The position numbers were made by a program, and so were the translations under genes. This document shows positions 1-64,000 of a stretch of 64,000 bases of DNA, one piece after another. Below the pieces are notes generated by a model, which worked only from the letters and a program-made list of their open reading frames with translations, searched no databases and was not told the origin of the DNA. Source of the DNA: Candidatus Planktophila lacus (GTDB taxonomy: Bacteria; Actinomycetota; Actinomycetes; Nanopelagicales; Nanopelagicaceae); assembly GCF_002288325.1 (NCBI RefSeq), contig NZ_CP016780.1, positions 1,240,001-1,304,000 of the forward strand, read 5' to 3'. How positions within the stretch are numbered: the stretch's first letter is position 1; each line of letters begins with the position of its first letter.

Positions 1-414
1 TAAGCGCTCTTGCACCTGTGGGCGACGGGCAAATAAATCAACTAAACGTGCAACTTTGGAAAGTCCCGTAATTTTGCCACGCGGAATATATCCAACATGT
101 GCGACTCCGTGGAATGGAGTTAAGTGGTGTTCGCAATGTGAAAATACTTCGATATCGCGGATGATTACCAACTCTTCATGGCCGATATCAAAGGTGGTTG
201 TTAACACCTCTTCTGGCGACTTCCAGAGTCCTTCAAAGTTCTCTTTAAAGGCGCGGGCAACGCGCGCTGGAGTCTCTTTTAAACCTTCGCGATCTGGATC
301 TTCACCGAGAGCTAGAAGAAGTTCGCGAACTGCAGCAGTTGCGCGCGCTTCATCGTATGGGTGCAGAGCGCGCCCATCTTCAGGTCCCATTGAAACCGGA
401 GTTACATCGTTCAC
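1..414 (-). CDS. folE: GTP cyclohydrolase I, 3' part missing at window edge
   Basis: GTP cyclohydrolase I makes 7,8-dihydroneopterin triphosphate from GTP, the first step of tetrahydrofolate synthesis. Only 138 codons lie in the window; the C-terminal part runs off the left edge. The visible part has the zinc-site region [12 protein letters not shown] and the following [14 protein letters not shown], both typical of FolE. I chose the GTG at 414 because it overlaps the ftsH stop codon as GTGA (411-414), giving translational coupling; an internal ATG at 390 is possible. Position directly behind ftsH, at the head of a folate block, is standard in actinobacteria. Confidence 0.95.
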
Positions 415-2489
415 TCTTGATCGGAATCTTTCTTTGCGCTCTTGCGAACTCGTGAAGGTTTCTTTTCAGATTCTGGTTCGATGACAATACGTTCTGGAAC
501 ATCAACCGGTGGTTGCTGTGAAGGAATACGCGTTGCTGAACCTGTCCAGGCCGGACGGCGTGGCCAAGAGTTAACTTTCTTAAAGATCTTTGCAATTTCT
601 TCTTTATTGAGAGTCTCTTTCTCAAGAAGCTGCAGAACCATCGCATCTAAAGTAGCGCGGTTTTCTACCAAGATATCAAAGGCTTCTTGGTGGGCATTTT
701 CAATAAATTTACGGATCTCAGCATCAACGGTTGCCGCAATGTTTTCAGAGTAATCACGTTGGTGACCATAATCGCGACCCATAAATGGTTCTGATGCATC
801 TGCTCCGAGCTTGATCGCACCGATAGTTTCGGTCATTCCGTATTGCGTAACCATGGCGCGGGCTAGTGCGGTTGCCTTTTCAATATCATTTGATGCGCCA
901 GTTGATGGGTCATGGAAGATTAACTCTTCAGCAGCACGTCCTCCGAGTGAGTAAGCAAGTTGATCTAACAACTGATTGCGCGTTGTTGAGTACTTGTCAT
1001 CATCTGGCAGAACCATTGTGTAACCAAGTGCGCGACCGCGCGGCATGATCGTAATCTTGTGAACTGGATCAGTATGTGGAAGTGCATGCGCAACAAGTGC
1101 GTGGCCAGCTTCGTGATAAGCGGTAACGCGACGTTCATCATCAGACATAATCCTTGATTTACGCTGCGGACCAGCCATTACGCGATCAATTGCTTCATCG
1201 ATCTGGCTATTTGAAATTACCTTCTTCTCCTCGCGTGCGGCAAGAAGTGCAGCTTCGTTAAGAACATTTGCTAGATCTGCACCGGTAAATCCTGGGGTGC
1301 GACGTGCATAAGTAATTAGATCTACTTCATCTGAAAGTGGTTTGGTCTTGGCATGCACTTTGAGAATTTCTTCGCGACCCTTTAGATCTGGGCGATCAAC
1401 TGCGATCTGGCGATCGAAACGACCTGGACGCAATAGCGCAGGATCAAGTACATCTGGGCGGTTAGTTGCTGCGATCAAGATAACTTGACCGCCAGTTTCA
1501 AATCCATCCATCTCGACAAGAAGTTGGTTAAGAGTTTGTTCGCGTTCGTCGTGACCGCCACCCATACCGGCGCCGCGCTGGCGACCAACTGCATCAATTT
1601 CATCTACGAAGACAATTGCGGGTGCATTGGTCTTTGCCTGCGCAAATAAATCGCGAACTCGCGCTGCACCAACACCAACGAACATTTCAACAAAATCTGA
1701 ACCAGAGATTGAATAGAAAGGAACTTGCGCTTCTCCTGCTACTGCGCGAGCAAGAAGTGTCTTACCGGTTCCGGGAGGGCCGTAGAGAAGGACGCCTTTA
1801 GGAATCTTCGCGCCAAGGAGTGCGTACTTAGGTGGGTTAGCGAGAAAGTCTTTTATCTCTTCTAGCTCGGCGATCGCTTCATCAGCGCCAGCTACATCGG
1901 CAAAGGTATTTTGTGGAACATCGTTATCTTGTAATTTGGCGCGAGATTTTCCAAATGAGAAGACGCGATTTCCACCTTGCGCGCGGCTCATCAAGAAGAA
2001 GAACAGGAAGCCAATTAAGAGAATTGGGAATATTGAGAATAGAAAAGAAAGAAATAGCGATTGTGATGGAACTTCAACGGTCCAGCCTTTTACAGGAGAG
2101 TTCGCGCTTAAAGCATCGATAAGCGTTGGCTCTTGGCGGGCAATATATGAAGCTTCGACTTTGCTATCGCCTTTGATTAATACACCTGGCTTTAGGATCA
2201 AACGAATCTTTTGTGATCGATCAACCAAGACCGCAGATTCAACTTCGGATTGTGAAATTGCAGCGAGTGCGCGTGAAGTATCAATTTGGGTATAACGATT
2301 ACCGGCGCCTGTAACTTGTCCGAAGATAGTTACCGCCAAGATCGCTGCAACTATCCAGAAGAGTGGGCCACGAAAAATCTTTCCAGCGCGGGAAGTCGGC
2401 GCCTTCTTGGGGGTCTTCTTAACGCTCTTCGAATTTGTTGAACTTTTCTTCTTCAACAAATTCTTGCCATCAATTTTCTTTTTTTCCAT
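411..2489 (-). CDS. ftsH: ATP-dependent zinc metalloprotease FtsH
   Basis: Membrane-anchored AAA+ protease that extracts and degrades misfolded or regulatory membrane and cytosolic proteins. Order in the 692-residue protein: a Lys-rich cytosolic N-terminus (1-39), membrane segment at about 42-58, an extracytoplasmic domain, a second membrane segment at about 144-168, then the AAA domain with Walker A GPPGTGKT (237-244), Walker B FVDEID (294-299) and the second region of homology RPGRFDR (354-360). The zinc-protease motif HEAGH is at 459-463. The C-terminus is Lys/Arg-rich. ftsH follows hpt by 17 bp and overlaps folE by 4 bp, so hpt-ftsH-folE are likely one transcript. The strongly basic first 38 residues are longer than usual. 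Confidence 0.97.
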
Positions 2490-2506
2490 TAGCGAGAGCG
2501 CCGTCC

Positions 2507-3058
2507 CTACGAATACATGTGCTTTGCGAGCACACCGATAAAGGAGAGGTTGCGATACTTCTCGTCAAAATCAAGTCCATAGCCAACTACGAAATCTTTA
2601 GGAATATCAAAGCCGACGTATTTGCAATCAACTTCTACTTTCGCCGCCTCTGGTTTGCGCAAGATCGCGAGAATTTCAACACTGGCTGCGCCTCGTGACA
2701 TTAGATTTGCGCGTAACCAAGAAAGTGTTAAACCAGAATCGACAATATCTTCAACGATCAAGATATTGCGGCCAGTGATATCGCGATCTAGATCTTTCAA
2801 GATACGAACAACGCCGCTGGACTTTGTGCCAGATCCATAGGAAGAAACTGCCATCCAATCCATTTCAATATGGCGTTGCATCGCGCGAGTAAGATCTGCC
2901 ATCGCCATGATTGCACCTTTAAGAACTCCTACAAGAAGTAAGTCGCGGTCTTTGTAATCTGCATCAACGCGTGCTGCAAGCTCCGCAACTTTTTCGCGAA
3001 GTTGATCTTCGGTAACGATTACGCGTTCTACATCTGTGCCGACTGCAGCTAGATCCAC
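2507..3058 (-). CDS. hpt: Hypoxanthine phosphoribosyltransferase
   Basis: Purine salvage enzyme that joins hypoxanthine (or guanine) to PRPP to give IMP or GMP. The 183-residue protein has the PRPP-binding loop VEDIVDSGLT at about 102-111 and the conserved SSYGSGT region near 72-78, both diagnostic of HGPRT. The start is a GTG at 3058 with a clear GGAGT ribosome-binding site seven bases upstream. The tilS-hpt-ftsH-folE order is the common actinobacterial arrangement. It complements the de novo purine operon at 25.6-36.5 kb. Confidence 0.95.
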   Translation of the reverse strand: MDLAAVGTDVERVIVTEDQLREKVAELAARVDADYKDRDLLLVGVLKGAIMAMADLTRAMQRHIEMDWMAVSSYGSGTKSSGVVRILKDLDRDITGRNILIVEDIVDSGLTLSWLRANLMSRGAASVEILAILRKPEAAKVEVDCKYVGFDIPKDFVVGYGLDFDEKYRNLSFIGVLAKHMYS

Positions 3059-3089
3059 TTAAGGACTCCTTCATGTGGTTATGAGGTGA

Positions 3090-4055
3090 TCAATTTGGAC
3101 GGGCCAAGAGCGAAAGTCTGCCCGAAATCCGGGCAACCTTCACACCACCCGGCAGGCTCGCCTCCCCTTGTCCGTGCCAAGAAGTGACCAGCGCCTCAAC
3201 GGCAGCGAGGTGATCTGCGCTTATTGAGCCACCTGGAGCCCCTGCTGCATAGATCGCAGCCCTCAAAATCCGAGAACGGATCGCTCTGGGAAGTTCGGCA
3301 AGGGCTGCGCAATCTAGATCTTTGAGGTCAACTCGAGAGATAACTGCTTGCGCCATCTCATCTAAAGCATCAGCATCATCGCGCAAGATCGCTGCACTGC
3401 GGGAAAGCGCTGCAGCAATTCCTGGGCCGATCTCTGTTTCCATAATTGGCAAAACTTTATTGCGCACTTTAACGCGCGTGAACTTTTCATTTTCATTATG
3501 TGGGTCGTTCCAGGGTTTCAGATCTGCTTCGGTGCATGCAGCAACTGTTTGTTCACGAGTAAGGCTTAAAAGCGGTCGTGCGTACTTTCCATTAACAACT
3601 GCCATTCCGGAAAGTGAACGTGTGCCAGAACCGCGCGCTAACCCGAGTAAAACTGTTTCGGCCTGATCATCGCGAGTATGTCCCAAGAAAATTTGAGAAG
3701 CGCCAAATGCATGTGCAGCAGAATCAAGAGCGGCATATCGTGCAGCGCGCGCATCGGCTTCTAATCCGGATTTTTCGACAATATCTACTTTTTCAATTAA
3801 TACTTCTTGATAACCCATATCTTTTAAAGTGCTTTGTACTTTTTTAGCTTGATCTGCCGAACCGCTTTGTAATTGATGATCAACGGTTACGCCAATTAAG
3901 GTGATTGCTAAAGCTGGCGCTTCTTTAATAAGGGCATAAGCAAGCGCAAGTGAATCTGCACCACCGGATACCGCGACTAGCGCACAATCACCAGCGGTTA
4001 GGTTTTCTAAAAATGGTCGGACAGCGTTTCGTAGGTCAACGAGCGCGCTGGTCAT
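3090..4055 (-). CDS. tilS: tRNA(Ile)-lysidine synthase
   Basis: TilS attaches lysine to C34 of the CAU anticodon of tRNA-Ile2, switching its identity from Met to Ile. The ATP-pyrophosphatase P-loop SGGADS is at 30-35, and the downstream LGHTRDDQAETVLLGLARG segment is the TilS signature. At 321 residues it is the short actinobacterial form: the N-terminal catalytic domain and the helical linker are there, but the C-terminal domains of the E. coli enzyme (about 430 residues) are missing. It begins 9 bp after the NlpC/P60 gene and precedes hpt by about 30 bp. Confidence 0.93.
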   Translation of the reverse strand: MTSALVDLRNAVRPFLENLTAGDCALVAVSGGADSLALAYALIKEAPALAITLIGVTVDHQLQSGSADQAKKVQSTLKDMGYQEVLIEKVDIVEKSGLEADARAARYAALDSAAHAFGASQIFLGHTRDDQAETVLLGLARGSGTRSLSGMAVVNGKYARPLLSLTREQTVAACTEADLKPWNDPHNENEKFTRVKVRNKVLPIMETEIGPGIAAALSRSAAILRDDADALDEMAQAVISRVDLKDLDCAALAELPRAIRSRILRAAIYAAGAPGGSISADHLAAVEALVTSWHGQGEASLPGGVKVARISGRLSLLARPN

Positions 4056-4064
4056 GCGCTAACT

Positions 4065-5270
4065 CTAGACCCGACCACCAAATGGCATAAGTCCTTTAAC
4101 GCTGTAGATATTCGAGTAGAGCAGGCCTTTCCCCTTTGAATTGGCCTCCCACATCATTCCGTTACCAGCATAAATAGTGATGTGGTGGATCGATGAAATT
4201 GTTCCCTTATATGAATAGAACAATAGATCACCTGGAACAAGTTCATTTAAAGATACATGTTTGGTATATCCCGCATAAAGTGATGAGTTTAAGCGATCCC
4301 AATTTGGCCAACCGAGTCCTGCCGCTTTGTAAGCGGCGTAAACCAAGCCAGAACAATCAAATGAGTTTGGCCCTTCCGAACCCCAGATATATGGCTTGCG
4401 CGCTAAAACCTGCTTCTTTGCGAAAGCGACCGCAACTGCACGTTGTTCTTCAGTTGTGCGGATTGTAGAACGTCCCTTAAATCCGGTATCTGCCCAAACC
4501 TTTTTCTGGCCAGAAGTATTAGCCGCTGTATTAGCAAGACTTTCTTCAAGGAGTGCAAGTGCACGTTGCTGTTCAAGCGTAATTCGCACTTTTTTTGCGC
4601 TGGCAAGTTCGCGCGCTAACTTATCTTGAATCGCTTGCAACTTATCTACTTCTTTTTGTTGCAGGGCTTTTGCATCATCTGCAACTTTTTTAGCCCCCGC
4701 AACTTTTGCAGTTGCAGTTTCTTGCACAACCTTTGCCGCATCGGCCTTTACCTTTGCATCGCGCGCAACAATTTCTGCAGCTTTGTAGCGATCGAGCGCC
4801 ATCGTGTTCTGCACACCCAACTTATCCAAGGTTGAAATCTGATCAATTAAATCTTGTGGGCCATTAGCGCTAAGCAGTGGTTCGATATCTGTCATCGATC
4901 CACCCATTATGTAAGCATTCGCTGCCAGCTTGCCAATTACTCGGTGCGCTTGTGCAACAGCTTCTTGCGTCTCGCGGGCATACTCTGCGGCGGCTACCGC
5001 AGCAGCAGTTGCTACAGCGAGTTCACGCTTTGCCTTTACATATAACGCCTGCGCTGCATTTGCTTTGGCGGTCAAAGTTCGAAGAGTTTGATTGGCTGCC
5101 GCTAATTTCTTCGCGGCTACATCGGCGGCTTTTTTCTTCGCGGCTTCAGCTTTCTTCGCCGCCTCAATCTGCGCCAGAGTTGGTTTTGGAGTTGCTGCGA
5201 CGGCAGGAGTAATCGGTAGCGCGAGCCCAAAAATCAAGGCTAGCGCTAGCGCTTTTCTGCGATGCAACAC
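4065..5270 (-). CDS. Secreted NlpC/P60 peptidoglycan endopeptidase with coiled-coil N-terminus
   Basis: Likely RipA/RipC-type cell-wall hydrolase that cuts stem peptides during division. From the GTG at 5270 it has 401 residues: a signal peptide (basic LHRRK, hydrophobic ALALALIFGLALPITPAVA), a long Ala/Lys-rich coiled coil to about residue 260, then an NlpC/P60 domain. Catalytic Cys is in FDCSGLVY (Cys306), the His in SIHHITIYAG (His362/363), and a polar third residue may be Asn377. An in-frame ATG at 5309 would add 13 residues ahead of the signal peptide; GTG 5270 is preferred because GGGGG lies just upstream and the signal peptide then starts properly. The coiled coil probably autoinhibits or targets the enzyme (inference). 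Confidence 0.88.
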   Translation of the reverse strand: MLHRRKALALALIFGLALPITPAVAATPKPTLAQIEAAKKAEAAKKKAADVAAKKLAAANQTLRTLTAKANAAQALYVKAKRELAVATAAAVAAAEYARETQEAVAQAHRVIGKLAANAYIMGGSMTDIEPLLSANGPQDLIDQISTLDKLGVQNTMALDRYKAAEIVARDAKVKADAAKVVQETATAKVAGAKKVADDAKALQQKEVDKLQAIQDKLARELASAKKVRITLEQQRALALLEESLANTAANTSGQKKVWADTGFKGRSTIRTTEEQRAVAVAFAKKQVLARKPYIWGSEGPNSFDCSGLVYAAYKAAGLGWPNWDRLNSSLYAGYTKHVSLNELVPGDLLFYSYKGTISSIHHITIYAGNGMMWEANSKGKGLLYSNIYSVKGLMPFGGRV

Positions 5271-5343
5271 AAAACCCCCAAGTGTTAAGCCCCCAGAATA
5301 AGTGAGCAACCTGTGGAACTCCGTTAAAAGGTGGTGAGTGTCG

Positions 5344-6147
5344 CTAGTTGGCTACATCTCGTTTTGTGAATAGAACGGTTGCGATAACCAAAGCGATTCC
5401 CACGTAAATCCCAGAAAGCGAAAGGGCATGGGTATAACTAATTGTTTCGGTTCCACCAGCAGCAACTGTTGCCAACTGACTTCCGGGCAACCATTCCAAA
5501 GTGCTGGATTTAACTGCGCCCACAATGTTTTCTACAATCAATAGCCACAATACGCCAAGTGAAATTGAGCTAATTGGTGAGCGGAAGAGAATTCCCAGAA
5601 CCATGCCGATGATTCCAAAGCCTAAGATCGAGATGAAAACATTGAGCAGAGTTTTCGCTATTTCAATACGTCCATCGCTATTGAACCAAAGCGTGGTGCT
5701 GACATCTTTACTTCCGGCCAGTATGTAAGAAACACCGATTGAAATTACGGCTCCGACCAAAGTCATAATGACTGCGAAGGCTTTCATCGATGCCAATTTG
5801 CCGATTAATAAGCGGATACGGCCAGGTTGACGTACCAAAAGATTGCGCAGCGTTCCGAGTGAGTATTCCTGAGCGGTTTGAGCCGCAAATACACACAGAG
5901 CGATGATTCCGAGTAGGTTTCCGATACTCGTAAATGCTTGTGTAGAACCACTTGGCAGCGCGAGCATTTCGCGGGTAATTCTTACCCCACGGTCGCCATT
6001 GCCTTGTGGTGAATCGATAAGTAAGAAAAGTAGTGAAGAAACCAAGACGCTAAAGAATGCAACTGCTCCCATAGTGCCCAGTAGCAAGGTAGGACGTCGT
6101 AATTTGCGCCATTCAGCAAAGAAGATTCTAGTTAGGCTGCCGATCAT
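5344..6147 (-). CDS. ABC transporter permease (ABC-2 type)
   Basis: Six-helix ABC-2 family permease, 267 residues, with hydrophobic segments near 20-45, 68-90, 112-140, 168-195, 198-220 and 243-262. Such permeases pair with one ATPase for export or lipid/peptide resistance; the substrate cannot be read from the sequence. Its ATG overlaps the stop codon of the upstream ATPase gene as ATGA (6144-6147), so the two subunits are translationally coupled. The motif RITREMLALPSG and the FAAQTAQEYSLGTLRNLL segment (EYxxGTLR) are typical of this permease family. Confidence 0.85.
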   Translation of the reverse strand: MIGSLTRIFFAEWRKLRRPTLLLGTMGAVAFFSVLVSSLLFLLIDSPQGNGDRGVRITREMLALPSGSTQAFTSIGNLLGIIALCVFAAQTAQEYSLGTLRNLLVRQPGRIRLLIGKLASMKAFAVIMTLVGAVISIGVSYILAGSKDVSTTLWFNSDGRIEIAKTLLNVFISILGFGIIGMVLGILFRSPISSISLGVLWLLIVENIVGAVKSSTLEWLPGSQLATVAAGGTETISYTHALSLSGIYVGIALVIATVLFTKRDVAN

Positions 6148-7052
6148 TTCTGATCTCCTGTCATTTCAAAGAAAGTTTCTTCGAGGTTAGGTAGTTGCGG
6201 TGAAAGCTGGGTAAGTAATATTCCGGCCTCAAACGCCAACTTATTTAGAACTCCCGCCCATTCTGCAGGTCCTTCAATATGTGCAACTCCATCGCGAATA
6301 TGTGCTTTATGCCCAGCGCCTTCGGCAAGAGAAATAATTTTTTCTAAATCGCTTAACTTTTCAGTCTTAACCAGCATAAATGGTTGCTGCGCATCGAAAA
6401 GGTCTTGCATTGCGCCTGCAAAAACTACTTCTCCCTTTCGCAACATAACCAAATACTCGCTAATGATTTCTAACTCTGAAAGTAAATGTGATGAAACAAA
6501 TACTGTTGTACCGCCATCTGCCAGCGAACGAAGAAGTTGGCGAATCTCTTGAATTCCTTCAGGATCTAATCCATTAGTTGGTTCATCTAAAATCAAAAGC
6601 TTTGGATTTGGCAGAAGTGCAGCTGCGATACCCAAGCGCTGTTTCATACCAAGTGAGTAAGTTTTGTACTTTGATTTTCCGCGATCAGCGAGCCCAACTT
6701 GTGCGAGTAATTGATCTACACGTTCAAGGGGAAAGCCTCCAAGGGTTGCTAGAACTTTTAGATTCTCAGCGCCAGATAGAGCTGGATAGAAAGCAGGGCC
6801 TTCGATCATCGCCCCTACTTGAGAGAGATATTTCTCTGGAGATGTAATCGGCTCACCCAAGATGCGCCCCGTGCCACCGCTAGGTGAGATAAGTCCGAGC
6901 AACATGCGGATCGTCGTTGTCTTACCAGCGCCATTTGGGCCAACAAATCCGCAGATCGTTCCGGCTGGCACCTCAAAATTGGTATGTGAAACGGCAAAGC
7001 CAGAGTCATATTTCTTACTTAAATCGCTAACGGATATCGCTAATTGAGGCAT
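6144..7052 (-). CDS. ABC transporter ATP-binding protein
   Basis: ATPase partner of the permease at 5344-6147. The 302-residue protein carries Walker A GPNGAGKTT (38-46), the signature YSLGMKQRLG, and Walker B LLILDEPTNGLDP followed by SSHLLSEL with the switch His. The C-terminal 80 residues form a regulatory extension common in ABC-2/bacitracin-type exporters. The gene is divergent from metZ. A TATATT hexamer ends six bases before the ATG with no Shine-Dalgarno, suggesting a leaderless mRNA. Confidence 0.88.
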   Translation of the reverse strand: MPQLAISVSDLSKKYDSGFAVSHTNFEVPAGTICGFVGPNGAGKTTTIRMLLGLISPSGGTGRILGEPITSPEKYLSQVGAMIEGPAFYPALSGAENLKVLATLGGFPLERVDQLLAQVGLADRGKSKYKTYSLGMKQRLGIAAALLPNPKLLILDEPTNGLDPEGIQEIRQLLRSLADGGTTVFVSSHLLSELEIISEYLVMLRKGEVVFAGAMQDLFDAQQPFMLVKTEKLSDLEKIISLAEGAGHKAHIRDGVAHIEGPAEWAGVLNKLAFEAGILLTQLSPQLPNLEETFFEMTGDQK

Positions 7053-7089
7053 GTACTCAATATAGCAATTGCACCTTAGAATTCTCGGT
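7053..7089. promoter_or_regulatory. Divergent promoter region, ABC operon / metZ
   Basis: In 37 bp between the two start codons lie two TANNNT hexamers: TATATT on the minus strand (7064-7059), six bases before the ABC ATPase ATG, and TAGAAT on the plus strand (7077-7082), seven bases before the GTG at 7090. Neither start has a Shine-Dalgarno. Both fit leaderless actinobacterial promoters; -35 elements are not obvious. Confidence 0.55.
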
Positions 7090-8313
7090 GTGAGTAATGA
7101 GATCTGGGGTTATCAACCAACCAATCAACGGCCTGCACCAGATTGGGAAATCAACCCTCAAACTGCAGCAGTGCGTGCCGGTCTTGCTCGTTCTGGTTTT
7201 GGCGAAACATCTGAGGCCCTTTATTTAAATAGTGGCTTTACATATTCCTCCGCGCAAGAAGCATTTGATGCATTCGCTGATGAGACAGATCATTACTTAT
7301 ATAGCCGTTTCCATAATCCGACAGTGCAGATGTTTGAAAAGCGTTTAGCAGCAATTGAAGGCGCAGAATATTGCGTTGCAACAGGTTCTGGAATGTCCGC
7401 CATGTTCGCATCTGTCGCCTGTCTTGTTAAAGCTGGAGATCACGTAGTCGCATCAGCCGCGATGTTTAGTTCTTGCCACGTTGTGTTAACTGAGATATTG
7501 CCCAAGTGGGGCGTTACCGTAGAGCTTGTAAAAGGAAATGACTCAACAGTTTGGGCTGCAGCGTTAAGCAAACCGACAAAAGTCGTCTTTATCGAATCTC
7601 CAAGTAATCCTTTAATGGAAATAGTTGATATCCGTATGGTTAGCGATCTGGCTCATAAAGTTGGCGCCACTGTGATCGTTGATAACGTTATGGCTTCTCC
7701 GGTTTTGCAGAAACCCCTTGAACTCGGTGCAGATGTAGTTATGTACTCCGCAACAAAACATATTGACGGTCAAGGGCGCGTACTTGCTGGAGCAGTTCTT
7801 GGTTCCTTCTCCTATATTCACGAACATTTAATTCCATTTAATCGCCACACTGGTCCATCACTAAGTCCTTTTAACGCCTGGGTGCTTTTAAAATCTTTAG
7901 AAACTATGGAGATGCGCGTTCAACGTATGTGTGAAAATGCCCATGCGATTGCTGAATTTCTAGAGACTCGCAAAGAGATTAAATCTGTTAAATACCCTGG
8001 GCTAAAGTCGCATCCAGATTATGTAACTGTTCAGAAGCAAATGACTGGCGGCGGAAGCACAATCGGGATCGAATTTGCTGGCAGCCAAAAAGATGCTTTC
8101 GCCTTTATGGATGCTCTGCGAATTATTGATATCTCTAACAATTTAGGCGATAGCAAATCACTTATTACCCACCCATCTTCTACAACTCATCGCCGTTTAG
8201 CGCCAGATGTTCAAGCCGAGATGGGTATTACTCCTTCAGTGCTTCGCCTGTCAGTTGGGCTAGAGCATGTAGATGATTTGATAAAGGATTTAACTCAAGC
8301 CTTTAAAAGTTGA
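7090..8313 (+). CDS. metZ: O-succinylhomoserine sulfhydrylase-type PLP enzyme
   Basis: Cys/Met-metabolism PLP enzyme, probably making homocysteine from an activated homoserine and sulfide. The 407-residue protein carries the conserved YSRFHNPTVQMFEKRLAAIEGAE region, the aspartate segment VIVDNVMASPVLQKP, and the PLP lysine in YSATKHIDGQGR (Lys223 from this start). The HIDGQGR sequence after the lysine is what I associate with MetZ rather than cystathionine gamma-synthase. An in-frame ATG at 7069 lies upstream of the -10 hexamer, so GTG 7090 is preferred. The 3' end overlaps convergent ctaB by 19 bp. Confidence 0.9.
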   Translation: MSNEIWGYQPTNQRPAPDWEINPQTAAVRAGLARSGFGETSEALYLNSGFTYSSAQEAFDAFADETDHYLYSRFHNPTVQMFEKRLAAIEGAEYCVATGSGMSAMFASVACLVKAGDHVVASAAMFSSCHVVLTEILPKWGVTVELVKGNDSTVWAAALSKPTKVVFIESPSNPLMEIVDIRMVSDLAHKVGATVIVDNVMASPVLQKPLELGADVVMYSATKHIDGQGRVLAGAVLGSFSYIHEHLIPFNRHTGPSLSPFNAWVLLKSLETMEMRVQRMCENAHAIAEFLETRKEIKSVKYPGLKSHPDYVTVQKQMTGGGSTIGIEFAGSQKDAFAFMDALRIIDISNNLGDSKSLITHPSSTTHRRLAPDVQAEMGITPSVLRLSVGLEHVDDLIKDLTQAFKS

Positions 8314-9191
8314 GCCGCAACAAGCAAAACAGATAGCAGGCTCAAGTAAGTAATAGACCATTGAAAAATTTTTCCTGCAGTTTTCTCATAATTTACTGAT
8401 TTTTCATTTAAGCCACGGAGTTGAGCGGCGAAAACTAATCCCAGTGCAACCGTAACCGCCATCGCCCAGTTCTGTAGCTCTGCATTAATTATTAGCGCTA
8501 CTGACGAAGCAATCATGGCAATTGTATAGATCCACATCTGACGAAGTAGATGTGTCTTACTGGCTACAACTGGCAGCATTGGAATATGCGCGGCAGCGTA
8601 GTCATCCTTATATTTAATTGCTAAAGCCCAAAAATGAGGCGGTGTCCAGAAGAAGATAACTAGGAAAAAAGACCACGCGGTAACCGAGAGCGAATTTGTA
8701 ACAGCAGCCCAACCGATTAGCGCTGGCATACATCCTGCTGCCCCGCCCCAAACAATATTCTGCGGAGTGCGCTTCTTTAGCAAAATTGTGTAAACCCAAA
8801 CGTAGAAAACAATTGCAGTTGCAGTTAGTGCGGTTGTTAGCGCGTTTGTATATACCGCAAAAATTAGAAGTGATATCAAGCCAATTAAAGTTGCAAAGAT
8901 TAGCGCTTCGGCTTTTGTAAGTACACCAGTTGCAAGTGGCCGCTTTGCCGTGCGCTTCATTAACTTATCTGATTCGGATTCGATCACCATGTTAAATGCA
9001 TTTGCACTTCCGGCAGCGAGGGTTCCACCAATTAAAGTTGCCATGGTTAAGGTGAGTGAAGGCAGACCTTCATTTGCTAAGACCATCGAAGGAAGAGTTG
9101 AAACCAATAAAAGCTCGACTACGCGTAACTTCATGAGGTCTACAAATCCGCGAACCTTTACAGAAGGTTTTAAGCGTGAATTCGTGGACAC
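8295..9191 (-). CDS. ctaB: Protoheme IX farnesyltransferase
   Basis: UbiA-family integral membrane enzyme that converts heme b to heme o for the aa3-type cytochrome oxidase. About nine hydrophobic segments are visible in 298 residues. The prenyl-diphosphate site is represented by NMVIESESDKLMKRTAKRPL, with Glu where the first Asp is often found, and the second Asp-rich loop by IKYKDDYAAAHIPMLP. The open frame begins at a TTG (9197), but GTG 9191 is preferred because TAATCT (9203-9198) ends six bases upstream. The gene converges on metZ and overlaps it. Confidence 0.9.
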   Translation of the reverse strand: MSTNSRLKPSVKVRGFVDLMKLRVVELLLVSTLPSMVLANEGLPSLTLTMATLIGGTLAAGSANAFNMVIESESDKLMKRTAKRPLATGVLTKAEALIFATLIGLISLLIFAVYTNALTTALTATAIVFYVWVYTILLKKRTPQNIVWGGAAGCMPALIGWAAVTNSLSVTAWSFFLVIFFWTPPHFWALAIKYKDDYAAAHIPMLPVVASKTHLLRQMWIYTIAMIASSVALIINAELQNWAMAVTVALGLVFAAQLRGLNEKSVNYEKTAGKIFQWSITYLSLLSVLLVAAQLLKA

Positions 9192-9197
9192 AGGCAA

Positions 9198-9203
9198 AGA
9201 TTA
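9198..9203 (-). promoter_or_regulatory. Probable -10 of a leaderless ctaB promoter
   Basis: TAATCT on the minus strand, six bases before GTG 9191, with no Shine-Dalgarno. The spacing predicts a transcript that starts at or next to the start codon. Confidence 0.5.
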
Positions 9204-9302
9204 CTCAGCATTAATGTGCCGCGTTCTCATGGTCCTCTAAGGAAGGACGCCTATTGTGCGTATTGACGCTAAAACTTGCTATCAAAGATAGGGATATGAC
9301 CA

Positions 9303-9743
9303 ATGACACCTCCAAAGAAGCCTGACTGGATCGAGATCGCCGAAAACGATGGCGGTTTAAATCAACCAGCACCTAAGGCAAAGAAGAGCGGTCCAGTACT
9401 TATTGCTGCGACTGCATTGGTTCTGACTTTCGGTGGCGCTGTTGTAGCCCAAACAAATCAAGGTGGGACTGGGGATACTCAGCAGCCTCAATTGGTGCAG
9501 GCATCGCAATCAGCCACAATGGCGACTCCGGCGCTAAGCGCCGTAACGCCACAATCAACATCTCCAAATTTATCTAGTTCTGTGCAATCACCGTCGATAA
9601 AAGCTCCTTCAATTGGCAAAAACACTCTTCCGGCCATTGCTACCCCACCAAATATGAATGGCGGAGATGACGATGATGAAGATGAGGACGAAGATGAGGA
9701 CGAAGGTGATGACGAAGATGATGACGACCGTGACGATCATTAA
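9303..9743 (+). CDS. Membrane-anchored protein with poly-acidic C-terminus, unknown function
   Basis: A 146-residue protein I do not recognise. It has a short cytosolic N-terminus, one membrane segment or uncleaved signal (about 31-50, PVLIAATALVLTFGGAVVA), a Gln/Ser/Thr/Pro-rich linker, and a final 25 residues that are almost all Asp and Glu, encoded by GAT/GAC/GAA/GAG runs at 9664-9740. The linker and acidic tail should lie outside the membrane. The YVTN-propeller gene follows 18 bp after its stop and is probably co-transcribed. The acidic tail could bind divalent cations, but nothing in the sequence proves it. A possible TTGACG (9263-9268) lies upstream. Confidence 0.75.
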   Translation: MTPPKKPDWIEIAENDGGLNQPAPKAKKSGPVLIAATALVLTFGGAVVAQTNQGGTGDTQQPQLVQASQSATMATPALSAVTPQSTSPNLSSSVQSPSIKAPSIGKNTLPAIATPPNMNGGDDDDEDEDEDEDEGDDEDDDDRDDH

Positions 9744-9761
9744 TGCCAGTAAAGTTAGCGA

Positions 9762-10862
9762 GTGCCTCGCAAACTAGTTAAGAAGATTTCACTGGCAGTT
9801 ACTTGTCTGCTCCTAACTGGCATCGCTAGCCCGATTAGCCAGGCGAATAGCCAAGATCTTTCTGCTTCGAAAAAGATCGTTTTAGTAAAAACCATTAACG
9901 GTGCGATTGCACCTAAATCGGTTGAGGCATCAAATAGCGGGCTAGTCAGCGCCCATAACATGATGTATCGCCATAGCGTGACCCTTTATAACGCGCAGAC
10001 GATGGAGCTTGAAGCTACGATTCCTGATTCGGTAAAACTCTCAGATTTTGGCTACTCGAAATATTCTGGAACATATAAAGGCTCACCTGTAGAAGGCGCC
10101 TTCTCTCCTGATGGCAATTATCTTTACTTCACAAATTATGCGATGTATGGCAAAGGCTTTAACAGAGAAGGAACCGACACTTGTTCTCCTAGCGATAACT
10201 ACGATAAAAGTTTTCTATCGCGCGTAGAACTTTCAACTAAGAAAATTGATGCGATCTATCCTGTCGGTTCAGTTCCTAAGGTTGTTAAAGTCTCACCGGA
10301 TAATAAATATATTCTTATATCGAATTGGTGTTCCTACACAGTCACAATCATTTCTGTAGAAACTCAACAGGTAGTAAAAACTATAAAAATTGGTCGATAT
10401 CCGCGGGGCATTGCAATCACCAGCGATAGCAAATTCGCTTATGTTGCCGAAATGGGTGGAAACCGAATCCACCAGATCAACCTGGAAGATTTCTCAGTTA
10501 ATTACATACCAATTGGATCAAACCCTCGTGCAATTGTGCTCTCCCCAGATAACACAAAACTTTATGCAACTTTGAATATCTCGGGAAAAGTTATCGCTTG
10601 GGACTTAGCTACAAATAAGGCGATTAAGAGCGTGGCTACTGGAAAATCCGCACGTAGTTTGGCGATCTCAACAGATGGCTCAGCGCTTTATGTAGTCAAT
10701 TTTAGAAGTGGGACTCTATCTGTCGTCAGTACAGAAACAATGAAAGTCTTACAGAACGTAAAAGTCTGTAGCGAACCTATCGGAGTTACTTACGATCAAA
10801 CCGAATCAAAGACCTGGGTGGCTTGTTACGGCGGTTCAATTAAAGTATTTGCACCTCAGTAA
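9762..10862 (+). CDS. Secreted YVTN-type beta-propeller protein
   Basis: 366 residues with a signal peptide (KKISLAVTCLLLTGIASPISQA) followed by repeated beta-propeller blades. Repeats such as VPKVVKVSPDNKYILISN, YPRGIAITSDSKFAYVAE, NPRAIVLSPDNTKLYATL and SARSLAISTDGSALYVVN show the SPDxxxLYV blade pattern, about seven in all. Such surface propellers usually bind proteins or glycans; some are quinoprotein-like, but I see no catalytic signature. Two pairs of cysteines (near 140-190 and in the last blade) could form disulfides. The start is GTG 9762. The 3' end overlaps the convergent carboxypeptidase gene by 23 bp. Confidence 0.82.
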   Translation: MPRKLVKKISLAVTCLLLTGIASPISQANSQDLSASKKIVLVKTINGAIAPKSVEASNSGLVSAHNMMYRHSVTLYNAQTMELEATIPDSVKLSDFGYSKYSGTYKGSPVEGAFSPDGNYLYFTNYAMYGKGFNREGTDTCSPSDNYDKSFLSRVELSTKKIDAIYPVGSVPKVVKVSPDNKYILISNWCSYTVTIISVETQQVVKTIKIGRYPRGIAITSDSKFAYVAEMGGNRIHQINLEDFSVNYIPIGSNPRAIVLSPDNTKLYATLNISGKVIAWDLATNKAIKSVATGKSARSLAISTDGSALYVVNFRSGTLSVVSTETMKVLQNVKVCSEPIGVTYDQTESKTWVACYGGSIKVFAPQ

Positions 10863-12033
10863 CAACAGTTGCGCTTTCCGGTGCAGGGATAGCCAACGGC
10901 GCAGCAATCTTGGCTAGATAACGATCTAAAGTCTTGCGTGCACGATCACTTGCTGAATTAGTTCTACGAATCTTGTCGGCGATGATTACAAAAGCGTATT
11001 CACGATCTCCTGATTGCACATAGCCAGCAAGGCTTACCGTGCCGGTAAGAGTGCCGGTCTTTGCCTTAACCAAACCAACCGCATCTGGAGCCGTCTCGAT
11101 ATAGCGATTTCGTAGCGTTCCACTTTCTCCACCGACCGGAAGGCTCTCAATCAACCTTGAAAGAACCGGATCGGAATGAATTTTGTAGAGCAGTTGTGCA
11201 AGTGCGTGTGCAGTAACTTTATTCTGTCGCGATAAACCACTGGCATCGATAACGACTATCTGCGCTGGATTTATCCCAAATGAAATCAAAATTTCTGCGA
11301 AGGTAACTGCTACGCCTTCATCGTTAAATTCATTGCCGGCATACTTTGCTGCGATCTTAGCCATGCGTTCTGAAAGTTGGTTATCACTCCAAAGCAAGAA
11401 CCAATCAAGCATCTTTATAACTTGTGGTGATTCTGAAGTTAATATCTCTTCGCTAACCAATGAAGTCGCCTTTTCATCGCTTACCTTGATAAATGCAGCG
11501 GTAACTCCACGTTTCTTGTAGAAGGCTTTATAACTTGCAACTTCGTTGGCATAGATACCGTTGTAATAAACCTTTAACTTCTTTATCGAACCGCCTGAGC
11601 TCTCTTTAACTTTACTAAGGCTATTAAAGGCAATCCGTGGAAAAGAGGTGCGCTTCATCTTTGTTGCAACCCGATGATCCATCGAAATCCAAGGATCAAA
11701 CTCGCCATCGATAACAATTGAATCAGGAACCGTGCCGAGTGAAACTCGAGTTGTAAAGACTTGGTCAGGCTGTAAGTGTTTTAAGGTGGCCGCGGCTGCA
11801 AGAATCTTCATTGTCGAAGCGGGCTTGCGTTGTGAAAATGCATTTGATTCAAAGACGATCTCGCCGGTGCTTACATCAATTAACGACACCGATGGATTAC
11901 TTAACTCTGGCTCTACCGCTAGACGTGAGAAAACGCTGGCTGCTGAGATGGGATCAAATGCAGAAGCGCTAGGAGTGATAGCCAATACCGCTGCGGTCAG
12001 CAGCGCAGAGCGCCTAACAAAACTATTAAACAA
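10840..12033 (-). CDS. dacB: D-alanyl-D-alanine carboxypeptidase/endopeptidase, S13 (PBP4) family
   Basis: Periplasmic-side penicillin-binding protein that trims or cleaves peptidoglycan stem peptides. The 397-residue protein begins with a signal peptide (RRSALLTAAVLAITPSASA). The catalytic triad motifs of the S13 family are visible: SxxK in RKPASTMKIL, an SxN-type motif in DASGLSRQNK, and KTG in LVKAKTGTLTG. It is shorter than E. coli PBP4, like other actinobacterial S13 enzymes. The start appears to be a TTG at 12033, eight bases after the preceding membrane-protein gene. It overlaps the convergent propeller gene. Confidence 0.88.
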   Translation of the reverse strand: MFNSFVRRSALLTAAVLAITPSASAFDPISAASVFSRLAVEPELSNPSVSLIDVSTGEIVFESNAFSQRKPASTMKILAAAATLKHLQPDQVFTTRVSLGTVPDSIVIDGEFDPWISMDHRVATKMKRTSFPRIAFNSLSKVKESSGGSIKKLKVYYNGIYANEVASYKAFYKKRGVTAAFIKVSDEKATSLVSEEILTSESPQVIKMLDWFLLWSDNQLSERMAKIAAKYAGNEFNDEGVAVTFAEILISFGINPAQIVVIDASGLSRQNKVTAHALAQLLYKIHSDPVLSRLIESLPVGGESGTLRNRYIETAPDAVGLVKAKTGTLTGTVSLAGYVQSGDREYAFVIIADKIRRTNSASDRARKTLDRYLAKIAAPLAIPAPESATVVTEVQIL

Positions 12034-12041
12034 GCGCTGTC

Positions 12042-12389
12042 TTACCCAACTGTGGCGATAAGAATATTGAGAACTGTTAGGCCAATTAACGTTAGCCAGA
12101 TGCTCTTCTTTAATTCGCTCTTCTTCGCGTTTATGTAGCTAAGTACCAGAATGGCTAGGACTACCAAGAGCTTTATTCCAACTTTGGTGTGATCTAAGGT
12201 CTCATCTGGTTTTGCCGATGAATAAGTACCAACCATCACAAGACCTGCCAGTAGCGCAGTCGCTGCGGAATGCATTACACCTTTAGAAAGTTTACGAGGG
12301 CTCTTATTCCACTGATGAAGCAGCAATCCCAAAATTCCAGCGATCGCCAACATATGCGCGATATATGCGATTAGAAATACAGTCTTCAT
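12042..12389 (-). CDS. Small four-helix membrane protein, unknown function
   Basis: 115 residues that I cannot assign to a named family. Four hydrophobic segments are visible, near 4-23, 42-60, 72-88 and 96-113. A conserved-looking polar loop WNKSPRKLSKGVMHS follows helix 1, and a His at 67 (TLDHTKVGIKLL) opens helix 3. The layout recalls small heme- or copper-related membrane proteins of actinobacteria, but I have no motif to support that. It lies 8 bp upstream of dacB on the same strand, so the two probably share a transcript. It diverges from the methyltransferase gene. Confidence 0.7.
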   Translation of the reverse strand: MKTVFLIAYIAHMLAIAGILGLLLHQWNKSPRKLSKGVMHSAATALLAGLVMVGTYSSAKPDETLDHTKVGIKLLVVLAILVLSYINAKKSELKKSIWLTLIGLTVLNILIATVG

Positions 12390-12428
12390 TGTTATTAGCC
12401 CTTTCTAGCCTTTCTTACATATTAAGTT

Positions 12429-12434
12429 TAGAGT
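12429..12434 (+). promoter_or_regulatory. Probable -10 of a leaderless promoter (SpoU methyltransferase)
   Basis: TAGAGT ends six bases before the ATG at 12441; no ribosome-binding site is present. Confidence 0.5.
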
Positions 12435-12440
12435 GCGCAC

Positions 12441-13085
12441 ATGGAAATAAATACACCTGCCACGATCGGCCCAGGAGAATTTTTTCCTGTTGTAGGTGTT
12501 GGTCCTCATGAAAAACCTTGGCCAACAGGTGCTCAATATGACTCAGAATTGCTTGAGAATGGTGATCGTCGCAATGTTCTAGATCACTATCGCTATTGGT
12601 CCGTTGAAGCAATTGTTGCTGATCTCAATACTAAGCGCCATAAACTGCATATCGCTATTGAAAATTGGCAACATGACTTAAATATCGGTTCAGTTGTTCG
12701 AACTGCAAATGCCTTTAATGTTTCGGCCGTACATATCGTTGGAAAGCGTGACTGGAATAAGCGTGGCGCAATGGTTACAGATAGATACCTAACCGTTATT
12801 CATCACCCCACAATCGCCGACTTTGCAACTTGGTGTAAAGAAAATAACCTGCCGATTATCGGAATCGATAACGTCCCGACTTCTAAACAACTTGAAGGAG
12901 CGCAATTACCTGAATCATGTGTGCTTTTATTCGGACAAGAAGGCGCCGGAATGTCAGATGAAGGTATTGAAGTCTGCGAAGTGCTCTATGAGATACGCCA
13001 ATATGGATCTACTCGTTCCATGAACGCTTCAGCTGCTGGCGCGATAGCGATGTATCACTGGGCGCTGCAACACCTACCTCGTTAA
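12441..13085 (+). CDS. SpoU/TrmH-family RNA 2'-O-methyltransferase
   Basis: SPOUT-fold methyltransferase, 214 residues, that methylates a ribose 2'-OH in tRNA or rRNA. The three SpoU motifs are visible: IENWQHDLNIGSVVRTANAF (motif 1, with the catalytic Arg), VLLFGQEGAGMSDE (motif 2) and GSTRSMNASAAGAIAMYHW (motif 3), the last two forming the SAM-binding knot. The N-terminal 60 residues are not recognised. Substrate cannot be decided from sequence alone. The 3' end overlaps the convergent phosphatase gene by 12 bp. Confidence 0.88.
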   Translation: MEINTPATIGPGEFFPVVGVGPHEKPWPTGAQYDSELLENGDRRNVLDHYRYWSVEAIVADLNTKRHKLHIAIENWQHDLNIGSVVRTANAFNVSAVHIVGKRDWNKRGAMVTDRYLTVIHHPTIADFATWCKENNLPIIGIDNVPTSKQLEGAQLPESCVLLFGQEGAGMSDEGIEVCEVLYEIRQYGSTRSMNASAAGAIAMYHWALQHLPR

Positions 13086-13571
13086 CTCCTGCAGCAAACC
13101 ATCTATCGCACGTTCCACCATTCCGAGAACTTCTTCGAATGCCGAATCAGGTAGCGAATAAGGATCTGGAACTTCGCGATCGCCAGCAATTGTGTAATCA
13201 AAGTCGCGCAAGAAATGAACTTTACCGTGCAGTTCTTGATTTTCAGTAAGCGACAAAACATTTCGGTGGTTGCTGCGATCCATCACCAAAATCAAATCAG
13301 ATTTCTCCATTCGTGCAGCAGTCATTTCCGACGCGATGTGATCGAACTTGTAACCTGCTGCTTCCCAAGTTTTCTTGGAAGGTGGATTTGGACCTTCACC
13401 TACATGCCAATTTGAAGTTCCCGCACTATCGACCAGAATTTTCGGTGCGCTCCAAGTAGAAGTTCTATTTGCTAAAACCGCTGCCGCCATTGGAGAACGA
13501 CAAATATTTCCTAGACAGACCATGGTGATTAAAAGTTCATCGCGATTTCGCAGATGAGATAAATCAGGCAC
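13074..13571 (-). CDS. Low-molecular-weight protein tyrosine phosphatase
   Basis: Cytosolic phosphatase of the LMW-PTP family, 165 residues. The P-loop signature C-x5-R is CLGNICR (Cys19-Arg25), followed by the expected Ser-Pro, and the general-acid motif is VPDPY. Members reverse bacterial tyrosine phosphorylation, often of polysaccharide-synthesis kinases; there is no kinase gene next to it here. Start is GTG 13571. It lies 7 bp after the TPR gene on the same strand, so the two are probably co-transcribed. Confidence 0.92.
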   Translation of the reverse strand: MPDLSHLRNRDELLITMVCLGNICRSPMAAAVLANRTSTWSAPKILVDSAGTSNWHVGEGPNPPSKKTWEAAGYKFDHIASEMTAARMEKSDLILVMDRSNHRNVLSLTENQELHGKVHFLRDFDYTIAGDREVPDPYSLPDSAFEEVLGMVERAIDGLLQELTR

Positions 13572-13578
13572 GAGTTAT

Positions 13579-14532
13579 TTAGTCGCCTAAATCATCCGAG
13601 ACGGGGACATCTTCCATCGCCTCGCGCACAGCAACCAAGCGGCGGTCGATTTCATCTGCTTCAGCCATACGACCAAGAGCGCGAAGCACTTTGGTCATAC
13701 GGGTTTCGATATCAACAATTAGTTCGAAATCCTTTGGTTCTTCTTCAGAAATAATCTGCAGAACACCATCTAACGTCGCCAGACCTTCATCGAGTTTTCC
13801 GAGTAGAACTTCGGCTTTTCCGTATTCGTAGAGCGCAAAGGTTTCACGGCGGTGATCATGGCCGGTTTCAAAGACATCGATCGCCTTGCGAGCAGCTTCG
13901 ATCGCTTTTTCGCCATCGCCGAGTTCGACATAGCAAGATGCGATCTTCTGATCACAGCGTGCAACTTGAATAACTTCTTTTTCGGTCTTAAAAATCAAAC
14001 GAGCTTCTTTAAAGGTAGTAATTGCCTGGTCGTACTGCTTTAGCTCGCGATATGCGCAACCAAGCAAATGGAGATCATTAGCGGCACCGATTTGATTTCC
14101 ATCAACTAAATGCTCTTGCGCACATTCATCCATGATCTCGACAACTTTTACAAAGTTCTTCGAGGCATACCACCACTCACCCAATGTGCAGGCAAGTTCT
14201 AATGAGAGTGGAGATTTGCTCTCGCGCAAAATTTCCACAGCTTTGCTCATGGCAGTGGCCGCTTCATCCATACGCTTTAACTGATTTAAGTTATAACCAA
14301 TTGCAGAGTAAGCCTGCGCAAGTCCTTCGCTAGATTCAGCAGCGCCGAGTTCAGAGAAGATATCGCGCGCGGTTTCGGCAAGTGCTAAAGCTTCGTCGTA
14401 CTGTCCGCGTGCAAAAATTCGCGCACTTAATTCGTAATATGTATTTGCACGATCTGCGCCATGGACCTCTGGAATTCGATCCCAGAGCATCTCTTCGGTT
14501 ACGAGCTCGTCCTGGCTTTCATCATCGCTCAT
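13579..14532 (-). CDS. Tetratricopeptide-repeat protein
   Basis: 317 residues, soluble, mostly helical. Repeats of the TPR type are clear, for example ARGQYDEALALAETARDIF, LKRMDEAATAMSKAVEIL, LKQYDQAITTFKEARLIF and GDGEKAIEAARKAIDVF, about six or seven in all. The first 20 residues are acidic (DDESQDELVTEE). TPR proteins act as scaffolds; no catalytic domain is present and the partner is unknown. It sits between the DMFase-like protein and the tyrosine phosphatase, all on the minus strand. Confidence 0.8.
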   Translation of the reverse strand: MSDDESQDELVTEEMLWDRIPEVHGADRANTYYELSARIFARGQYDEALALAETARDIFSELGAAESSEGLAQAYSAIGYNLNQLKRMDEAATAMSKAVEILRESKSPLSLELACTLGEWWYASKNFVKVVEIMDECAQEHLVDGNQIGAANDLHLLGCAYRELKQYDQAITTFKEARLIFKTEKEVIQVARCDQKIASCYVELGDGEKAIEAARKAIDVFETGHDHRRETFALYEYGKAEVLLGKLDEGLATLDGVLQIISEEEPKDFELIVDIETRMTKVLRALGRMAEADEIDRRLVAVREAMEDVPVSDDLGD

Positions 14533-14556
14533 GGCGGCGAGATTACTCTTAAATAA

Positions 14557-15912
14557 TTAGGAAGGCGCGTTATATTGTGTAAACGCCATGCGCCAATTTC
14601 CCAACGGGCCAAGCGCTGCGCCTTTCAAAATATTCTCAGTTACTGCACGGATTTGCCGTTGGGTCGCCTTATCGAAGCGGTGTCCCCATGGGCAGCGATC
14701 TTCCATCGCACAAACCCAGCCATTTGTAGCCATATTCAGGGCGCCCGCACCGGATGGGCGGGTGTAATAAGTGGCCATTGATGGGACGGATTTTTCAAAA
14801 GGCAGAATTGAAGATCGCGCGATCGTCTCAACTGGCGGACCGTTAAATGTAATCGGAGTATCGGCTTCATAACCAACGACGCCTTTGATAACTGCCCCAG
14901 GTTTTAATACATCAAAAGGCCAGAGGCTGGTTTCAACGACCATATCTCGTTTAAAACCGAGTGAAAGATATTGCGAACCTAAGAGCGTGACTTCTGGTCG
15001 GCCTAAATCACGCCAAGGTGTAACGCCAGAAATCGTTTCGCCATTTATATCAATCCGGTTATAGGCGGTATTGCCACCAAGGACAATTAGATTAACTCCA
15101 CGGTCAACCGCTGCTTCAACTGCATTGCGCATTTGCGTTGTCCAGTATTCGCTGTGTCCACCAAAGACCAGTGCCTTGGTCTTACTTGTTAAATCAGGGT
15201 TGCGATCTAAATCAAAGTCGGTGGCATAGTTAATGGAAAGACCTAGCTTTTCTGCTGCTTTTATTACGGGGTATTCCATGTAGCGGAACTGCCCCGATCC
15301 ATCACCATCGTAAGGACGCGCAAAGGAAACTTCGCTGGCGCGAGTTTCGCGTTTTCCGTCAGGGCCTTTATAAAGGCTGTATCCACCCCACTGGTTGTAA
15401 GTCTGCCAAGTTATAACTGATGAGATAAAAGTTAAATCACTTTCAACGTCAGGATTGTTTATGACTAGCGGAATAAAAGTTGCTTCGCGATTTGGAGCCT
15501 GTAACTTAAACAAATATTGACCAGGCAGATACTTTTCAGAGGCGACAAAATTCCAACCATCTCTTGCAGATAAAGATGCAAAACGGCGAGCGCCAATGCC
15601 GTCGTAGTAACCCATGCGATAGATAGTGACCTTGGCTTTTTCACTTTCAACAAGGGTTAACTTCGCACTTTCTCCGCAACGAAGTGAGGTGGTATCGAAA
15701 TAACCTTCTGCGCGATCAATTGCCTTGCGCCTTGAGAAATCTGCGCTGAGGCGAAATGGCACACCCTTGCTCCAGGTGGGATCGCCCTTTCGAGCGTTCT
15801 CAGATTGAACCCATCCCTGCCCCGGCTGCGAGCAGCTTTGTGCACGAGCAGGCGTTGCCATAGCTGTCGCTCCAGCAAGGACTACAAGGACGCTAACGAT
15901 CAATTTACGCAT
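14557..15912 (-). CDS. Secreted protein with N,N-dimethylformamidase beta-subunit-like domain
   Basis: From ATG 15912 this is a 451-residue exported protein with a signal peptide (RKLIVSVLVVLAGATAMATPARA). The body resembles the C-terminal domain of the DMFase large subunit: a beta-rich segment with IYRMGYYDGIGARR, then a GATase-like half with DFDLDRNPDL, LVFGGHSEYWT and LIVLGGNTAYNRI. This domain is widespread in actinobacteria on secreted proteins with no proven substrate, so amidohydrolase activity is not assured. An upstream in-frame ATG (15960) would bury the signal peptide, so 15912 is preferred. It diverges from cbiM. Confidence 0.78.
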   Translation of the reverse strand: MRKLIVSVLVVLAGATAMATPARAQSCSQPGQGWVQSENARKGDPTWSKGVPFRLSADFSRRKAIDRAEGYFDTTSLRCGESAKLTLVESEKAKVTIYRMGYYDGIGARRFASLSARDGWNFVASEKYLPGQYLFKLQAPNREATFIPLVINNPDVESDLTFISSVITWQTYNQWGGYSLYKGPDGKRETRASEVSFARPYDGDGSGQFRYMEYPVIKAAEKLGLSINYATDFDLDRNPDLTSKTKALVFGGHSEYWTTQMRNAVEAAVDRGVNLIVLGGNTAYNRIDINGETISGVTPWRDLGRPEVTLLGSQYLSLGFKRDMVVETSLWPFDVLKPGAVIKGVVGYEADTPITFNGPPVETIARSSILPFEKSVPSMATYYTRPSGAGALNMATNGWVCAMEDRCPWGHRFDKATQRQIRAVTENILKGAALGPLGNWRMAFTQYNAPS

Positions 15913-15972
15913 GATGTGCGAAAGGATAGGCGCCCTTATTGGGTAGCGCCTGTGAGCCAACCAAGGATTTTG

Positions 15973-15995
15973 CAGATGCGAATGATTTGCATCTG
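15973..15995. promoter_or_regulatory. Fur-family (Zur/Nur-like) operator candidate
   Basis: An 11-1-11 inverted repeat, centred on G15984, with a single mismatched pair (15980/15988). Its core is TGCGAAT-G-ATTTGCA (15977-15991), the 7-1-7 layout of Fur-family boxes, and it resembles the actinobacterial Zur consensus. It covers the expected -35 position of the cbiM promoter, so a bound repressor would block transcription. Which metal is sensed cannot be told from the site. Confidence 0.6.
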
Positions 15996-15998
15996 GCT

Positions 15999-16004
15999 TA
16001 CAAT
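15999..16004 (+). promoter_or_regulatory. -10 of the cbiM promoter, leaderless
   Basis: TACAAT, three bases after the inverted repeat, ends six bases before the cbiM ATG at 16011. There is no Shine-Dalgarno, so the mRNA probably starts at the ATG. Confidence 0.6.
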
Positions 16005-16010
16005 TTACGC

Positions 16011-16685
16011 ATGCATATCCCTGATGGCTTTATCGACCTGCCCACCTCTGCCGCCTTCGCCGCGGTAGCCGCAGCAGGCGTTGCCATCTCCATCCGTGGC
16101 GCAAAATCTTCGCTTGATGAGAAGACCGCGCCGTTAGCCGGACTTACTGCAACCTTTATCTTTGCGGTGCAGATGCTCAATTTTCCGGTCGCTGCCGGAA
16201 CTAGCGGACACTTACTTGGCGCAGGACTTGCTGCAGTATTGATTGGTCCTTATGCAGCAACTTTGGCGATAACAATTGTTTTGATCTTGCAAGCCCTGCT
16301 CTTTGCAGACGGTGGATTAAGCGCACTTGGCTTAAGTATCTTTAATATGTCACTCGTTGCCGTCTGGTTTGGTTACGGCGTCTTTCTCTTGGTTAAGAAG
16401 ATTGCACCGAAGAAGAAACTTTCAATCAGCATCGCAGCGGCAATCGCAGCGTTGTTATCTGTACCAGCTGCTGCCGCAGGATTTGTTCTGCAATATGCAA
16501 TCGGTGCCAATGCCACTTTCTCAGTCTCTGCAGTCTTCACTGCGATGATCGGTACACACTTCCTTATCGGAATCGGTGAAGCGCTAATTACCTTCTTCGC
16601 CGTTGGTGCAGTACTAGCCAGTCGCTCAGATTTGGTTTACGGATATAAGAACGAGAGTTCCAAACTAGAGATTCGTGCCAACTAA
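16011..16685 (+). CDS. cbiM: ECF-type cobalt/nickel transporter substrate-binding subunit
   Basis: Integral membrane S-component of a CbiMNQO/NikMNQO importer. The protein (224 residues, about six hydrophobic segments) must start at ATG 16011, because the N-terminal Met1-His2 of MHIPDGF is itself part of the metal site in this family; an in-frame start at 15939 would destroy it. Further conserved parts are the FAVQMLNFPVAAGTSGHLLG loop with its second His. Whether it takes Co or Ni cannot be decided. The stop overlaps cbiN as TAATG. The operator-like repeat upstream suggests metal-dependent repression. Confidence 0.92.
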   Translation: MHIPDGFIDLPTSAAFAAVAAAGVAISIRGAKSSLDEKTAPLAGLTATFIFAVQMLNFPVAAGTSGHLLGAGLAAVLIGPYAATLAITIVLILQALLFADGGLSALGLSIFNMSLVAVWFGYGVFLLVKKIAPKKKLSISIAAAIAALLSVPAAAAGFVLQYAIGANATFSVSAVFTAMIGTHFLIGIGEALITFFAVGAVLASRSDLVYGYKNESSKLEIRAN

Positions 16686-16987
16686 TGAAGCAGAAAACAT
16701 TTTTGATCACGGGGTTTATTGCCTCACTATTTCTTGCAGGAATTGTTTCGTTCTACGCATCGTCCAATCCTGATGGCCTAGAAAAGGTTGCTGGTGACAT
16801 TGGTTTTATTGATACGGCGAAAGAGAACACCAATAGCGAAGGAATACTTGCTGACTATGGCGTCAAGGGCGTAGATAACCAGCGTCTTTCAACAGGTGCA
16901 GCAGGTGTAATTGGTGTTGTTGCCACGGGAGCAATTTCAACTGGACTCTTCTTCTTAATTCGCCGTAAATCTGGTGACAAAAAATAA
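16685..16987 (+). CDS. cbiN: CbiN-like accessory subunit (PDGLE domain)
   Basis: A 100-residue protein with two membrane segments (about 5-25 and 71-92) and the motif NPDGLEKVAGDIGF of the PDGLE/CbiN family. CbiN-type proteins help load the metal into CbiM. It overlaps cbiM by one base and ends in the TAA at 16985-16987. That stop codon overlaps a putative ATA start of cbiQ (see the next entry). Confidence 0.85.
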   Translation: MKQKTFLITGFIASLFLAGIVSFYASSNPDGLEKVAGDIGFIDTAKENTNSEGILADYGVKGVDNQRLSTGAAGVIGVVATGAISTGLFFLIRRKSGDKK

Positions 16988-17046
16988 AACTTCAGACCAC
17001 AGAACTTGATCTCGTACATACCCATGGCCACCACCACGGCCACGAT

Positions 17047-17802
17047 GTGGGCGAGCGACTTTATCTACACCGCCATTCAGTAACGCATTCACTGCCCTCA
17101 CACGTAAAGATTCTGACCGTTCTTGTCTTCATCTCAGTCTCTGTTGCAACGCCAATTACTCGCTGGCCTGCATTTATCGCCTTTTTTAGCCTGCTTATCT
17201 TCACAGCAGTTATGAGCAAGATTCCGATTCTTCTGCTCTTTAAGCGTGCGTTAATTGAGATTCCATTTGTCTTCTTTGCAATCCTGATGCCATTTTTTGG
17301 TGAAGGTGAAAAGTTCTCCATCTTTGGCGTAATGGTTTATCGCGATGGTTTATTGGCTGGAACTTCTATTGTGGTTAAGGGAACGCTTGGCGTTCTAGCC
17401 GCGGTGATTCTTTCAACTACAACAACGGCGCGCGAAATCCTGCGGGGCTTAGAAAAACTCAAACTTCCAATGATCATGGTTCAGATCGCCTCATTTATGT
17501 TGCGCTATATCAATGTGATTAGCGATGAGATGGAGCGGATGAAAGTTGCCCGCGAGTCACGTGGCTTTATTGCAACTGGGATCAAACATTGGAAAGTTTT
17601 AGCAACCGCAGCAGCTGCTCTCTTTATTCGCTCTTACGAGCGCGGTGAACGAGTTCACTTAGCGATGCTCTCTCGCGGCTTCGATGGCGCACTTCCATCG
17701 CTAGATTCTCATTCCGTAACTACACGTGAATGGTTCACTGCGCTATCAATTCCAGGCCTCGCCTTAATTGCTTCAATAACCGCATCACTGATTGGTTGGT
17801 AG
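17047..17802 (+). CDS. cbiQ: ECF transporter transmembrane (T) component
   Basis: T-component of the ECF importer, linking the S-component to the ATPases. It has five or six membrane segments and the coupling motifs AREILRGLEKLKLP and ARESRG. The first standard start is GTG 17047 (251 residues), but that codon lacks a ribosome-binding site. The frame stays open upstream to 16978 and encodes a His-rich lead-in (HTHGHHHGHD), like the GAGHGH N-terminus of actinobacterial CbiQ. The only candidate start for that longer form is ATA 16984, six bases after GGTGA (16973-16977) and overlapping the cbiN stop as ATAA. The true protein may therefore be 272 residues, 16984-17802. Confidence 0.88.
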   Translation: MGERLYLHRHSVTHSLPSHVKILTVLVFISVSVATPITRWPAFIAFFSLLIFTAVMSKIPILLLFKRALIEIPFVFFAILMPFFGEGEKFSIFGVMVYRDGLLAGTSIVVKGTLGVLAAVILSTTTTAREILRGLEKLKLPMIMVQIASFMLRYINVISDEMERMKVARESRGFIATGIKHWKVLATAAAALFIRSYERGERVHLAMLSRGFDGALPSLDSHSVTTREWFTALSIPGLALIASITASLIGW

Positions 17803-17804
17803 AA

Positions 17805-18551
17805 ATGTCTAACGTCCCAAGCTTGCAGATCACCGAATTGGCATTTGCTTATCCCGATGGCAACCAGGCGTTGTATGGCGTAAATCTGACAATCCAAAAG
17901 GGTGAGCGCGTTGCACTACTAGGTCCTAACGGTGCCGGCAAGACAACACTGGTTATGCATATGAATGGAATTCACCCAACAATGCAGGGTGAAGTACGTA
18001 TTTCAGGCGAGCTAGTCGATAGCAAAAATAAAGAGTCTCTAAAAGCGATTCGCTCCAAAGTAGGAATCGTCTTTCAAGATCCAGATGATCAACTATTTAT
18101 GCCTACCGTTGGAGAAGATGTCGCCTTTGGCCCATACAACATGGGGCTCCGCGGTGAAGCGCTAGATAAAGTCGTTGCAGATGCTTTGACTCAAGTCGGA
18201 ATGATCGATTTCATCGATCGCCCGCCGCACCATTTATCTTTCGGACAACGTCGCCGTGTTGCTGTTGCAACAGTGCTTGCGATGAAGCCTGAGATCTTGG
18301 TCCTTGATGAACCATCTTCTAACTTAGACCCTGCTAGCAGGCGCGAACTTGCAGATATCTTGCGTTCGCTAGATATCACGATCGTCATGGTTACCCACGA
18401 TCTGCCATATGCCTTTGAACTCTGCGAGCGTTCGGTAATTCTCTCTGGCGGCATCATCGTCGCCGATGACAAGACCGGTCAGATTCTTAACGATGAGAAG
18501 CTACTTAAATCGCATCGCCTAGAACTGCCAGTTGGGTTTTCATTTAACTAA
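17805..18551 (+). CDS. cbiO: ECF transporter ATP-binding protein
   Basis: ATPase of the Co/Ni ECF importer, 248 residues. It shows Walker A GPNGAGKTT, the Q-loop in GIVFQDPDDQLFMPTVGEDVAFGP (QDPDDQLF is diagnostic for CbiO/EcfA), the signature LSFGQRRRVAVA and Walker B ILVLDEPSSNLDP with switch His in VTHDLPYA. ATG 17805 lies two bases after the cbiQ stop; the frame is open further upstream, inside cbiQ. A single ATPase gene suggests a homodimer. The 3' end overlaps the convergent permease gene by 12 bp. Confidence 0.93.
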   Translation: MSNVPSLQITELAFAYPDGNQALYGVNLTIQKGERVALLGPNGAGKTTLVMHMNGIHPTMQGEVRISGELVDSKNKESLKAIRSKVGIVFQDPDDQLFMPTVGEDVAFGPYNMGLRGEALDKVVADALTQVGMIDFIDRPPHHLSFGQRRRVAVATVLAMKPEILVLDEPSSNLDPASRRELADILRSLDITIVMVTHDLPYAFELCERSVILSGGIIVADDKTGQILNDEKLLKSHRLELPVGFSFN

Positions 18552-19448
18552 CGAAAGTTTGATGCGATTTTGACCGATTGCAGCGCCCAGAAGAACGACG
18601 AGTGCTCCAACTGGTTCATACCAATGAATCTTCTCTTGCAAGAAAATCACACCAACAATTACCGCGACCACTGGCGTTAAATATGTGACGCTGCTTGCAA
18701 CAGCGCTTCCTGCCAGCGCCATAACTTTAAAGTTCCAAATGTATGCAAAGCCGCTACCAAATACGCCAAGCGCGATCATCGCAAAAACGGGAGCTGCTTT
18801 GTACTCATATTTATCTATGCCGTTGTAGATAAAGAAGGGAAGCAAAGTCAGCGCGCCCAGCGTTACCTGACCAGCAGCAATAGATTCTGGCGCCAATTTA
18901 TGCTGTAGAACGAAGCGGCGTGAATAAGGAAATGAAAACCCATAACAAGTAACAGCAGCAAGCAAAATTAGAATTGCCCAGAGCGGATTGTCACCAAGAC
19001 CTTTCCAAGCACCTAAAACAGTTAATACTCCAGTAAACCCAATCAAGATACCTACTACCTGATGAAGTTTCGGTTTCTCATTTCGCGTAACAACCATAAT
19101 TGCTAGCAAAGTCATTAGAGGTGTTACCGCGTTAATAATTCCCGCTAGAACAGAAGTTACTTCTGTTTCGGCTAGCGCGAAGAAGACCCCTGGAATAACA
19201 TTTAAAAGTAGTGAAACAACCCAAAGGTGAAATAGAACCTTCTTTGATTCGGGAAGTGCAATTCCTTTGTACTTAGCCCATGCCAGCAAAGTCAGCGCGC
19301 CAAGTGCGCAGCGACCAAAGGCAACTCCAAATGGAGTTAGAAATTCAAGTCCCAACTTGATAAATATGAATGAACAGCCCCAGACAGCACCGAGGGCTAG
19401 GTAGATCGGTAGCCACGAATTGTCTTTCTGCGGCTGCGAGGATGACAC
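18540..19448 (-). CDS. EamA/DMT-superfamily transporter
   Basis: Ten-helix drug/metabolite-type permease with two EamA repeats, 302 residues from GTG 19448. Typical parts are WGCSFIFIKLGLEFLTPFGVAFGRCALGAL in the first repeat and SSVTYLTPVVAVIVGVIFLQEKIHWYEPVGALVVLLG in the second. The substrate is unknown. The open frame reaches back into the tRNA-Lys gene to 19481, but the only sensible start is GTG 19448, one base beyond the tRNA's 3' end. It may thus be transcribed with the tRNA and freed by 3' processing. Confidence 0.85.
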   Translation of the reverse strand: MSSSQPQKDNSWLPIYLALGAVWGCSFIFIKLGLEFLTPFGVAFGRCALGALTLLAWAKYKGIALPESKKVLFHLWVVSLLLNVIPGVFFALAETEVTSVLAGIINAVTPLMTLLAIMVVTRNEKPKLHQVVGILIGFTGVLTVLGAWKGLGDNPLWAILILLAAVTCYGFSFPYSRRFVLQHKLAPESIAAGQVTLGALTLLPFFIYNGIDKYEYKAAPVFAMIALGVFGSGFAYIWNFKVMALAGSAVASSVTYLTPVVAVIVGVIFLQEKIHWYEPVGALVVLLGAAIGQNRIKLSLVK

Positions 19449-19449
19449 G

Positions 19450-19522
19450 TGGGCCCTGTCGGGCTCGAACCGACGACCCACGGATTAAAAGTCCGTTGCT
19501 CTACCGACTGAGCTAAAGGCCC
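19450..19522 (-). tRNA. tRNA-Lys (anticodon TTT)
   Basis: The reverse strand folds into a complete cloverleaf: acceptor GGGCCTT with AGGGCCC, D-arm GCTC...GAGC, anticodon loop CTTTTAA with TTT, and T-arm GTCGG TTCGAGC CCGAC. It is 73 nt with discriminator A; the CCA end is not encoded. Its 3' end is one base before the start codon of the DMT permease. Confidence 0.97.
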
Positions 19523-19575
19523 CACTGTAATTCGGCAAAAGTAGCACCGAACACTCGCCGTATCTTAGCGGAGTT

Positions 19576-20541
19576 TTATCTCCCCTTTGACGCTCGCATT
19601 AGGCGGTCGCGGATGGCAAGGGCCAATCCATCACCGGTTGGCTCTTGAACTACAACAGTTTTAAGGCCCTTTTTATCGGCATCGCGAAGTGCTGAGTAAA
19701 TGACGCGTGCAAATTCTTCGATGGTTTTTGGTGAAGCTAAACGAATAACGCTTTCTGGTGTTTCAAATTCTGCGAGAGCAATAAAACCTTCTGTGGCAAT
19801 TGGTGTTCGATTTAATTCAACGGTTGCACTTGGTGCGTAATGGTTTTCTAAAGAACCGCTGACTCGGATATTCGCTGCTTCAGTTAAAACTTTCAGTCCG
19901 GTGGCTTCTTCAATCATCTCGGTTGTTATTGCACCTGGGCGCAAAATACGCGGTGCGGTTGATGTGCAGTCAATGATTGTTGACTCAACTCCGACAGATG
20001 ATGAACCGCCATCAAGAATTTGATCAGTTGGAGCTAAGTAATCGGCTAGCTCTTCACGTACTGCATCCGCTGTTGTTGGTGAGACATGGCCGAAGCGATT
20101 GGCGCTGGGGGCTGCGATTCCTTTGCCACCAATCTTTTCGAATGAAGAAAGTAAAGCGAGCGCAACAACGTGGTCAGGTACTCGTAAGCCAACGGTTGGT
20201 TGGCCACCAGTTACAAAATCTTCAGCGAGCATTGAGCGCTTTAAAACTAAAGTCATTGGGCCAGGCCAGAAGTTGCGGGCAAGTGCGATTGCATAATCAG
20301 GGATTTCATCGGCCCACTCGCCCATTGCTTGCATCGAATGGATATGAACAATTAGCGGATGATCTGCGGGGCGGCCCTTTGCTTGATAAATGCGAGCAAC
20401 GGCTGCAGCGTTTGTGGCATCGGCGCCAAGGCCATAAACAGTTTCGGTGGGGAAAGCTACAAGGCCGCCATATTTAATTAACTGGGCTGCCGTTGTTAGA
20501 GCGTCAGCGGTGCAATTTGAGACGAATTCACCACTGGTCAT
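19576..20541 (-). CDS. tsaC: L-threonylcarbamoyladenylate synthase, Sua5 type
   Basis: Makes threonylcarbamoyl-AMP from Thr, bicarbonate and ATP for the universal t6A37 tRNA modification. The YrdC domain opens with KYGGLVAFPTETVYGLGADA and includes KGRPADHPLIVHI and APSANRFGHVSPTTADAV. The 321 residues include the C-terminal Sua5 domain, so this is the long form. The frame extends to 20580, but ATG 20541 is preferred because GATAAT (20554-20549) ends seven bases upstream. It diverges from the glycosyltransferase at 20581. Confidence 0.9.
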   Translation of the reverse strand: MTSGEFVSNCTADALTTAAQLIKYGGLVAFPTETVYGLGADATNAAAVARIYQAKGRPADHPLIVHIHSMQAMGEWADEIPDYAIALARNFWPGPMTLVLKRSMLAEDFVTGGQPTVGLRVPDHVVALALLSSFEKIGGKGIAAPSANRFGHVSPTTADAVREELADYLAPTDQILDGGSSSVGVESTIIDCTSTAPRILRPGAITTEMIEEATGLKVLTEAANIRVSGSLENHYAPSATVELNRTPIATEGFIALAEFETPESVIRLASPKTIEEFARVIYSALRDADKKGLKTVVVQEPTGDGLALAIRDRLMRASKGR

Positions 20542-20548
20542 GTGCGCA

Positions 20549-20554
20549 ATTATC
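20549..20554 (-). promoter_or_regulatory. Probable -10 of tsaC, leaderless
   Basis: GATAAT on the minus strand, seven bases before ATG 20541, without a Shine-Dalgarno. The whole divergent spacer is only 39 bp. Confidence 0.45.
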
Positions 20555-20580
20555 GCGCCTTTTTGCGAGAAGATAACCAC

Positions 20581-21711
20581 ATGGCCGCGCAGGTAAAGGT
20601 AATGCAGATAATCGCCCGCATGAATGTGGGTGGTCCTGCCGTGATCGTGGCCGAACTCATGCGCGGGCTAGATAAAAACCAGTTTGAGCAAATCTTGGTC
20701 ACTGGGTACTGCGATGAGAATGAAGCAGATTATTTAGACACTGTTGCCAAAGATATTAAGGCAACGCGCATTGCAGGTTTGGGGCGTTCAGTTTCACTCA
20801 TTGCAGATCTCAAAGCTTTCTTTGGTTTGGTTTCGCTAATCCGCAAATACAAACCAGATGTAATCCACACCCACACTGCAAAGGCTGGAGTGCTCGGTCG
20901 CTTGGCATCTTTGTTGGCTGGTCGCGGAGCTGTGCGAGTTCACACATTCCATGGACATTTACTACATGGGTATTTCAGTTCTGCGCTAACTAAGTTAGTT
21001 ATATTGATTGAGAAGTTCTTTGCCGCGCGCACTAGCGTGTTAATCGCAATTGGCAGCAAAGTAAAAGAAGATTTATTGGCAGCCGGAATCGGGCGCGCCA
21101 ATAAGTACCGAGTCTTCTTCCCTGGTTTGCCTGCGCCAAAGACTGGTTCTAAAGCAGCGGCGCAGAGCGCGCTAGGTATTTCATCTGAAGTCTTGTACTG
21201 CACTTTCGTTGGCCGCTTAACGCAGATTAAACGCCCCGATCGTTTGTTAGATGTAGCCGCGGAATGTAAGCTCCGTGGAATTGATCTACGTTTCTTGGTT
21301 GCCGGAGAAGGCGAACTATTTGAGAGTTCAAAGCAGCGCGCACTGAAAGATCAATTAAATGTGACCTTCTTTGGCTGGCGCAGTGATATCGATCAGATAT
21401 TTGCGTCAAGTGATATCGCGATTCTGACTTCAGATAATGAAGGTATTCCACTTACTTTGATCCAAGCAGCACAAGCTGGTCTACCAATTGTTGCGACAAA
21501 CGTTGGTTCGATCTCGGATATCGTCATAAATGAGAGCACGGGCTATCTCACCTCAACAACTGCCACAGAAATGGCTGATGCGATTGAGAAATTGGTGCGT
21601 GACCCACAACTTCGCCAAATGATGGGCGCTGCAGGAAAAGCACATGCCGAGCGCTATTTCTCGCTAGATCGCATGATCAAGGACCACTCAGATCTATATC
21701 GCTCGCTATAA
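20581..21711 (+). CDS. GT4-family glycosyltransferase
   Basis: Retaining GT-B glycosyltransferase, 376 residues, of the EpsF/WcaL-like GT4 group. The N-terminal half begins MQIIARMNVGGPAVIVAELM with the GG loop; DVIHTHTAKAGVLGRL is the acceptor-side helix. The nucleotide-sugar half contains YCTFVGRLTQIKRPDRLLD and the E-x7-E motif in LTSDNEGIPLTLIQAAQAGLPIVAT. The likely product is a cell-surface polysaccharide or glycolipid, but donor and acceptor are unknown. I placed the start at ATG 20581; a GTG at 20542 is in frame but falls on the tsaC start. Confidence 0.85.
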   Translation: MAAQVKVMQIIARMNVGGPAVIVAELMRGLDKNQFEQILVTGYCDENEADYLDTVAKDIKATRIAGLGRSVSLIADLKAFFGLVSLIRKYKPDVIHTHTAKAGVLGRLASLLAGRGAVRVHTFHGHLLHGYFSSALTKLVILIEKFFAARTSVLIAIGSKVKEDLLAAGIGRANKYRVFFPGLPAPKTGSKAAAQSALGISSEVLYCTFVGRLTQIKRPDRLLDVAAECKLRGIDLRFLVAGEGELFESSKQRALKDQLNVTFFGWRSDIDQIFASSDIAILTSDNEGIPLTLIQAAQAGLPIVATNVGSISDIVINESTGYLTSTTATEMADAIEKLVRDPQLRQMMGAAGKAHAERYFSLDRMIKDHSDLYRSL

Positions 21712-21722
21712 ATCACACCTTT

Positions 21723-21751
21723 TTCACAGAACCTCCACAGTCACGTATAAC
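21723..21751 (+). promoter_or_regulatory. Promoter of the SIMPL protein gene
   Basis: TTCACA (21723-21728), a 17-bp spacer and TATAAC (21746-21751), then AGGAG (21757-21761) eleven bases before ATG 21773. This is one of the few genes here with a clear leader and Shine-Dalgarno. Confidence 0.6.
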
Positions 21752-21772
21752 TAAATAGGAGATACTTATCCC

Positions 21773-22498
21773 ATGATAACTACACGTACTCGCAAAATAG
21801 CCGCCGCACTAATCGCACTGACATTAGTTGGGGGAATTGCAGCTTCACTTCCCGCAGAGGCAGCAACCACTGCTACTCGCTATGTCACCGTTAACTCTGA
21901 TGGATCTGTAAAGGTCACTCCAGATGCGGTTCGCCTAAATGCGAATGTAAGCGTTGTCGCAGGATCAAATAAAGAAGCGCTGGCAAAGACCTCAACTTCA
22001 GCAGCTGCTGTTCGCGCTGCTTTAACTGCTGCAGGTATTGCTAAGGCAGATATCGCAACCCAGAGCATCAGCGTCTATCCCGAGTACAACTACACCCAAG
22101 ATAAAGGTTCAGTTCTAATCGGCTACCGCGGATCACAAGGTTTTGTCGTAACTATTAAGAACGCTGAAAACGCTGGTGCAGTTGTAGATGCTGTAGTTGC
22201 AGCTGGTGGAGATAACTTGCAGATTCAAGGCGTAACTCCATTTGTTCTCGATTCATCAAAGGCAACAGAATCAGCGCGCGCAAATGCGGTGAAGAATGCA
22301 AAGGCAAAGGCAGCTTCTTATGCGAAGTTGCTCGATACAAAACTTGGTCGCGTTAATTACTTAGTTGAGAACTCAAGCCCAGTTAACTATCCACCAGTAA
22401 TCGCGATGGCAAAGGCTTCAGATTCAGAAGCGACTGTTGTTGATTTAGGTCAGCAGGATGTAACTGTCTCAATCACTATTCAGTGGGCGCTTCTTTAA
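21773..22498 (+). CDS. Secreted SIMPL-domain (DUF541) protein
   Basis: 241 residues with a signal peptide (RKIAAALIALTLVGGIAASLPAEA) and one SIMPL/DUF541 domain. The family pattern is visible: VTVNSDGSVKVTPDAVRLNANVS, the IATQSISVYPEYNYTQ strand, GYRGSQGFVVTIKN, and the repeat-like ANAVKNAKAKAASYAKLL helix. The family includes outer-surface oligomers and the BP26-like antigens; its function is not settled. No neighbour suggests a partner: a glycosyltransferase lies upstream and a tRNA cluster downstream. Confidence 0.85.
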   Translation: MITTRTRKIAAALIALTLVGGIAASLPAEAATTATRYVTVNSDGSVKVTPDAVRLNANVSVVAGSNKEALAKTSTSAAAVRAALTAAGIAKADIATQSISVYPEYNYTQDKGSVLIGYRGSQGFVVTIKNAENAGAVVDAVVAAGGDNLQIQGVTPFVLDSSKATESARANAVKNAKAKAASYAKLLDTKLGRVNYLVENSSPVNYPPVIAMAKASDSEATVVDLGQQDVTVSITIQWALL

Positions 22499-22553
22499 AA
22501 TACATCGCCTTTTCTCGCTGTAATTCGCGCTTTTGCGGGGGCATTTAACCAAT

Positions 22554-22583
22554 TTGGGTTAGCGCCCCTCTAACGGGTACGAT
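22554..22583 (+). promoter_or_regulatory. Promoter of the tRNA-Glu/Asp cluster
   Basis: TTGGGT (22554-22559), an 18-bp spacer and TACGAT (22578-22583), with the mature tRNA-Glu end 16 bases further on. Confidence 0.5.
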
Positions 22584-22598
22584 TTGCGAGCCTCAAAC

Positions 22599-22671
22599 GT
22601 CCCCATCGTCTAGGGGCCTAGGACATCGCCCTTTCACGGCGGTAACACGGGTTCGAATCCCGTTGGGGGCA
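22599..22671 (+). tRNA. tRNA-Glu (anticodon TTC)
   Basis: A 73-nt cloverleaf: acceptor GTCCCCA with TGGGGGC, anticodon loop CTTTCAC reading TTC, and T-arm CGGGT TCGAATC CCGTT... No encoded CCA. It begins a cluster of three tRNAs on the plus strand. Confidence 0.96.
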
Positions 22672-22711
22672 CGCAAGACCAGAGAAATCTGGAAGTAACG
22701 GCTTTAAGGTG

Positions 22712-22734
22712 ACATAAGAGCCACTTATGTTTTC
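22712..22734 (+). terminator. Weak hairpin between tRNA-Glu and tRNA-Asp
   Basis: A 7-bp stem ACATAAG/CTTATGT with a 5-base loop, followed by TTTC. It may act as a partial terminator or as a processing spacer; the stem is AT-rich, so this is uncertain. Confidence 0.35.
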
Positions 22735-22743
22735 ATTCTTTAA

Positions 22744-22817
22744 GGCCCGGTAGCGCAGTTGGTTAGCGCGCCGCCCTGTCACGGCGGAGGTCGCGGGTTC
22801 AAGTCCCGTCCGGGTCG
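22744..22817 (+). tRNA. tRNA-Asp (anticodon GTC)
   Basis: A 74-nt cloverleaf with acceptor GGCCCGG/CCGGGTC (one G-U pair), anticodon loop CTGTCAC reading GTC, and T-arm CGGG TTCAAGT CCCG. Discriminator G, no encoded CCA. Confidence 0.97.
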
Positions 22818-22820
22818 CGA

Positions 22821-22852
22821 GATGGGAGTGTCCACACACTCTCATCTTTTTT
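22821..22852 (+). terminator. Rho-independent terminator after tRNA-Asp
   Basis: An 11-bp stem (GATGGGAGTGT 22821-22831 with 22836-22846, one G-U pair), loop CCAC and six Ts. This is the best intrinsic terminator seen in the window. Confidence 0.85.
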
Positions 22853-22888
22853 AATGGTTTTTAACTATTGAAATCACAATTAAATATT

Positions 22889-22962
22889 GGCTCGGTAGCT
22901 CAGTTGGTACGAGCGCGCGACTGAAAATCGTGAGGTCGACAGTTCGATCCTGTCCCGAGCCA
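22889..22962 (+). tRNA. tRNA-Phe (anticodon GAA)
   Basis: A 74-nt cloverleaf: acceptor GGCTCGG/CCGAGCC, anticodon loop CTGAAAA reading GAA, T-arm ACAG TTCGATC CTGT, discriminator A. It lies downstream of the terminator at 22821, so it needs its own promoter. Confidence 0.96.
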
Positions 22963-23002
22963 CTCAAGCATTAAACACTTAAGTAATTAGCTAATTTTAA
23001 AA

Positions 23003-23191
23003 TTAACCAGCAGATCCTGAACCAGATGGTCCTGCTTTGCGCTGAACTTGTGGGGCGCCGCCGCTGCGTTGACCACCACGAATCTTGGAACCGCCTTCTG
23101 CATGGTTCTGTGTTCCTGGTGCGCCCTTCTTACCTTTTTTTGCTTCAAGGGCAGCGAGCATTCTCGCCTTTACATCGTCGTTGTTAGTCAT
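23003..23191 (-). CDS. DUF5302-type small protein
   Basis: 62 residues: an N-terminal helix (DDVKARMLAALEAKKGKKG) followed by a Gly/Ser/Arg-rich tail. This matches DUF5302, a small actinobacterial family of unknown function whose members have the same KxxMxxALEAKK start and a basic, disordered C-terminus. A role in binding nucleic acid is only a guess from the charge. It lies 9 bp after the WecA-like gene on the same strand. Confidence 0.75.
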   Translation of the reverse strand: MTNNDDVKARMLAALEAKKGKKGAPGTQNHAEGGSKIRGGQRSGGAPQVQRKAGPSGSGSAG

Positions 23192-23200
23192 GTCTTCAGT

Positions 23201-24241
23201 CTACCCCTCAGATGGAATACGTAAGAAGTAAACCAATTTAACGAGCCAAGCAACGCCACCAATCGCCATTAACTGATAGCCCCAGGTATCTGGCCAGGTA
23301 TAGATCGCGAGTGCGATTGCGCCGTAGAACGCTGCGAAGCCCCACAAAGTAAATGCAGTCGCGCGGCGTTGTAAGCCAGCGCGCATCAAGCGATGTGAAA
23401 GGTGATCGGTGCCACCTTGAAACGGTGAAATACCGCGATAGATACGTGACGTAACAGCAACCGTTGTATCCAGAATCGGAACGGCCATCAAAGACAATGG
23501 AATCGCAAAAGATTTAACTTGCGGAACAACGCCTGGGCTTAAGCGAATAGTTAATACCGAGATGATGATGCCTAGAAAGAGCGCTCCGGCATCGCCCATA
23601 TAGATCTTGGCGGGAGCGCGGTTCCACATAAGGAATCCTGCTGTTGCGCCCATGGTCACGATTGCGAGTGCGCTAACCAAGATCTGTTGGCGGTCATAGG
23701 CGATAAAGAATAAGAAGAAGGTAATAACTGCAACTGTGCCGGCAGCTCCACCGTCAAGATTGTCGAAGAAGTTAATGGAATTACAGACACCGACGATCCA
23801 GAGAACTGAGACTGCGTAGTTTAAAAAGGTGTTGTTAAAGGCGACGCCCATGGTGTCGGTTGATGTCAGGATTACCGCAACGATTACACCAGTTGCTGTT
23901 TGTGCAATTAAGCGCGGCCATGGTTCAAGACCTTTTAGGTCATCAATCAAACCCATCAGCGAAATTGCCATCGCTGGAACTAAAACAAAACTTGCTAAGC
24001 GAAATGTCTCCATTGAGAAATCGACTGCAAGCAGTGATCCGTAAGAAGCTCCGACAACGCCAATCGCGATTGCAACGCCACCTAAATAGGGAACTGGCTC
24101 CTTCTGAGATTTACGTGCCAAGTTGGGTGCATCAACTGCGCCAACGCTAATTGCGATCTTGCGCATCAGCGGCGTAATTGCTCCAACAAAGATAAATGTG
24201 AGCGCGCCAAGTAAAAGGAATTGCGAAACTGAATATTCCAT
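23201..24241 (-). CDS. WecA/TagO/MraY-family polyprenyl-phosphate sugar-1-phosphate transferase
   Basis: Integral membrane enzyme that moves an aminosugar-1-phosphate, probably GlcNAc-1-P, from its UDP form to undecaprenyl or decaprenyl phosphate. About ten or eleven hydrophobic segments are visible in 346 residues. Family motifs: the KSQKEPVPYLGGVAIAIG loop, MGLIDDLKGLEPWPRLIAQ (the DD motif), NSINFFDNLDGGAAGTVAV, and MGDAGALFLGIIISVL. A cytosolic HGTDHLSHRL-like loop (GGTDHLSHRLMRAGL) completes the pattern. It initiates a wall-linker or exopolysaccharide, as with Rv1302 next to atp genes in mycobacteria. It lies 8 bp after the BldC-like gene. Confidence 0.9.
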   Translation of the reverse strand: MEYSVSQFLLLGALTFIFVGAITPLMRKIAISVGAVDAPNLARKSQKEPVPYLGGVAIAIGVVGASYGSLLAVDFSMETFRLASFVLVPAMAISLMGLIDDLKGLEPWPRLIAQTATGVIVAVILTSTDTMGVAFNNTFLNYAVSVLWIVGVCNSINFFDNLDGGAAGTVAVITFFLFFIAYDRQQILVSALAIVTMGATAGFLMWNRAPAKIYMGDAGALFLGIIISVLTIRLSPGVVPQVKSFAIPLSLMAVPILDTTVAVTSRIYRGISPFQGGTDHLSHRLMRAGLQRRATAFTLWGFAAFYGAIALAIYTWPDTWGYQLMAIGGVAWLVKLVYFLRIPSEG

Positions 24242-24249
24242 CTGGTTAG

Positions 24250-24450
24250 TTACTTATCTTCACTCTTAAAATAGTTATTACGAAGATCATCAACTTCTGA
24301 TTTACGGAATCTGCGATGGCCACCGAGTGTGCGGATCGAAGTTAACTTGCCGGCTTTCGCCCAACGTGTAACAGTCTTTGGATCAACGCCGAATAGTTCA
24401 GCTACTTCGCGTGGGGTGAGCAAGATTTCTGCATCAGGCAGACGATTCAT
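24250..24450 (-). CDS. bldC: BldC-like MerR-type DNA-binding protein
   Basis: 66-residue winged-helix protein consisting of just a MerR-like DNA-binding domain: LLTPREVAELFGVDPKTVTRWAKAGKL is the helix-turn-helix and TLGGHRRFRKSEVDDLR the wing. This matches BldC, which controls development in Streptomyces; in a unicellular plankton cell the target genes are unknown. An AAGGTG sequence lies just before the ATG. It precedes the WecA-like gene. Confidence 0.88.
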   Translation of the reverse strand: MNRLPDAEILLTPREVAELFGVDPKTVTRWAKAGKLTSIRTLGGHRRFRKSEVDDLRNNYFKSEDK

Positions 24451-24560
24451 AACGCACCTTTTCCATCAGCTCAGGCAACGCGATTGCGATGTCCGATTTG
24501 TAACGAGTGTCGGAAGTATCCGCCAAAGTGAGCGTAAATAGCAATAGCCAGCAAGTGCGG

Positions 24561-25379
24561 CTAGATAGCTGATTCGAAGCCTTGAACCATGCGCCAGCGC
24601 GTGACTAAACGCTCGTAGCCCTGACCAGCCATCTGTCCATCGCCTGCGGCTAGGCCAGAGAGTGAATGCAAGACATCTTCAACTGAAGTATCTGCTTCGA
24701 TTCCGGTTTCTTCTCCCGCTAATTTCATTCCGAGATCGAGATACCCAGCTAGCCCGCCGTAATCGAGTTCAACGAGTGATTGTTGATGGAACATCTCAAG
24801 CCATTCCAGTAAATGTTCGATCTCCGCTTCTACTGATCCTTCGCCAAATGCGCCCAAGACTGTTTGGTGGGCAACTTGGGTACGAGCAATCGCATCAGAA
24901 AGCTTGGCGCGCATAATGCAGAAAGGTCCATCTTGATCAACACCGCGCGCACGTTCTTCTGGCATAAACATCGAGAACCAGCGTGGAGGAATAAGCCAAT
25001 TTTCGGTGATGATATGCGGAACGCGATCTTCCATCAGATCAACACCAGCGGTGATTACATCCTCTAAATTCTGCGGCAAGAAAAATGGTGTGACAGAGGA
25101 TGGAAGTGAATCTTTGAAATCATCGAGTGCTGCCCAACAACGAGTTGCCGTCGACCAGGGAGATACATAACGAACGCCATCGATATCTAAAATATGTGCG
25201 CCATCGGGGCGACCGGCTGGTGGTTCTGGAAAAACTAAACGGCGCAGCGCCAACTTTTGTTCATTACGAGTTGAATTTTCATCTGCAACTAAGTCTTGCC
25301 AGCGCAGACGATCGGCCGGTTCAAATGCGGAAAGTGGTTCGTAGATTCGAAGCGATGCTACGTACGGAGTTGGTCTCAA
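24561..25379 (-). CDS. Conserved actinobacterial protein of unknown function
   Basis: 272 residues, soluble, no motif I can name. The N-terminal part is Pro/Arg-rich with DIDGVRYVSPWSTATRCWAALDDF, suggesting a compact beta domain; the middle contains ENWLIPPRWFSMFMPEERA; the C-terminal third is helical (EAEIEHLLEWLEMFHQQSLVELDYGGLAGYL). Genes of this length between DUF3073 and bldC are common in actinobacteria. The start seems to be TTG 25379, as there is no closer ATG or GTG near the frame's beginning. Confidence 0.72.
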   Translation of the reverse strand: MRPTPYVASLRIYEPLSAFEPADRLRWQDLVADENSTRNEQKLALRRLVFPEPPAGRPDGAHILDIDGVRYVSPWSTATRCWAALDDFKDSLPSSVTPFFLPQNLEDVITAGVDLMEDRVPHIITENWLIPPRWFSMFMPEERARGVDQDGPFCIMRAKLSDAIARTQVAHQTVLGAFGEGSVEAEIEHLLEWLEMFHQQSLVELDYGGLAGYLDLGMKLAGEETGIEADTSVEDVLHSLSGLAAGDGQMAGQGYERLVTRWRMVQGFESAI

Positions 25380-25403
25380 GGCTTTTACTTTACCCGCGAG
25401 AAA

Positions 25404-25580
25404 TTAAGCACGCGGAATATAATTTCCTTCAGCAAAGGGATCTTCGTCATCGCGAGATTTATTTGCAGGATCTTCGCCATGGAGTTCTTTCGCAAGACGA
25501 TCGAGGTCCATCTCCTGAGAGTTGTACTTGAGATCTCTGGCGACTTTTGTCTGTTTAGCTTTTGCACGGCCGCGACCCAT
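25404..25580 (-). CDS. DUF3073 small basic protein
   Basis: 58 residues, beginning MGRGRAKAKQTKVARDLKY and ending in an acidic DDEDPF plus PRA. This is the actinobacterial DUF3073 family, which is almost always next to purM; the function is unknown. GGAGG lies eight bases before the ATG at 25580. The gene is on the minus strand 45 bp after purM and probably belongs to its transcript. Confidence 0.9.
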   Translation of the reverse strand: MGRGRAKAKQTKVARDLKYNSQEMDLDRLAKELHGEDPANKSRDDEDPFAEGNYIPRA

Positions 25581-25624
25581 AGGGCGACCTCCTTACCAAA
25601 GTGAAATTCGTCAAGACGCGAAGG

Positions 25625-26680
25625 TTATCGCGTCCTGTAGTTACCTTCCAAAGCAGCGGCACCGGGGCCGTTTTGAGCGTGAATTGAGCCTGCCACCCAG
25701 GCTTTCATGCCCCGGGCGGCCAGTGAACGGATGGTCAGGTCGGCGATCTTTGGATCGACGATGGCGACCATACCGATGCCAGCGTTCCAGGTGCGTTCGA
25801 GATCGGGCTGTGGAACTTCGGCGATTTTTGCCATGAAATCCATTTCGGCAGGAAGTGCCCAAGTACTGCGGTCGTACTTTGCAATCAAACCATCTGGAAT
25901 AACGCGCGCAGTGTTATCGGCTAAGCCGCCGCCGGTAATGTGAGAAAAAGTGCGAAGGTTTTCTTGCTGCGCTTTGATCAACGCTAAACAATCAAGGGTG
26001 TAAATCTCGGTTGGCGTAAGAAGTATTTCACCAAGCGATTTTGTTAAACCTTCATAAGTTTTATTGAGATCCAGTTTCTGTGTGGCCAGGATATGGCGCA
26101 CAAGTGAATATCCATTGGCATGGAAACCACTTGCTGGCATCGCAATGATTGCATCTCCTGCTTTAACACGATGTGAACCGAGTTGCTTATCGGCATCAAC
26201 TACGCCAGTTGCAGCGCCAGCGATATCAAATTCATCTTCTTTAAGTAGACCTGGGTGTTCGGCAGTTTCGCCACCGATCAACGCGGTATTGGCTTTAATA
26301 CAACCGCGTGCAATTCCGCCAACAATTTCAGCGATGCGTTCCGGGATCACTTTGCCAACTGCAATGTAATCAGTCATGAAGAGTGGTTCTGCACCACAAA
26401 CAACTAGATCATCGACAACCATCGCAACTAGATCTTCGCCGATGGTGTCGTACTTACCCATCAATCGGGCAATCTCAGTCTTAGTTCCGACGCCATCAGT
26501 TGAAGTTGCAAGAAGTGGTTTCTTGTAGCTCTTTAGCGCGCTGGCATCGAATAAACCAGCGAATCCCCCAATGCCACCTTGCACTTCTGCACGAGTCGCT
26601 TTAGCGATTGAAGCTTTCATCAATTCAACGGCGCGATCTCCAGCATCGATATCGACGCCTGAATCTTTATATGTGCTCAT
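25625..26680 (-). CDS. purM: Phosphoribosylformylglycinamidine cyclo-ligase (AIR synthetase)
   Basis: Fifth step of purine synthesis: closes FGAM to AIR using ATP. The 351 residues show YKDSGVDIDAGDRAVELMK at the N-terminus, the STDGVGTKTEIA ATP-site loop, the ALIGGETAEHPG motif and GGGLADNTARVIP. It belongs to the same ATP-binding superfamily as PurL. It overlaps the end of purF by 14 bp, the longest same-strand overlap in the purine operon, which implies coupled translation. Confidence 0.97.
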   Translation of the reverse strand: MSTYKDSGVDIDAGDRAVELMKASIAKATRAEVQGGIGGFAGLFDASALKSYKKPLLATSTDGVGTKTEIARLMGKYDTIGEDLVAMVVDDLVVCGAEPLFMTDYIAVGKVIPERIAEIVGGIARGCIKANTALIGGETAEHPGLLKEDEFDIAGAATGVVDADKQLGSHRVKAGDAIIAMPASGFHANGYSLVRHILATQKLDLNKTYEGLTKSLGEILLTPTEIYTLDCLALIKAQQENLRTFSHITGGGLADNTARVIPDGLIAKYDRSTWALPAEMDFMAKIAEVPQPDLERTWNAGIGMVAIVDPKIADLTIRSLAARGMKAWVAGSIHAQNGPGAAALEGNYRTR

Positions 26681-28154
26681 GGTTTTTCACCACCTCTGTA
26701 ACTTCAAGACGCATCTTTCCTTCGGACATATCGGCAGGTACTGCGATCGGGTATTTGCCGGTAAAACATGCGGTGCAGAGCTTGTTTTCATCGATCGTTG
26801 TAGCGGCAATCAGTCCTTCCATCGACACATAACTAAGTGAATCTGAGCCGATCGAGCGGCGGATCTCTTCGATTTCTAGGCCGCTTGCAATTAATTCGGC
26901 ACGGGATGCAAAGTCGATTCCGTAATAACAAGGCCATTCAACTGGCGGGCTAGAGATGCGCACGTGAATTTCGAGAGCACCCGCTTCACGCAGCATCCGC
27001 ACAATTGCGCGTTGGGTGTTTCCGCGAACAATCGAATCATCAACAACGACAATACGTTTGCCCTCAATTATTTCGCGAAGTGGATTCAACTTAAGGCGAA
27101 TACCAAGTTGGCGAATGGTTTGTGATGGCTGAATAAAGGTGCGACCAACATATGAGTTCTTAACTAAGCCAAGGCCATATGGAATTCCTGATTGTTGCGC
27201 GTAACCAATCGCAGCTGGCGTTCCGGATTCAGGAACTGGAATAACTAAATCTGCTTCAACTGGCGCTTCGATTGCTAAGCGCTTTCCGATCTTCACGCGA
27301 GTTGCATGAACGCCTTGGCCCGCAATTGAAGTATCTGGGCGTGCTAAATAAACATATTCAAAGATGCAGCCTTTGGGATCTGGTGTTGCCCACATCTGCG
27401 AGCGAATTCCATCTTCGTTAATTGCTAAGAACTCACCTGGTTCAACTTCGCGAACAAACGCTGCGCCAACAATATCTAGCGCTGCGGTTTCAGAGGCAAC
27501 AACCCAGCCGCGTTCGAGTTTTCCGATTACGAGTGGGCGAACGCCATGACGATCGCGTGCGGCGTATAAAGTTTTTTCATCCATAAAGACAAGCGAGAAA
27601 GCGCCTTCTAGCTTTGGCAGCACAGCAATTGCACTTGCTTCAACGTTCTTCTCATCCTGCAAACCAATCAACGCAGTCATGATCTCGGTATCAGTTGTGG
27701 CACCGCGTCCGGTTTTGGCGTTCTCGCCTTCGAGCTTCTGCACCATTTCGGCGAGATCGCCAGTGTTGGTGAGATTGCCGTTGTGGGCTAACGCCAAAGT
27801 GCCGTATTTAGTGGGTCTTAGCGTTGGTTGAGCGTTAACCCAAGTGCTTGATCCGGTGGTGCTATAACGACAGTGGCCAATTGCCAGATCGCCAGTAAGT
27901 GATGCCAAATCTGTTTCAGTAAAGACCTGCGATACCAGACCCATATCTTTGTAAATCAAAATGCGTTCGCCATCAGATGCTGCGATACCTGCAGATTCTT
28001 GTCCGCGATGTTGCAAGGCATAAAGTCCGTAGAAAGTTAACTTGGCAACTTCTTCGCTAGGTGCCCAAACGCCAAATACTCCGCAAGCATCTTGTGGAGC
28101 TTTATCGTCATCTAAAACGTTGTGATTGAGCAGACCATCAGGGCGACGTGTCAC
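26667..28154 (-). CDS. purF: Amidophosphoribosyltransferase
   Basis: Committed step of purine synthesis: PRPP + Gln to phosphoribosylamine. The N-terminal propeptide ends before Cys24 (QDACGVFGVW), the nucleophile of the Ntn glutaminase domain; the PRTase domain has the PRPP loop IVVVDDSIVRGNT. The residues around CYYGIDFASRAEL and the C-terminal ENKLCTACFTGKYP carry cysteines expected for the 4Fe-4S, Bacillus-type enzyme. GTG 28154 overlaps the stop of the SCP-like gene as GTGA. 495 residues is normal length. Confidence 0.97.
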   Translation of the reverse strand: MTRRPDGLLNHNVLDDDKAPQDACGVFGVWAPSEEVAKLTFYGLYALQHRGQESAGIAASDGERILIYKDMGLVSQVFTETDLASLTGDLAIGHCRYSTTGSSTWVNAQPTLRPTKYGTLALAHNGNLTNTGDLAEMVQKLEGENAKTGRGATTDTEIMTALIGLQDEKNVEASAIAVLPKLEGAFSLVFMDEKTLYAARDRHGVRPLVIGKLERGWVVASETAALDIVGAAFVREVEPGEFLAINEDGIRSQMWATPDPKGCIFEYVYLARPDTSIAGQGVHATRVKIGKRLAIEAPVEADLVIPVPESGTPAAIGYAQQSGIPYGLGLVKNSYVGRTFIQPSQTIRQLGIRLKLNPLREIIEGKRIVVVDDSIVRGNTQRAIVRMLREAGALEIHVRISSPPVEWPCYYGIDFASRAELIASGLEIEEIRRSIGSDSLSYVSMEGLIAATTIDENKLCTACFTGKYPIAVPADMSEGKMRLEVTEVVKNHEHI

Positions 28155-28447
28155 GACTTCACCTCCAACGGTAATAGTTCAGTTAAATCTGCGCGAACAC
28201 CGGATGCGCTAATCAAACCAGCAGACATGGCATCTGCCCAACTGCGCTCACCGCTTGCTAGTGCCAACCAAGTTTCGGCGTTCATCTCGATCACATTAGG
28301 TGGCGTGCCACGTGTATGAGTTGGACCGTCTCCGCACTGCACCGCGGCATACGGCGGAATACGAACTTCGATTGCGCGACCCGGAGCGCGTTCGGTTAAG
28401 AGCGCCAGGCTTGCTTTAACCGCTTCGAGAATTTTAGGATCGCGCAT
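28151..28447 (-). CDS. SCP-like (sterol carrier family) small protein
   Basis: 98-residue protein of the bacterial sterol-carrier-like family (SCP_3 type) that sits between purL and purF in many actinobacteria. Visible features are the AIEVRIPPYAAVQCGDGPTHTRGTPPNVIEM segment and the hydrophobic ETWLALASGERSWADAMSAG helix, as in SCP2-fold proteins. Its role in or near purine synthesis is not known; no ligand has been established as far as I know. It starts three bases after purL and overlaps purF by 4 bp. Confidence 0.82.
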   Translation of the reverse strand: MRDPKILEAVKASLALLTERAPGRAIEVRIPPYAAVQCGDGPTHTRGTPPNVIEMNAETWLALASGERSWADAMSAGLISASGVRADLTELLPLEVKS

Positions 28448-28450
28448 CTT

Positions 28451-30682
28451 TTATCCAAACAACTTTGGGAAAGTTTCAGTGTGTGCCTTACGGAGTTCAG
28501 CAAGAGAAATCTTGGCGTTATTTATCTCCAACGCATCTCCCCCGGTTGATCCGATCTTGGTAATCGCAATTGAGTGCTCACTTGCAAGTACGGTAAGTGA
28601 CGAAGCCTGGCTTGGATCAACTGCAACAACAACACGACCTGGAGTCTCACTGATTAGTGCAACGCCGACGTTTTCCAAAGTTACCTTTGCACCTACGTTA
28701 TGGCGCAAGACCATTTCAGTAAGCGTTGCTGATAAACCACCTTGGCTTAAATCATGTGCGGCGGCGAAGATCTTCTCGGTACGCCCAGCAACCAGCACCT
28801 CAATAAGGCGCATTTCACGCTGTAAATCAGCGATTGGCGCAGATCCTCCGTGCTGCCCATGGATGTTTGCCCATTCGCTGCCGGCGATATCTGCGTTGGT
28901 TTCACCAAGTAGATAAAGATCAAGCCCTGCTTTATCAAAACTCATTGGTGTGCGGGTGCGCACATCATCAATAACGCCAAGCACGCCAATCACCGGCGTA
29001 GGCAAGATAGCAACTGCACCAGTTTGGTTATAGAAAGAAACGTTTCCACCTGTTACAGGCAGCCCCATCTCTAAACATCCATCAGCTAATCCGCGAACAG
29101 ATTCAGCGAATTGCCACATCACACCTGGATCTTCTGGAGAGCCAAAGTTAAGGCAGTTAGTAACCGCAAGTGGCTTAGCGCCAGCAGTTGCAATATTGCG
29201 CGCAGCTTCGGCAAGTGCCAACTTCGCACCTTCGTAAGGATTTAGGTAAGACCAGTTTGCGTTGGCATCTGTAGCAACCGCAACACCAAGATGTGTCTTC
29301 TCATCAATGCGTACCATTCCAGAATCATCAGGTTGAGATTGAATAGTGTTTCCCTGAACATAGCGATCGTATTGTGATGTCACCCAAGATTTATCTGCCA
29401 AGTTTGGCGTTGCAGCCAGCTTCAAAACTGCTGCTTTGATTTCATCTGCACTGCTTGGAAGTGCCACATCAATAATTTCTGCGTTAACGCGATCGATGTA
29501 ATCAGGCTTGGCAAGGGGGCGGTTATAAACCGGTCCATCGTGCGCCACTGTGCGAGGTGGAACATCAACGATTAAATCGCCATGCCAGGTAATTTCTAGG
29601 CGATCTCCATCAGTAACTTCACCAATAACAGTGACTGTGACATCCCATTTCTTGCAGATTTCCAGGAAGCGCGCGATGTGCTTTGGCTCGACAATTGCGC
29701 ACATGCGTTCTTGTGATTCAGACATCAAGATTTCTTCAGGTGAAAGCGTGGCATCGCGCAACGGAACGCGATCGAGTTCGACCTTCATGCCACCGCTGCC
29801 GCCTGAGGCGAGCTCGCTGGTGGCGCAAGATAAGCCTGCCCCGCCAAGGTCTTGGATGCCTACAACTAAATCTTCGGCGAAAATTTCTAGCGAACATTCA
29901 ATTAAAACTTTTTCTACAAATGGATCGCCAACTTGAACCGCTGGACGCTTTGCAGGACCGGTTGATTCAAATGTTTCCGATGCAAGGACGGATACGCCAC
30001 CGATTCCATCGCCACCAGTTTTTGCGCCATATAAAACAACTAGATTTCCGGCACCCGCAGCTTTAGCAAGTTTGATATCGCTATGTTTCATAACGCCAAC
30101 GCAGAGCGCGTTAACAAGTGGGTTACCTAAGTAAGTCTGATCAAAGACAACTTCGCCACCAATATTTGGCAGACCTAAACAGTTTCCATAACCACCAACG
30201 CCAGCGATTACACCTGGCAAGACGCGGCGCGTATCTGGATGATCTGCCGGTCCAAAACGAAGCGGATCCATAACTGCAATTGGGCGCGCACCCATCGTCA
30301 AAATATCGCGAACGATTCCACCGACGCCGGTTGCAGCGCCTTGATACGGCTCAATAAAAGATGGGTGGTTATGTGATTCGATTTTAAAAGTAACGGCATA
30401 TCCCTGGCCAACATCGACAACGCCCGCATTTTCACCGATACCAACTAGCAACGCATCGGTCTTAACTGCCTTGTCACCAAATTGCTTTAAGTGAACTTTC
30501 GATGATTTATAAGAACAGTGCTCAGACCACATAACTGAATACATCGCGAGCTCAGAAGATGTTGGACGACGTCCCAAAATCTCTTTGATGCGTGCGTATT
30601 CATCGGGCTTTAAACCGAGTTCGGCAAAAGGTTGTGATGTTCCAGGGTTTGCAGTTGCAATCGCGACGGTATCGAGAGCCAT
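28451..30682 (-). CDS. purL: Phosphoribosylformylglycinamidine synthase, large subunit
   Basis: Converts FGAR to FGAM with ammonia from PurQ. At 743 residues it is the small-PurL form that needs separate PurS and PurQ, both of which are encoded just upstream. Typical blocks: [18 protein letters not shown] (active-site His), [48 protein letters not shown] and [13 protein letters not shown]. It directly abuts purQ (stop 30683, start 30682). Confidence 0.98.
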
Positions 30683-31351
30683 TTACTTCACCATCGCGCT
30701 TAGTACTGAGGTAAAGAAGCCAAGACCATCTGCGGTTGGGCCGGTTAACGTGTCTATCGCGTGTTCTGGGTGTGGCATTAGGCCAACCACGTTGCCGCGT
30801 TCATTAGTAATCCCGGCGATTTTATTGCGTGAACCATTGGGATTTTCACCTACATAGCGCGCAATGATGCGGCCTTCGCCTTCAAGTTTGGCCAGCGTTG
30901 CATCATCACATTGGAAGGAGCCTTCACCGTTTTTTAGCGGGATCACAATCTCTTGCCCAACTTGGTAAGAAGATGTCCAAGCAGTGGTGTTATTTGTGAT
31001 CTCTAACTTCTGATCACGACATAAGAAGTGAAGCTCGTGGTTGCGAGTCAACGCACCTGGAAGCAAATGCGCTTCGCATAAGACTTGGAAACCATTACAG
31101 ATTCCAAGTAGCGGCATACCGCCATTTGCAGCATCAATGATTTTTTCCATCACTGGCGCAAAACGTGAGATTGCACCACAGCGCAGGTAATCACCATAAG
31201 AAAATCCGCCGGGCAAGATGACCGCATCTACACCTTTGAGATCAGCATCTCCGTGCCAGAGCGAAACCGCAGTTGTGCCAGCATGTGTTGCCGCGCGCGC
31301 AGCATCGCGATCATCTAGCGTGCCAGGAAAAGTTACAACGCCAACTTTCAT
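30683..31351 (-). CDS. purQ: Phosphoribosylformylglycinamidine synthase, glutaminase subunit
   Basis: Class I glutamine amidotransferase of 222 residues that passes ammonia to PurL. The nucleophile Cys is in [12 protein letters not shown] and the His-Glu pair in LMPHPEHAI; the N-terminal strand [16 protein letters not shown] and the oxyanion region [13 protein letters not shown] are also clear. purS ends one base before it and purL begins one base after it: the three genes are packed with no spacer. Confidence 0.97.
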
Positions 31352-31597
31352 TTACTTCTCAACTCTTACCGTGAAAGTTTCGATAACTGGGTTTGCAAGG
31401 AGTGTTTCAGCGGCTTTTTCAACTTCAGCAAGCTGCGCAGGTGTTGGTTCGCCATCTACTTCAATCTCAAAGCGCTTTCCTTGGCGCACGCTCTTGGCAA
31501 AGTTAAATCCCAGACGAGGAAGTGCAGCAGATACGGCCACGCCCTGTGGGTCGAGGATTTCTGGCTTAAGCATTACATCAACCACGATCTTCGCCAT
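31352..31597 (-). CDS. purS: Phosphoribosylformylglycinamidine synthase, PurS subunit
   Basis: 81-residue small subunit that bridges PurQ and PurL. The protein shows the family's start VDVMLKPEILDPQGVAVSAALPRLGF and the ending NPVIETFTVRVEK. It follows purC by 24 bp, with a GGAG site in the spacer, and abuts purQ. Confidence 0.95.
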   Translation of the reverse strand: MAKIVVDVMLKPEILDPQGVAVSAALPRLGFNFAKSVRQGKRFEIEVDGEPTPAQLAEVEKAAETLLANPVIETFTVRVEK

Positions 31598-31621
31598 CTT
31601 TATCTCCTTTTGGAACTTGGA

Positions 31622-32503
31622 TTAGAACTTGCTGCCGGTAATACGGAAATACGCTTCTTCATATCGCGCAGCAGTTTTCTCGACGATTTCTGCCGGCAAT
31701 TCTGGTGGTGGGCTCTTCTTATCCCAGCCGCTTTGAGTAAGGAAATCTCTAACGAATTGTTTATCAAATGAACCCCGTGCGCTACCCGGCTGCCAGGTTG
31801 ATAACTCCCAGAACCTTGATGAATCAGGCGTTAGCGCCTCATCTCCAAGGGTTATTACACCCTTAGCATCGCGGCCGAATTCGAATTTGGTATCAGCCAG
31901 AATGATGCCGCGGCTGCGCGCAAAGTCGGCCGCTGTTTCATAGAGCGAAAGAGTTAAGTTGCGAAGTTCGGCGGCATCATCTGCACCAACAATCTGTGCC
32001 GCTTGGTCGAAGTCAATATTTATATCGTGATCGCCGATTTCTGCCTTCGTTGCGGGCGTGAAAATACTGTTTGGAAGTTCGGATCCATCAACTAGCCCTG
32101 CCGGCAGCGCGTTTCCGCAAACCGCTTGGTTGGATTTGTATTCAGCCAAGCCACTTCCAGTTAGATAACCTCGCGCTACACATTCAATCTCAAACATATC
32201 TAGTGGCTTAACAATTACTGCGCGGTCTGCAACTTGATCTGGAACATCATCTCTGATGATGTGGTTTGGGACAATATCTTCAAGGAGTTCAAACCAAAAG
32301 AGCGAAAGTTGAGTAAGGATCGCGCCTTTATTTGGAATTGTGGTCGGCAATACCCAATCGAATGCCGAGATGCGATCAGATGCAACTAATAAAATTTCAT
32401 CGGAGTCGTTCTTATATAGATCGCGTACTTTTCCTGTGCGTAGGTGTTGCCAACCGTTGATAGTTGGTGCTGGCGGTGCGCCAGCTACGCCGAAGCCGCT
32501 CAC
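31622..32503 (-). CDS. purC: SAICAR synthase
   Basis: Joins aspartate to CAIR. The 293-residue protein has GKVRDLYKNDSDEILLVASDRISAFDWVLP at the N-terminus, VECVARGYLTGSG and the metal/nucleotide motif LADTKFEFGRD, followed by DEALTPDSSRFWELSTWQPG. GTG 32503 overlaps the purB stop as GTGA. The 10-residue Gly/Ala/Pro N-terminus before TINGWQ is a little longer than usual, so a later start is possible. Confidence 0.96.
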   Translation of the reverse strand: MSGFGVAGAPPAPTINGWQHLRTGKVRDLYKNDSDEILLVASDRISAFDWVLPTTIPNKGAILTQLSLFWFELLEDIVPNHIIRDDVPDQVADRAVIVKPLDMFEIECVARGYLTGSGLAEYKSNQAVCGNALPAGLVDGSELPNSIFTPATKAEIGDHDINIDFDQAAQIVGADDAAELRNLTLSLYETAADFARSRGIILADTKFEFGRDAKGVITLGDEALTPDSSRFWELSTWQPGSARGSFDKQFVRDFLTQSGWDKKSPPPELPAEIVEKTAARYEEAYFRITGSKF

Positions 32504-33921
32504 CGGATCGAGTGCGGTTTGTACTGCGCTGCGGCAGGGTGCGCGGATGTAATCGCATCGATGCGATCTACAACTCGAGCAATTTGTTGGCGAGCATCGC
32601 CAGTAAATTCAATTGGTTGGCTAATCAGCGCATCAAGGGCGGCGCGATCAAGCGGTAAGCGCTCATCTGAAGCGAGTGCATCAAGAAGTGTGTTTGCCTT
32701 ACCTGCGCGCATTAACAAAGCCGCTTTTACAGCGTGCTCCTTAATAACTTCATGCGCTACTTCGCGACCAACTCCAGCTTTAACTGAAGCCATCAAGATC
32801 TTGGTTGTCGCTAAGAAAGGTAGGTAACGATCGAGTTCGGCAGCGATTACTGCAGGGAAAGCGCCGAATTCGCTAAGAACAGTGAGCGTTGTTTCAAGCA
32901 AACCATCGATGGCGTAGAACGCATCTGGCAAGGCAACGCGACGAACCACGCTGCAAGAGACATCGCCTTCGTTCCATTGATCGCCGGCAAGTTCTGAAAC
33001 CATCGATGCATATCCGCGCAAGATCACGCTTAAGCCATTGATACGTTCGCAAGAGCGCGTGTTCATCTTGTGCGGCATCGCAGATGAACCAACTTGTCCG
33101 GCTTTAAATCCTTCAGTGACAAGTTCGGCACCAGCCATCAAGCGGATTGAAGTCGCAAGCGAAGATGGACTAGCAGCGAGTTGTACAAGAGTTGTCACAA
33201 CATCGTAATCAAAAGAACGTGGATAGATCTGACCGGTTGAATCAAGTACGCGATTGAAACCAAGTTCGTTAGCGATCTCTAGTTCCAGGCTGTGATGCGC
33301 TTTCGATGAACCAAGCAGGTCAATTGAATCTTGTGAAGTTCCAACTGGGCCCTTGATACCGCGCATTGGATAGCGATCTTGCAGTGATGCTAAACGTTCG
33401 TAAGCAAAGAGCAGCTCTTCAGCAGCAGATGCAAAACGCTTTCCGAGCGTTGTGATCTGCGCTGGCACATTGTGAGAACGGCCGGCAATTGCCTGATCGG
33501 AATACTGTGCTGCCTTATCGGCTAGTTGTGCAAGAACTGCAACAACTTTGTCATGGACAATCGCTAAACCGTTTTTGATTTGGAGTGCTTCGATATTTTC
33601 AGTTAAGTCACGGCTGGTCATACCGGCGTGAATTGCTTCGTGGCCAGCTAGTGCGTTGAACTCTTCGATGCGCGCTTTCACATCGTGACGAGTCTGCTTT
33701 TCGCGAGCATCGATAGAAGCCAAATCAACTTTATTGATTACCTTTTCGTAATCGGCGATGACTGCATCTGAAATTGCATGGCCAAGTTTGTTTTGCACAC
33801 GGGCCACAGCAAGCCATAAACGGCGCTCGGCGATGATCTTCTCTTCAGGTGCGAAGATGGCGCGCATTGCAGTTGATGCATAACGATCAGCAAGGACGCT
33901 CACTGGCTTATTCTCCCCCAT
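32500..33921 (-). CDS. purB: Adenylosuccinate lyase
   Basis: Lyase used twice in purine synthesis: SAICAR to AICAR and adenylosuccinate to AMP. The fumarase/aspartase-superfamily signature is GSSAMPHKMNTRSCERI, with TSRDLTENIEALQ earlier as a catalytic-His-region motif. The 473 residues have the all-helical character of the family. The gene abuts purD (stop 33922) and overlaps purC by 4 bp. Confidence 0.96.
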   Translation of the reverse strand: MGENKPVSVLADRYASTAMRAIFAPEEKIIAERRLWLAVARVQNKLGHAISDAVIADYEKVINKVDLASIDAREKQTRHDVKARIEEFNALAGHEAIHAGMTSRDLTENIEALQIKNGLAIVHDKVVAVLAQLADKAAQYSDQAIAGRSHNVPAQITTLGKRFASAAEELLFAYERLASLQDRYPMRGIKGPVGTSQDSIDLLGSSKAHHSLELEIANELGFNRVLDSTGQIYPRSFDYDVVTTLVQLAASPSSLATSIRLMAGAELVTEGFKAGQVGSSAMPHKMNTRSCERINGLSVILRGYASMVSELAGDQWNEGDVSCSVVRRVALPDAFYAIDGLLETTLTVLSEFGAFPAVIAAELDRYLPFLATTKILMASVKAGVGREVAHEVIKEHAVKAALLMRAGKANTLLDALASDERLPLDRAALDALISQPIEFTGDARQQIARVVDRIDAITSAHPAAAQYKPHSIR

Positions 33922-35166
33922 TTAATTGCCCTTCTCGGCGACCGACGCATTGAAAGCGATATCGCTGCGATAGAAAGAGCCTTCAAGTTCAATCTGTGAG
34001 ATTGCGCGGTATGCGCGATCGCGGGCCTCAGTTAAATCCGTGCCCAAACCAGTCACTGTTAAAACGCGACCTCCACTAGAAACTAAGCCAACGCCGTTAA
34101 GTGAAGTACCAGCATGAAAAATCTGCGTCTTTGAAATTGCTGGAATATTTGTAATTGCGCCCTTGGTCTTTGGTGATTCGGGATATCCCTGCGCTGCAAG
34201 CACAACTGTTACCGCGCTTTCATCGCGCCAAGAAAGTGCAACATCATCAAGTGAATCAGTCGCTGCTTTGTATAACAATTGTGCAAGCGGTGTTGCAAGT
34301 CGTGGAATCAAAACTTGAGTTTCGGGATCTCCAAAGCGCGCATTGAATTCGATAACTCGTAACCCGTGATCAGTTAAAGCTAAGCCTGCATAGAGGAGTC
34401 CAACAAATGGTGTACCGCGCGCTGCCATTTCGGCGATTACCGGCGCCAAGACTTTTTCGTAAGTCTCTTCCATGATGTCATCGGGTGCCCAAGGAAGCGG
34501 TGAATACGCGCCCATGCCACCGGTATTTGGACCTTCATCGCGATCGTAGGCGCGCTTGAAATCTTGTGCCGGTTGCATCGGCAGAACATTGCGCCCATCT
34601 GAAATTCCAAATAATGAAATCTCTGGACCATTTAGAAATTCTTCAATTACAACGCGCTTACAAGCAAGGGCATGTTCTAAAGCTTTGGCGCGATCATCTG
34701 TAACGACAACGCCTTTGCCTGCGGCAAGACCATCATCTTTAACAACGTAAGGTGCGCCGAAAGCATCGAGCGCGTTTTCAATCTCTGCTTGAGTTTCGCA
34801 GGTAAAACTGCGCGCTGTTGGAACGCCCGCATCGCGCATGACGCCTTTTGCAAAATTCTTCGATCCTTCGAGTTGTGCAGCCGCTTTTGATGGGCCAAAG
34901 ACAGCCAAACCCGCTGCCCGCAGCTCATCGGCTACGCCATTTACAAGCGGAACTTCCGGGCCAATTACAACTAGATCAACGGCTAATTTCTTAGCGAGTT
35001 CAACGATTGCGCTGTTATCGGTAATTGGAATTGGATGGAGCGTTGCAATTTCTGCGATACCTGGATTTCCAGGTGCGCAATGAAGTTCAGTACAACTCGG
35101 ATCTGCTTGTAACCCTAGTGCGAGTGCGTGTTCACGACCGCCGCTTCCGACTAGGAGGATTTTCAT
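33922..35166 (-). CDS. purD: Phosphoribosylamine-glycine ligase
   Basis: Second step of purine synthesis. ATP-grasp enzyme, 414 residues, with N-terminal ILLVGSGGREHALALGL, the GPEVPLVNGVADELRAAGLAVFGPS segment, the ATP loop VVKDDGLAAGKGVVV and the signature RFGDPETQVLIPRL. It is placed three bases after purA. purE, purK, purN and purH are not in this window. Confidence 0.97.
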   Translation of the reverse strand: MKILLVGSGGREHALALGLQADPSCTELHCAPGNPGIAEIATLHPIPITDNSAIVELAKKLAVDLVVIGPEVPLVNGVADELRAAGLAVFGPSKAAAQLEGSKNFAKGVMRDAGVPTARSFTCETQAEIENALDAFGAPYVVKDDGLAAGKGVVVTDDRAKALEHALACKRVVIEEFLNGPEISLFGISDGRNVLPMQPAQDFKRAYDRDEGPNTGGMGAYSPLPWAPDDIMEETYEKVLAPVIAEMAARGTPFVGLLYAGLALTDHGLRVIEFNARFGDPETQVLIPRLATPLAQLLYKAATDSLDDVALSWRDESAVTVVLAAQGYPESPKTKGAITNIPAISKTQIFHAGTSLNGVGLVSSGGRVLTVTGLGTDLTEARDRAYRAISQIELEGSFYRSDIAFNASVAEKGN

Positions 35167-35169
35167 GGT

Positions 35170-36474
<1,305 letters not shown>

Positions 36475-36495
36475 TTAATGGTTATTAAAGTTTAT

Positions 36496-37530
36496 TTACT
36501 TTTTAAGTGATGTGCCTGTTGAACGAAGATCTTCGCAAGCATGTGCAACGCGAGCTGCCATTCCTGCTTCAGCAGCCTTACCCCACGCACGTGGATCGTA
36601 AGTCTTCTTATTTCCAACTTCGCCATCGATCTTTAGAACGCCGTCGTAGTTCTTGAACATGTGATCAACAACTGGGCGGGTGAATGCGTACTGAGTATCG
36701 GTATCTATATTCATCTTGATTACGCCGTAATCAAGTGAGTCGCGGATCTCTGAGAGAAGTGAACCTGAACCACCGTGGAATACAAGATCCATTGGCTTGC
36801 TACCTGCAGCAAGGCCCTTCTTGGCAACAACTGCATCTTGCAGAGTCTGTAAAATCTTTGGCTGCAAAACAACGTTGCCTGGTTTGTAAACGCCGTGCAC
36901 GTTACCGAATGTTGCAGCAACCATGTAGCGACCGCGTTCTCCGAGGCCAAGAGTTTCGATTGTCATCAACGCATCTTCAGGTGTTGAGTACAACTTTGCA
37001 TCGTGCTTTGCTTCAACGCCATCTTCTTCGCCACCGACAACGCCGATTTCGATTTCAAGGATTGTGCGCGCAGCAACTGACTTTGTTAGAAGTTCATCTG
37101 CGATCTTCATGTTTTCATTCATATCAACTGCTGAGCCATCCCACATATGTGAGTTAAAGAGTGGCGCTTGACCGTTCTTGATGCGCTGTGCGCCAATTTC
37201 AAGAAGCGGACGCATGTAGCCATCTAGTTTTTCTGCTGGGCAGTGATCTGTGTGGATTGCAATATTTACGTTGTAGTTCTTTGCAACAACGTGTGCGAAC
37301 TCAGCGAGCGCAACTGCACCATCGACCATGTTCTTTACTGTTGAGCCAGATGCGTATTCCGCACCGCCCCATGAAAATTGGATGATTCCATCTGATTCGG
37401 CTTCGGCGAAACCACGAAGCGCGGCGATGATGGTTGAAGATGATGAAACGTTAATTGCGGGATATGCGAATGCGCCAGCTTTCGCGCGATCAAGCATCTC
37501 TGCGTAAATTTCAGGGGTTGCAATGGCCAT
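36496..37530 (-). CDS. fba: Class II fructose-bisphosphate aldolase
   Basis: Zinc-dependent glycolytic/gluconeogenic aldolase, 344 residues. The zinc ligand motif is IHTDHCPAEKL with further ligands in EIGVVGGEEDGVE and ATFGNVHGVYKPG; LVFHGGSGSLLSEIRDSL and KMNIDTDTQYA bind phosphate. A GGAG sequence seven bases before the ATG is the likely ribosome-binding site; a GATAAT hexamer lies at 37547-37542. It heads the purine transcript on the minus strand. Confidence 0.96.
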   Translation of the reverse strand: MAIATPEIYAEMLDRAKAGAFAYPAINVSSSSTIIAALRGFAEAESDGIIQFSWGGAEYASGSTVKNMVDGAVALAEFAHVVAKNYNVNIAIHTDHCPAEKLDGYMRPLLEIGAQRIKNGQAPLFNSHMWDGSAVDMNENMKIADELLTKSVAARTILEIEIGVVGGEEDGVEAKHDAKLYSTPEDALMTIETLGLGERGRYMVAATFGNVHGVYKPGNVVLQPKILQTLQDAVVAKKGLAAGSKPMDLVFHGGSGSLLSEIRDSLDYGVIKMNIDTDTQYAFTRPVVDHMFKNYDGVLKIDGEVGNKKTYDPRAWGKAAEAGMAARVAHACEDLRSTGTSLKK

Positions 37531-37631
37531 GATGACTCCAAATTATCTCGGGGCGTAATCCCTGACCGAGCGCTTCATTGGGCCGCATTCAGGCTTACGC
37601 CTAATCCAACCACCTCTGCGGGCGGATGAAA

Positions 37632-37688
37632 AATCGCCATTCCCTATACGCATAGGACCATTCTCTACACGCGTAGGAATTGGCGATT
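37632..37688. repeat. Branched inverted repeat with two ACGC-loop hairpins
   Basis: An 8-bp outer stem (37632-37639 with 37681-37688), extended by three more pairs past one bulge, closes on two small hairpins: 37643-37656 (CCTAT/ATAGG) and 37665-37676 (CTAC/GTAG). Both have the loop ACGC. The two hairpins sit in 19-bp near-repeats (37639-37657, 37660-37678) that differ by a paired T-A to C-G change. On the minus strand the outer stem is followed by a run of Ts, so it may terminate the small ORF's transcript. Confidence 0.6.
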
Positions 37689-37709
37689 CTCCAGCCGGTT
37701 CGACTCCTT

Positions 37710-37808
37710 TTACGGATTGAGGGTCTTCTGCAGGAAGGCGATTAGGCCAGCGAGCAGAGCAGGGCTATTGATGATTTTTAGTAAGAGCGCTAGGAACGTT
37801 GTAAGCAT
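37710..37808 (-). CDS. Possible 32-residue hydrophobic small protein
   Basis: A short open frame starting MLTTFLALLLK and ending FLQKTLNP. It is strongly hydrophobic with two lysines and no acidic residue, so membrane-active or membrane-bound. AAGGAG lies four bases before the ATG, a better ribosome-binding site than most genes here have. It sits alone in the 400-bp gap between fba and acs; the branched inverted repeat with a T-run follows its stop codon by about 20 bp. I recognise no family; small toxins, modulin-like peptides and small membrane regulators are possible comparisons only. Confidence 0.5.
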   Translation of the reverse strand: MLTTFLALLLKIINSPALLAGLIAFLQKTLNP

Positions 37809-37916
37809 TTTTCTCCTTTTCTTAAATAGTTCTTCTCTTGTTCTCGAGACTGGGGATCATCCCTCTTATCTTCTTTGCCACATCGCTAAAGCCTTCCGCC
37901 TGTTGATATTCACGGG

Positions 37917-37922
37917 TAATCT
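37917..37922 (+). promoter_or_regulatory. Possible -10 of acs, leaderless
   Basis: TAATCT ends eight bases before the acs ATG at 37931, and no Shine-Dalgarno is present. Confidence 0.4.
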
Positions 37923-37930
37923 GCTGAGTT

Positions 37931-39913
37931 ATGAGCAACCCATCAACCGGTGATTCCAGCGGCGATTCAATAGAAAACCTCTCCCACGAAAATCGCCACT
38001 TTCCTCCGAGCCCAGCCTTTGCAGCTCAGGCCAATGCCAAATCTGATTTATATGCACATGCTGAAAAAGATCGACTTGCTTTCTGGGAAGAACAAGCGCG
38101 CGAGTTAACTTGGGATAAAAGTTGGGAGACAGTTCTTGAGTGGAACTCTCCTTATGCAAAATGGTTTATCGGCGGCAAGATAAATGCATCGGTAAATGCT
38201 CTCGACCGCCACGTTGCAGCCGGTCGCGGAGACCGAACCGCATTTCATTTTGAAGGAGAACCTGGCGACACTCGCACAATCACTTATGCGCAGATGTTGG
38301 CAGATGTCAGCAAAGCTGCACATGCCTTAACGCAAATTGGAATTAAGGCCGGCGATCGCGTTGCCATTTATATGCCGATGATTCCTGAAGCAGCGGTTGC
38401 GATGTTGGCATGTGCGCGAATCGGTGCAGTGCATTCAGTTGTCTTCGGCGGATTTTCTGCTGATGCACTTCTATCTCGTATTCAAGATGCCGATGCCAAG
38501 TTGGTAATTACTGCAGATGGTGGATTTCGCAAAGGTGCCGCTTTTGCGCTTAAGCCCGCAGTTGATGAAGCGCTAAAGGGAAAGCACAACGTCGAGAAGG
38601 TTTTAGTTGTAAAGCGCACTGGTCAAGAAACTGCGTGGAACGCAGATCGCGATATCTGGTGGCACGAGCTCGTTGATAGCCAAAGCAGCGAACATAAGCC
38701 TGAATTCTTCGATAGCGAGCATCCGCTCTTTATTCTCTACACCTCTGGCACAACCGCTAAACCAAAGGGAATCTTCCATACAACAGGTGGTTATTTGACT
38801 CAGGCGGCGTACACACATCGCGTGGTATTTGATATCAAGCCCGAGAAAGATGTTTATTGGTGCACCGCAGATGTGGGCTGGATTACCGGCCACTCTTACG
38901 TTGTTTACGGTCCGCTAATCAATGGTGCTACTCAAGTTATGTATGAAGGAACACCTGATACTCCACATAAAGGAAGAATGTTTGAGATCGTTGCAAAGTA
39001 CGGCGTAACAATTTTGTACACCGCACCAACCTTGATTCGTACCTGGATGAAATGGGGAGATGAATTTCCTAAGGCGCACAACTTATCTTCACTTCGTTTA
39101 CTTGGTTCAGTTGGTGAACCGATTAACCCAGAAGCATGGATGTGGTACCGCGAAATTATTGGTGCAAACAATTGTCCGATTGTTGATACTTGGTGGCAGA
39201 CCGAAACTGGTGCGATCATGATTTCGCCACTGCCAGGAGTTACATCAACTAAACCAGGCTCTGCGATGAAAGCCATCCCTGGTATTAGTGCAGTTGTCGT
39301 TGATGACAATGCAAACCCTGTTCCAAATGGACATGGTGGTTTCTTGATTTTAGATAAGCCTTGGCCTTCTATGTTGCGTGGCGTTTGGGGCGAGGATGAG
39401 CGTTACAAGGAAACTTACTGGTCGCGCTTTAAGGGAATTTACTTTGCAGGAGATGGCGCAAAGTTAGATGACGAAGGTGCGATCTGGTTGATGGGTCGAG
39501 TCGACGACGTCATGAACGTTTCTGGACACCGTATTTCAACAACAGAAGTTGAATCTGCACTTGTTTCACATGAAGCAGTTGCTGAAGCTGCAGTCGTTGG
39601 GGCAGCAGATGAAATGACGGGTCAAGGAATTGTTGCCTTCGTTATCTTGCGCGGCGGTATTCCTCACGCTGGCGGTGAAGAGTTAGTGAAAGAGCTTCGC
39701 GCCCATGTAACTAAGGAAATTGGCGCTATTGCCCGTCCACGTCAGATCATGGTTGTTGCAGAATTGCCGAAGACTCGTAGCGGAAAAATCATGCGTCGTT
39801 TGCTTAAAGATGTCGCTGAAAATCGCGCAGTTGGCGATGCCACAACGTTGGCAGATCCAAATGTTATGAAGTTGATTTCAGAAGGTTTGAATTCTTCTAA
39901 AGACGAAGATTAA
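37931..39913 (+). CDS. acs: Acetyl-CoA synthetase
   Basis: Activates acetate to acetyl-CoA through acetyl-AMP. 660 residues, normal length. Motifs: the ANL-family P-loop YTSGTTAKPKG, the WWQTETGA segment, the hinge/ATP motif GRVDDVMNVSGHRIST, and the C-terminal PKTRSGKIMRR whose Lys is the acetylation switch. The first 30 residues are Ser-rich and probably disordered. The 3' end overlaps the convergent cvpA-like gene by 17 bp. Confidence 0.97.
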   Translation: MSNPSTGDSSGDSIENLSHENRHFPPSPAFAAQANAKSDLYAHAEKDRLAFWEEQARELTWDKSWETVLEWNSPYAKWFIGGKINASVNALDRHVAAGRGDRTAFHFEGEPGDTRTITYAQMLADVSKAAHALTQIGIKAGDRVAIYMPMIPEAAVAMLACARIGAVHSVVFGGFSADALLSRIQDADAKLVITADGGFRKGAAFALKPAVDEALKGKHNVEKVLVVKRTGQETAWNADRDIWWHELVDSQSSEHKPEFFDSEHPLFILYTSGTTAKPKGIFHTTGGYLTQAAYTHRVVFDIKPEKDVYWCTADVGWITGHSYVVYGPLINGATQVMYEGTPDTPHKGRMFEIVAKYGVTILYTAPTLIRTWMKWGDEFPKAHNLSSLRLLGSVGEPINPEAWMWYREIIGANNCPIVDTWWQTETGAIMISPLPGVTSTKPGSAMKAIPGISAVVVDDNANPVPNGHGGFLILDKPWPSMLRGVWGEDERYKETYWSRFKGIYFAGDGAKLDDEGAIWLMGRVDDVMNVSGHRISTTEVESALVSHEAVAEAAVVGAADEMTGQGIVAFVILRGGIPHAGGEELVKELRAHVTKEIGAIARPRQIMVVAELPKTRSGKIMRRLLKDVAENRAVGDATTLADPNVMKLISEGLNSSKDED

Positions 39914-40391
39914 GAAACTCTTCCTTAACCCAATCGTTTGCTTGGGTGATTAGCCCCGGAATGTAGGGCTGAACTTTAGGAAGAATCTGGCTATCGGTGA
40001 TTTGGTTTTGCGCTGCCTGCCATGGTGACCAGAGCAGAACCGTTGCGATCAAGTAAAGCGCGATTACGGTGCGCGCGATTTCCAGAAGAGCACCAGCAAC
40101 AGAATCTAAGAAAGCAATTGGGCCACGAAAAATTGAGGCCCGCAGACCCTTGGCTAGCGCTCCTGCGATAAATGAACATAAGTAGCCACCGCCAACAATT
40201 GATGCGATAACAAAGCCAATTCGCTTTATATCCAGCGACCAATCGTGTGAGAACTTAAGGGAAAGGTAGATTCCAAGAACTCCGCCTGCAACAAATCCGA
40301 CAAATTTAAAGAGGGTGCGGATCAAGCCATTGCGGTAGCCAATAATTGTTGAAAAAACTAGCGCCACGATAATTACTAAGTCAGCAATCAT
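39897..40391 (-). CDS. CvpA-family membrane protein
   Basis: 164 residues with four membrane segments (about 3-20, 28-46, 57-80 and 98-122), matching CvpA. In mycobacteria the gene at this position is MarP, a CvpA domain joined to a serine protease; here only the membrane part remains and no protease domain follows. The start overlaps the thioredoxin-like gene as TAATG. The gene block nth-tlpA-cvpA is conserved in actinobacteria. Confidence 0.8.
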   Translation of the reverse strand: MIADLVIIVALVFSTIIGYRNGLIRTLFKFVGFVAGGVLGIYLSLKFSHDWSLDIKRIGFVIASIVGGGYLCSFIAGALAKGLRASIFRGPIAFLDSVAGALLEIARTVIALYLIATVLLWSPWQAAQNQITDSQILPKVQPYIPGLITQANDWVKEEFLNLRL

Positions 40392-40921
40392 TAAATCTTC
40401 ACTCCTAGATGTTTCTCGGTTAAATCTATTAACTCTTGCTCAGATTTTACTTCGCCGATCTTCTTAAACTTGACATCGCCTTGGGCATCGATAAACCAGG
40501 TAACTGGCACGCCCATTCCAAAGTAACTACGAGTTTTGTTCTCGCGATCGTAGAAGTTAGGCCAACTCATGCCGTTTTCTATGATGAATTTACGAGAATT
40601 ATCTGGAGATGATTCTTCTACTGCGACGCCGACTAACTGAACTTTGCCTTTAGCTTTCTTATAAAAGCTAACAAATTCAGGTGTTTCGGCCAAACAAGTT
40701 GAACACCAAGAACCCCAAATGTTGATGATCATCGGACCGCGGAGAGATTCCATGCTGGCACCGGCCGTGCCATCTAGACATTCAATAGTTGTGCCTTTGG
40801 TAATTGATTTATCGAAAGTAATTGACGCACAGGAAATTACTTCGCCTTTTATCGCAACGGGTTCTGGTGAAGAACATCCAGTAAGAAATAGTGCTGCGAC
40901 AACAAATAAGGCGCGCTTCAT
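40391..40921 (-). CDS. TlpA/ResA-like lipoprotein thioredoxin
   Basis: A 176-residue lipoprotein: signal peptide with lipobox LTGC (Cys16), then a redoxin domain with NIWGSWCSTCLAETPEF, where the CxxC is CSTC, and the cis-Pro in GMGVPVTWFID. It is expected to reduce disulfides on the outer face of the membrane, for example in cytochrome c assembly. It overlaps nth as ATGA and cvpA by one base. Confidence 0.88.
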   Translation of the reverse strand: MKRALFVVAALFLTGCSSPEPVAIKGEVISCASITFDKSITKGTTIECLDGTAGASMESLRGPMIINIWGSWCSTCLAETPEFVSFYKKAKGKVQLVGVAVEESSPDNSRKFIIENGMSWPNFYDRENKTRSYFGMGVPVTWFIDAQGDVKFKKIGEVKSEQELIDLTEKHLGVKI

Positions 40922-41616
40922 CGGAAATCCTCATCGCTTTTAACCAAAGCCTTGGCTTTTATTTTATCCATTTCGCCAATTCCGAATGAAGGGCAAATTT
41001 TTGCAACAGGACATGCGCCACACGCTGGTTTGCGTGAATGGCAGATGCGCCGGCCGTGCCAGATCATCCGTTGCGACAAATTAGTCCATTCTTCTTGAGG
41101 GATTAACTCTCCCACTTCGAATTCAACTTTAACGGGATCTTTCGATTCGCTCCACTCAAATCTTCGAGAAAGGCGACCGAAATGGGTATCGACTGTAATT
41201 CCGGGAATATCAAAGGCATGTCCTAGAACAACATTGGCAGTCTTTCGACCTACACCGGGCAGAGTGATTAACTCTTCCAAAGTTTGTGGAACGTCACCGT
41301 CAAAATCCTCGATGATCTTTACAGCAAGACCTTGGATATGGCGAGCCTTGGCGCGAAAGAAACCGGTTGTATAAATCAAATCTTCAATATCGTTTAGCGA
41401 AGCTTTGGCGTAAGCGAGCACGTTCCTATATTTTTTGAAGAGCGCTGGTGTAACCGCATTGACTCGCTTATCAGTGCACTGCGCAGATAAAACTGTTGCA
41501 ATCGTGAGTTCTAATGGGTTGGAGAAATCTAGTTCGCAGCGCACATTGGGATAAGTTTTGGTCAATATTCGATATATAGCCCTTGCGCTTTTACGAGTTT
41601 CGCTATCGGGGGCCAT
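40918..41616 (-). CDS. nth: Endonuclease III
   Basis: Base-excision DNA glycosylase/AP lyase for oxidised pyrimidines. The HhH motif LPGVGRKTANVVLGHAF contains the catalytic Lys, and the catalytic Asp is in VDTHFGRLSRR. The 4Fe-4S cluster ligands are in CHSRKPACGACPVAKIC. 232 residues. A TAGTTT hexamer (41628-41623) ends six bases before the ATG, and overlaps the -10 of the divergent crp gene. Confidence 0.96.
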   Translation of the reverse strand: MAPDSETRKSARAIYRILTKTYPNVRCELDFSNPLELTIATVLSAQCTDKRVNAVTPALFKKYRNVLAYAKASLNDIEDLIYTTGFFRAKARHIQGLAVKIIEDFDGDVPQTLEELITLPGVGRKTANVVLGHAFDIPGITVDTHFGRLSRRFEWSESKDPVKVEFEVGELIPQEEWTNLSQRMIWHGRRICHSRKPACGACPVAKICPSFGIGEMDKIKAKALVKSDEDFR

Positions 41617-41621
41617 GCGAG

Positions 41622-41628
41622 TAAACTA
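41622..41628. promoter_or_regulatory. Interlocked divergent -10 elements, nth and crp
   Basis: In the seven bases TAAACTA, the plus strand reads TAAACT (41622-41627) and the minus strand TAGTTT (41628-41623). Each hexamer ends six bases from its own start codon (crp GTG 41634, nth ATG 41616). One DNA opening site thus could serve two leaderless transcripts. Confidence 0.6.
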
Positions 41629-41633
41629 CCCAC

Positions 41634-42317
41634 GTGCCTCAAGAAGATGAAGTCGTACGCAGAGCCCCGCTCTTTACCGCCCTCGATGACGCTGCCGCAG
41701 TATCCCTGCGCGCCTCGATGGATACTGTAAAGATCGCGAAGGGTTCAATCCTCTTTAAAGAAGGCGATGACGGCGAGCACCTTTATGTAATTATCGAAGG
41801 CAAGCTAAAGCTCGGAACCTCCAGCGGAGACGGTCGCGAAAACTTGCTCTCTATCCTCGGGCCTGGCGAAATGTTTGGCGAACTTTCACTCTTTGATCCC
41901 GGCCCACGCACTTCAACTGCAACTGCAGTGACCGATGCAAAATTACTTTCACTTAGCCATGAAAAAGTTATTCCTTGGCTTAAGCAGAACCCAGAAGTTT
42001 CACTGCAATTGCTTGCACGTTTGGCACAGCGCCTACGTCGCACCAATGAAGCGGTCGGCGATTTAGTTTTCTCTGATGTTCCAGGTCGCGTTGCTAAAGC
42101 CCTGATCGATCTCGGTGATCGCTTTGGAAAGACTACTGCTGAAGGTTTGCTCGTTAACCACGATCTAACTCAAGAAGAACTTGCACAGCTTGTTGGCGCA
42201 TCACGCGAAACAGTAAATAAGGCTCTCGCCGATTTTGCTGGTCGCGGATGGCTAAAGCTTGACGGTCGCTCAGTGCTAATTACTGATGTCGAACGTCTGA
42301 GCAAGCGCTCTCGCTAA
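41634..42317 (+). CDS. crp: Crp/Fnr-family transcription regulator (GlxR-like)
   Basis: 227-residue regulator with an N-terminal cyclic-nucleotide-binding domain (GSILFKEGDDGEHLYVIIEGKLKLG, GEMFGELSLFDPGPRTSTATA with the cAMP-phosphate-binding GEL...R-T/S pattern) and a C-terminal winged helix (LTQEELAQLVGASRETVNKALADFAGRGWL). It is the orthologue of actinobacterial GlxR/Crp by position opposite nth and by the binding-site residues. It starts with GTG 41634 and is probably a leaderless mRNA. Confidence 0.93.
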   Translation: MPQEDEVVRRAPLFTALDDAAAVSLRASMDTVKIAKGSILFKEGDDGEHLYVIIEGKLKLGTSSGDGRENLLSILGPGEMFGELSLFDPGPRTSTATAVTDAKLLSLSHEKVIPWLKQNPEVSLQLLARLAQRLRRTNEAVGDLVFSDVPGRVAKALIDLGDRFGKTTAEGLLVNHDLTQEELAQLVGASRETVNKALADFAGRGWLKLDGRSVLITDVERLSKRSR

Positions 42318-42334
42318 GTAATTAGCTAAATTAA

Positions 42335-42796
42335 CTAAGCAACTTCAACGGTGAGTTCAACCTCAACCGGTGAATTCAAAGGAAGCTCTGCAACGCCAAG
42401 TGCGCTACGTGCAGCAATTCCTGGTTCTCCCCAGATATGCATAAATAACTCTGAAGCTCCGTTTGCAACAAATGGTTGGCTGATAAATCCTGGGGCGCCA
42501 TTTACATAACAAACTATGCGAACAATCTTGACGATTGAATCAACTGGTGCCACTAACTCAACTGCTGCTAAACAATTAAGTGCACAGATTTCTGCAAGCT
42601 CTTTTGCTCGTTCTTGAGTAATTTCAGCGCCAACTTTTCCTGTATCAGCCATTGATCCATCAACGAGAGGCAACTGGCCTGCGGTGAAAACTATATTTCC
42701 GGTGCGTACTGCAGGGACATATGCAGCTACTGGCTTTGCTGCAACTGGAAGTGTTAAACCTTTTTCGGCCAACTTGGCGCGGACATCAACTGCCAT
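42335..42796 (-). CDS. ridA: RidA (YjgF/UK114)-family protein
   Basis: Family of trimeric imine/enamine deaminases that destroy reactive 2-aminoacrylate and related intermediates. In 153 residues the family pattern is clear: RTGNIVFTAGQLPLVDG, IVKIVRIVCYVNGAPGF and ARSALGVAELPLNSPVEVELTVEV with the substrate-binding Arg. This is the longer actinobacterial paralogue type. It starts two bases after the DUF4177 gene; the 3' end is 17 bp from convergent crp. Confidence 0.9.
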   Translation of the reverse strand: MAVDVRAKLAEKGLTLPVAAKPVAAYVPAVRTGNIVFTAGQLPLVDGSMADTGKVGAEITQERAKELAEICALNCLAAVELVAPVDSIVKIVRIVCYVNGAPGFISQPFVANGASELFMHIWGEPGIAARSALGVAELPLNSPVEVELTVEVA

Positions 42797-42798
42797 TT

Positions 42799-42951
42799 TT
42801 ACTTAACCTCTCGCTTCATGTAAGCAACGAGTTGTTCGCCGCCAGGTGCTGGAATAACTGTTACGAGTTCCCATCCATCAGAACCCCAAGTATCGAGAAT
42901 CTGCTTTGTTGCGTGAGATAGAAGTGGAACGGTGGCATATTCGAATTTCAT
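42799..42951 (-). CDS. DUF4177 small protein
   Basis: 50 residues, beginning MKFEYATVPLLSH and containing DTWGSDGWELVTVIP, the DUF4177 pattern. Function unknown; in mycobacteria and relatives a protein of this family also lies directly upstream of the RidA gene. It overlaps the YqeY gene as TAATG (42949-42953) and precedes ridA by two bases, so the three are one operon. Confidence 0.88.
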   Translation of the reverse strand: MKFEYATVPLLSHATKQILDTWGSDGWELVTVIPAPGGEQLVAYMKREVK

Positions 42952-43409
42952 TAATTTCCTCCGGCTAGCGCTGCTTTAACAAGTGATGAAACCATTGAGC
43001 CATCTGCTTTTCCTGCGATCTGTGGCTTGATCGCGCCCATTACCTTGCCCATATCGGCAGGTCCGGCAGCTCCTGTTGATGCAATCGCTGCAGCAATCAA
43101 CTTCTTAACATCATCTTCTGAAAGTTGAGCAGGTAAATACTTTGCGATTACTTCGCCTTCGGCCTTTTCTTCTGCAGCTTTCTCAGGGCGGTTACCTTTT
43201 GCAAATTCTTCAGCAGCTTCGCGGCGCTTCTTTGCCTCACGCGAAAGAACCGCGATGATCTCTTCTTCGCTAAGTGTGCGCGCCTCTTTGCCAGAAACTT
43301 CTTCGTTTGTGATCGCGGTTAAAACCATGCGGATCGTGCCTGATACAACCTTGTCGCTGCTGCGAATCGCCTCAGTTAGGTCGCTCTTAAGTGTCTCTTT
43401 AAGTCCCAC
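42951..43409 (-). CDS. GatB/YqeY domain protein
   Basis: 152-residue stand-alone YqeY protein, related to the tail domain of GatB that binds tRNA. Family features: an N-terminal helix (KETLKSDLTEAIRSSD), the KRREAAEEFAKGNRPEKAAEE segment, the YLPAQLSEDDVKKLI turn and GKVMGAIKPQIAGKADGSMVS. The biological role is not defined. It starts with GTG 43409. Confidence 0.9.
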   Translation of the reverse strand: MGLKETLKSDLTEAIRSSDKVVSGTIRMVLTAITNEEVSGKEARTLSEEEIIAVLSREAKKRREAAEEFAKGNRPEKAAEEKAEGEVIAKYLPAQLSEDDVKKLIAAAIASTGAAGPADMGKVMGAIKPQIAGKADGSMVSSLVKAALAGGN

Positions 43410-43424
43410 TTGATTGTTGCTCCA

Positions 43425-43475
43425 AACCTTTGAATTGCTCGAACCCTTGAATTGCCCGAACCCTTTAATTACCTA
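43425..43475. repeat. Three tandem 17-bp imperfect repeats
   Basis: Units at 43425-43441, 43442-43458 and 43459-43475, consensus AACCCTTGAATTGCCCG, with the third unit diverging most. They fill the space between divergent yqeY and the phosphoesterase gene and lie just upstream of its -10, so they could be a regulator-binding array. Confidence 0.6.
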
Positions 43476-43479
43476 GGTG

Positions 43480-43485
43480 TATCTT
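43480..43485 (+). promoter_or_regulatory. Possible -10 of the phosphoesterase gene, leaderless
   Basis: TATCTT ends eight bases before ATG 43494; no Shine-Dalgarno is seen. Confidence 0.45.
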
Positions 43486-43493
43486 CTCATGCA

Positions 43494-44309
43494 ATGAGTT
43501 ATCAACTTCGCCAGGCCGAGATCCCAATCCTGCCCGCTGGCCACGCACCGATCCGCGTTCTGCACTTCTCGGATCTGCACCTGACCCCTGCGCGCAAGAC
43601 CGAGATCGCCGATATCAAATCCTTTATCGATCTCTCCCCCGATTTAGTTATCTCAACCGGCGATTTTTTGGCACATATGCAAGCAGTTCCGGTCGCACTT
43701 GATGCCCTTGATGCACTACTAAACCTTCCTGGTTTATTCGTCTTCGGTTCTAACGATTATTACGCACCAAAGCCAAAGAACCCACTTAAGTACTTACTGC
43801 CAAATCACGGAAAAAGAATTCACGGTGAAGATCTACCTTGGCCAGATCTAGATAAAGGTCTGCAATCGCGGGGGTGGATAAATCTAAATCGCTCACGTGC
43901 CACAATAAAAATTAAAGATACAACTATCGAAACTCGCGGTACTGATGATGCCCATCTCGAATTTGATGATTACTCACTCGTTGCAGGAAAACCTGGACCA
44001 TGTGACATCGCGATCGGCGTTACCCACGCACCGTATTTAAGAATTCTCGAAGGAATGTCGCGCGATGGTCTGGATGCAATATTTGCTGGCCACACACATG
44101 GCGGCCAAGTTCGTTTGCCGATGCCTGGTGGTTCACGTGCACTTACGACTAACTGTGACTTACCAACTTGGCGCGCACGCGGCTTAACAAAGTTTGGAAG
44201 CGAGCCTTACTTACATGTATCAGCAGGAATGGGAACAAGTCCCTTTGCCCGAATTCGTGTTGCAAGTCCGCCAGAAGTAAGTTTAGTAACGCTTACTGCA
44301 AAGCTTTAA
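43494..44309 (+). CDS. Calcineurin-like metallophosphoesterase
   Basis: 271-residue phosphoesterase of the YkuE/YaeI type. Metal-binding motifs in order: [24 protein letters not shown] (GNxx variant), a His in GVTHAPY and the [12 protein letters not shown] ending. There is no obvious membrane anchor in this form. The substrate may be UDP-2,3-diacylglucosamine-like or an unrelated phosphodiester. The start is moved from 43452 to ATG 43494 because the -10 hexamer lies between them. It overlaps convergent gmd by 17 bp. Confidence 0.87.
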
Positions 44310-45273
44310 TGTCAGCGTCAACCATTAATTCAGCCAACTCTTTCCAATGAGTTGTGGCTTTCCAACCAAGGGCTTTAGTTGCCTTTGATGGATCTCCGAT
44401 AAGCGCATCAACTTCAGTTGGGCGGATGTACTTCTTATCGGTCTCAACATGGTCTTGCCAATTTAAACCTGCGCGCGAAAATGCTGCTTCAGCAAAGTCT
44501 TTAACTGTTGCTCCAACGCCTGTGGCAACCACATAATCTGAAGGCTTATCTTGCTGCAACATCAGCCACATAGATTCAACGTATTCCTTGGCATAGCCCC
44601 AGTCGCGAACCGCATCGAGATTTCCGAGGAATAACTTGTCCTGCTTGCCAGCTTTGATCGCCGCAACTGCGCGAGTGATCTTGCGAGTTACGAATGTTTC
44701 ACCGCGACGTGGAGATTCGTGGTTAAACAAAATTCCGTTTGTGGCATGCATTCCGTAACCATCACGGTAGTTAACGGTGCACCAGTACGCCATTAGCTTT
44801 GCTGCCGCATATGGAGATTGTGGGCGGAACATAGAAAGTTCGTTCTGTGGTGGTGGAGTTGAACCAAAGAGTTCAGATGTTGATGCTTGGTAGAAACGGG
44901 TATCAATATCTGCTGAGCGAATTGCTTCAAGGAGACCAACTGCGCCAACCGCATCTACCTGTCCGGTGTACTGCGGCATCGTGAATGAAACCTGCACATG
45001 TGACTGTGCGCCGAGGTTGTAAACCTCAGTTGGTTTGATTTCGCGAATTAAATTTGTAAGTCCAACGCCATCAATTAGATCTCCGTAGTGCAAGAAGAGC
45101 TTTGGATTTTTAGCGTGTGGATCTTCGTAAATATGATCGATACGAGAGGTGTTGAAAGTTGAGGAGCGGCGAATAAGTCCGTGTACTTCGTAGCCTTTAG
45201 CGAGCAAGAACTCTGCAAGGTATGAGCCATCTTGGCCGGTAACACCAGTTATGAAAGCAACTTTTTTACTCAT
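44293..45273 (-). CDS. gmd: GDP-mannose 4,6-dehydratase
   Basis: First step of GDP-L-fucose synthesis (GDP-mannose to the 4-keto-6-deoxy intermediate). The NADP-binding site is [18 protein letters not shown]; the catalytic region includes STSELFGS and [21 protein letters not shown] (YxxxK). 326 residues from ATG 45273, which overlaps the fcl stop as ATGA. The open frame extends 29 codons further upstream inside fcl and is not used. Confidence 0.95.
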
Positions 45274-46202
45274 CGTCGACTTACTCCCTTTGCAGTTGCA
45301 TCGATGTACCACTCGATTGTTGAAGCGATTCCGTCTCTTAGTGAGATCGCAGGTGACCAACCTAGCGATTTAACCTTCGTAACATCAAGAACCTTGCGTG
45401 GTGTTCCGTCAGGTTTCGATGAATCCCAAGCGATTTCGCCAGTAAAACCCGCAACTTCAGCGACTAATTCAGCCAAAGCCTTGATCGTTAGATCTTCGCC
45501 GCTGCCGATATTTAAGTGCTGCGCAGAATCATATTTTTCACCCGCGAGAACAACTGCAGAAGCCAAATCATCTACATGCAAGAACTCGCGCATTGGTGAA
45601 CCGGTGCCCCATAAAGTTTCTTTAGCGCGACCAGACTCTTTCGCTTCAACAAAGCGGCGGATAAATGCTGGCAGTACGTGCGAACCTTGAAGCTCAAAAT
45701 TATCGTTCGGACCATAAAGATTTGTTGGCATTAGTGAGATCCACTTGCGGTAATACTCTTTACGGAAAGATTTAATCAATTCGATGCCCGCAATCTTGGC
45801 GATTGCATATGCAGAGTTTGTTTCTTCCAGCGGACCAGTTAATAAATACTCTTCTTTGATTGGCTGTGCGCAATCGCGTGGATAGATACAACTTGATCCA
45901 AGGAAGATGAATTTTTCGACATCTGCCGCATGTGCAGCTTCCATAAGGTTGCTTTGAATTCGCACGTTATCGGCCAGGAACTCAACCGGGAAAGCGTTAT
46001 TAGCTCCGATTCCACCAACCTTGGCTGCGGCATCGACAACGATCGCAGGCTTAGCCTTCTTAATGAAATCAATGGTTGCATCGCGGTCGAGAAGATCGCA
46101 GACGCTGCGATTGATGCCGATTACCTTCTCGCCAGTTTTTTCGTAGGCGCGTACGATTGCTGAACCAGCAAGACCGGTGGCACCTGCGACAACGATGGTC
46201 AT
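45270..46202 (-). CDS. fcl: GDP-L-fucose synthase
   Basis: Epimerase/reductase that completes GDP-L-fucose. The Rossmann start is [17 protein letters not shown]; the catalytic residues lie in [15 protein letters not shown] and [15 protein letters not shown] (YxxxK). 310 residues. With gmd it forms a two-gene unit. No glycosyltransferase lies next to it, so the fucose acceptor is unknown; the GT4 enzyme at 20.6 kb is one candidate but that is a guess. Confidence 0.95.
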
Positions 46203-46233
46203 GCGGTGAGTCTACAGGCGAAGCGTTGCGGAA

Positions 46234-47328
46234 TTAGCGAGTGAATTCAGCGGCAACGAGCTCTGCGATTTGTGCAGTATTTAACGCTGCACCCTTACGC
46301 AAATTATCGCCGCAGACAAATAAATCAATCGCCTTTGGATTATCCAAAGATTGGCGTACGCGACCGACCCAAGTTGGATCAGTACCTACGACATCAGCAG
46401 GAGTTGGAAATTCCTTCTTCTCTGGATTGTCGTAAAGGAGAACGCCCTCAGCTTTTTTCAGTGCGGACTGTGCAGCTTTACGAGTGATTGTCTTTGAGAA
46501 GACTGCATGCACAGTAAGTGAGTGTGTTGTTATTACAGGAACGCGTACGCAAGTCACAGCGACTTTTAGTTTAGGCATACCGAGAATCTTGCGTGATTCA
46601 TTGCGAACCTTAAGTTCTTCAGATGAATAACCATCTTCCTTAAGAGAACCCGCCCATGGAATAACGTTCATAGCGAGTGGTGCTGGGAACGGTCCAAGAT
46701 CTGTAATTACTCCACGCAGATCTTTAGCAACTGATCCCAGGTTCTTTCCTGCAACCTTTGAAATCTGATCATGTAGCGCATCGATTCCTGGTTGCCCAGC
46801 ACCAGATGCTGCTTGGTAAGAAGAGACAACTAGTTCTTTCAGACCAAACTTCTTGTTGAGCGCACCCATCGCAACGATCATAGAAAGTGTTGTGCAATTT
46901 GGGTTAGAGATAATTCCCTTAGGACGCTTCTTAATATCTTTTGGATTTACCTCTGGCACAACCAAAGGAACTTTCTTATCCATACGGAACGCACCTGAGT
47001 TATCGACGACTACTGCACCGCGAGCGGCGGCAATTGGCGCCCACTCGGCAGAGATCTCATCTGGAACATCGAACATCGCGATATCAATGCCATCGAATGC
47101 TTCAGGTGAGAGTGCAACAACGGTTAGCTCTTCACCGCGGCAAACCAACTTCTTGCCAGCACTTCGAGCTGATGCGATCAAACGGATCTCACCGTAAACA
47201 TTTTTGCGCTTACTCAAGATATCGAGCATCACGGTTCCGACAGCGCCAGTTGCACCGACTACTGCCAGTGATGGAAGTTTCTTCGCTGACTTTGCTTTCT
47301 TAGCTACTTTGGCTTTTTTCTGAGTCAT
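46234..47328 (-). CDS. asd: Aspartate-semialdehyde dehydrogenase
   Basis: Second step of the aspartate family pathway to Lys, Thr, Met and diaminopimelate. The NADP loop is [16 protein letters not shown] and the catalytic Cys is in [14 protein letters not shown], with the later [14 protein letters not shown] and [11 protein letters not shown] Lys/Ala-rich extension of about 18 residues precedes the Rossmann fold and is not part of the usual enzyme. It overlaps the ask stop as ATGA. Confidence 0.95.
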
Positions 47329-48596
47329 CGACCTGTTCCTCCATATACGACTGCTTCGACTTGATCAGCATCTAATCCGAAGGCGGTATGCGCTGCGCGA
47401 ACACCCTTTTCGAGATCGCTTTCGCGGCAGATGATTGAGATTCGGATTTCAGATGTTGAAATCATTTCAATATTGAGCCCGGCTTCAGCCATTGCTGCAA
47501 AAAACGTTGCTGTTACGCCTGGATGTGAACGCATTCCAGCGCCAACCAGCGAGAGCTTGCCGATGGAATCGTCGTATTGAATTGAAGCGAAACCAACTTC
47601 ACCCTGAATGCGCTTCAAGATCGCAGTTGCGTTTGCGCCTTCGGCCTTTGGAACTGTAAATGAAATATCGGTAAGGCCAGTTGCTGCGGCAGATACGTTC
47701 TGCACGATCATGTCGATGTTGATATCGGCATCAGCAATAGCTTGGAAGATGCGTGCAGCAATACCAGTGCGATCAGGTACGCCAACGATCGTGACCTTGG
47801 CTTCGGATTTATCGTGTGCGATACCCGAGATGATTGCTTGCTCCATGTTTCCTCCTTCAGGATGGTTTTCAACCACCCAGGTTCCTTCGTTTGGTGAAAA
47901 TGATGAACGTACGTGAATTGGTAAGTTGTAACGACGCGCGTATTCAACGCAGCGCAAGTGCAGAACTTTTGCGCCAGCTGCAGCAAGTTCCAACATCTCT
48001 TCATATGTAACTGTCTTTAACTTGCGCGCAGTGGGAACAACACGTGGATCCGCACTAAAGACGCCGTCAACATCTGTGTAAATTTCGCAGACATCTGCAT
48101 CGAGCGCTGCAGCAAGTGCAACTGCAGTTGTATCTGAACCACCGCGACCTAAAGTTGTGATGTCTTTTGTATCTTGCGAAATTCCTTGGAAGCCAGCAAC
48201 GATTGCGATTGCACCGTCGGCGAGCGCTTCTTGAATTCGTCCCGGTGTTACATCGATGATGCGTGCGCGACCGTGAGCAGAATCTGTAATCACGCCAGCT
48301 TGTGAACCGGTGAATGAAAGAGCTTCATGTCCCAAATTTGAAATCGCCATTGCAAGTAGCGCCATCGAAATGCGCTCACCGGCGGTTAACAACATATCTA
48401 GTTCGCGACCGCCAGGAATTGGGGTAACGGCGTTAGCTAAATCGATTAGCTCGTCAGTGGTATCGCCCATCGCGCTGACCACCACAACGACCTGATTGCC
48501 ATCCTTCTTCGCCGCCACGATGCGAGCGGCAACACGCTTCATGCCCTCGGCATCGGCTACGGAGGATCCGCCATATTTCTGAACGATTAGTCCCAT
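47325..48596 (-). CDS. ask: Aspartokinase
   Basis: Phosphorylates aspartate to open the aspartate family pathway. The kinase domain begins [15 protein letters not shown] and has [29 protein letters not shown]; two ACT domains follow ([18 protein letters not shown] and [20 protein letters not shown]), which mediate feedback control by Lys and/or Thr. 423 residues from ATG 48596; the longer frame to 48668 has no support. In actinobacteria an internal start often gives a separate beta subunit; a GTG or ATG near the second third could do so here, but I cannot show it. Confidence 0.95.
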
Positions 48597-48688
48597 GGCG
48601 CAATAGTGAACTAATTCGGGGCGGCTTTCCACCCGATTAGGGAAAATCTCAATATATGGAACAGCCATTCGATCAAATAGTGAGACGA

Positions 48689-49300
48689 TCAGCTTTCTAC
48701 GTTACGACGGCCTTCAAAAGCGCGACCAAGGGTTACTTCATCTGCATATTCGAGATCTCCGCCAACCGGCAGGCCGCTGGCTAAACGAGAGACGTTGATG
48801 CCAAGTGGCTTAATCAAGCGAGCTAAATAAGTAGCCGTTGCTTCGCCTTCGAGGTTCGGGTCGGTGGCCAAGATGACTTCGGTGATATTTGAGTCAGAGA
48901 GTCGAACCATTAATTCGCGGATGCGAAGTTGGTCAGGACCAATTCCATCGATCGGACTAATGGCGCCACCGAGCACGTGATACTTGCCGCGGAATTCGCG
49001 GGTGCGTTCGATTGCGATTACATCTTTGCTCTCTTCAACTACACAAATTTGCGCGGGATCGCGACGTGGATCGCGACAGATGCGACATTCCGTTTCTTCA
49101 GAAACGTTTCCGCATTGGCTGCAGAACTTGACGCGCTCTTTAACGGTGCGGATTGCATCAACTAAAGCAATAGCCGCATCACCATCGGTCTGCAAGATAT
49201 GGAATGCAATTCGTTGTGCGCTCTTTGGACCAATTCCAGGCAGGCGACCTAAAGCATCGATGAGATCTTGGATCGCACCTTCGTACATCCCTGTGCTCAT
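48689..49300 (-). CDS. recR: Recombination mediator RecR
   Basis: Ring-forming partner of RecF/RecO in RecA loading. 203 residues with the HhH segment [24 protein letters not shown], a C4 zinc finger ([19 protein letters not shown]) and a Toprim domain ([35 protein letters not shown]). It starts two bases after dnaX. recO and recF are not in the window. Confidence 0.97.
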
Positions 49301-49302
49301 TA

Positions 49303-51042
49303 TTACTTATTCTTTTCGCTGATCACAGTTGCACCAAGTTCGGCGGCGAGTAGCGCTGCACCTGATAACAAGTTCTTATCTGATGGCGCTTCATCCTTGC
49401 GAACTGCGCGCGCTTCAGGGGTTGAAGTTGCATCAATTGATGCATCAACAACTACTTCGATCTTGCGATCGATGCCAACGATTTCGATAAATGCTTGTCG
49501 CAGGATCTCGTCTGATTCAGAGCGCACGAATGAGTCGCGGGCGCCGGCGTTGACTATGCCGATTGTGATTAGTTTGTCGTCTACGGCGATTATCTGCGCA
49601 GAGGCGGAGAGCAAAGACCACGTTAGACGACGGCGCTTCTTAACGTTTTCGATCACATCTGGCCAAAGGCGACGTAAACCAGCTATATCGAAGGATTTAA
49701 CCGAAGCAACCGGTTTGGCTTGCTTTTCGGAAGCAACCTTCGGAGATTCGGGAACAGCTTCTTTAGAATCTCCTTCTGTTGCTTCCTTCTCGACTACAAC
49801 CGTTGGAATCACTTCAACTTCAGCTGCTTTTGAAGTCTTCGAAATCGCTGGTGGGGTGGGAGAAGTGGATGGTGTTGCGATGTTTTCGACGCGTTCGAGG
49901 CGTTCGATGCGGGAAAGTAATCCGGCTTCGGAGTTATCGCCGCCGGGCAGAAGCATGCGGCCGCAGATAAGTTCGAGAATTAATCGTGGTGCTGTTGCAC
50001 CGCGCATTTGAGTTAAACCTTCTGATGCAATATCTGCAGAGCGAGATAAGTTGGCAGCGCCAATGTTGGCAGCTTGTTTGCGCATGCGCTCGAGTTGATC
50101 ATCAGGAAGTCCGCGCAAGATTGAATTCGCATTGGTTGCTTCTAATGCATCAACGATCATGAGATCGCGCAGACGTTCAAGTAAATCGCCAGCAAAGCGA
50201 CGTGGATCGTGACCGGATTCGATTACGCGATCAACGGTTTTAAATAACGTTGCGCCATCGCGCGCAGCAAGTGCATCAACGGCATCATCCAGTAATGCGC
50301 CGTCAGTGAAACCAAGTAATTGGATAGCGATTTCATAGCTAACTCCATCTGGGCCAGCACCTGCGAGCAGTTGGCCAAGTACAGATAAAGCATCACGCAC
50401 TGAGCCGCCGCTAGCGCGAACAACTAGTGGAATAACGCCTTTAGCAACGGTTACGCCTTCTTCTTTACAAATCTTTTCGAGGTGCTCAGCCAAGATTCCA
50501 GGTGGAACTAATCGGAATGGATAGTGGTGAGTACGTGAACGAATAGTTGAAATCAACTTTTCAGGTTCGGTTGTAGCGAAGATAAAAATTACGTGAGGAG
50601 GTGGTTCTTCAACAACTTTGAGAAGTGCGTTTGCCGCACCTGGCCCAAGCTGGTGCGCTTCATCGATGATGTAAATCTTGTACTTGCTTTGTACTGGTGC
50701 AAAGAATGCTTTATCGCGCAGATCGCGTGCATCGTCAACTAAACCGTGGGTGGCCGCATCAAGTTCAATAACATCAAGTGAACCCGGACCATTTGCAACT
50801 AAATCTTTACAGGATTGGCAGAGGCCACATGGAGTTGGTGTTGGGCCTTTTTCGCAGTTAAGGGAGCGCGCCATGATGCGAGCGCTAGAAGTTTTTCCGC
50901 AACCACGTGGTCCGCTAAATAAATATGCGTGATGAGTTTTTCCAGATGTAAGTGCGTTAGAGAGTGGAACAGTTACGTGTTCTTGTCCGATTACATCCGC
51001 AAATACAGATGGTCGATACTTGCGATACAACGCGAGTGACAT
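49303..51042 (-). CDS. dnaX: DNA polymerase III subunits gamma and tau
   Basis: Clamp-loader ATPase. From ATG 51042 it has 579 residues: Walker [12 protein letters not shown], zinc-binding cysteines in [19 protein letters not shown], Walker [12 protein letters not shown], sensor 1 [17 protein letters not shown], then a Pro/Ser/Thr/Glu-rich linker (about 380-450) and a C-terminal tau-like domain beginning [21 protein letters not shown] see no obvious internal frameshift site of the E. coli type. A GAGGAG site precedes the ATG. The frame reaches 51120, inside the SRP RNA, and is not used. Confidence 0.96.
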
Positions 51043-51106
51043 ATTCACTCCTCTCATCTCGGCTTCAACTACATCACAAAGTAAACAGAGTTCACAATAC
51101 TTAAGG

Positions 51107-51194
51107 GACCCCTCACGCACCCATCAGAGCACGCCTACCCTTGCTGTATTCCTACCCTGGGGGAGTTCAGCGCGGTAATGCCGCGTGAGGGATC
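51107..51194 (-). ncRNA. ffs: Small signal recognition particle RNA (4.5S)
   Basis: The minus strand folds into one long hairpin: a 12-bp closing stem (51183-51194 with 51107-51118) and the SRP core CAGGGTAGGAATACAGCAAGG, i.e. the GGAA tetraloop with the conserved AGG and AGCA internal loop. The position upstream of dnaX is typical for actinobacteria. TATCCT (51207-51202) ends seven bases before the stem, so the transcript should begin at G51194. Alu domain absent, as in the small bacterial type. Confidence 0.9.
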
Positions 51195-51201
51195 TGGCGT
51201 A

Positions 51202-51207
51202 AGGATA
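51202..51207 (-). promoter_or_regulatory. -10 of the SRP RNA promoter
   Basis: TATCCT on the minus strand, seven bases before the predicted 5' end of ffs at 51194. Confidence 0.55.
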
Positions 51208-51251
51208 GTTGTTACACCTATACCCTTAGCCAGTCGGGAGCGATCCCGCCG

Positions 51252-51336
51252 GGAGGATTCGCATAGCGGCCGAGTGCGCACGCTTGGAAAGCGTGTAAAG
51301 GGCAACCTTTCGAGGGTTCAAATCCCTCATCCTCCG
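51252..51336 (+). tRNA. tRNA-Ser (anticodon GGA)
   Basis: An 85-nt class II tRNA: acceptor GGAGGAT/ATCCTCC, anticodon loop TTGGAAA reading GGA, a long variable arm (AAAGGGCAACCTTT) and T-arm GAGGG TTCAAAT CCCTC. Discriminator G, no encoded CCA. An AT-rich two-gene segment with foreign codon use begins directly downstream. Confidence 0.97.
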
Positions 51337-51402
51337 CAGGGTGTATTTCAGCCATCGCCAATGGGTGGGGATAACCTGATTAAGGTCGTCAGAGCTTTTC
51401 TC

Positions 51403-51408
51403 TATTTT
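51403..51408 (+). promoter_or_regulatory. Possible -10 of the island gene, leaderless
   Basis: TATTTT ends six bases before ATG 51415; TTAAGG at 51380-51385 is a weak -35 with a 17-bp spacer. Confidence 0.4.
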
Positions 51409-51414
51409 TCAGGA

Positions 51415-51912
51415 ATGCCAATAACTATTCCTAAATCATTACTTCTCGTACCTAAAATCCCCAGCATCGCTGTTGTTGGTTTACTAGCAGCCCAATTTCT
51501 TATCCTTCAAAGTATTGGAGGTACTGAACCTAAGTGCACTTTAAATGTCGAGAGGCCACACTATTCAACAAGTTTGTCTGAAAATCAAAACATCGATGCC
51601 ATTAAACTGAATATCACCTCGATTTGTAATGTCTCACAAAAATACACTCAACTAAGCGCATCTATACAAAAAATTAAGAATAACCGCGAAATCACTGCCT
51701 ACTCATTTGTAAATGAAAGAAGGAGCTCGACCACCAAATCACCTAATGTCGCGAGCTTCAAAGAGCTCTTCGGTCCATGTCAGAAGGGGGTATCCGCCGC
51801 ATATCGTGGCACCGCCCAGGGTTATGTGTACTTAGAAAATGGCAAAAAACTGGCTGTTAAGGGAGACTCAGGAAAATTTGTAGCGGCAGGATGCTTGATA
51901 GGTGCACAATAA
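51415..51912 (+). CDS. Orphan membrane-anchored protein downstream of tRNA-Ser
   Basis: 165 residues, no family recognised. It has an N-terminal hydrophobic anchor (KIPSIAVVGLLAAQFLILQSIG) followed by an extracytoplasmic part with four cysteines (in EPKCTL, TSICNV, GPCQKG and AAGCLI) that could make two disulfides, plus many Asn, Ser and Lys residues. The open frame extends upstream through the tRNA (to 51178), which is meaningless; ATG 51361 is an alternative start, but ATG 51415 follows a -10 hexamer. Composition is more AT-rich than the neighbours, consistent with gain by transfer. Confidence 0.6.
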   Translation: MPITIPKSLLLVPKIPSIAVVGLLAAQFLILQSIGGTEPKCTLNVERPHYSTSLSENQNIDAIKLNITSICNVSQKYTQLSASIQKIKNNREITAYSFVNERRSSTTKSPNVASFKELFGPCQKGVSAAYRGTAQGYVYLENGKKLAVKGDSGKFVAAGCLIGAQ

Positions 51913-52420
51913 AGGTGTGAGTTATTTTGAAGAGTGCTTAACATCTGGTGGTCTTCTTTTCCAAGAAGAAAGAAGAGCTCTTTATAAGTACCTGCTTGAA
52001 ATAAACAAGGACTTTTATGTTAATCAAGCAAACATGCTTCTAGAGAAAGGTATTACAAGTAGAAGTATCGCTAATGGTGAAGCTACTTATTTCCTTAAGG
52101 GTAGAAAAGTGAATTACTCCGCAAGAGAGTTAAACTCTGATGAAATTCAATCTGAAGTTCGGGAAATCAAATTGACTAGGATTAGAAAATACAACATTAG
52201 AAAACTTGAGAAGTTTTTCGCGCAATGCGATGTAGACGTAATCTCGAACTTTCCTATCCCTGGACAAATTCCGAAGGCAGAATCAGGATACGGCTTTAAT
52301 ACATACCCTTTCTACACTCTTGCTTATTACGCCGACGGTAGGAACTACATAAAGGGAATAGTCAAAAAACTTAGGACAAATGACAACGAGATTCTTACAA
52401 AGCTTCGAACAGTGATTTAA
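51902..52420 (+). CDS. Orphan protein, AT-rich, unknown function
   Basis: 172 residues, charged and probably soluble; no motif I know. The middle is rich in Arg/Lys (KLTRIRKYNIRKLEKFFAQ), and the C-terminal part, YPFYTLAYYADGRNYIKGIVKK, is Tyr-rich. The arginines are mostly AGA/AGG, unlike the CGT/CGC of surrounding genes, and the DNA is clearly AT-rich. The start could be GTG 51902 (overlapping the previous gene by 11 bp) or GTG 51917. Probably brought in with the preceding gene. Confidence 0.6.
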   Translation: MHNKGVSYFEECLTSGGLLFQEERRALYKYLLEINKDFYVNQANMLLEKGITSRSIANGEATYFLKGRKVNYSARELNSDEIQSEVREIKLTRIRKYNIRKLEKFFAQCDVDVISNFPIPGQIPKAESGYGFNTYPFYTLAYYADGRNYIKGIVKKLRTNDNEILTKLRTVI

Positions 52421-52454
52421 TCTATTTGATGAAATAAATTGGTTTAAATGTAAG

Positions 52455-53873
52455 TTAGATTTCGACGCCAATGTATTTGGTCTCGAGGAATTCGTGGATG
52501 CCGTCGAAGCCGCCTTCGCGACCAAGGCCGCTCTGCTTAACTCCACCGAATGGCGCTGCTGGATCTGAAATCATTCCGCGGTTTATCGCAACCATTCCGG
52601 ATTCAAGGGCCTCAGAAATCTGGATCGCGCGCTTTAAATCTTCAGAGTAAACGTAGCTAATAAGTCCGAAGTCAGTGCTATTTGCGAGTTCAATCGCTTC
52701 AGCATCGGTATCGAAGATAACCACTGGTGCAACCGGACCGAAGACTTCGTGGTTAAGAATTTCCGCTGATTTATCAACTTCTAGAACTGTTGCAGGATAG
52801 AAAGCGCCTGGACCATCAGGGGTCTTGCCGCCTGTTAATACCTTGGCTCCAGACTTAACTGAGTTATCAACTAGCTCTGCAATCTTGTTGCGTTCTTTAA
52901 TTGAGACGCTCGCACCAAGTTGTACGCCAGTATCGCGACCGCGTCCCATTACAAATGCGCCCATTGCTGCCGCAAACTTTTGAGTGAATTCTGCAGCAAC
53001 TTTTCTCTGTACATAAATACGATTTGCAGCGGTACAAGCAGCGCCGCCATTGCGCATCTTTGCCAACATCAAACCTTTAATTGCTTCATCAACATTGGCA
53101 TCATCCATAACAACAAACGGTGCATTTCCGCCGAGCTCCATAGAGCAACGAATTACATTATCGGCAGCTTCTTTAAGGATGATGCGACCAACTTCAGTAG
53201 AACCAGTAAATGAAAGATTCTTAACACGTGGATCATGCAACATCTTGGCGATTGCAGGACCTGTTGGTGTTGGAAGAATTAAATTGACAACGCCCTTAGG
53301 AACGCCGGCGCGATCAAGAATGTCCATGATGGCGAGCGCGGTTAGAGGTGTTTCACCAGCTGGTTTTAAAATCATTGTGCAACCTGCAGCAATTGCAGGA
53401 CCAATTTTACGTGTTGCCATTCCGGCAGGGAAGTTCCAAGGAGTAATAAGAAGTGAGAGACCAACAGGTTGGTGTGTAACTAAAATTCGCTTATCGCCAC
53501 TAGGTGACATGCGGAATTCTCCTGCAATGCGTACTGCTTCTTCAGAGAACCAGCGGAAGAATTCTGCGGCGTAGGCAACTTCACCTTTAGCATCAGGTAG
53601 CGCCTTGCCATTTTCTTTGGAAATTAACTCTGCTAAGTAATCTGCTTCTTGAATCATTAACTCAAATGCTTTACGTAGCATCTCTGCGCGCACGCGGGGC
53701 GCGGTCTTGGCCCAGGCAGGTGCGGCGCGGTGGGCGGCAGCTAGGGCGGCCTCGATCTGCGCATCTCCGGCGGTGGCTACCTTGGCAATTACTGAGCCAT
53801 CACTGGGATCTGTTACATCTAAAGTGCCATTTCCATCTACCCATTGACCGTCTATATATAACTGAGTGCGCAT
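52455..53873 (-). CDS. NAD(P)-dependent succinate-semialdehyde/aldehyde dehydrogenase
   Basis: ALDH-superfamily enzyme, 472 residues, closest in pattern to GabD-type succinate-semialdehyde dehydrogenases. Catalytic Glu is in MELGGNAPFVV and catalytic Cys in NGGAACTAANRIYVQ; the coenzyme region has LLITPWNFPAGMATRKIGPAIAAG and FTGSTEVGRIIL. The exact aldehyde is not certain. TATGCT (53885-53880) ends six bases before the ATG, so the mRNA may be leaderless. It diverges from the KimA-like gene. Confidence 0.9.
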   Translation of the reverse strand: MRTQLYIDGQWVDGNGTLDVTDPSDGSVIAKVATAGDAQIEAALAAAHRAAPAWAKTAPRVRAEMLRKAFELMIQEADYLAELISKENGKALPDAKGEVAYAAEFFRWFSEEAVRIAGEFRMSPSGDKRILVTHQPVGLSLLITPWNFPAGMATRKIGPAIAAGCTMILKPAGETPLTALAIMDILDRAGVPKGVVNLILPTPTGPAIAKMLHDPRVKNLSFTGSTEVGRIILKEAADNVIRCSMELGGNAPFVVMDDANVDEAIKGLMLAKMRNGGAACTAANRIYVQRKVAAEFTQKFAAAMGAFVMGRGRDTGVQLGASVSIKERNKIAELVDNSVKSGAKVLTGGKTPDGPGAFYPATVLEVDKSAEILNHEVFGPVAPVVIFDTDAEAIELANSTDFGLISYVYSEDLKRAIQISEALESGMVAINRGMISDPAAPFGGVKQSGLGREGGFDGIHEFLETKYIGVEI

Positions 53874-53879
53874 AAGATG

Positions 53880-53885
53880 AGCATA
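53880..53885 (-). promoter_or_regulatory. Possible -10 of the aldehyde dehydrogenase gene, leaderless
   Basis: TATGCT on the minus strand, six bases before ATG 53873. Its first two bases (53884-53885) also begin a weak plus-strand hexamer TACTAA facing the KimA-like gene. Confidence 0.45.
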
Positions 53886-53897
53886 CTAAATAGTTAA

Positions 53898-56273
53898 ATG
53901 GACGCGCTAGCCGCGGTAACTGAAGGAGTTTTTGTGCCCAAGTCGTGGACAGATGGTGCGCCTGAACCAGTTGCTCTCCAAGAAACTGCGCATGTAAAAG
54001 ATCCGCTTAGCTACAAGGTAAAGCGCCGTCTTTTAGGTAATGCGCTTAACCGACATTCGCTCGGACATCAACGTTTATCAAAGCGCTACGCACTCGGAAT
54101 TCTCTCTTCCGACTGTATTTCATCTTCGGCTTACGGTACTGAACAGATTCTTATTGCGCTCTTGCCAGCATTTGGATTAGCAGCTTTCGCAATATTGATG
54201 CCAATGACAGCGGTTGTTTTGGTAATTCTTACCATAATTACACTTTCATACCGCAATGTGATCGATGTTTATACAAAAACTGGTGGCGCATACATTGTCG
54301 CGCGAGATAATTTCGGACCTGTAACAGCGCAGATTGCAGCAGTTGCTTTGATTCTTGATTACGTCGTAACAGTTGCAATTCAATCTGCAGCAGGTGTTGC
54401 CGCAATCATTTCTACATTCCCATCACTCGATCCATGGAAAATTCCAATGATCTTGTTGGTAATCGTTCTACTTACTTACGGAAATCTCCGCGGTGTTAAA
54501 GAAGCCGGAAAAGCTTTTGCATTCCCAACTTACTTCTTCGTCGGTTGTATGTTGATTGTCTTCGGAATGGGTTTCTGGCGACTCTTCAACGGAACGCTTC
54601 CAGTTCTTGCAACTGATCTACCCGGTGCGGTTGAAGTTGGACAAGAGCAAGGACTTTTAACGGCAGCTGCAATCTTTATCCTGCTTCGTGCATTTGCAAA
54701 TGGCGGATCTTCACTAACTGGTTTGGAAGCAATTTCCGATGGCGTTGCGCTATTTAAGACACCAGAACATGTAAACGCAAAACGCACACTCGTGATCATG
54801 AGCTGCATCCTTGGAACTCTCGTACTTGGAGTTTCTTACTTTGCTCATCACATTCAAGCAATGCCTTATGAATCAGGAACTCCTACAGTTATTTCGCAGA
54901 TCGCCAAGGCTGCAATCGGTGGTGGTGCTTTCGGCAGCTTTATGTTCGTAATGGTTCAGCTTGCAACGATGCTTATTCTCTTTGCTGGCGCTAACACCAC
55001 ATACAGCGCTTTCCCACTGCTCTGTAACTTTGTTGCAACTGATGGCTACCTTCCACGCCAATTAACTAAGCGCGGCCACCGCCTGGCTTTCTCAAATGGC
55101 ATCTTGCTACTTGCCGGTGGTGGAATTGTCTTGGTTTTGATTACCGCAGGTTCGGTTGAGCATCTAGTCGCTTTCTATGCACTCGGCGTATTTACTGGTT
55201 TTGCACTGGCCGGTTTCGGTATGACCAAGCATTCAATTCGAGTAAAACCCGACGGCTGGAGAGTACGAGTTGTAATTAATTTCCTTGCGGGATCTGTCTC
55301 ACTCGTAATTGTGATCATCTTCTCTGTTGTGAAATTTACACAAGGCGCTTGGTTGGTTCTGGTGGTTGCTCCGATCATGGTTGTTTCATTCTTACGCTTA
55401 CGTCGCCAATACACTCGCGAACAAGATGCTTTATTAGTCCGACGTGAACAAGAGCGTGCTACAACGATCGTTCGCCACAACGTTACAGTTCTGGTCGATA
55501 ACGTGGATTTAGCAACAGTTGGAGCCATTCGGTATGCGCGTAGTTTGAAACCAAGAAATCTCAGCGCTGTTCACTTCGTAATCGATGATCGTCGAGCAGA
55601 AGCAATTAAAGAGGCCTGGGCCAAGTCAGATGCGCTAGATGATGTCACTCTCGAATTAATCGACTGCCCTGATAGACGACTTGCAAATTCAGCGCTCGAC
55701 TATGCAATCCGCATGACGGAAAAGAATGATGTCGAGTTGACGCTTCTGCTTCCTCGTCGTGCATATTCTGGTTTCCTTGGCCGCTTGTTGCATGATCAAA
55801 CAGCGGAAGAAATTGCCGCACCTATTTCTCAATTGCAGCGCGTTGTTGCAACTATCGTTCCTTTCGACGTGGATCGCATTACATCTGCAACACAATTAAC
55901 AGTTGCGCCTCAAGGTGAAGCAAAACCAGCGGCAACTCCAGTTGCAAAATTTAAGCCTGTTGAAGATGTAATAAAGAACGTCGAACCAATTAGCCATTAC
56001 GCAGAAAATATGACGCCAATTGGTGAAATCCAGTGGCGCAAGCGGGCTCATGTTCAGGGTCGCGTAACTGCAATTAAAAGCGCGCCGCGAGGATCTGCGC
56101 CAATTCTTCAGGTAGAAGTTTGGGATCAGACCGGTGGGGTTACTCTGCAATTCTTGGGACGTCGCGAGATTGCAGGCTTAGAAGTCGGTTCGCAACTACG
56201 CGCCGAAGGAATGGTCGGAGAAGAAGAAGGCGCTTTGACTATCTTGAACCCTTCTTACGAACTTCTTGTTTAG
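53898..56273 (+). CDS. KimA-like APC-family permease fused to an OB-fold domain
   Basis: 791 residues. Residues 1 to about 520 form an APC-family transporter of the KimA/YdaO type, with about 12 membrane segments (SSDCISSSAYGTEQIL in helix 1, TYGNLRGVKEAGKAFAFPTYFF, NGGSSLTGLEAISDGVALF). Residues 520-660 are the cytosolic USP-like domain usual in this family. From about 700 an OB-fold nucleic-acid-binding-type domain follows (VQGRVTAIKSAPRGSAPILQVEV, LQFLGRREIAGLEVGSQLRAEG), normally a separate small protein encoded near such permeases in actinobacteria. Substrate is potassium or an amino acid. It overlaps tadA by 4 bp. Confidence 0.88.
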   Translation: MDALAAVTEGVFVPKSWTDGAPEPVALQETAHVKDPLSYKVKRRLLGNALNRHSLGHQRLSKRYALGILSSDCISSSAYGTEQILIALLPAFGLAAFAILMPMTAVVLVILTIITLSYRNVIDVYTKTGGAYIVARDNFGPVTAQIAAVALILDYVVTVAIQSAAGVAAIISTFPSLDPWKIPMILLVIVLLTYGNLRGVKEAGKAFAFPTYFFVGCMLIVFGMGFWRLFNGTLPVLATDLPGAVEVGQEQGLLTAAAIFILLRAFANGGSSLTGLEAISDGVALFKTPEHVNAKRTLVIMSCILGTLVLGVSYFAHHIQAMPYESGTPTVISQIAKAAIGGGAFGSFMFVMVQLATMLILFAGANTTYSAFPLLCNFVATDGYLPRQLTKRGHRLAFSNGILLLAGGGIVLVLITAGSVEHLVAFYALGVFTGFALAGFGMTKHSIRVKPDGWRVRVVINFLAGSVSLVIVIIFSVVKFTQGAWLVLVVAPIMVVSFLRLRRQYTREQDALLVRREQERATTIVRHNVTVLVDNVDLATVGAIRYARSLKPRNLSAVHFVIDDRRAEAIKEAWAKSDALDDVTLELIDCPDRRLANSALDYAIRMTEKNDVELTLLLPRRAYSGFLGRLLHDQTAEEIAAPISQLQRVVATIVPFDVDRITSATQLTVAPQGEAKPAATPVAKFKPVEDVIKNVEPISHYAENMTPIGEIQWRKRAHVQGRVTAIKSAPRGSAPILQVEVWDQTGGVTLQFLGRREIAGLEVGSQLRAEGMVGEEEGALTILNPSYELLV

Positions 56274-56701
56274 CGCTGACCTTCAAAGAAATCTCGCAGT
56301 AAATCAGCGCATTCACTTTCGCAGATTCCTGCTGTTACATCTAGCTTGTAAAGCGAACGTGGATCACGAATAACATCCCAAACTGAGCCAACTGCGCCGC
56401 CTTTGGCATCCCATGCGCCAAATATCAGATGTGAAATTCTTGATTGGGCAATGGCTCCGGCACACATTGGACAAGGCTCCAAAGTTACAACAAGCGTGCA
56501 ACCATCTAAACGTGAATTTTGTAATCGTGCGGCAGCGTTGCGAATTGCAACAATTTCAGCGTGTGCAGTCGGATCATTATTTGCTTCTCTTTCATTAGAT
56601 CCCGTGCCAATAACTACGCCATCTTTATTGATTACTAAAGCACCGACAGGAACATCTCCAGTAGCGGTTGCTTGACGTGCAATTGCGATCGCTTCTTGCA
56701 T
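56270..56701 (-). CDS. tadA: tRNA-specific adenosine deaminase
   Basis: Converts A34 to inosine in tRNA-Arg(ACG). The zinc motifs are HAEIVAIRNAAARLQ (His + catalytic Glu) and LEPCPMCAGAIAQSRI (two Cys). From ATG 56701 the protein has 143 residues, but it then lacks the usual first helix, and this ATG has no ribosome-binding site. Upstream in frame an ATT at 56728 (ISTHTPESLMQEAIAIARQ) lies eight bases after GGAG (56740-56737) and two bases past the stop of the preceding gene; it may be the real start (152 residues). It belongs with the associated protein upstream. Confidence 0.93.
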   Translation of the reverse strand: MQEAIAIARQATATGDVPVGALVINKDGVVIGTGSNEREANNDPTAHAEIVAIRNAAARLQNSRLDGCTLVVTLEPCPMCAGAIAQSRISHLIFGAWDAKGGAVGSVWDVIRDPRSLYKLDVTAGICESECADLLRDFFEGQR

Positions 56702-56730
56702 CAGCGATTCAGGCGTGTGGGTAGAAATTC

Positions 56731-57255
56731 TTATAACTCCAATAGCTCCGCAAATTGATCTGCGAATCCTAAGCGACTAGCAATTGCTTCGAGTTGTTCA
56801 TCAGGGAAAAGTTCTGCATCATCACAGAGAGCAGAGATCTCCATTGAGTTAACGCCAAGGTCTGCCAAAATTTCTAGATGTCCAACCGGAAGTGGTTCAT
56901 CATCTTCTTCTGGTGAATCTAAATCACAAAGCTCTAAGAATTCTGCAGCAACTTCATAATCAAGTGCGCAAGTTACATCGCTTAAAAACATACTTATATG
57001 TGAACCTAAAACTCGAATCAACATAAAAAATTCTTCATCAATTGCTAGAAGTGCTATCGCGCCGCCATTTGTTTGTTGTGATTTAAGTCGATCAATAATG
57101 TGCGGCAGATCATGTGCGTCAGGTAACAACGCTAGGTTCCAGCGCCCCTCCTCGTGCCAGGCAGCAACGGCGATATCAACCTCGTTAGCCGCGACAGCCC
57201 CGTCGGAACTTGCTTCGTAATTTGCATCACTCACATCAGACATATTGGCACTCAT
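56731..57255 (-). CDS. tRNA adenosine deaminase-associated protein
   Basis: 174 residues, strongly acidic, belonging to the actinobacterial family found next to tadA (TIGR03941 type). Recognisable parts: [37 protein letters not shown] and the ending [12 protein letters not shown]. Its function is unproven; constant linkage suggests a TadA partner or a tRNA-related role. A second ATG at 57243 (residue 5) is also possible. Translation start is divergent from upp. Confidence 0.85.
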
Positions 57256-57282
57256 TGGGCTAGATGAAAACCCCTGTAAGGT
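57255..57282 (+). promoter_or_regulatory. upp promoter, leaderless
   Basis: TTGGGC (57255-57260), a 16-bp spacer and TAAGGT (57277-57282), which ends seven bases before the ATG at 57290. No Shine-Dalgarno is present. Confidence 0.6.
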
Positions 57283-57289
57283 AGGCGCT

Positions 57290-57928
57290 ATGAAAGTTCA
57301 CGTCGCCGACCACCCGCTTATCACTCATAAGTTGACCGTCCTGCGCGATGAAAGAACTGATTCACCAACTTTCCGTCACTTGGTAGAAGAACTTGTGACT
57401 CTGCTTGCCTACGAGGCTACGCGTGAAGTCAGAACTGAAAAAGTTTCTATAAAGACTCCAGTCACACAGACGACTGGCTTAAAACTCTCTGATCCCCGTC
57501 CGGTTGTTGTTCCGATCTTGCGCGCTGGCCTTGGAATGCTTGAAGGCATGACGCGTTTGATTCCAACTGCAGAAGTCGGATTCTTAGGCATGGTTCGTGA
57601 TGAAAAAACTTTAAAGGCAAGCACCTATGCAAATCGTCTCCCTGAAAATTTAGCTGGGCGTCAATGCTTTGTTTTAGATCCGATGTTGGCAACTGGTGGA
57701 ACTTTAGTTGCTGCAATTAACTTTCTTATCGAGCGCGGTGCAGATGACATAACTGCAATCTGTATTCTCTCAGCGCCTGAAGGAATTAAAGTTTTGGAAG
57801 ATGCCTTTGCAAAATCTGGCGTTCCAATTACTTTAGTTACTGGCGCACTTGATGAAAAGCTAAACGAACACGGGTACATCGTTCCCGGTCTTGGCGATGC
57901 CGGCGATCGTCTTTATGGTGTTGTTTAA
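57290..57928 (+). CDS. upp: Uracil phosphoribosyltransferase
   Basis: Pyrimidine salvage: uracil + PRPP to UMP. The PRPP-binding motif is [15 protein letters not shown], and [14 protein letters not shown] and the C-terminal [15 protein letters not shown] bind uracil. 212 residues from ATG 57290; the frame runs back to 57245 but the -10 hexamer lies in between. The malic-enzyme gene begins at the base after its stop. Confidence 0.96.
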
Positions 57929-59248
57929 GTGGCCTCAACTTCCCCAGGATACGGAATCACAATCCGTGTTGAAGGTTCACCTGATTTACAACCTGTTGCG
58001 CTAATTACCGCAACGATTACAGGTGCCGGCGCAACAATTACTGCACTTGACGTTGTTGAGTCACTTCTTGAAAGAGTTGTCATCGACGTAACTTGCGACA
58101 CCATTGATGCTGATCATGCACAAGAAATCAATCTGGCTTTAACCGCACATAAAGGGCTAACGGTTCGCAAGGTTAGCGATCGAACATTTCTACTCCACCT
58201 TGGTGGGAAACTCGAGGTTCAATCAAAGGTCCCACTAAAGACTCGTGATGACCTTTCGCGCGCGTACACACCTGGTGTTGCGCGAATCTGTCAGGCGATT
58301 GTTGATGATCCAGCAGATGTGCGTCGCCTAACCATGAAGCGAAATACCGTCGCTGTTGTCACTGATGGTTCTGCAGTTCTCGGGCTTGGAAACATAGGAC
58401 CATCAGCTGCCTTGCCGGTTATGGAAGGAAAGGCTGCGCTCTTTAAACGCTTTGCAGATGTGGATGCTTGGCCAGTCTGCCTTGATACCCAAGATGTTGA
58501 TGAGATCGTTCGTACGGTTCAATTGATTGCACCTGTATACGGTGGAATTAACTTGGAAGATATCTCAGCTCCACGTTGTTTTGAAATCGAAGAACGTTTG
58601 CGCGAATTGTTAGATATTCCAGTTTTTCATGATGATCAACATGGCACTGCGATTGTTGTTCTTGCGGCACTCACTAACTCACTCAAACTGGTCAATAAGA
58701 AGATGAATGAGATCACTATCGTCATGAGCGGCGCTGGCGCTGCCGGAACTGCAATTGCGCGGCTATTATCAAAGAGTGGCGCCTCAAAGATAATTGCTTT
58801 CGATAAAGATGGTTGCGTTACCGCTGGATTTTCGGGGAAAATTTCAGATGCCATGAAGGGCGCTGATGTCTTTATTGGCGTTAGCGCTCCAAATGTATTA
58901 ACTGAAGAAGATGTCGCTGGAATGGCCAAGGGCTCTATTGTTTTTGCACTCGCTAACCCAGATCCAGAGATTGATCCCGTTATTGCTCGCAAGTATGCAA
59001 CCGTTGTTGCAACCGGTCGCAGCGATCAACCAAATCAAATTAACAATGTTCTCGCCTTCCCCGGAATTTTCCGTGGTCTTTTAGATGCTCAGGCTCACAA
59101 GATCACAGATGAATTACTGATTGCAGCAGCTGAGGCGATCGCATCTTGTGTCTCCGAATCTCAGTTAAATGCTTCTTTTATCGTTCCTAGCGTCTTCGAT
59201 TCTCAGGTCGTCGCAAAGGTGGCGGCTGCAGTTAAAAAGAGCGTTTAA
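57929..59248 (+). CDS. NAD(P)-dependent malic enzyme with N-terminal ACT domain
   Basis: Decarboxylates malate to pyruvate. Residues 1-85 form an ACT domain (GITIRVEGSPDLQPVALITAT), a likely sensor of a small ligand; the malic-enzyme part begins LSRAYTPGVARICQAI, has the catalytic TDGSAVLGLGNIGPSAALPVMEGKAALFKRFADVDAWP, the metal motif DDQHGTAIVVLAALTNSLKL and the dinucleotide site VMSGAGAAGTAIARLL. 439 residues; GTG start immediately after upp. Such ACT-malic enzymes are common in actinobacteria. Confidence 0.93.
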   Translation: MASTSPGYGITIRVEGSPDLQPVALITATITGAGATITALDVVESLLERVVIDVTCDTIDADHAQEINLALTAHKGLTVRKVSDRTFLLHLGGKLEVQSKVPLKTRDDLSRAYTPGVARICQAIVDDPADVRRLTMKRNTVAVVTDGSAVLGLGNIGPSAALPVMEGKAALFKRFADVDAWPVCLDTQDVDEIVRTVQLIAPVYGGINLEDISAPRCFEIEERLRELLDIPVFHDDQHGTAIVVLAALTNSLKLVNKKMNEITIVMSGAGAAGTAIARLLSKSGASKIIAFDKDGCVTAGFSGKISDAMKGADVFIGVSAPNVLTEEDVAGMAKGSIVFALANPDPEIDPVIARKYATVVATGRSDQPNQINNVLAFPGIFRGLLDAQAHKITDELLIAAAEAIASCVSESQLNASFIVPSVFDSQVVAKVAAAVKKSV

Positions 59249-59869
59249 ATGGAGATTGCAGCCTCTTTTGATGCACAACTCTCTACCCTCGCACCATTTA
59301 TCTTCTACGTCGTAGTTGCCGGGATTGTCTTTATTGAAACGGGCCTGCTATTCGGGTTCTTCTTGCCTGGTGATTCGATTCTCTTTAGCGCCGGACTTGT
59401 GGCGGCTATCCATGGAAATATAAATATCGTAATTCTGGTAACTGCGATCTTTCTCGCCGCATTCTTCGGTGATCAAGTTGGATTCGTAATTGGTCGAGTT
59501 GTAGGTCGTCCTTATTTAGATAAGCGCGAATCTCTGCGCGTACAGAAGATGATTAAAAACGCGGAGGATTTCTATGAAAGTACTGGTTGGTGGGCTGTTG
59601 TCGCCGCTCGATTCTTCCCATGGATTCGCACCTTCGTTCCACCAATTGCCGGTGCTGCGAAGATGAATTACTACCGTTTCTTATCTGCAAACGTTCTTGG
59701 CGCACTTTTATGGGGTGTGGGAATAACTCTTGCCGGGTACTACGCGGCATCCATTCCTTGGGTTAAGAGTTTTTCTTACGCAATCGCCGCTTTCTTTATT
59801 GGCGCTTCAGCAATCTCCGCTTTTGTGAATTACCGACGCCACCGACAACCACGCCCAGATAAGTCATAA
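59249..59869 (+). CDS. DedA-family membrane protein
   Basis: 206 residues with about five membrane segments. Family motifs: ETGLLFGFFLPGDSILFSAGLVA, ALVxxFFGDQVGFVIGRVVGR and WWAVVAARFFPWIRTFVPPIAGAAKMNYYRF with the conserved FxRF-type arginines. DedA/VTT proteins are proposed to flip lipid carriers or phospholipids; this subgroup's substrate is unknown. It abuts the malic-enzyme gene; its last 74 bp overlap the convergent YdcZ-type gene. Confidence 0.9.
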   Translation: MEIAASFDAQLSTLAPFIFYVVVAGIVFIETGLLFGFFLPGDSILFSAGLVAAIHGNINIVILVTAIFLAAFFGDQVGFVIGRVVGRPYLDKRESLRVQKMIKNAEDFYESTGWWAVVAARFFPWIRTFVPPIAGAAKMNYYRFLSANVLGALLWGVGITLAGYYAASIPWVKSFSYAIAAFFIGASAISAFVNYRRHRQPRPDKS

Positions 59870-60755
59870 GAATTCCAGTTACTAAGTAAGCGCTAATCTG
59901 TACACCTTGAGTCGGTGAGTAAAGGTCGATAAGTAAGGAACCAACGAGTTGTCCACCCACGCTAATTAAAGTAAATGTCAGAACGCCTAAATGTTGAACA
60001 ATTGTTGATGTAAATGCGATGTAGATAACTCCGATTGTTCCGCCGGTGTACATCCACCAAGGACCAGATGGAAGTGCGACTATTTCAACTTGAGTCACTA
60101 GCGCCGCAACGATTAGGAATACAAGTAGAAATGTTGTACCCATGATGAAGTTGAGCAAAGAAGTTGTGAAACTTTGTTGAGTGCTCTCGTTAATCTGACC
60201 ATTTAACGCTCTTTGAACGCCAACAATCGCTCCTGCAAAAACACCGAAAAAGACCGCAAATAGCGAGAGATTTCGCGCATCAATTCGATCAATTACCGAA
60301 ACCAAGACGGCAAATACAGTTACAAACGCTGCCAAAACTCGACGCTTGGTGATCGCTTTCTTGCCACCGCCGGTTAACCCGATCCGGTCAACAAATAGCG
60401 ATGATGCAGTCTGTCCTGCAATCGATGCCACTGAATAGATTGCAACGCCAACTATTGGAACTACCTGCGTTTGAAAAGCGACAAAACTGCCGCCGAGCAT
60501 TCCTGCAAAGAGAGTCCAGACTGGAATCTCTTTCTTTGTTACAGCGCTCTTTAGATTGCGGATACCTTGCTTGATTGCAGGATTGAAGGCGGCGATTAAC
60601 GAAATCACAATTAATCCAGAGCCAAATGAAACTAGCGCTGCTTCAATTGGGTTTCCCATGCGATGTGAAAGTTCGCCATTGGCGCGCGCTTGGAGCGCGA
60701 TCATTACACCGGAGATAGCCGCTAAAAAATTTAGGCGGGGATTACTTTTATTCAC
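59796..60755 (-). CDS. DMT-family permease, YdcZ/DUF606 type
   Basis: 319 residues, ten hydrophobic segments made of two five-helix DUF606 repeats (e.g. ISGVMIALQARANGELSHRMGNPIEAALVSFGSG and FGVFAGAIVGVQRALNGQINESTQQSFTTSLLNF). The repeats share the QARxNGxLS...A..SF pattern of YdcZ. The substrate is unknown. The start is GTG 60755, overlapping the yqhA stop as TAGTG. The last 74 bp overlap the convergent dedA-like gene. Confidence 0.85.
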   Translation of the reverse strand: MNKSNPRLNFLAAISGVMIALQARANGELSHRMGNPIEAALVSFGSGLIVISLIAAFNPAIKQGIRNLKSAVTKKEIPVWTLFAGMLGGSFVAFQTQVVPIVGVAIYSVASIAGQTASSLFVDRIGLTGGGKKAITKRRVLAAFVTVFAVLVSVIDRIDARNLSLFAVFFGVFAGAIVGVQRALNGQINESTQQSFTTSLLNFIMGTTFLLVFLIVAALVTQVEIVALPSGPWWMYTGGTIGVIYIAFTSTIVQHLGVLTFTLISVGGQLVGSLLIDLYSPTQGVQISAYLVTGILMTYLGVVVGGVGNSQKRRLLKRQ

Positions 60756-61285
60756 TACTTATGAGTGCCGACAAATTCACGCTTATCTGCGATCCAATCC
60801 ATCAAAGCGAAGAGAACGCCAGAAATAACAAATGTCAGGTGGATTGCGATTCGCCAGATGGTGCCTTCACCGACTTCAGCTTCACCAGCTAGTTCGATGA
60901 AATCTTTGAGAAGTTCGATTACCGAGATAGCAACTAGCGATCCAATTAACTTGATCTTAAGCCCACTAAAATCAATGGTTCCCATCCAATGTGGCCGATC
61001 TTTCGATTCAGTTGCAATATCAATTCGAGAGACAAAGTTTTCATAACCGGCGAAGATAACCATCAAAATTAAGTTAGCTAGTAGCGTTAAATCGAGAAGT
61101 GCAAGAAGCGCCAAGGTGAATTCGCTGGCGTTCATTGAAGCTGTCTTCTCCGCCAAATGCCAAAATTCAATTACGAAGCGGTAGGCAAGCAGTCCAAGCG
61201 CCCCGACTAAACCTAAGTAAAGAGGCGCCAGTAAGAAACGGCTGCGAAAGAGAATGGCTTCAACGGCATGGGATATACGACTCAT
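60755..61285 (-). CDS. UPF0114 (YqhA) membrane protein
   Basis: 176 residues, three or four membrane segments. Family parts: SRFLLAPLYLGLVGALGLLAYRF, ANLILMVIFAGYENFVSRID and LKIKLIGSLVAISVIELLKDFI. UPF0114 proteins have no firm function. It lies 14 bp after the ABC-F gene and overlaps the YdcZ-type gene by one base. Confidence 0.87.
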   Translation of the reverse strand: MSRISHAVEAILFRSRFLLAPLYLGLVGALGLLAYRFVIEFWHLAEKTASMNASEFTLALLALLDLTLLANLILMVIFAGYENFVSRIDIATESKDRPHWMGTIDFSGLKIKLIGSLVAISVIELLKDFIELAGEAEVGEGTIWRIAIHLTFVISGVLFALMDWIADKREFVGTHK

Positions 61286-61299
61286 AACTTTATTTTAAC

Positions 61300-63069
61300 T
61301 CAAAGGCCAAGTTGAAGGGTAATTTCTAACCATTCTTCTTCGCGAGAGTTGATTTCTGCGCGTTGTGTTTCTAGTTCTGCGCTGATCCGAATCAACTCTG
61401 TCGGGTCGAATGCGGCTTTTTCTTGCGCGCTTTCAAGCTCTGCGATCTTTTCCTTAGCCTTCTGAATCTGTCTTTCGACGCGAACCAAATCTTTTTTCAA
61501 TTGTCGCTGCTCCGCCGCAGAAGATTGAGATTTTCCTTTTGCTGCTTCAGCTGGTTTTTGCAGCGACTGCGCTCGTTGTTCCAAGTATTGATCAACACCA
61601 CGTGGCAAATCGCGTAATTCTTTATCTCCTAGCAGCCCAACGAAACGATCACAGACGCGTTCCAGGAAATATCGATCGTGTGAGATGACTATAAGTGTTC
61701 CACCGTAGCTATCCAAAAGATCTTCAAGTTCAGTTAGCGTCTCAATATCAAAATCATTTGTTGGTTCATCAAGTAATAAAACATTTGGGGAATCCATTAA
61801 CAAGCGCGTTAGTTGTAAGCGACGTTTCTCTCCCCCAGATAGATCTCCTACAGGAGTCCATTGCGAGTCTTTATCAAAGCCAAGACGTTCGCAGAGTTGT
61901 GATGCAGAAAGTGACTTACCATTTCCAAGTTCGATATGTGAAGCAACCTTTTCAACCGCCTCTAAAACTCGCCAAGTTGGATTTAACTCATCAAGATGCT
62001 GCGTCAGGAATGCCGCTTTAACAGTGACACCGGTTACGAGTTTTCCAGCATATGGTGGAATTTCCCCCGCCAGCGTGCGCATTAAGGTGGTTTTTCCAGC
62101 GCCGTTTACGCCGACAATTCCTATGCGGTCGCCAGGACCAACGTTCCAGTAGAGATCGTCGATCAACTCTTTCTCACCGGCGCGAATTTGCGCATGGTGA
62201 GCTTCATAAACAGTGTTACCTAATCGGTTACGTGCAAATTTCAAGAGCTCACCTTGATCGCGCGGCGCAGGTTCTTCAGCAATCAATACATTTGCGGCAT
62301 CTACTCTAAATTTCGGTTTTGTTGTTCGTGCAGGAGCACCGCGGCGCAGCCACGCCAATTCTTTACGAATCAAGTTATTTCGGCGCGCATCCATCGCACT
62401 TGCTTGTCGGGAACGTTCAGCCTTAGCCAAGACGAATGCAGAATAACCACCGTCATACTCTTCTACTTTGCCGCCAACAACTTCCCACGTTCTATCAGTG
62501 ACCGCATCAAGAAACCAACGATCGTGAGTAATAACTAGGACCGCTAAATTCTTTCGTTGGTTTAAATGCTCTGCCAACCAAGCAACGCCTTCCACATCTA
62601 AATGGTTTGTCGGCTCGTCCAACAGAATTAGATCAAGGTCATCGATCAGAAGTTTGGCTAATCCAACACGACGTTTTTCACCGCCAGAGAGTGTGGCAAA
62701 TTTTCTTTCAAATAAGTGGTCATCAAAGCCACCGAATAACCCGGTAAACACCTCGCGGATTCCAGAATCACTAGCCCATTCATGTTTTTCTCTATCGCCA
62801 ATTACAACATCACCCACTGTTGAATTGGGATCTGCTTTATCAACTTGGGAAAGCAGCCCGATCTTCACGCTATTTGCTTTAGTTACGCGGCCTTGATCTG
62901 GTTGTTCAACAGCAGCAATAATCTTCATTAGCGTGCTTTTTCCAGAACCGTTACGGCCAACGATTCCGATGCGATCGCCTTCAGAAACGCCAAGTGAAAC
63001 TCTTTCAAGCAGCGCTCTAATATCAAAGGCCTTTGAGACCTCTTCGATATTGACAAGATTGCGCGCCAC
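61300..63069 (-). CDS. ABC-F family ATPase
   Basis: Cytosolic protein with two ABC domains and no membrane part, 589 residues. First domain: Walker A GRNGSGKST and signature LSGGEKRRVGLA; second: GVNGAGKTT and LSGGEKRRLQLT; both with LDEPTNxxD Walker B. The linker between them and a C-terminal Lys/Glu-rich coiled coil (KKDLVRVERQIQKAKEKIAELESAQEKAA) match the Uup subgroup, which acts on ribosomes or DNA structures. GTG start; TACGCT (63083-63078) ends eight bases upstream. Confidence 0.9.
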   Translation of the reverse strand: MARNLVNIEEVSKAFDIRALLERVSLGVSEGDRIGIVGRNGSGKSTLMKIIAAVEQPDQGRVTKANSVKIGLLSQVDKADPNSTVGDVVIGDREKHEWASDSGIREVFTGLFGGFDDHLFERKFATLSGGEKRRVGLAKLLIDDLDLILLDEPTNHLDVEGVAWLAEHLNQRKNLAVLVITHDRWFLDAVTDRTWEVVGGKVEEYDGGYSAFVLAKAERSRQASAMDARRNNLIRKELAWLRRGAPARTTKPKFRVDAANVLIAEEPAPRDQGELLKFARNRLGNTVYEAHHAQIRAGEKELIDDLYWNVGPGDRIGIVGVNGAGKTTLMRTLAGEIPPYAGKLVTGVTVKAAFLTQHLDELNPTWRVLEAVEKVASHIELGNGKSLSASQLCERLGFDKDSQWTPVGDLSGGEKRRLQLTRLLMDSPNVLLLDEPTNDFDIETLTELEDLLDSYGGTLIVISHDRYFLERVCDRFVGLLGDKELRDLPRGVDQYLEQRAQSLQKPAEAAKGKSQSSAAEQRQLKKDLVRVERQIQKAKEKIAELESAQEKAAFDPTELIRISAELETQRAEINSREEEWLEITLQLGL

Positions 63070-63077
63070 GATGGGAG

Positions 63078-63087
63078 AGCGTACCTT
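63078..63087. promoter_or_regulatory. Interlocked divergent -10 elements, abc-F and kynU
   Basis: AGCGTACCTT holds TACGCT on the minus strand (63083-63078, eight bases before the ABC-F GTG) and TACCTT on the plus strand (63082-63087, six bases before the kynU ATG), sharing two bases. A TTGCGC at 63059-63064 sits 17 bp before the plus-strand hexamer. Confidence 0.55.
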
Positions 63088-63093
63088 TCAACT

Positions 63094-64000
63094 ATGAAAG
63101 CCACTGACCGACAATTTGCCATCGATCTTGATGAACGCGATCCATTAGCGCGCTTCCGTTCGCAATTTGTGATCAGCGATCCAAATATCTGTTATCTGGA
63201 TGGCAATTCGCTAGGTCGTTTGCCTCTTTCAACGATCGAGGCAGTCAACTCCTTTATGCGAGATGAATGGGGTCCCGAAGTAGTTACCGGTTGGGGACAC
63301 TGGGTTGATGAGGCGCAACCAACTGGCGATCTAATTGGTCGTTCGACTCTTGGAGCTGCGGCCGGACAAGTCTTGGCTTGCGATACAACATCCGTAAATT
63401 TCTATCAGTTAGCACTGGCTGCAATTAACGCCCGCCCAGGACGCAAAACAATAATTACCGATGCTGCAAATTTTCCGACAGATCGCTACATACTTGAAGG
63501 AATTGCAAAACAGTTAGGGCTTAAATTAATAATTATTGATAACGAAACGCCAGGCAAAGCAGAGAATGAGCGAATAACTTCTGAAATCTTGGAACCTTAC
63601 TTAAGCGATGATGTTGCTCTAGTTACTCTAGAAGTTATTCAGTATCGCTCAGGTGCGCGCAATGACATCAAGCCCTTAACTGACTTAGTTCGCAAATACG
63701 GGGCGCTCATGCTCTGGGATGCCAGTCATGCAGTTGGTGCGATTGAGATGGACTTTGATAAGAATGGCGTTGATATCGCGATCGGTTGTACATATAAATA
63801 TGGAAATTCAGGACCTGGTTCCCCCGCTTGGTTATATGTAAATAAGAAGGTACAGGCCGAACTTCAGGTTCCAATTCAAGGTTGGTTCTCTCAAGGTGAT
63901 CAATTTGCAATGGGTCCAGTATTTGAAAAGGCGGAAGGGATTCGTGGTTTCCAAATTGCTAGCCCTTCACTCATTGGGCTTCGCTGTATAAAGAGCGCGT
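63094..64000 (+). CDS. kynU: Kynureninase, 3' part missing at window edge
   Basis: PLP enzyme that cleaves kynurenine or 3-hydroxykynurenine in tryptophan breakdown. 302 codons lie inside the window. Typical parts: YLDGNSLGRLPLSTIEAV, VTGWGHWVDE, LYQLALAA-like VNFYQLALAAI, the aspartate segment LMLWDASHAVGAIEMD and the PLP lysine in IGCTYKYGNSGPGSPAWLYV. The start ATG 63094 follows a TACCTT hexamer by six bases with no ribosome-binding site. No other kynurenine-pathway gene lies in the window, so it may feed NAD synthesis or Trp degradation from further downstream. Confidence 0.93.
   Translation, partial: MKATDRQFAIDLDERDPLARFRSQFVISDPNICYLDGNSLGRLPLSTIEAVNSFMRDEWGPEVVTGWGHWVDEAQPTGDLIGRSTLGAAAGQVLACDTTSVNFYQLALAAINARPGRKTIITDAANFPTDRYILEGIAKQLGLKLIIIDNETPGKAENERITSEILEPYLSDDVALVTLEVIQYRSGARNDIKPLTDLVRKYGALMLWDASHAVGAIEMDFDKNGVDIAIGCTYKYGNSGPGSPAWLYVNKKVQAELQVPIQGWFSQGDQFAMGPVFEKAEGIRGFQIASPSLIGLRCIKSA

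Follow-up and report, generated by a model that had tools for sequence, protein, structure and literature searches.

A KimA-like permease with a C-terminal OB-fold domain in Candidatus Planktophila lacus and other actinobacteria

Introduction

In Bacillus, KimA, a K+/H+ symporter of the KUP family, is controlled by c-di-AMP. The closest described system is the KimA of B. subtilis (PDB 6s3k, 8b70 and 8b71; PMC6994465, PMC10284832), with a 12-TM LeuT-type domain and a cytosolic USP-like domain. According to PMC6994465, its K+ sites are D36, Y43, T121, T230 and Y377, and E233 is the proton residue. That paper and PMC10284832 also supplied the other site assignments used here, including the c-di-AMP pocket (R337, V457, A481, V506, H579, N580, Q581 and S582). 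Among actinobacteria, the Streptomyces protein Vnz_27465 is listed as KimA-like in PMC10117811. A transposon screen of M. tuberculosis found the same phenotype for mutants of ceoB and of the adjacent Rv2690c, as stated in PMC12216072.

The papers listed in literature searches, which cover subscription journals poorly, contained in their titles and the first lines of their abstracts no description of a KimA-OB fusion or of a cyclase loss in the family studied here. In the accessible part of PMC10219603, KimA appears only in the reference list, and the literature listings included no functional study of the stand-alone actinobacterial OB protein. The fusion described below ties this conserved OB-fold protein of Actinomycetota to K+ import, which gives it a testable function.

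The fused frame and its genomic context

The window, i.e. the whole 64-kb stretch of DNA analysed, contains at 53898..56273 (+) a single frame without any interruption, which was first given in the ORF list as 791 aa and encodes a KimA-like permease followed by an OB fold. Translation probably starts at GTG 53934 rather than at ATG 53898, since the frame closes upstream of the GTG position before any other start in 71 of 110 related loci (duplicates included, 11 not scorable) and since AAGGAG, a probable ribosome-binding site (53923..53928, +), precedes this GTG. The predicted CDS would then have 779 aa (53934..56273, +). The divergent neighbour (52455..53873, -), which we take from its sequence to be aldehyde dehydrogenase-like, is kept in the related loci mapped; the convergent one (56270..56701, -), presumably a TadA-like deaminase, is kept in most of them.

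The genome, that of an acI freshwater actinobacterium in the family Nanopelagicaceae, is a single contig of 1,384,812 bases. The protein is 100% identical in Ca. Planktophila lacus MMS-21-148 (complete chromosome NZ_CP016769.1), and the complete chromosome of IMCC19121 likewise carries the fusion. Moreover, the fusion is full-length and free of internal stops in 90 distinct proteins, namely 88 with at least 66% identity to the P. lacus protein and two (L028 and L029) from other families. A frameshift or assembly error joining two genes, which would have refuted the initial annotation, is excluded by these intact proteins and by the complete chromosomes of other isolates.

An Rfam scan of the window at the gathering score matched only tRNAs and an SRP RNA; a ydaO-type riboswitch, having no match at that score, was dropped as a candidate. 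The bacterial small SRP RNA lies at 51101-51197 (-), beside a tRNA-Ser (51252-51337). A 244-aa frame (51178-51912) overlapping this tRNA is spurious, at least partly.

Domain architecture

The phmmer search matched B. subtilis KimA over residues 39-636 (E 1.2e-100). An AlphaFold2 model of the full protein (mean pLDDT 76) aligned over residues 66-659 with residues 30-606 of KimA (8b71; Z 52.4, 540 aligned, rmsd 13.5 Å); the high rmsd probably reflects a different angle between the two domains. The protein thus shares with KimA the whole transmembrane domain of the 12-TM LeuT type (residues ~60-511; 54075..55430, +; from model and alignment) and the USP-like cytosolic domain (residues 526-657; 55473..55868, +; from the model), as the initial annotation had proposed. 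Because KimA aligns only to residue 659, the additional parts begin after its own C-terminus. They are a low-confidence linker (residues 665-703, pLDDT <50; 55890..56006, +; from the model) and the OB-fold domain (residues 704-790; 56007..56267, +; from the model and the profiles of relatives). The modelled boundaries agree well with the earlier placing of an OB fold at about 700-791, behind the USP-like domain.

The OB-fold domain

Modelled alone, the OB domain formed a five-stranded OB barrel (pLDDT 89), which resembles the OB domains of archaeal RPA (Z 12.9, 85-87 aligned, rmsd 1.7-2.0 Å). The P. lacus domain by itself matched RecG_wedge in Pfam (E 0.011; 15.8 bits vs a cut-off of 23) and RecG in NCBIfam (E 1.1e-5; 24 bits vs a cut-off of 796), so that no curated cut-off of the two databases was reached, and its own sequence did not match PF01336. 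Among the 37 aligned OB domains, 32 matched PF01336, the "OB-fold nucleic acid binding domain" (E <=1, best 2.1e-7), and two fused homologues from other families passed its cut-off of 27 bits with 32 and 28.7 bits (2 of 10 tails scanned). In the PDB, no useful match was found with the single OB sequence; the OB profile reached RecG at E 0.11. The sequence evidence of the P. lacus domain itself is weak; the assignment is supported by the fold model and the PF01336 matches of relatives. The fold and weak profile matches are common to the P. lacus domain and the RecG wedge/PF01336 folds; however, the matches lie below the curated cut-offs, the frame has no Pfam helicase match, and no DNA role is known.

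As the closest folds and profiles (RPA, RecG wedge and tRNA_anti-codon) are nucleic-acid binders, the domain might bind RNA or DNA, such as mRNA or the nucleoid, and so link K+ import to expression or location. This reading is improbable, since the ligands of OB folds include proteins and small molecules too, and a common fold shows no function.

The fused domain is homologous to the stand-alone OB protein encoded in the dut-CeoBC cluster of actinobacteria, presumably Rv2694c in M. tuberculosis. The stand-alone protein is encoded by a separate gene (138 aa in G056; stop-to-stop frames of ~130-165 aa elsewhere) and shows 29-41% identity to the fused domain (14 aligned). Both forms carry a nearly invariant G-R-R and an invariant N-P; within the 90 fused proteins, G754-R755-R756 and N784-P785-x-Y787 are invariant. 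In the OB tree (37 rows), one branch split the fused from the stand-alone domains with a support of 89/88, which is not firm. This tree left out the divergent OBs of L137-L144; the five of these that were scanned all matched PF01336 (E 1.2e-7 to 7.9e-5).

Distribution of the fusion

Within the genus, the fusion was matched in 34 of 37 genomes. It was nearly full-length in 27, and in six it was found as contig-cut pieces, each joining the cytosolic end of the permease to the OB in one frame; in G020 the match is divided between two contigs. The remaining three genomes of the genus, all drafts, had no match. All genomes listed for the order belong to a single family. Among these 296, the OB query matched 245, with every one of the 17 genera represented, and for good genomes the count was 102 of 108; an OB match by itself is no proof of fusion. 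The class sample (393 genomes) included 42 genomes of this family, 40 of which were fused; G094 had the canonical permease only and G120 had no match. Beyond the family, the fusion was found in at least 20 genomes from 13 further class families, where frames were also read. In the phylum sample (396 genomes), a match running through the OB was present in at least 14 genomes from outside the class; family f93 accounts for 11 of these, and the other-class families with the fusion also include f78 and f111. The phylum figures rest on matches rather than on frames read, and both counts are lower bounds, with at most two candidates scored per genome among the best matches listed. Short OB frames were also seen in G257, G285, G287, G082 and G305, perhaps at contig ends.

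A fusion unique to the P. lacus genome was thus rejected. It is less special than had been implied, and represents an old subfamily present in many actinobacterial families. The distribution also bears on the view that streamlining of the genome produced the fusion as a neutral by-product without regulatory meaning. The family genomes are indeed small (0.6-2.2 Mb as assembled), but outside the family the same fusion occurs in larger genomes, which come from at least 13 families of the class and from other classes, and its OB motifs are invariant in all the fused proteins, which makes such a view very unlikely.

Permease branches and conserved residues

The K+ residues of KimA correspond, in the order given above, to D72, Y79, T158, T274 and Y427, and its proton residue to E277; each is present in 90/90 fused proteins. 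The pocket for c-di-AMP is different. The P. lacus protein retains the R, H and Q of KimA but carries V457E, A481D, V506F, N580D and S582T, and its pocket is thus chemically altered. The retained arginine is R387 (55056..55058, +; from the alignment), equivalent to the c-di-AMP contact R337. The altered pocket includes D534, F560, H632, D633, Q634 and T635 in the USP-like domain; a further residue lining it, E508, ends the last TM helix. E508, D534, F560 and D633 are present in 90/90 fused proteins, R387 in 79/90, H632 in 90/90 and Q634 in 85/90. Three acidic side chains (E508, D534 and D633) at the position of a dianionic ligand argue against c-di-AMP binding.

A permease-domain tree of 53 rows, made by a quick method, placed 38 rows on one branch (type II) with a support of 100; the 14 canonical ones (type I) lay apart from it. 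The type II branch contains all 28 fused and 10 unfused rows. The canonical permease, which stands beside CeoB/CeoC and is presumably Rv2690c in M. tuberculosis, belongs to the same superfamily, and its K+ residues agree in 13 of 14 rows; it lacks the OB and is 33-36% identical to the fused form (six rows aligned). The type I rows retain the KimA-type H579, N580 and Q581 with V, I or L at 457 in 14/14, and R337 in 13/14; the exception, L159, has lost D36 too. By contrast, the type II rows have Glu at 457 (38/38), Asp at 580 (35/38), Asp or Asn at 481 (34/38) and Phe at 506 (31/38), with R337 retained in 37/38. Glu 457 and Asp 580 are found in 28/28 fused rows, and in 10/10 and 7/10 of the unfused type II rows, respectively. 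Since the unfused rows have most of these pocket changes, the changes are older than the fusion or independent of it.

The fused label needs three changes on the permease tree, and one gain with two losses is therefore indistinguishable from repeated gains. The 10 unfused rows also indicate that some type II permeases can do without the OB. Since the branch can function in its absence, a modulating role of the OB is more likely than a place in the transport path itself.

Diadenylate cyclase and c-di-AMP

The diadenylate cyclase domain (DAC, PF02457) was found in 0/296 genomes of the family and 0/108 of the good ones, including the single-contig genome of P. lacus; the same search was positive in 11 of 14 control genomes. 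In the genus the count was 0/37, vs 23/23 in the other class relatives. Judged by the 296 genomes of the order, the whole family seems to have lost c-di-AMP synthesis. The presence of KimA-type proteins in a family without a detectable diadenylate cyclase makes it possible to tell apart KimA's role in transport and its control by c-di-AMP. In addition, the RCK_C dinucleotide signature given in PMC10117811 is absent from CeoB and CeoC. Some fusion-bearing genomes of the class (G042, G045, G047, G056 and G059) do have the DAC domain, so the fusion and the cyclase loss are separate events.

The initial annotation had suggested that the OB fold senses a nucleotide such as c-di-AMP. Sensing by the OB domain, or by the USP-like domain as in Bacillus KimA, would be in line with the frequent retention of R387, H632 and Q634 and with the cyclase in those five genomes. 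Nevertheless, the missing cyclase of the family, the acidic pocket of all the fused proteins and the absent RCK_C signature make it extremely improbable, and for P. lacus it was rejected because of the first two; for this organism that part of the earlier interpretation is contradicted. Without a recognisable gene for c-di-AMP synthesis, P. lacus probably relies on some other control of its K+ intake.

The type I permease of genus g28, in the same family, has Ala at R337 in both readable sequences (L173 3344-5254 and L174 9568-11478), two further genomes ending before the site. With the rest of the pocket intact and no cyclase detected in the family, this is a small matching sign.

The canonical gene cluster

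The separate encoding of an OB protein beside the permease and TrkA-type genes in relatives, as the initial annotation had stated for actinobacteria, was confirmed. A separate OB match was found in 19/23 class relatives, and OB, CeoB, CeoC and a KimA-like permease are clustered together in 14 mapped loci. The order is dut-(DUF3710)-OB-(DUF3159)-CeoC-CeoB|permease-TrmA, and acnA or dxs often follows. Apart from the OB and TrkA_N families, these gene names are tentative labels. Among the 14 clusters, the permease is split over two frames in L036 and cut by the contig end in L175. The locus L158 (G048) has OB and CeoB/CeoC with no adjacent permease; therefore, OB and permease are not always neighbours. 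Within the family itself, genus g28 retains a separate OB (4/4 genomes, 133-aa frame), and both g28 and G100 of genus g30 have the canonical cluster.

The fusion-only genomes retain CeoB/CeoC and lack both the OB gene and the canonical permease in 5/5 mapped loci: those of P. lacus (L035), its congener G014 (L049), G047 (L039), G059 (L043; an 80% complete draft) and G474 (L133; status from two candidates scored genome-wide). The fusion fills the permease slot beside CeoB in G047, is flanked by TrmA and acnA in G474, and is 470 kb distant from the CeoB/CeoC cluster in Planktophila. The CeoB/CeoC pair of P. lacus itself (L035 9328-10649; C1:823327-824648) has no TrkH, and the permease and OB genes are missing from its cluster. 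G042, G445 and G056 each have a canonical permease besides the fused one, which shows that the fusion does not always replace it. The canonical copy of G056 is divided between two frames (L036 8266-10166), whereas the fused copy of this genome is intact.

The fusion itself and the joint absence of both separate genes support a functional link between the OB and the transporter. Of the direct link proposed initially, this part stands; the c-di-AMP part does not.

Potassium uptake and the possible role of the OB domain

TrkH and KdpA were each found in 0/37 genomes of the genus and Kup in 2/37, with none of the three in the P. lacus genome. The KimA-OB fusion is thus the only K+ uptake system found there among the four types sought, and its conserved residues suggest that it imports K+. 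TrkH was present in only 5/60 genomes, and CeoB/CeoC are therefore mostly without a TrkH partner. They need another partner, for which the KimA-like permease is the obvious candidate; the canonical and fused permeases probably have the same partners. For TrkA_N, four of the 37 genus genomes stand out, all of them drafts 74-89% complete: G029 and G035 had no match, and the matches in G018 and G022 were weak (about 1e-4).

We slightly favour the reading that the type II permeases form a distinct KimA branch independent of c-di-AMP, with the C-terminal OB as a regulatory or coupling module of a K+/H+ symporter. By the gene-fusion argument, this module would act in cis. The conserved basic GRR face (R755 and R756) might contact a ligand that is phosphorylated or resembles a nucleic acid, or else a partner, for instance CeoB/CeoC, and such binding could adjust K+ import without c-di-AMP. 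Alternatively, the OB might be a structural or assembly domain, which holds the dimer or docks CeoB/CeoC with no small ligand. The shared encoding of the separate OB, CeoB and CeoC with the permease, and the scarcity of TrkH, fit this alternative; but the invariant GRR and NPxY and the likeness to nucleic-acid-binding OB folds suit a ligand equally, and we consider it rather unlikely.

Extending the reading of the OB as a cis-acting module, it is conceivable, and put forward tentatively, that a widespread KimA branch gave up c-di-AMP control for a built-in OB sensor, with CeoB/CeoC as the orphan RCK pair at its side. A bacterial family dominant in fresh water would have lost c-di-AMP altogether and would control its K+ import in this manner, and the stand-alone OB would be an unrecognised third component of K+ uptake in other Actinomycetota. 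Should these abundant lake bacteria take up K+ mainly through the fused importer, the way it is regulated would matter for their handling of ionic change.

Tandem and modular arrangements

Tandem pairs of unfused type II permeases were found at L146 4013-7920, L148 6154-10007 and L150 6016-9948; the f4 genomes in which they occur have a fused copy at another place as well. A genome of another class has two tandem matches to the KimA-OB fusion (G974:C14:27760-32467). A modular swap was seen in L116 (6001-8367) and L027 (636-2954), whose TM domain is only 57% identical to that of P. lacus, with 91-94% identity in the USP-like domain and 86-97% in the OB. The protein of L024 (1501-3867) is identical to that of L116 after residue 12.
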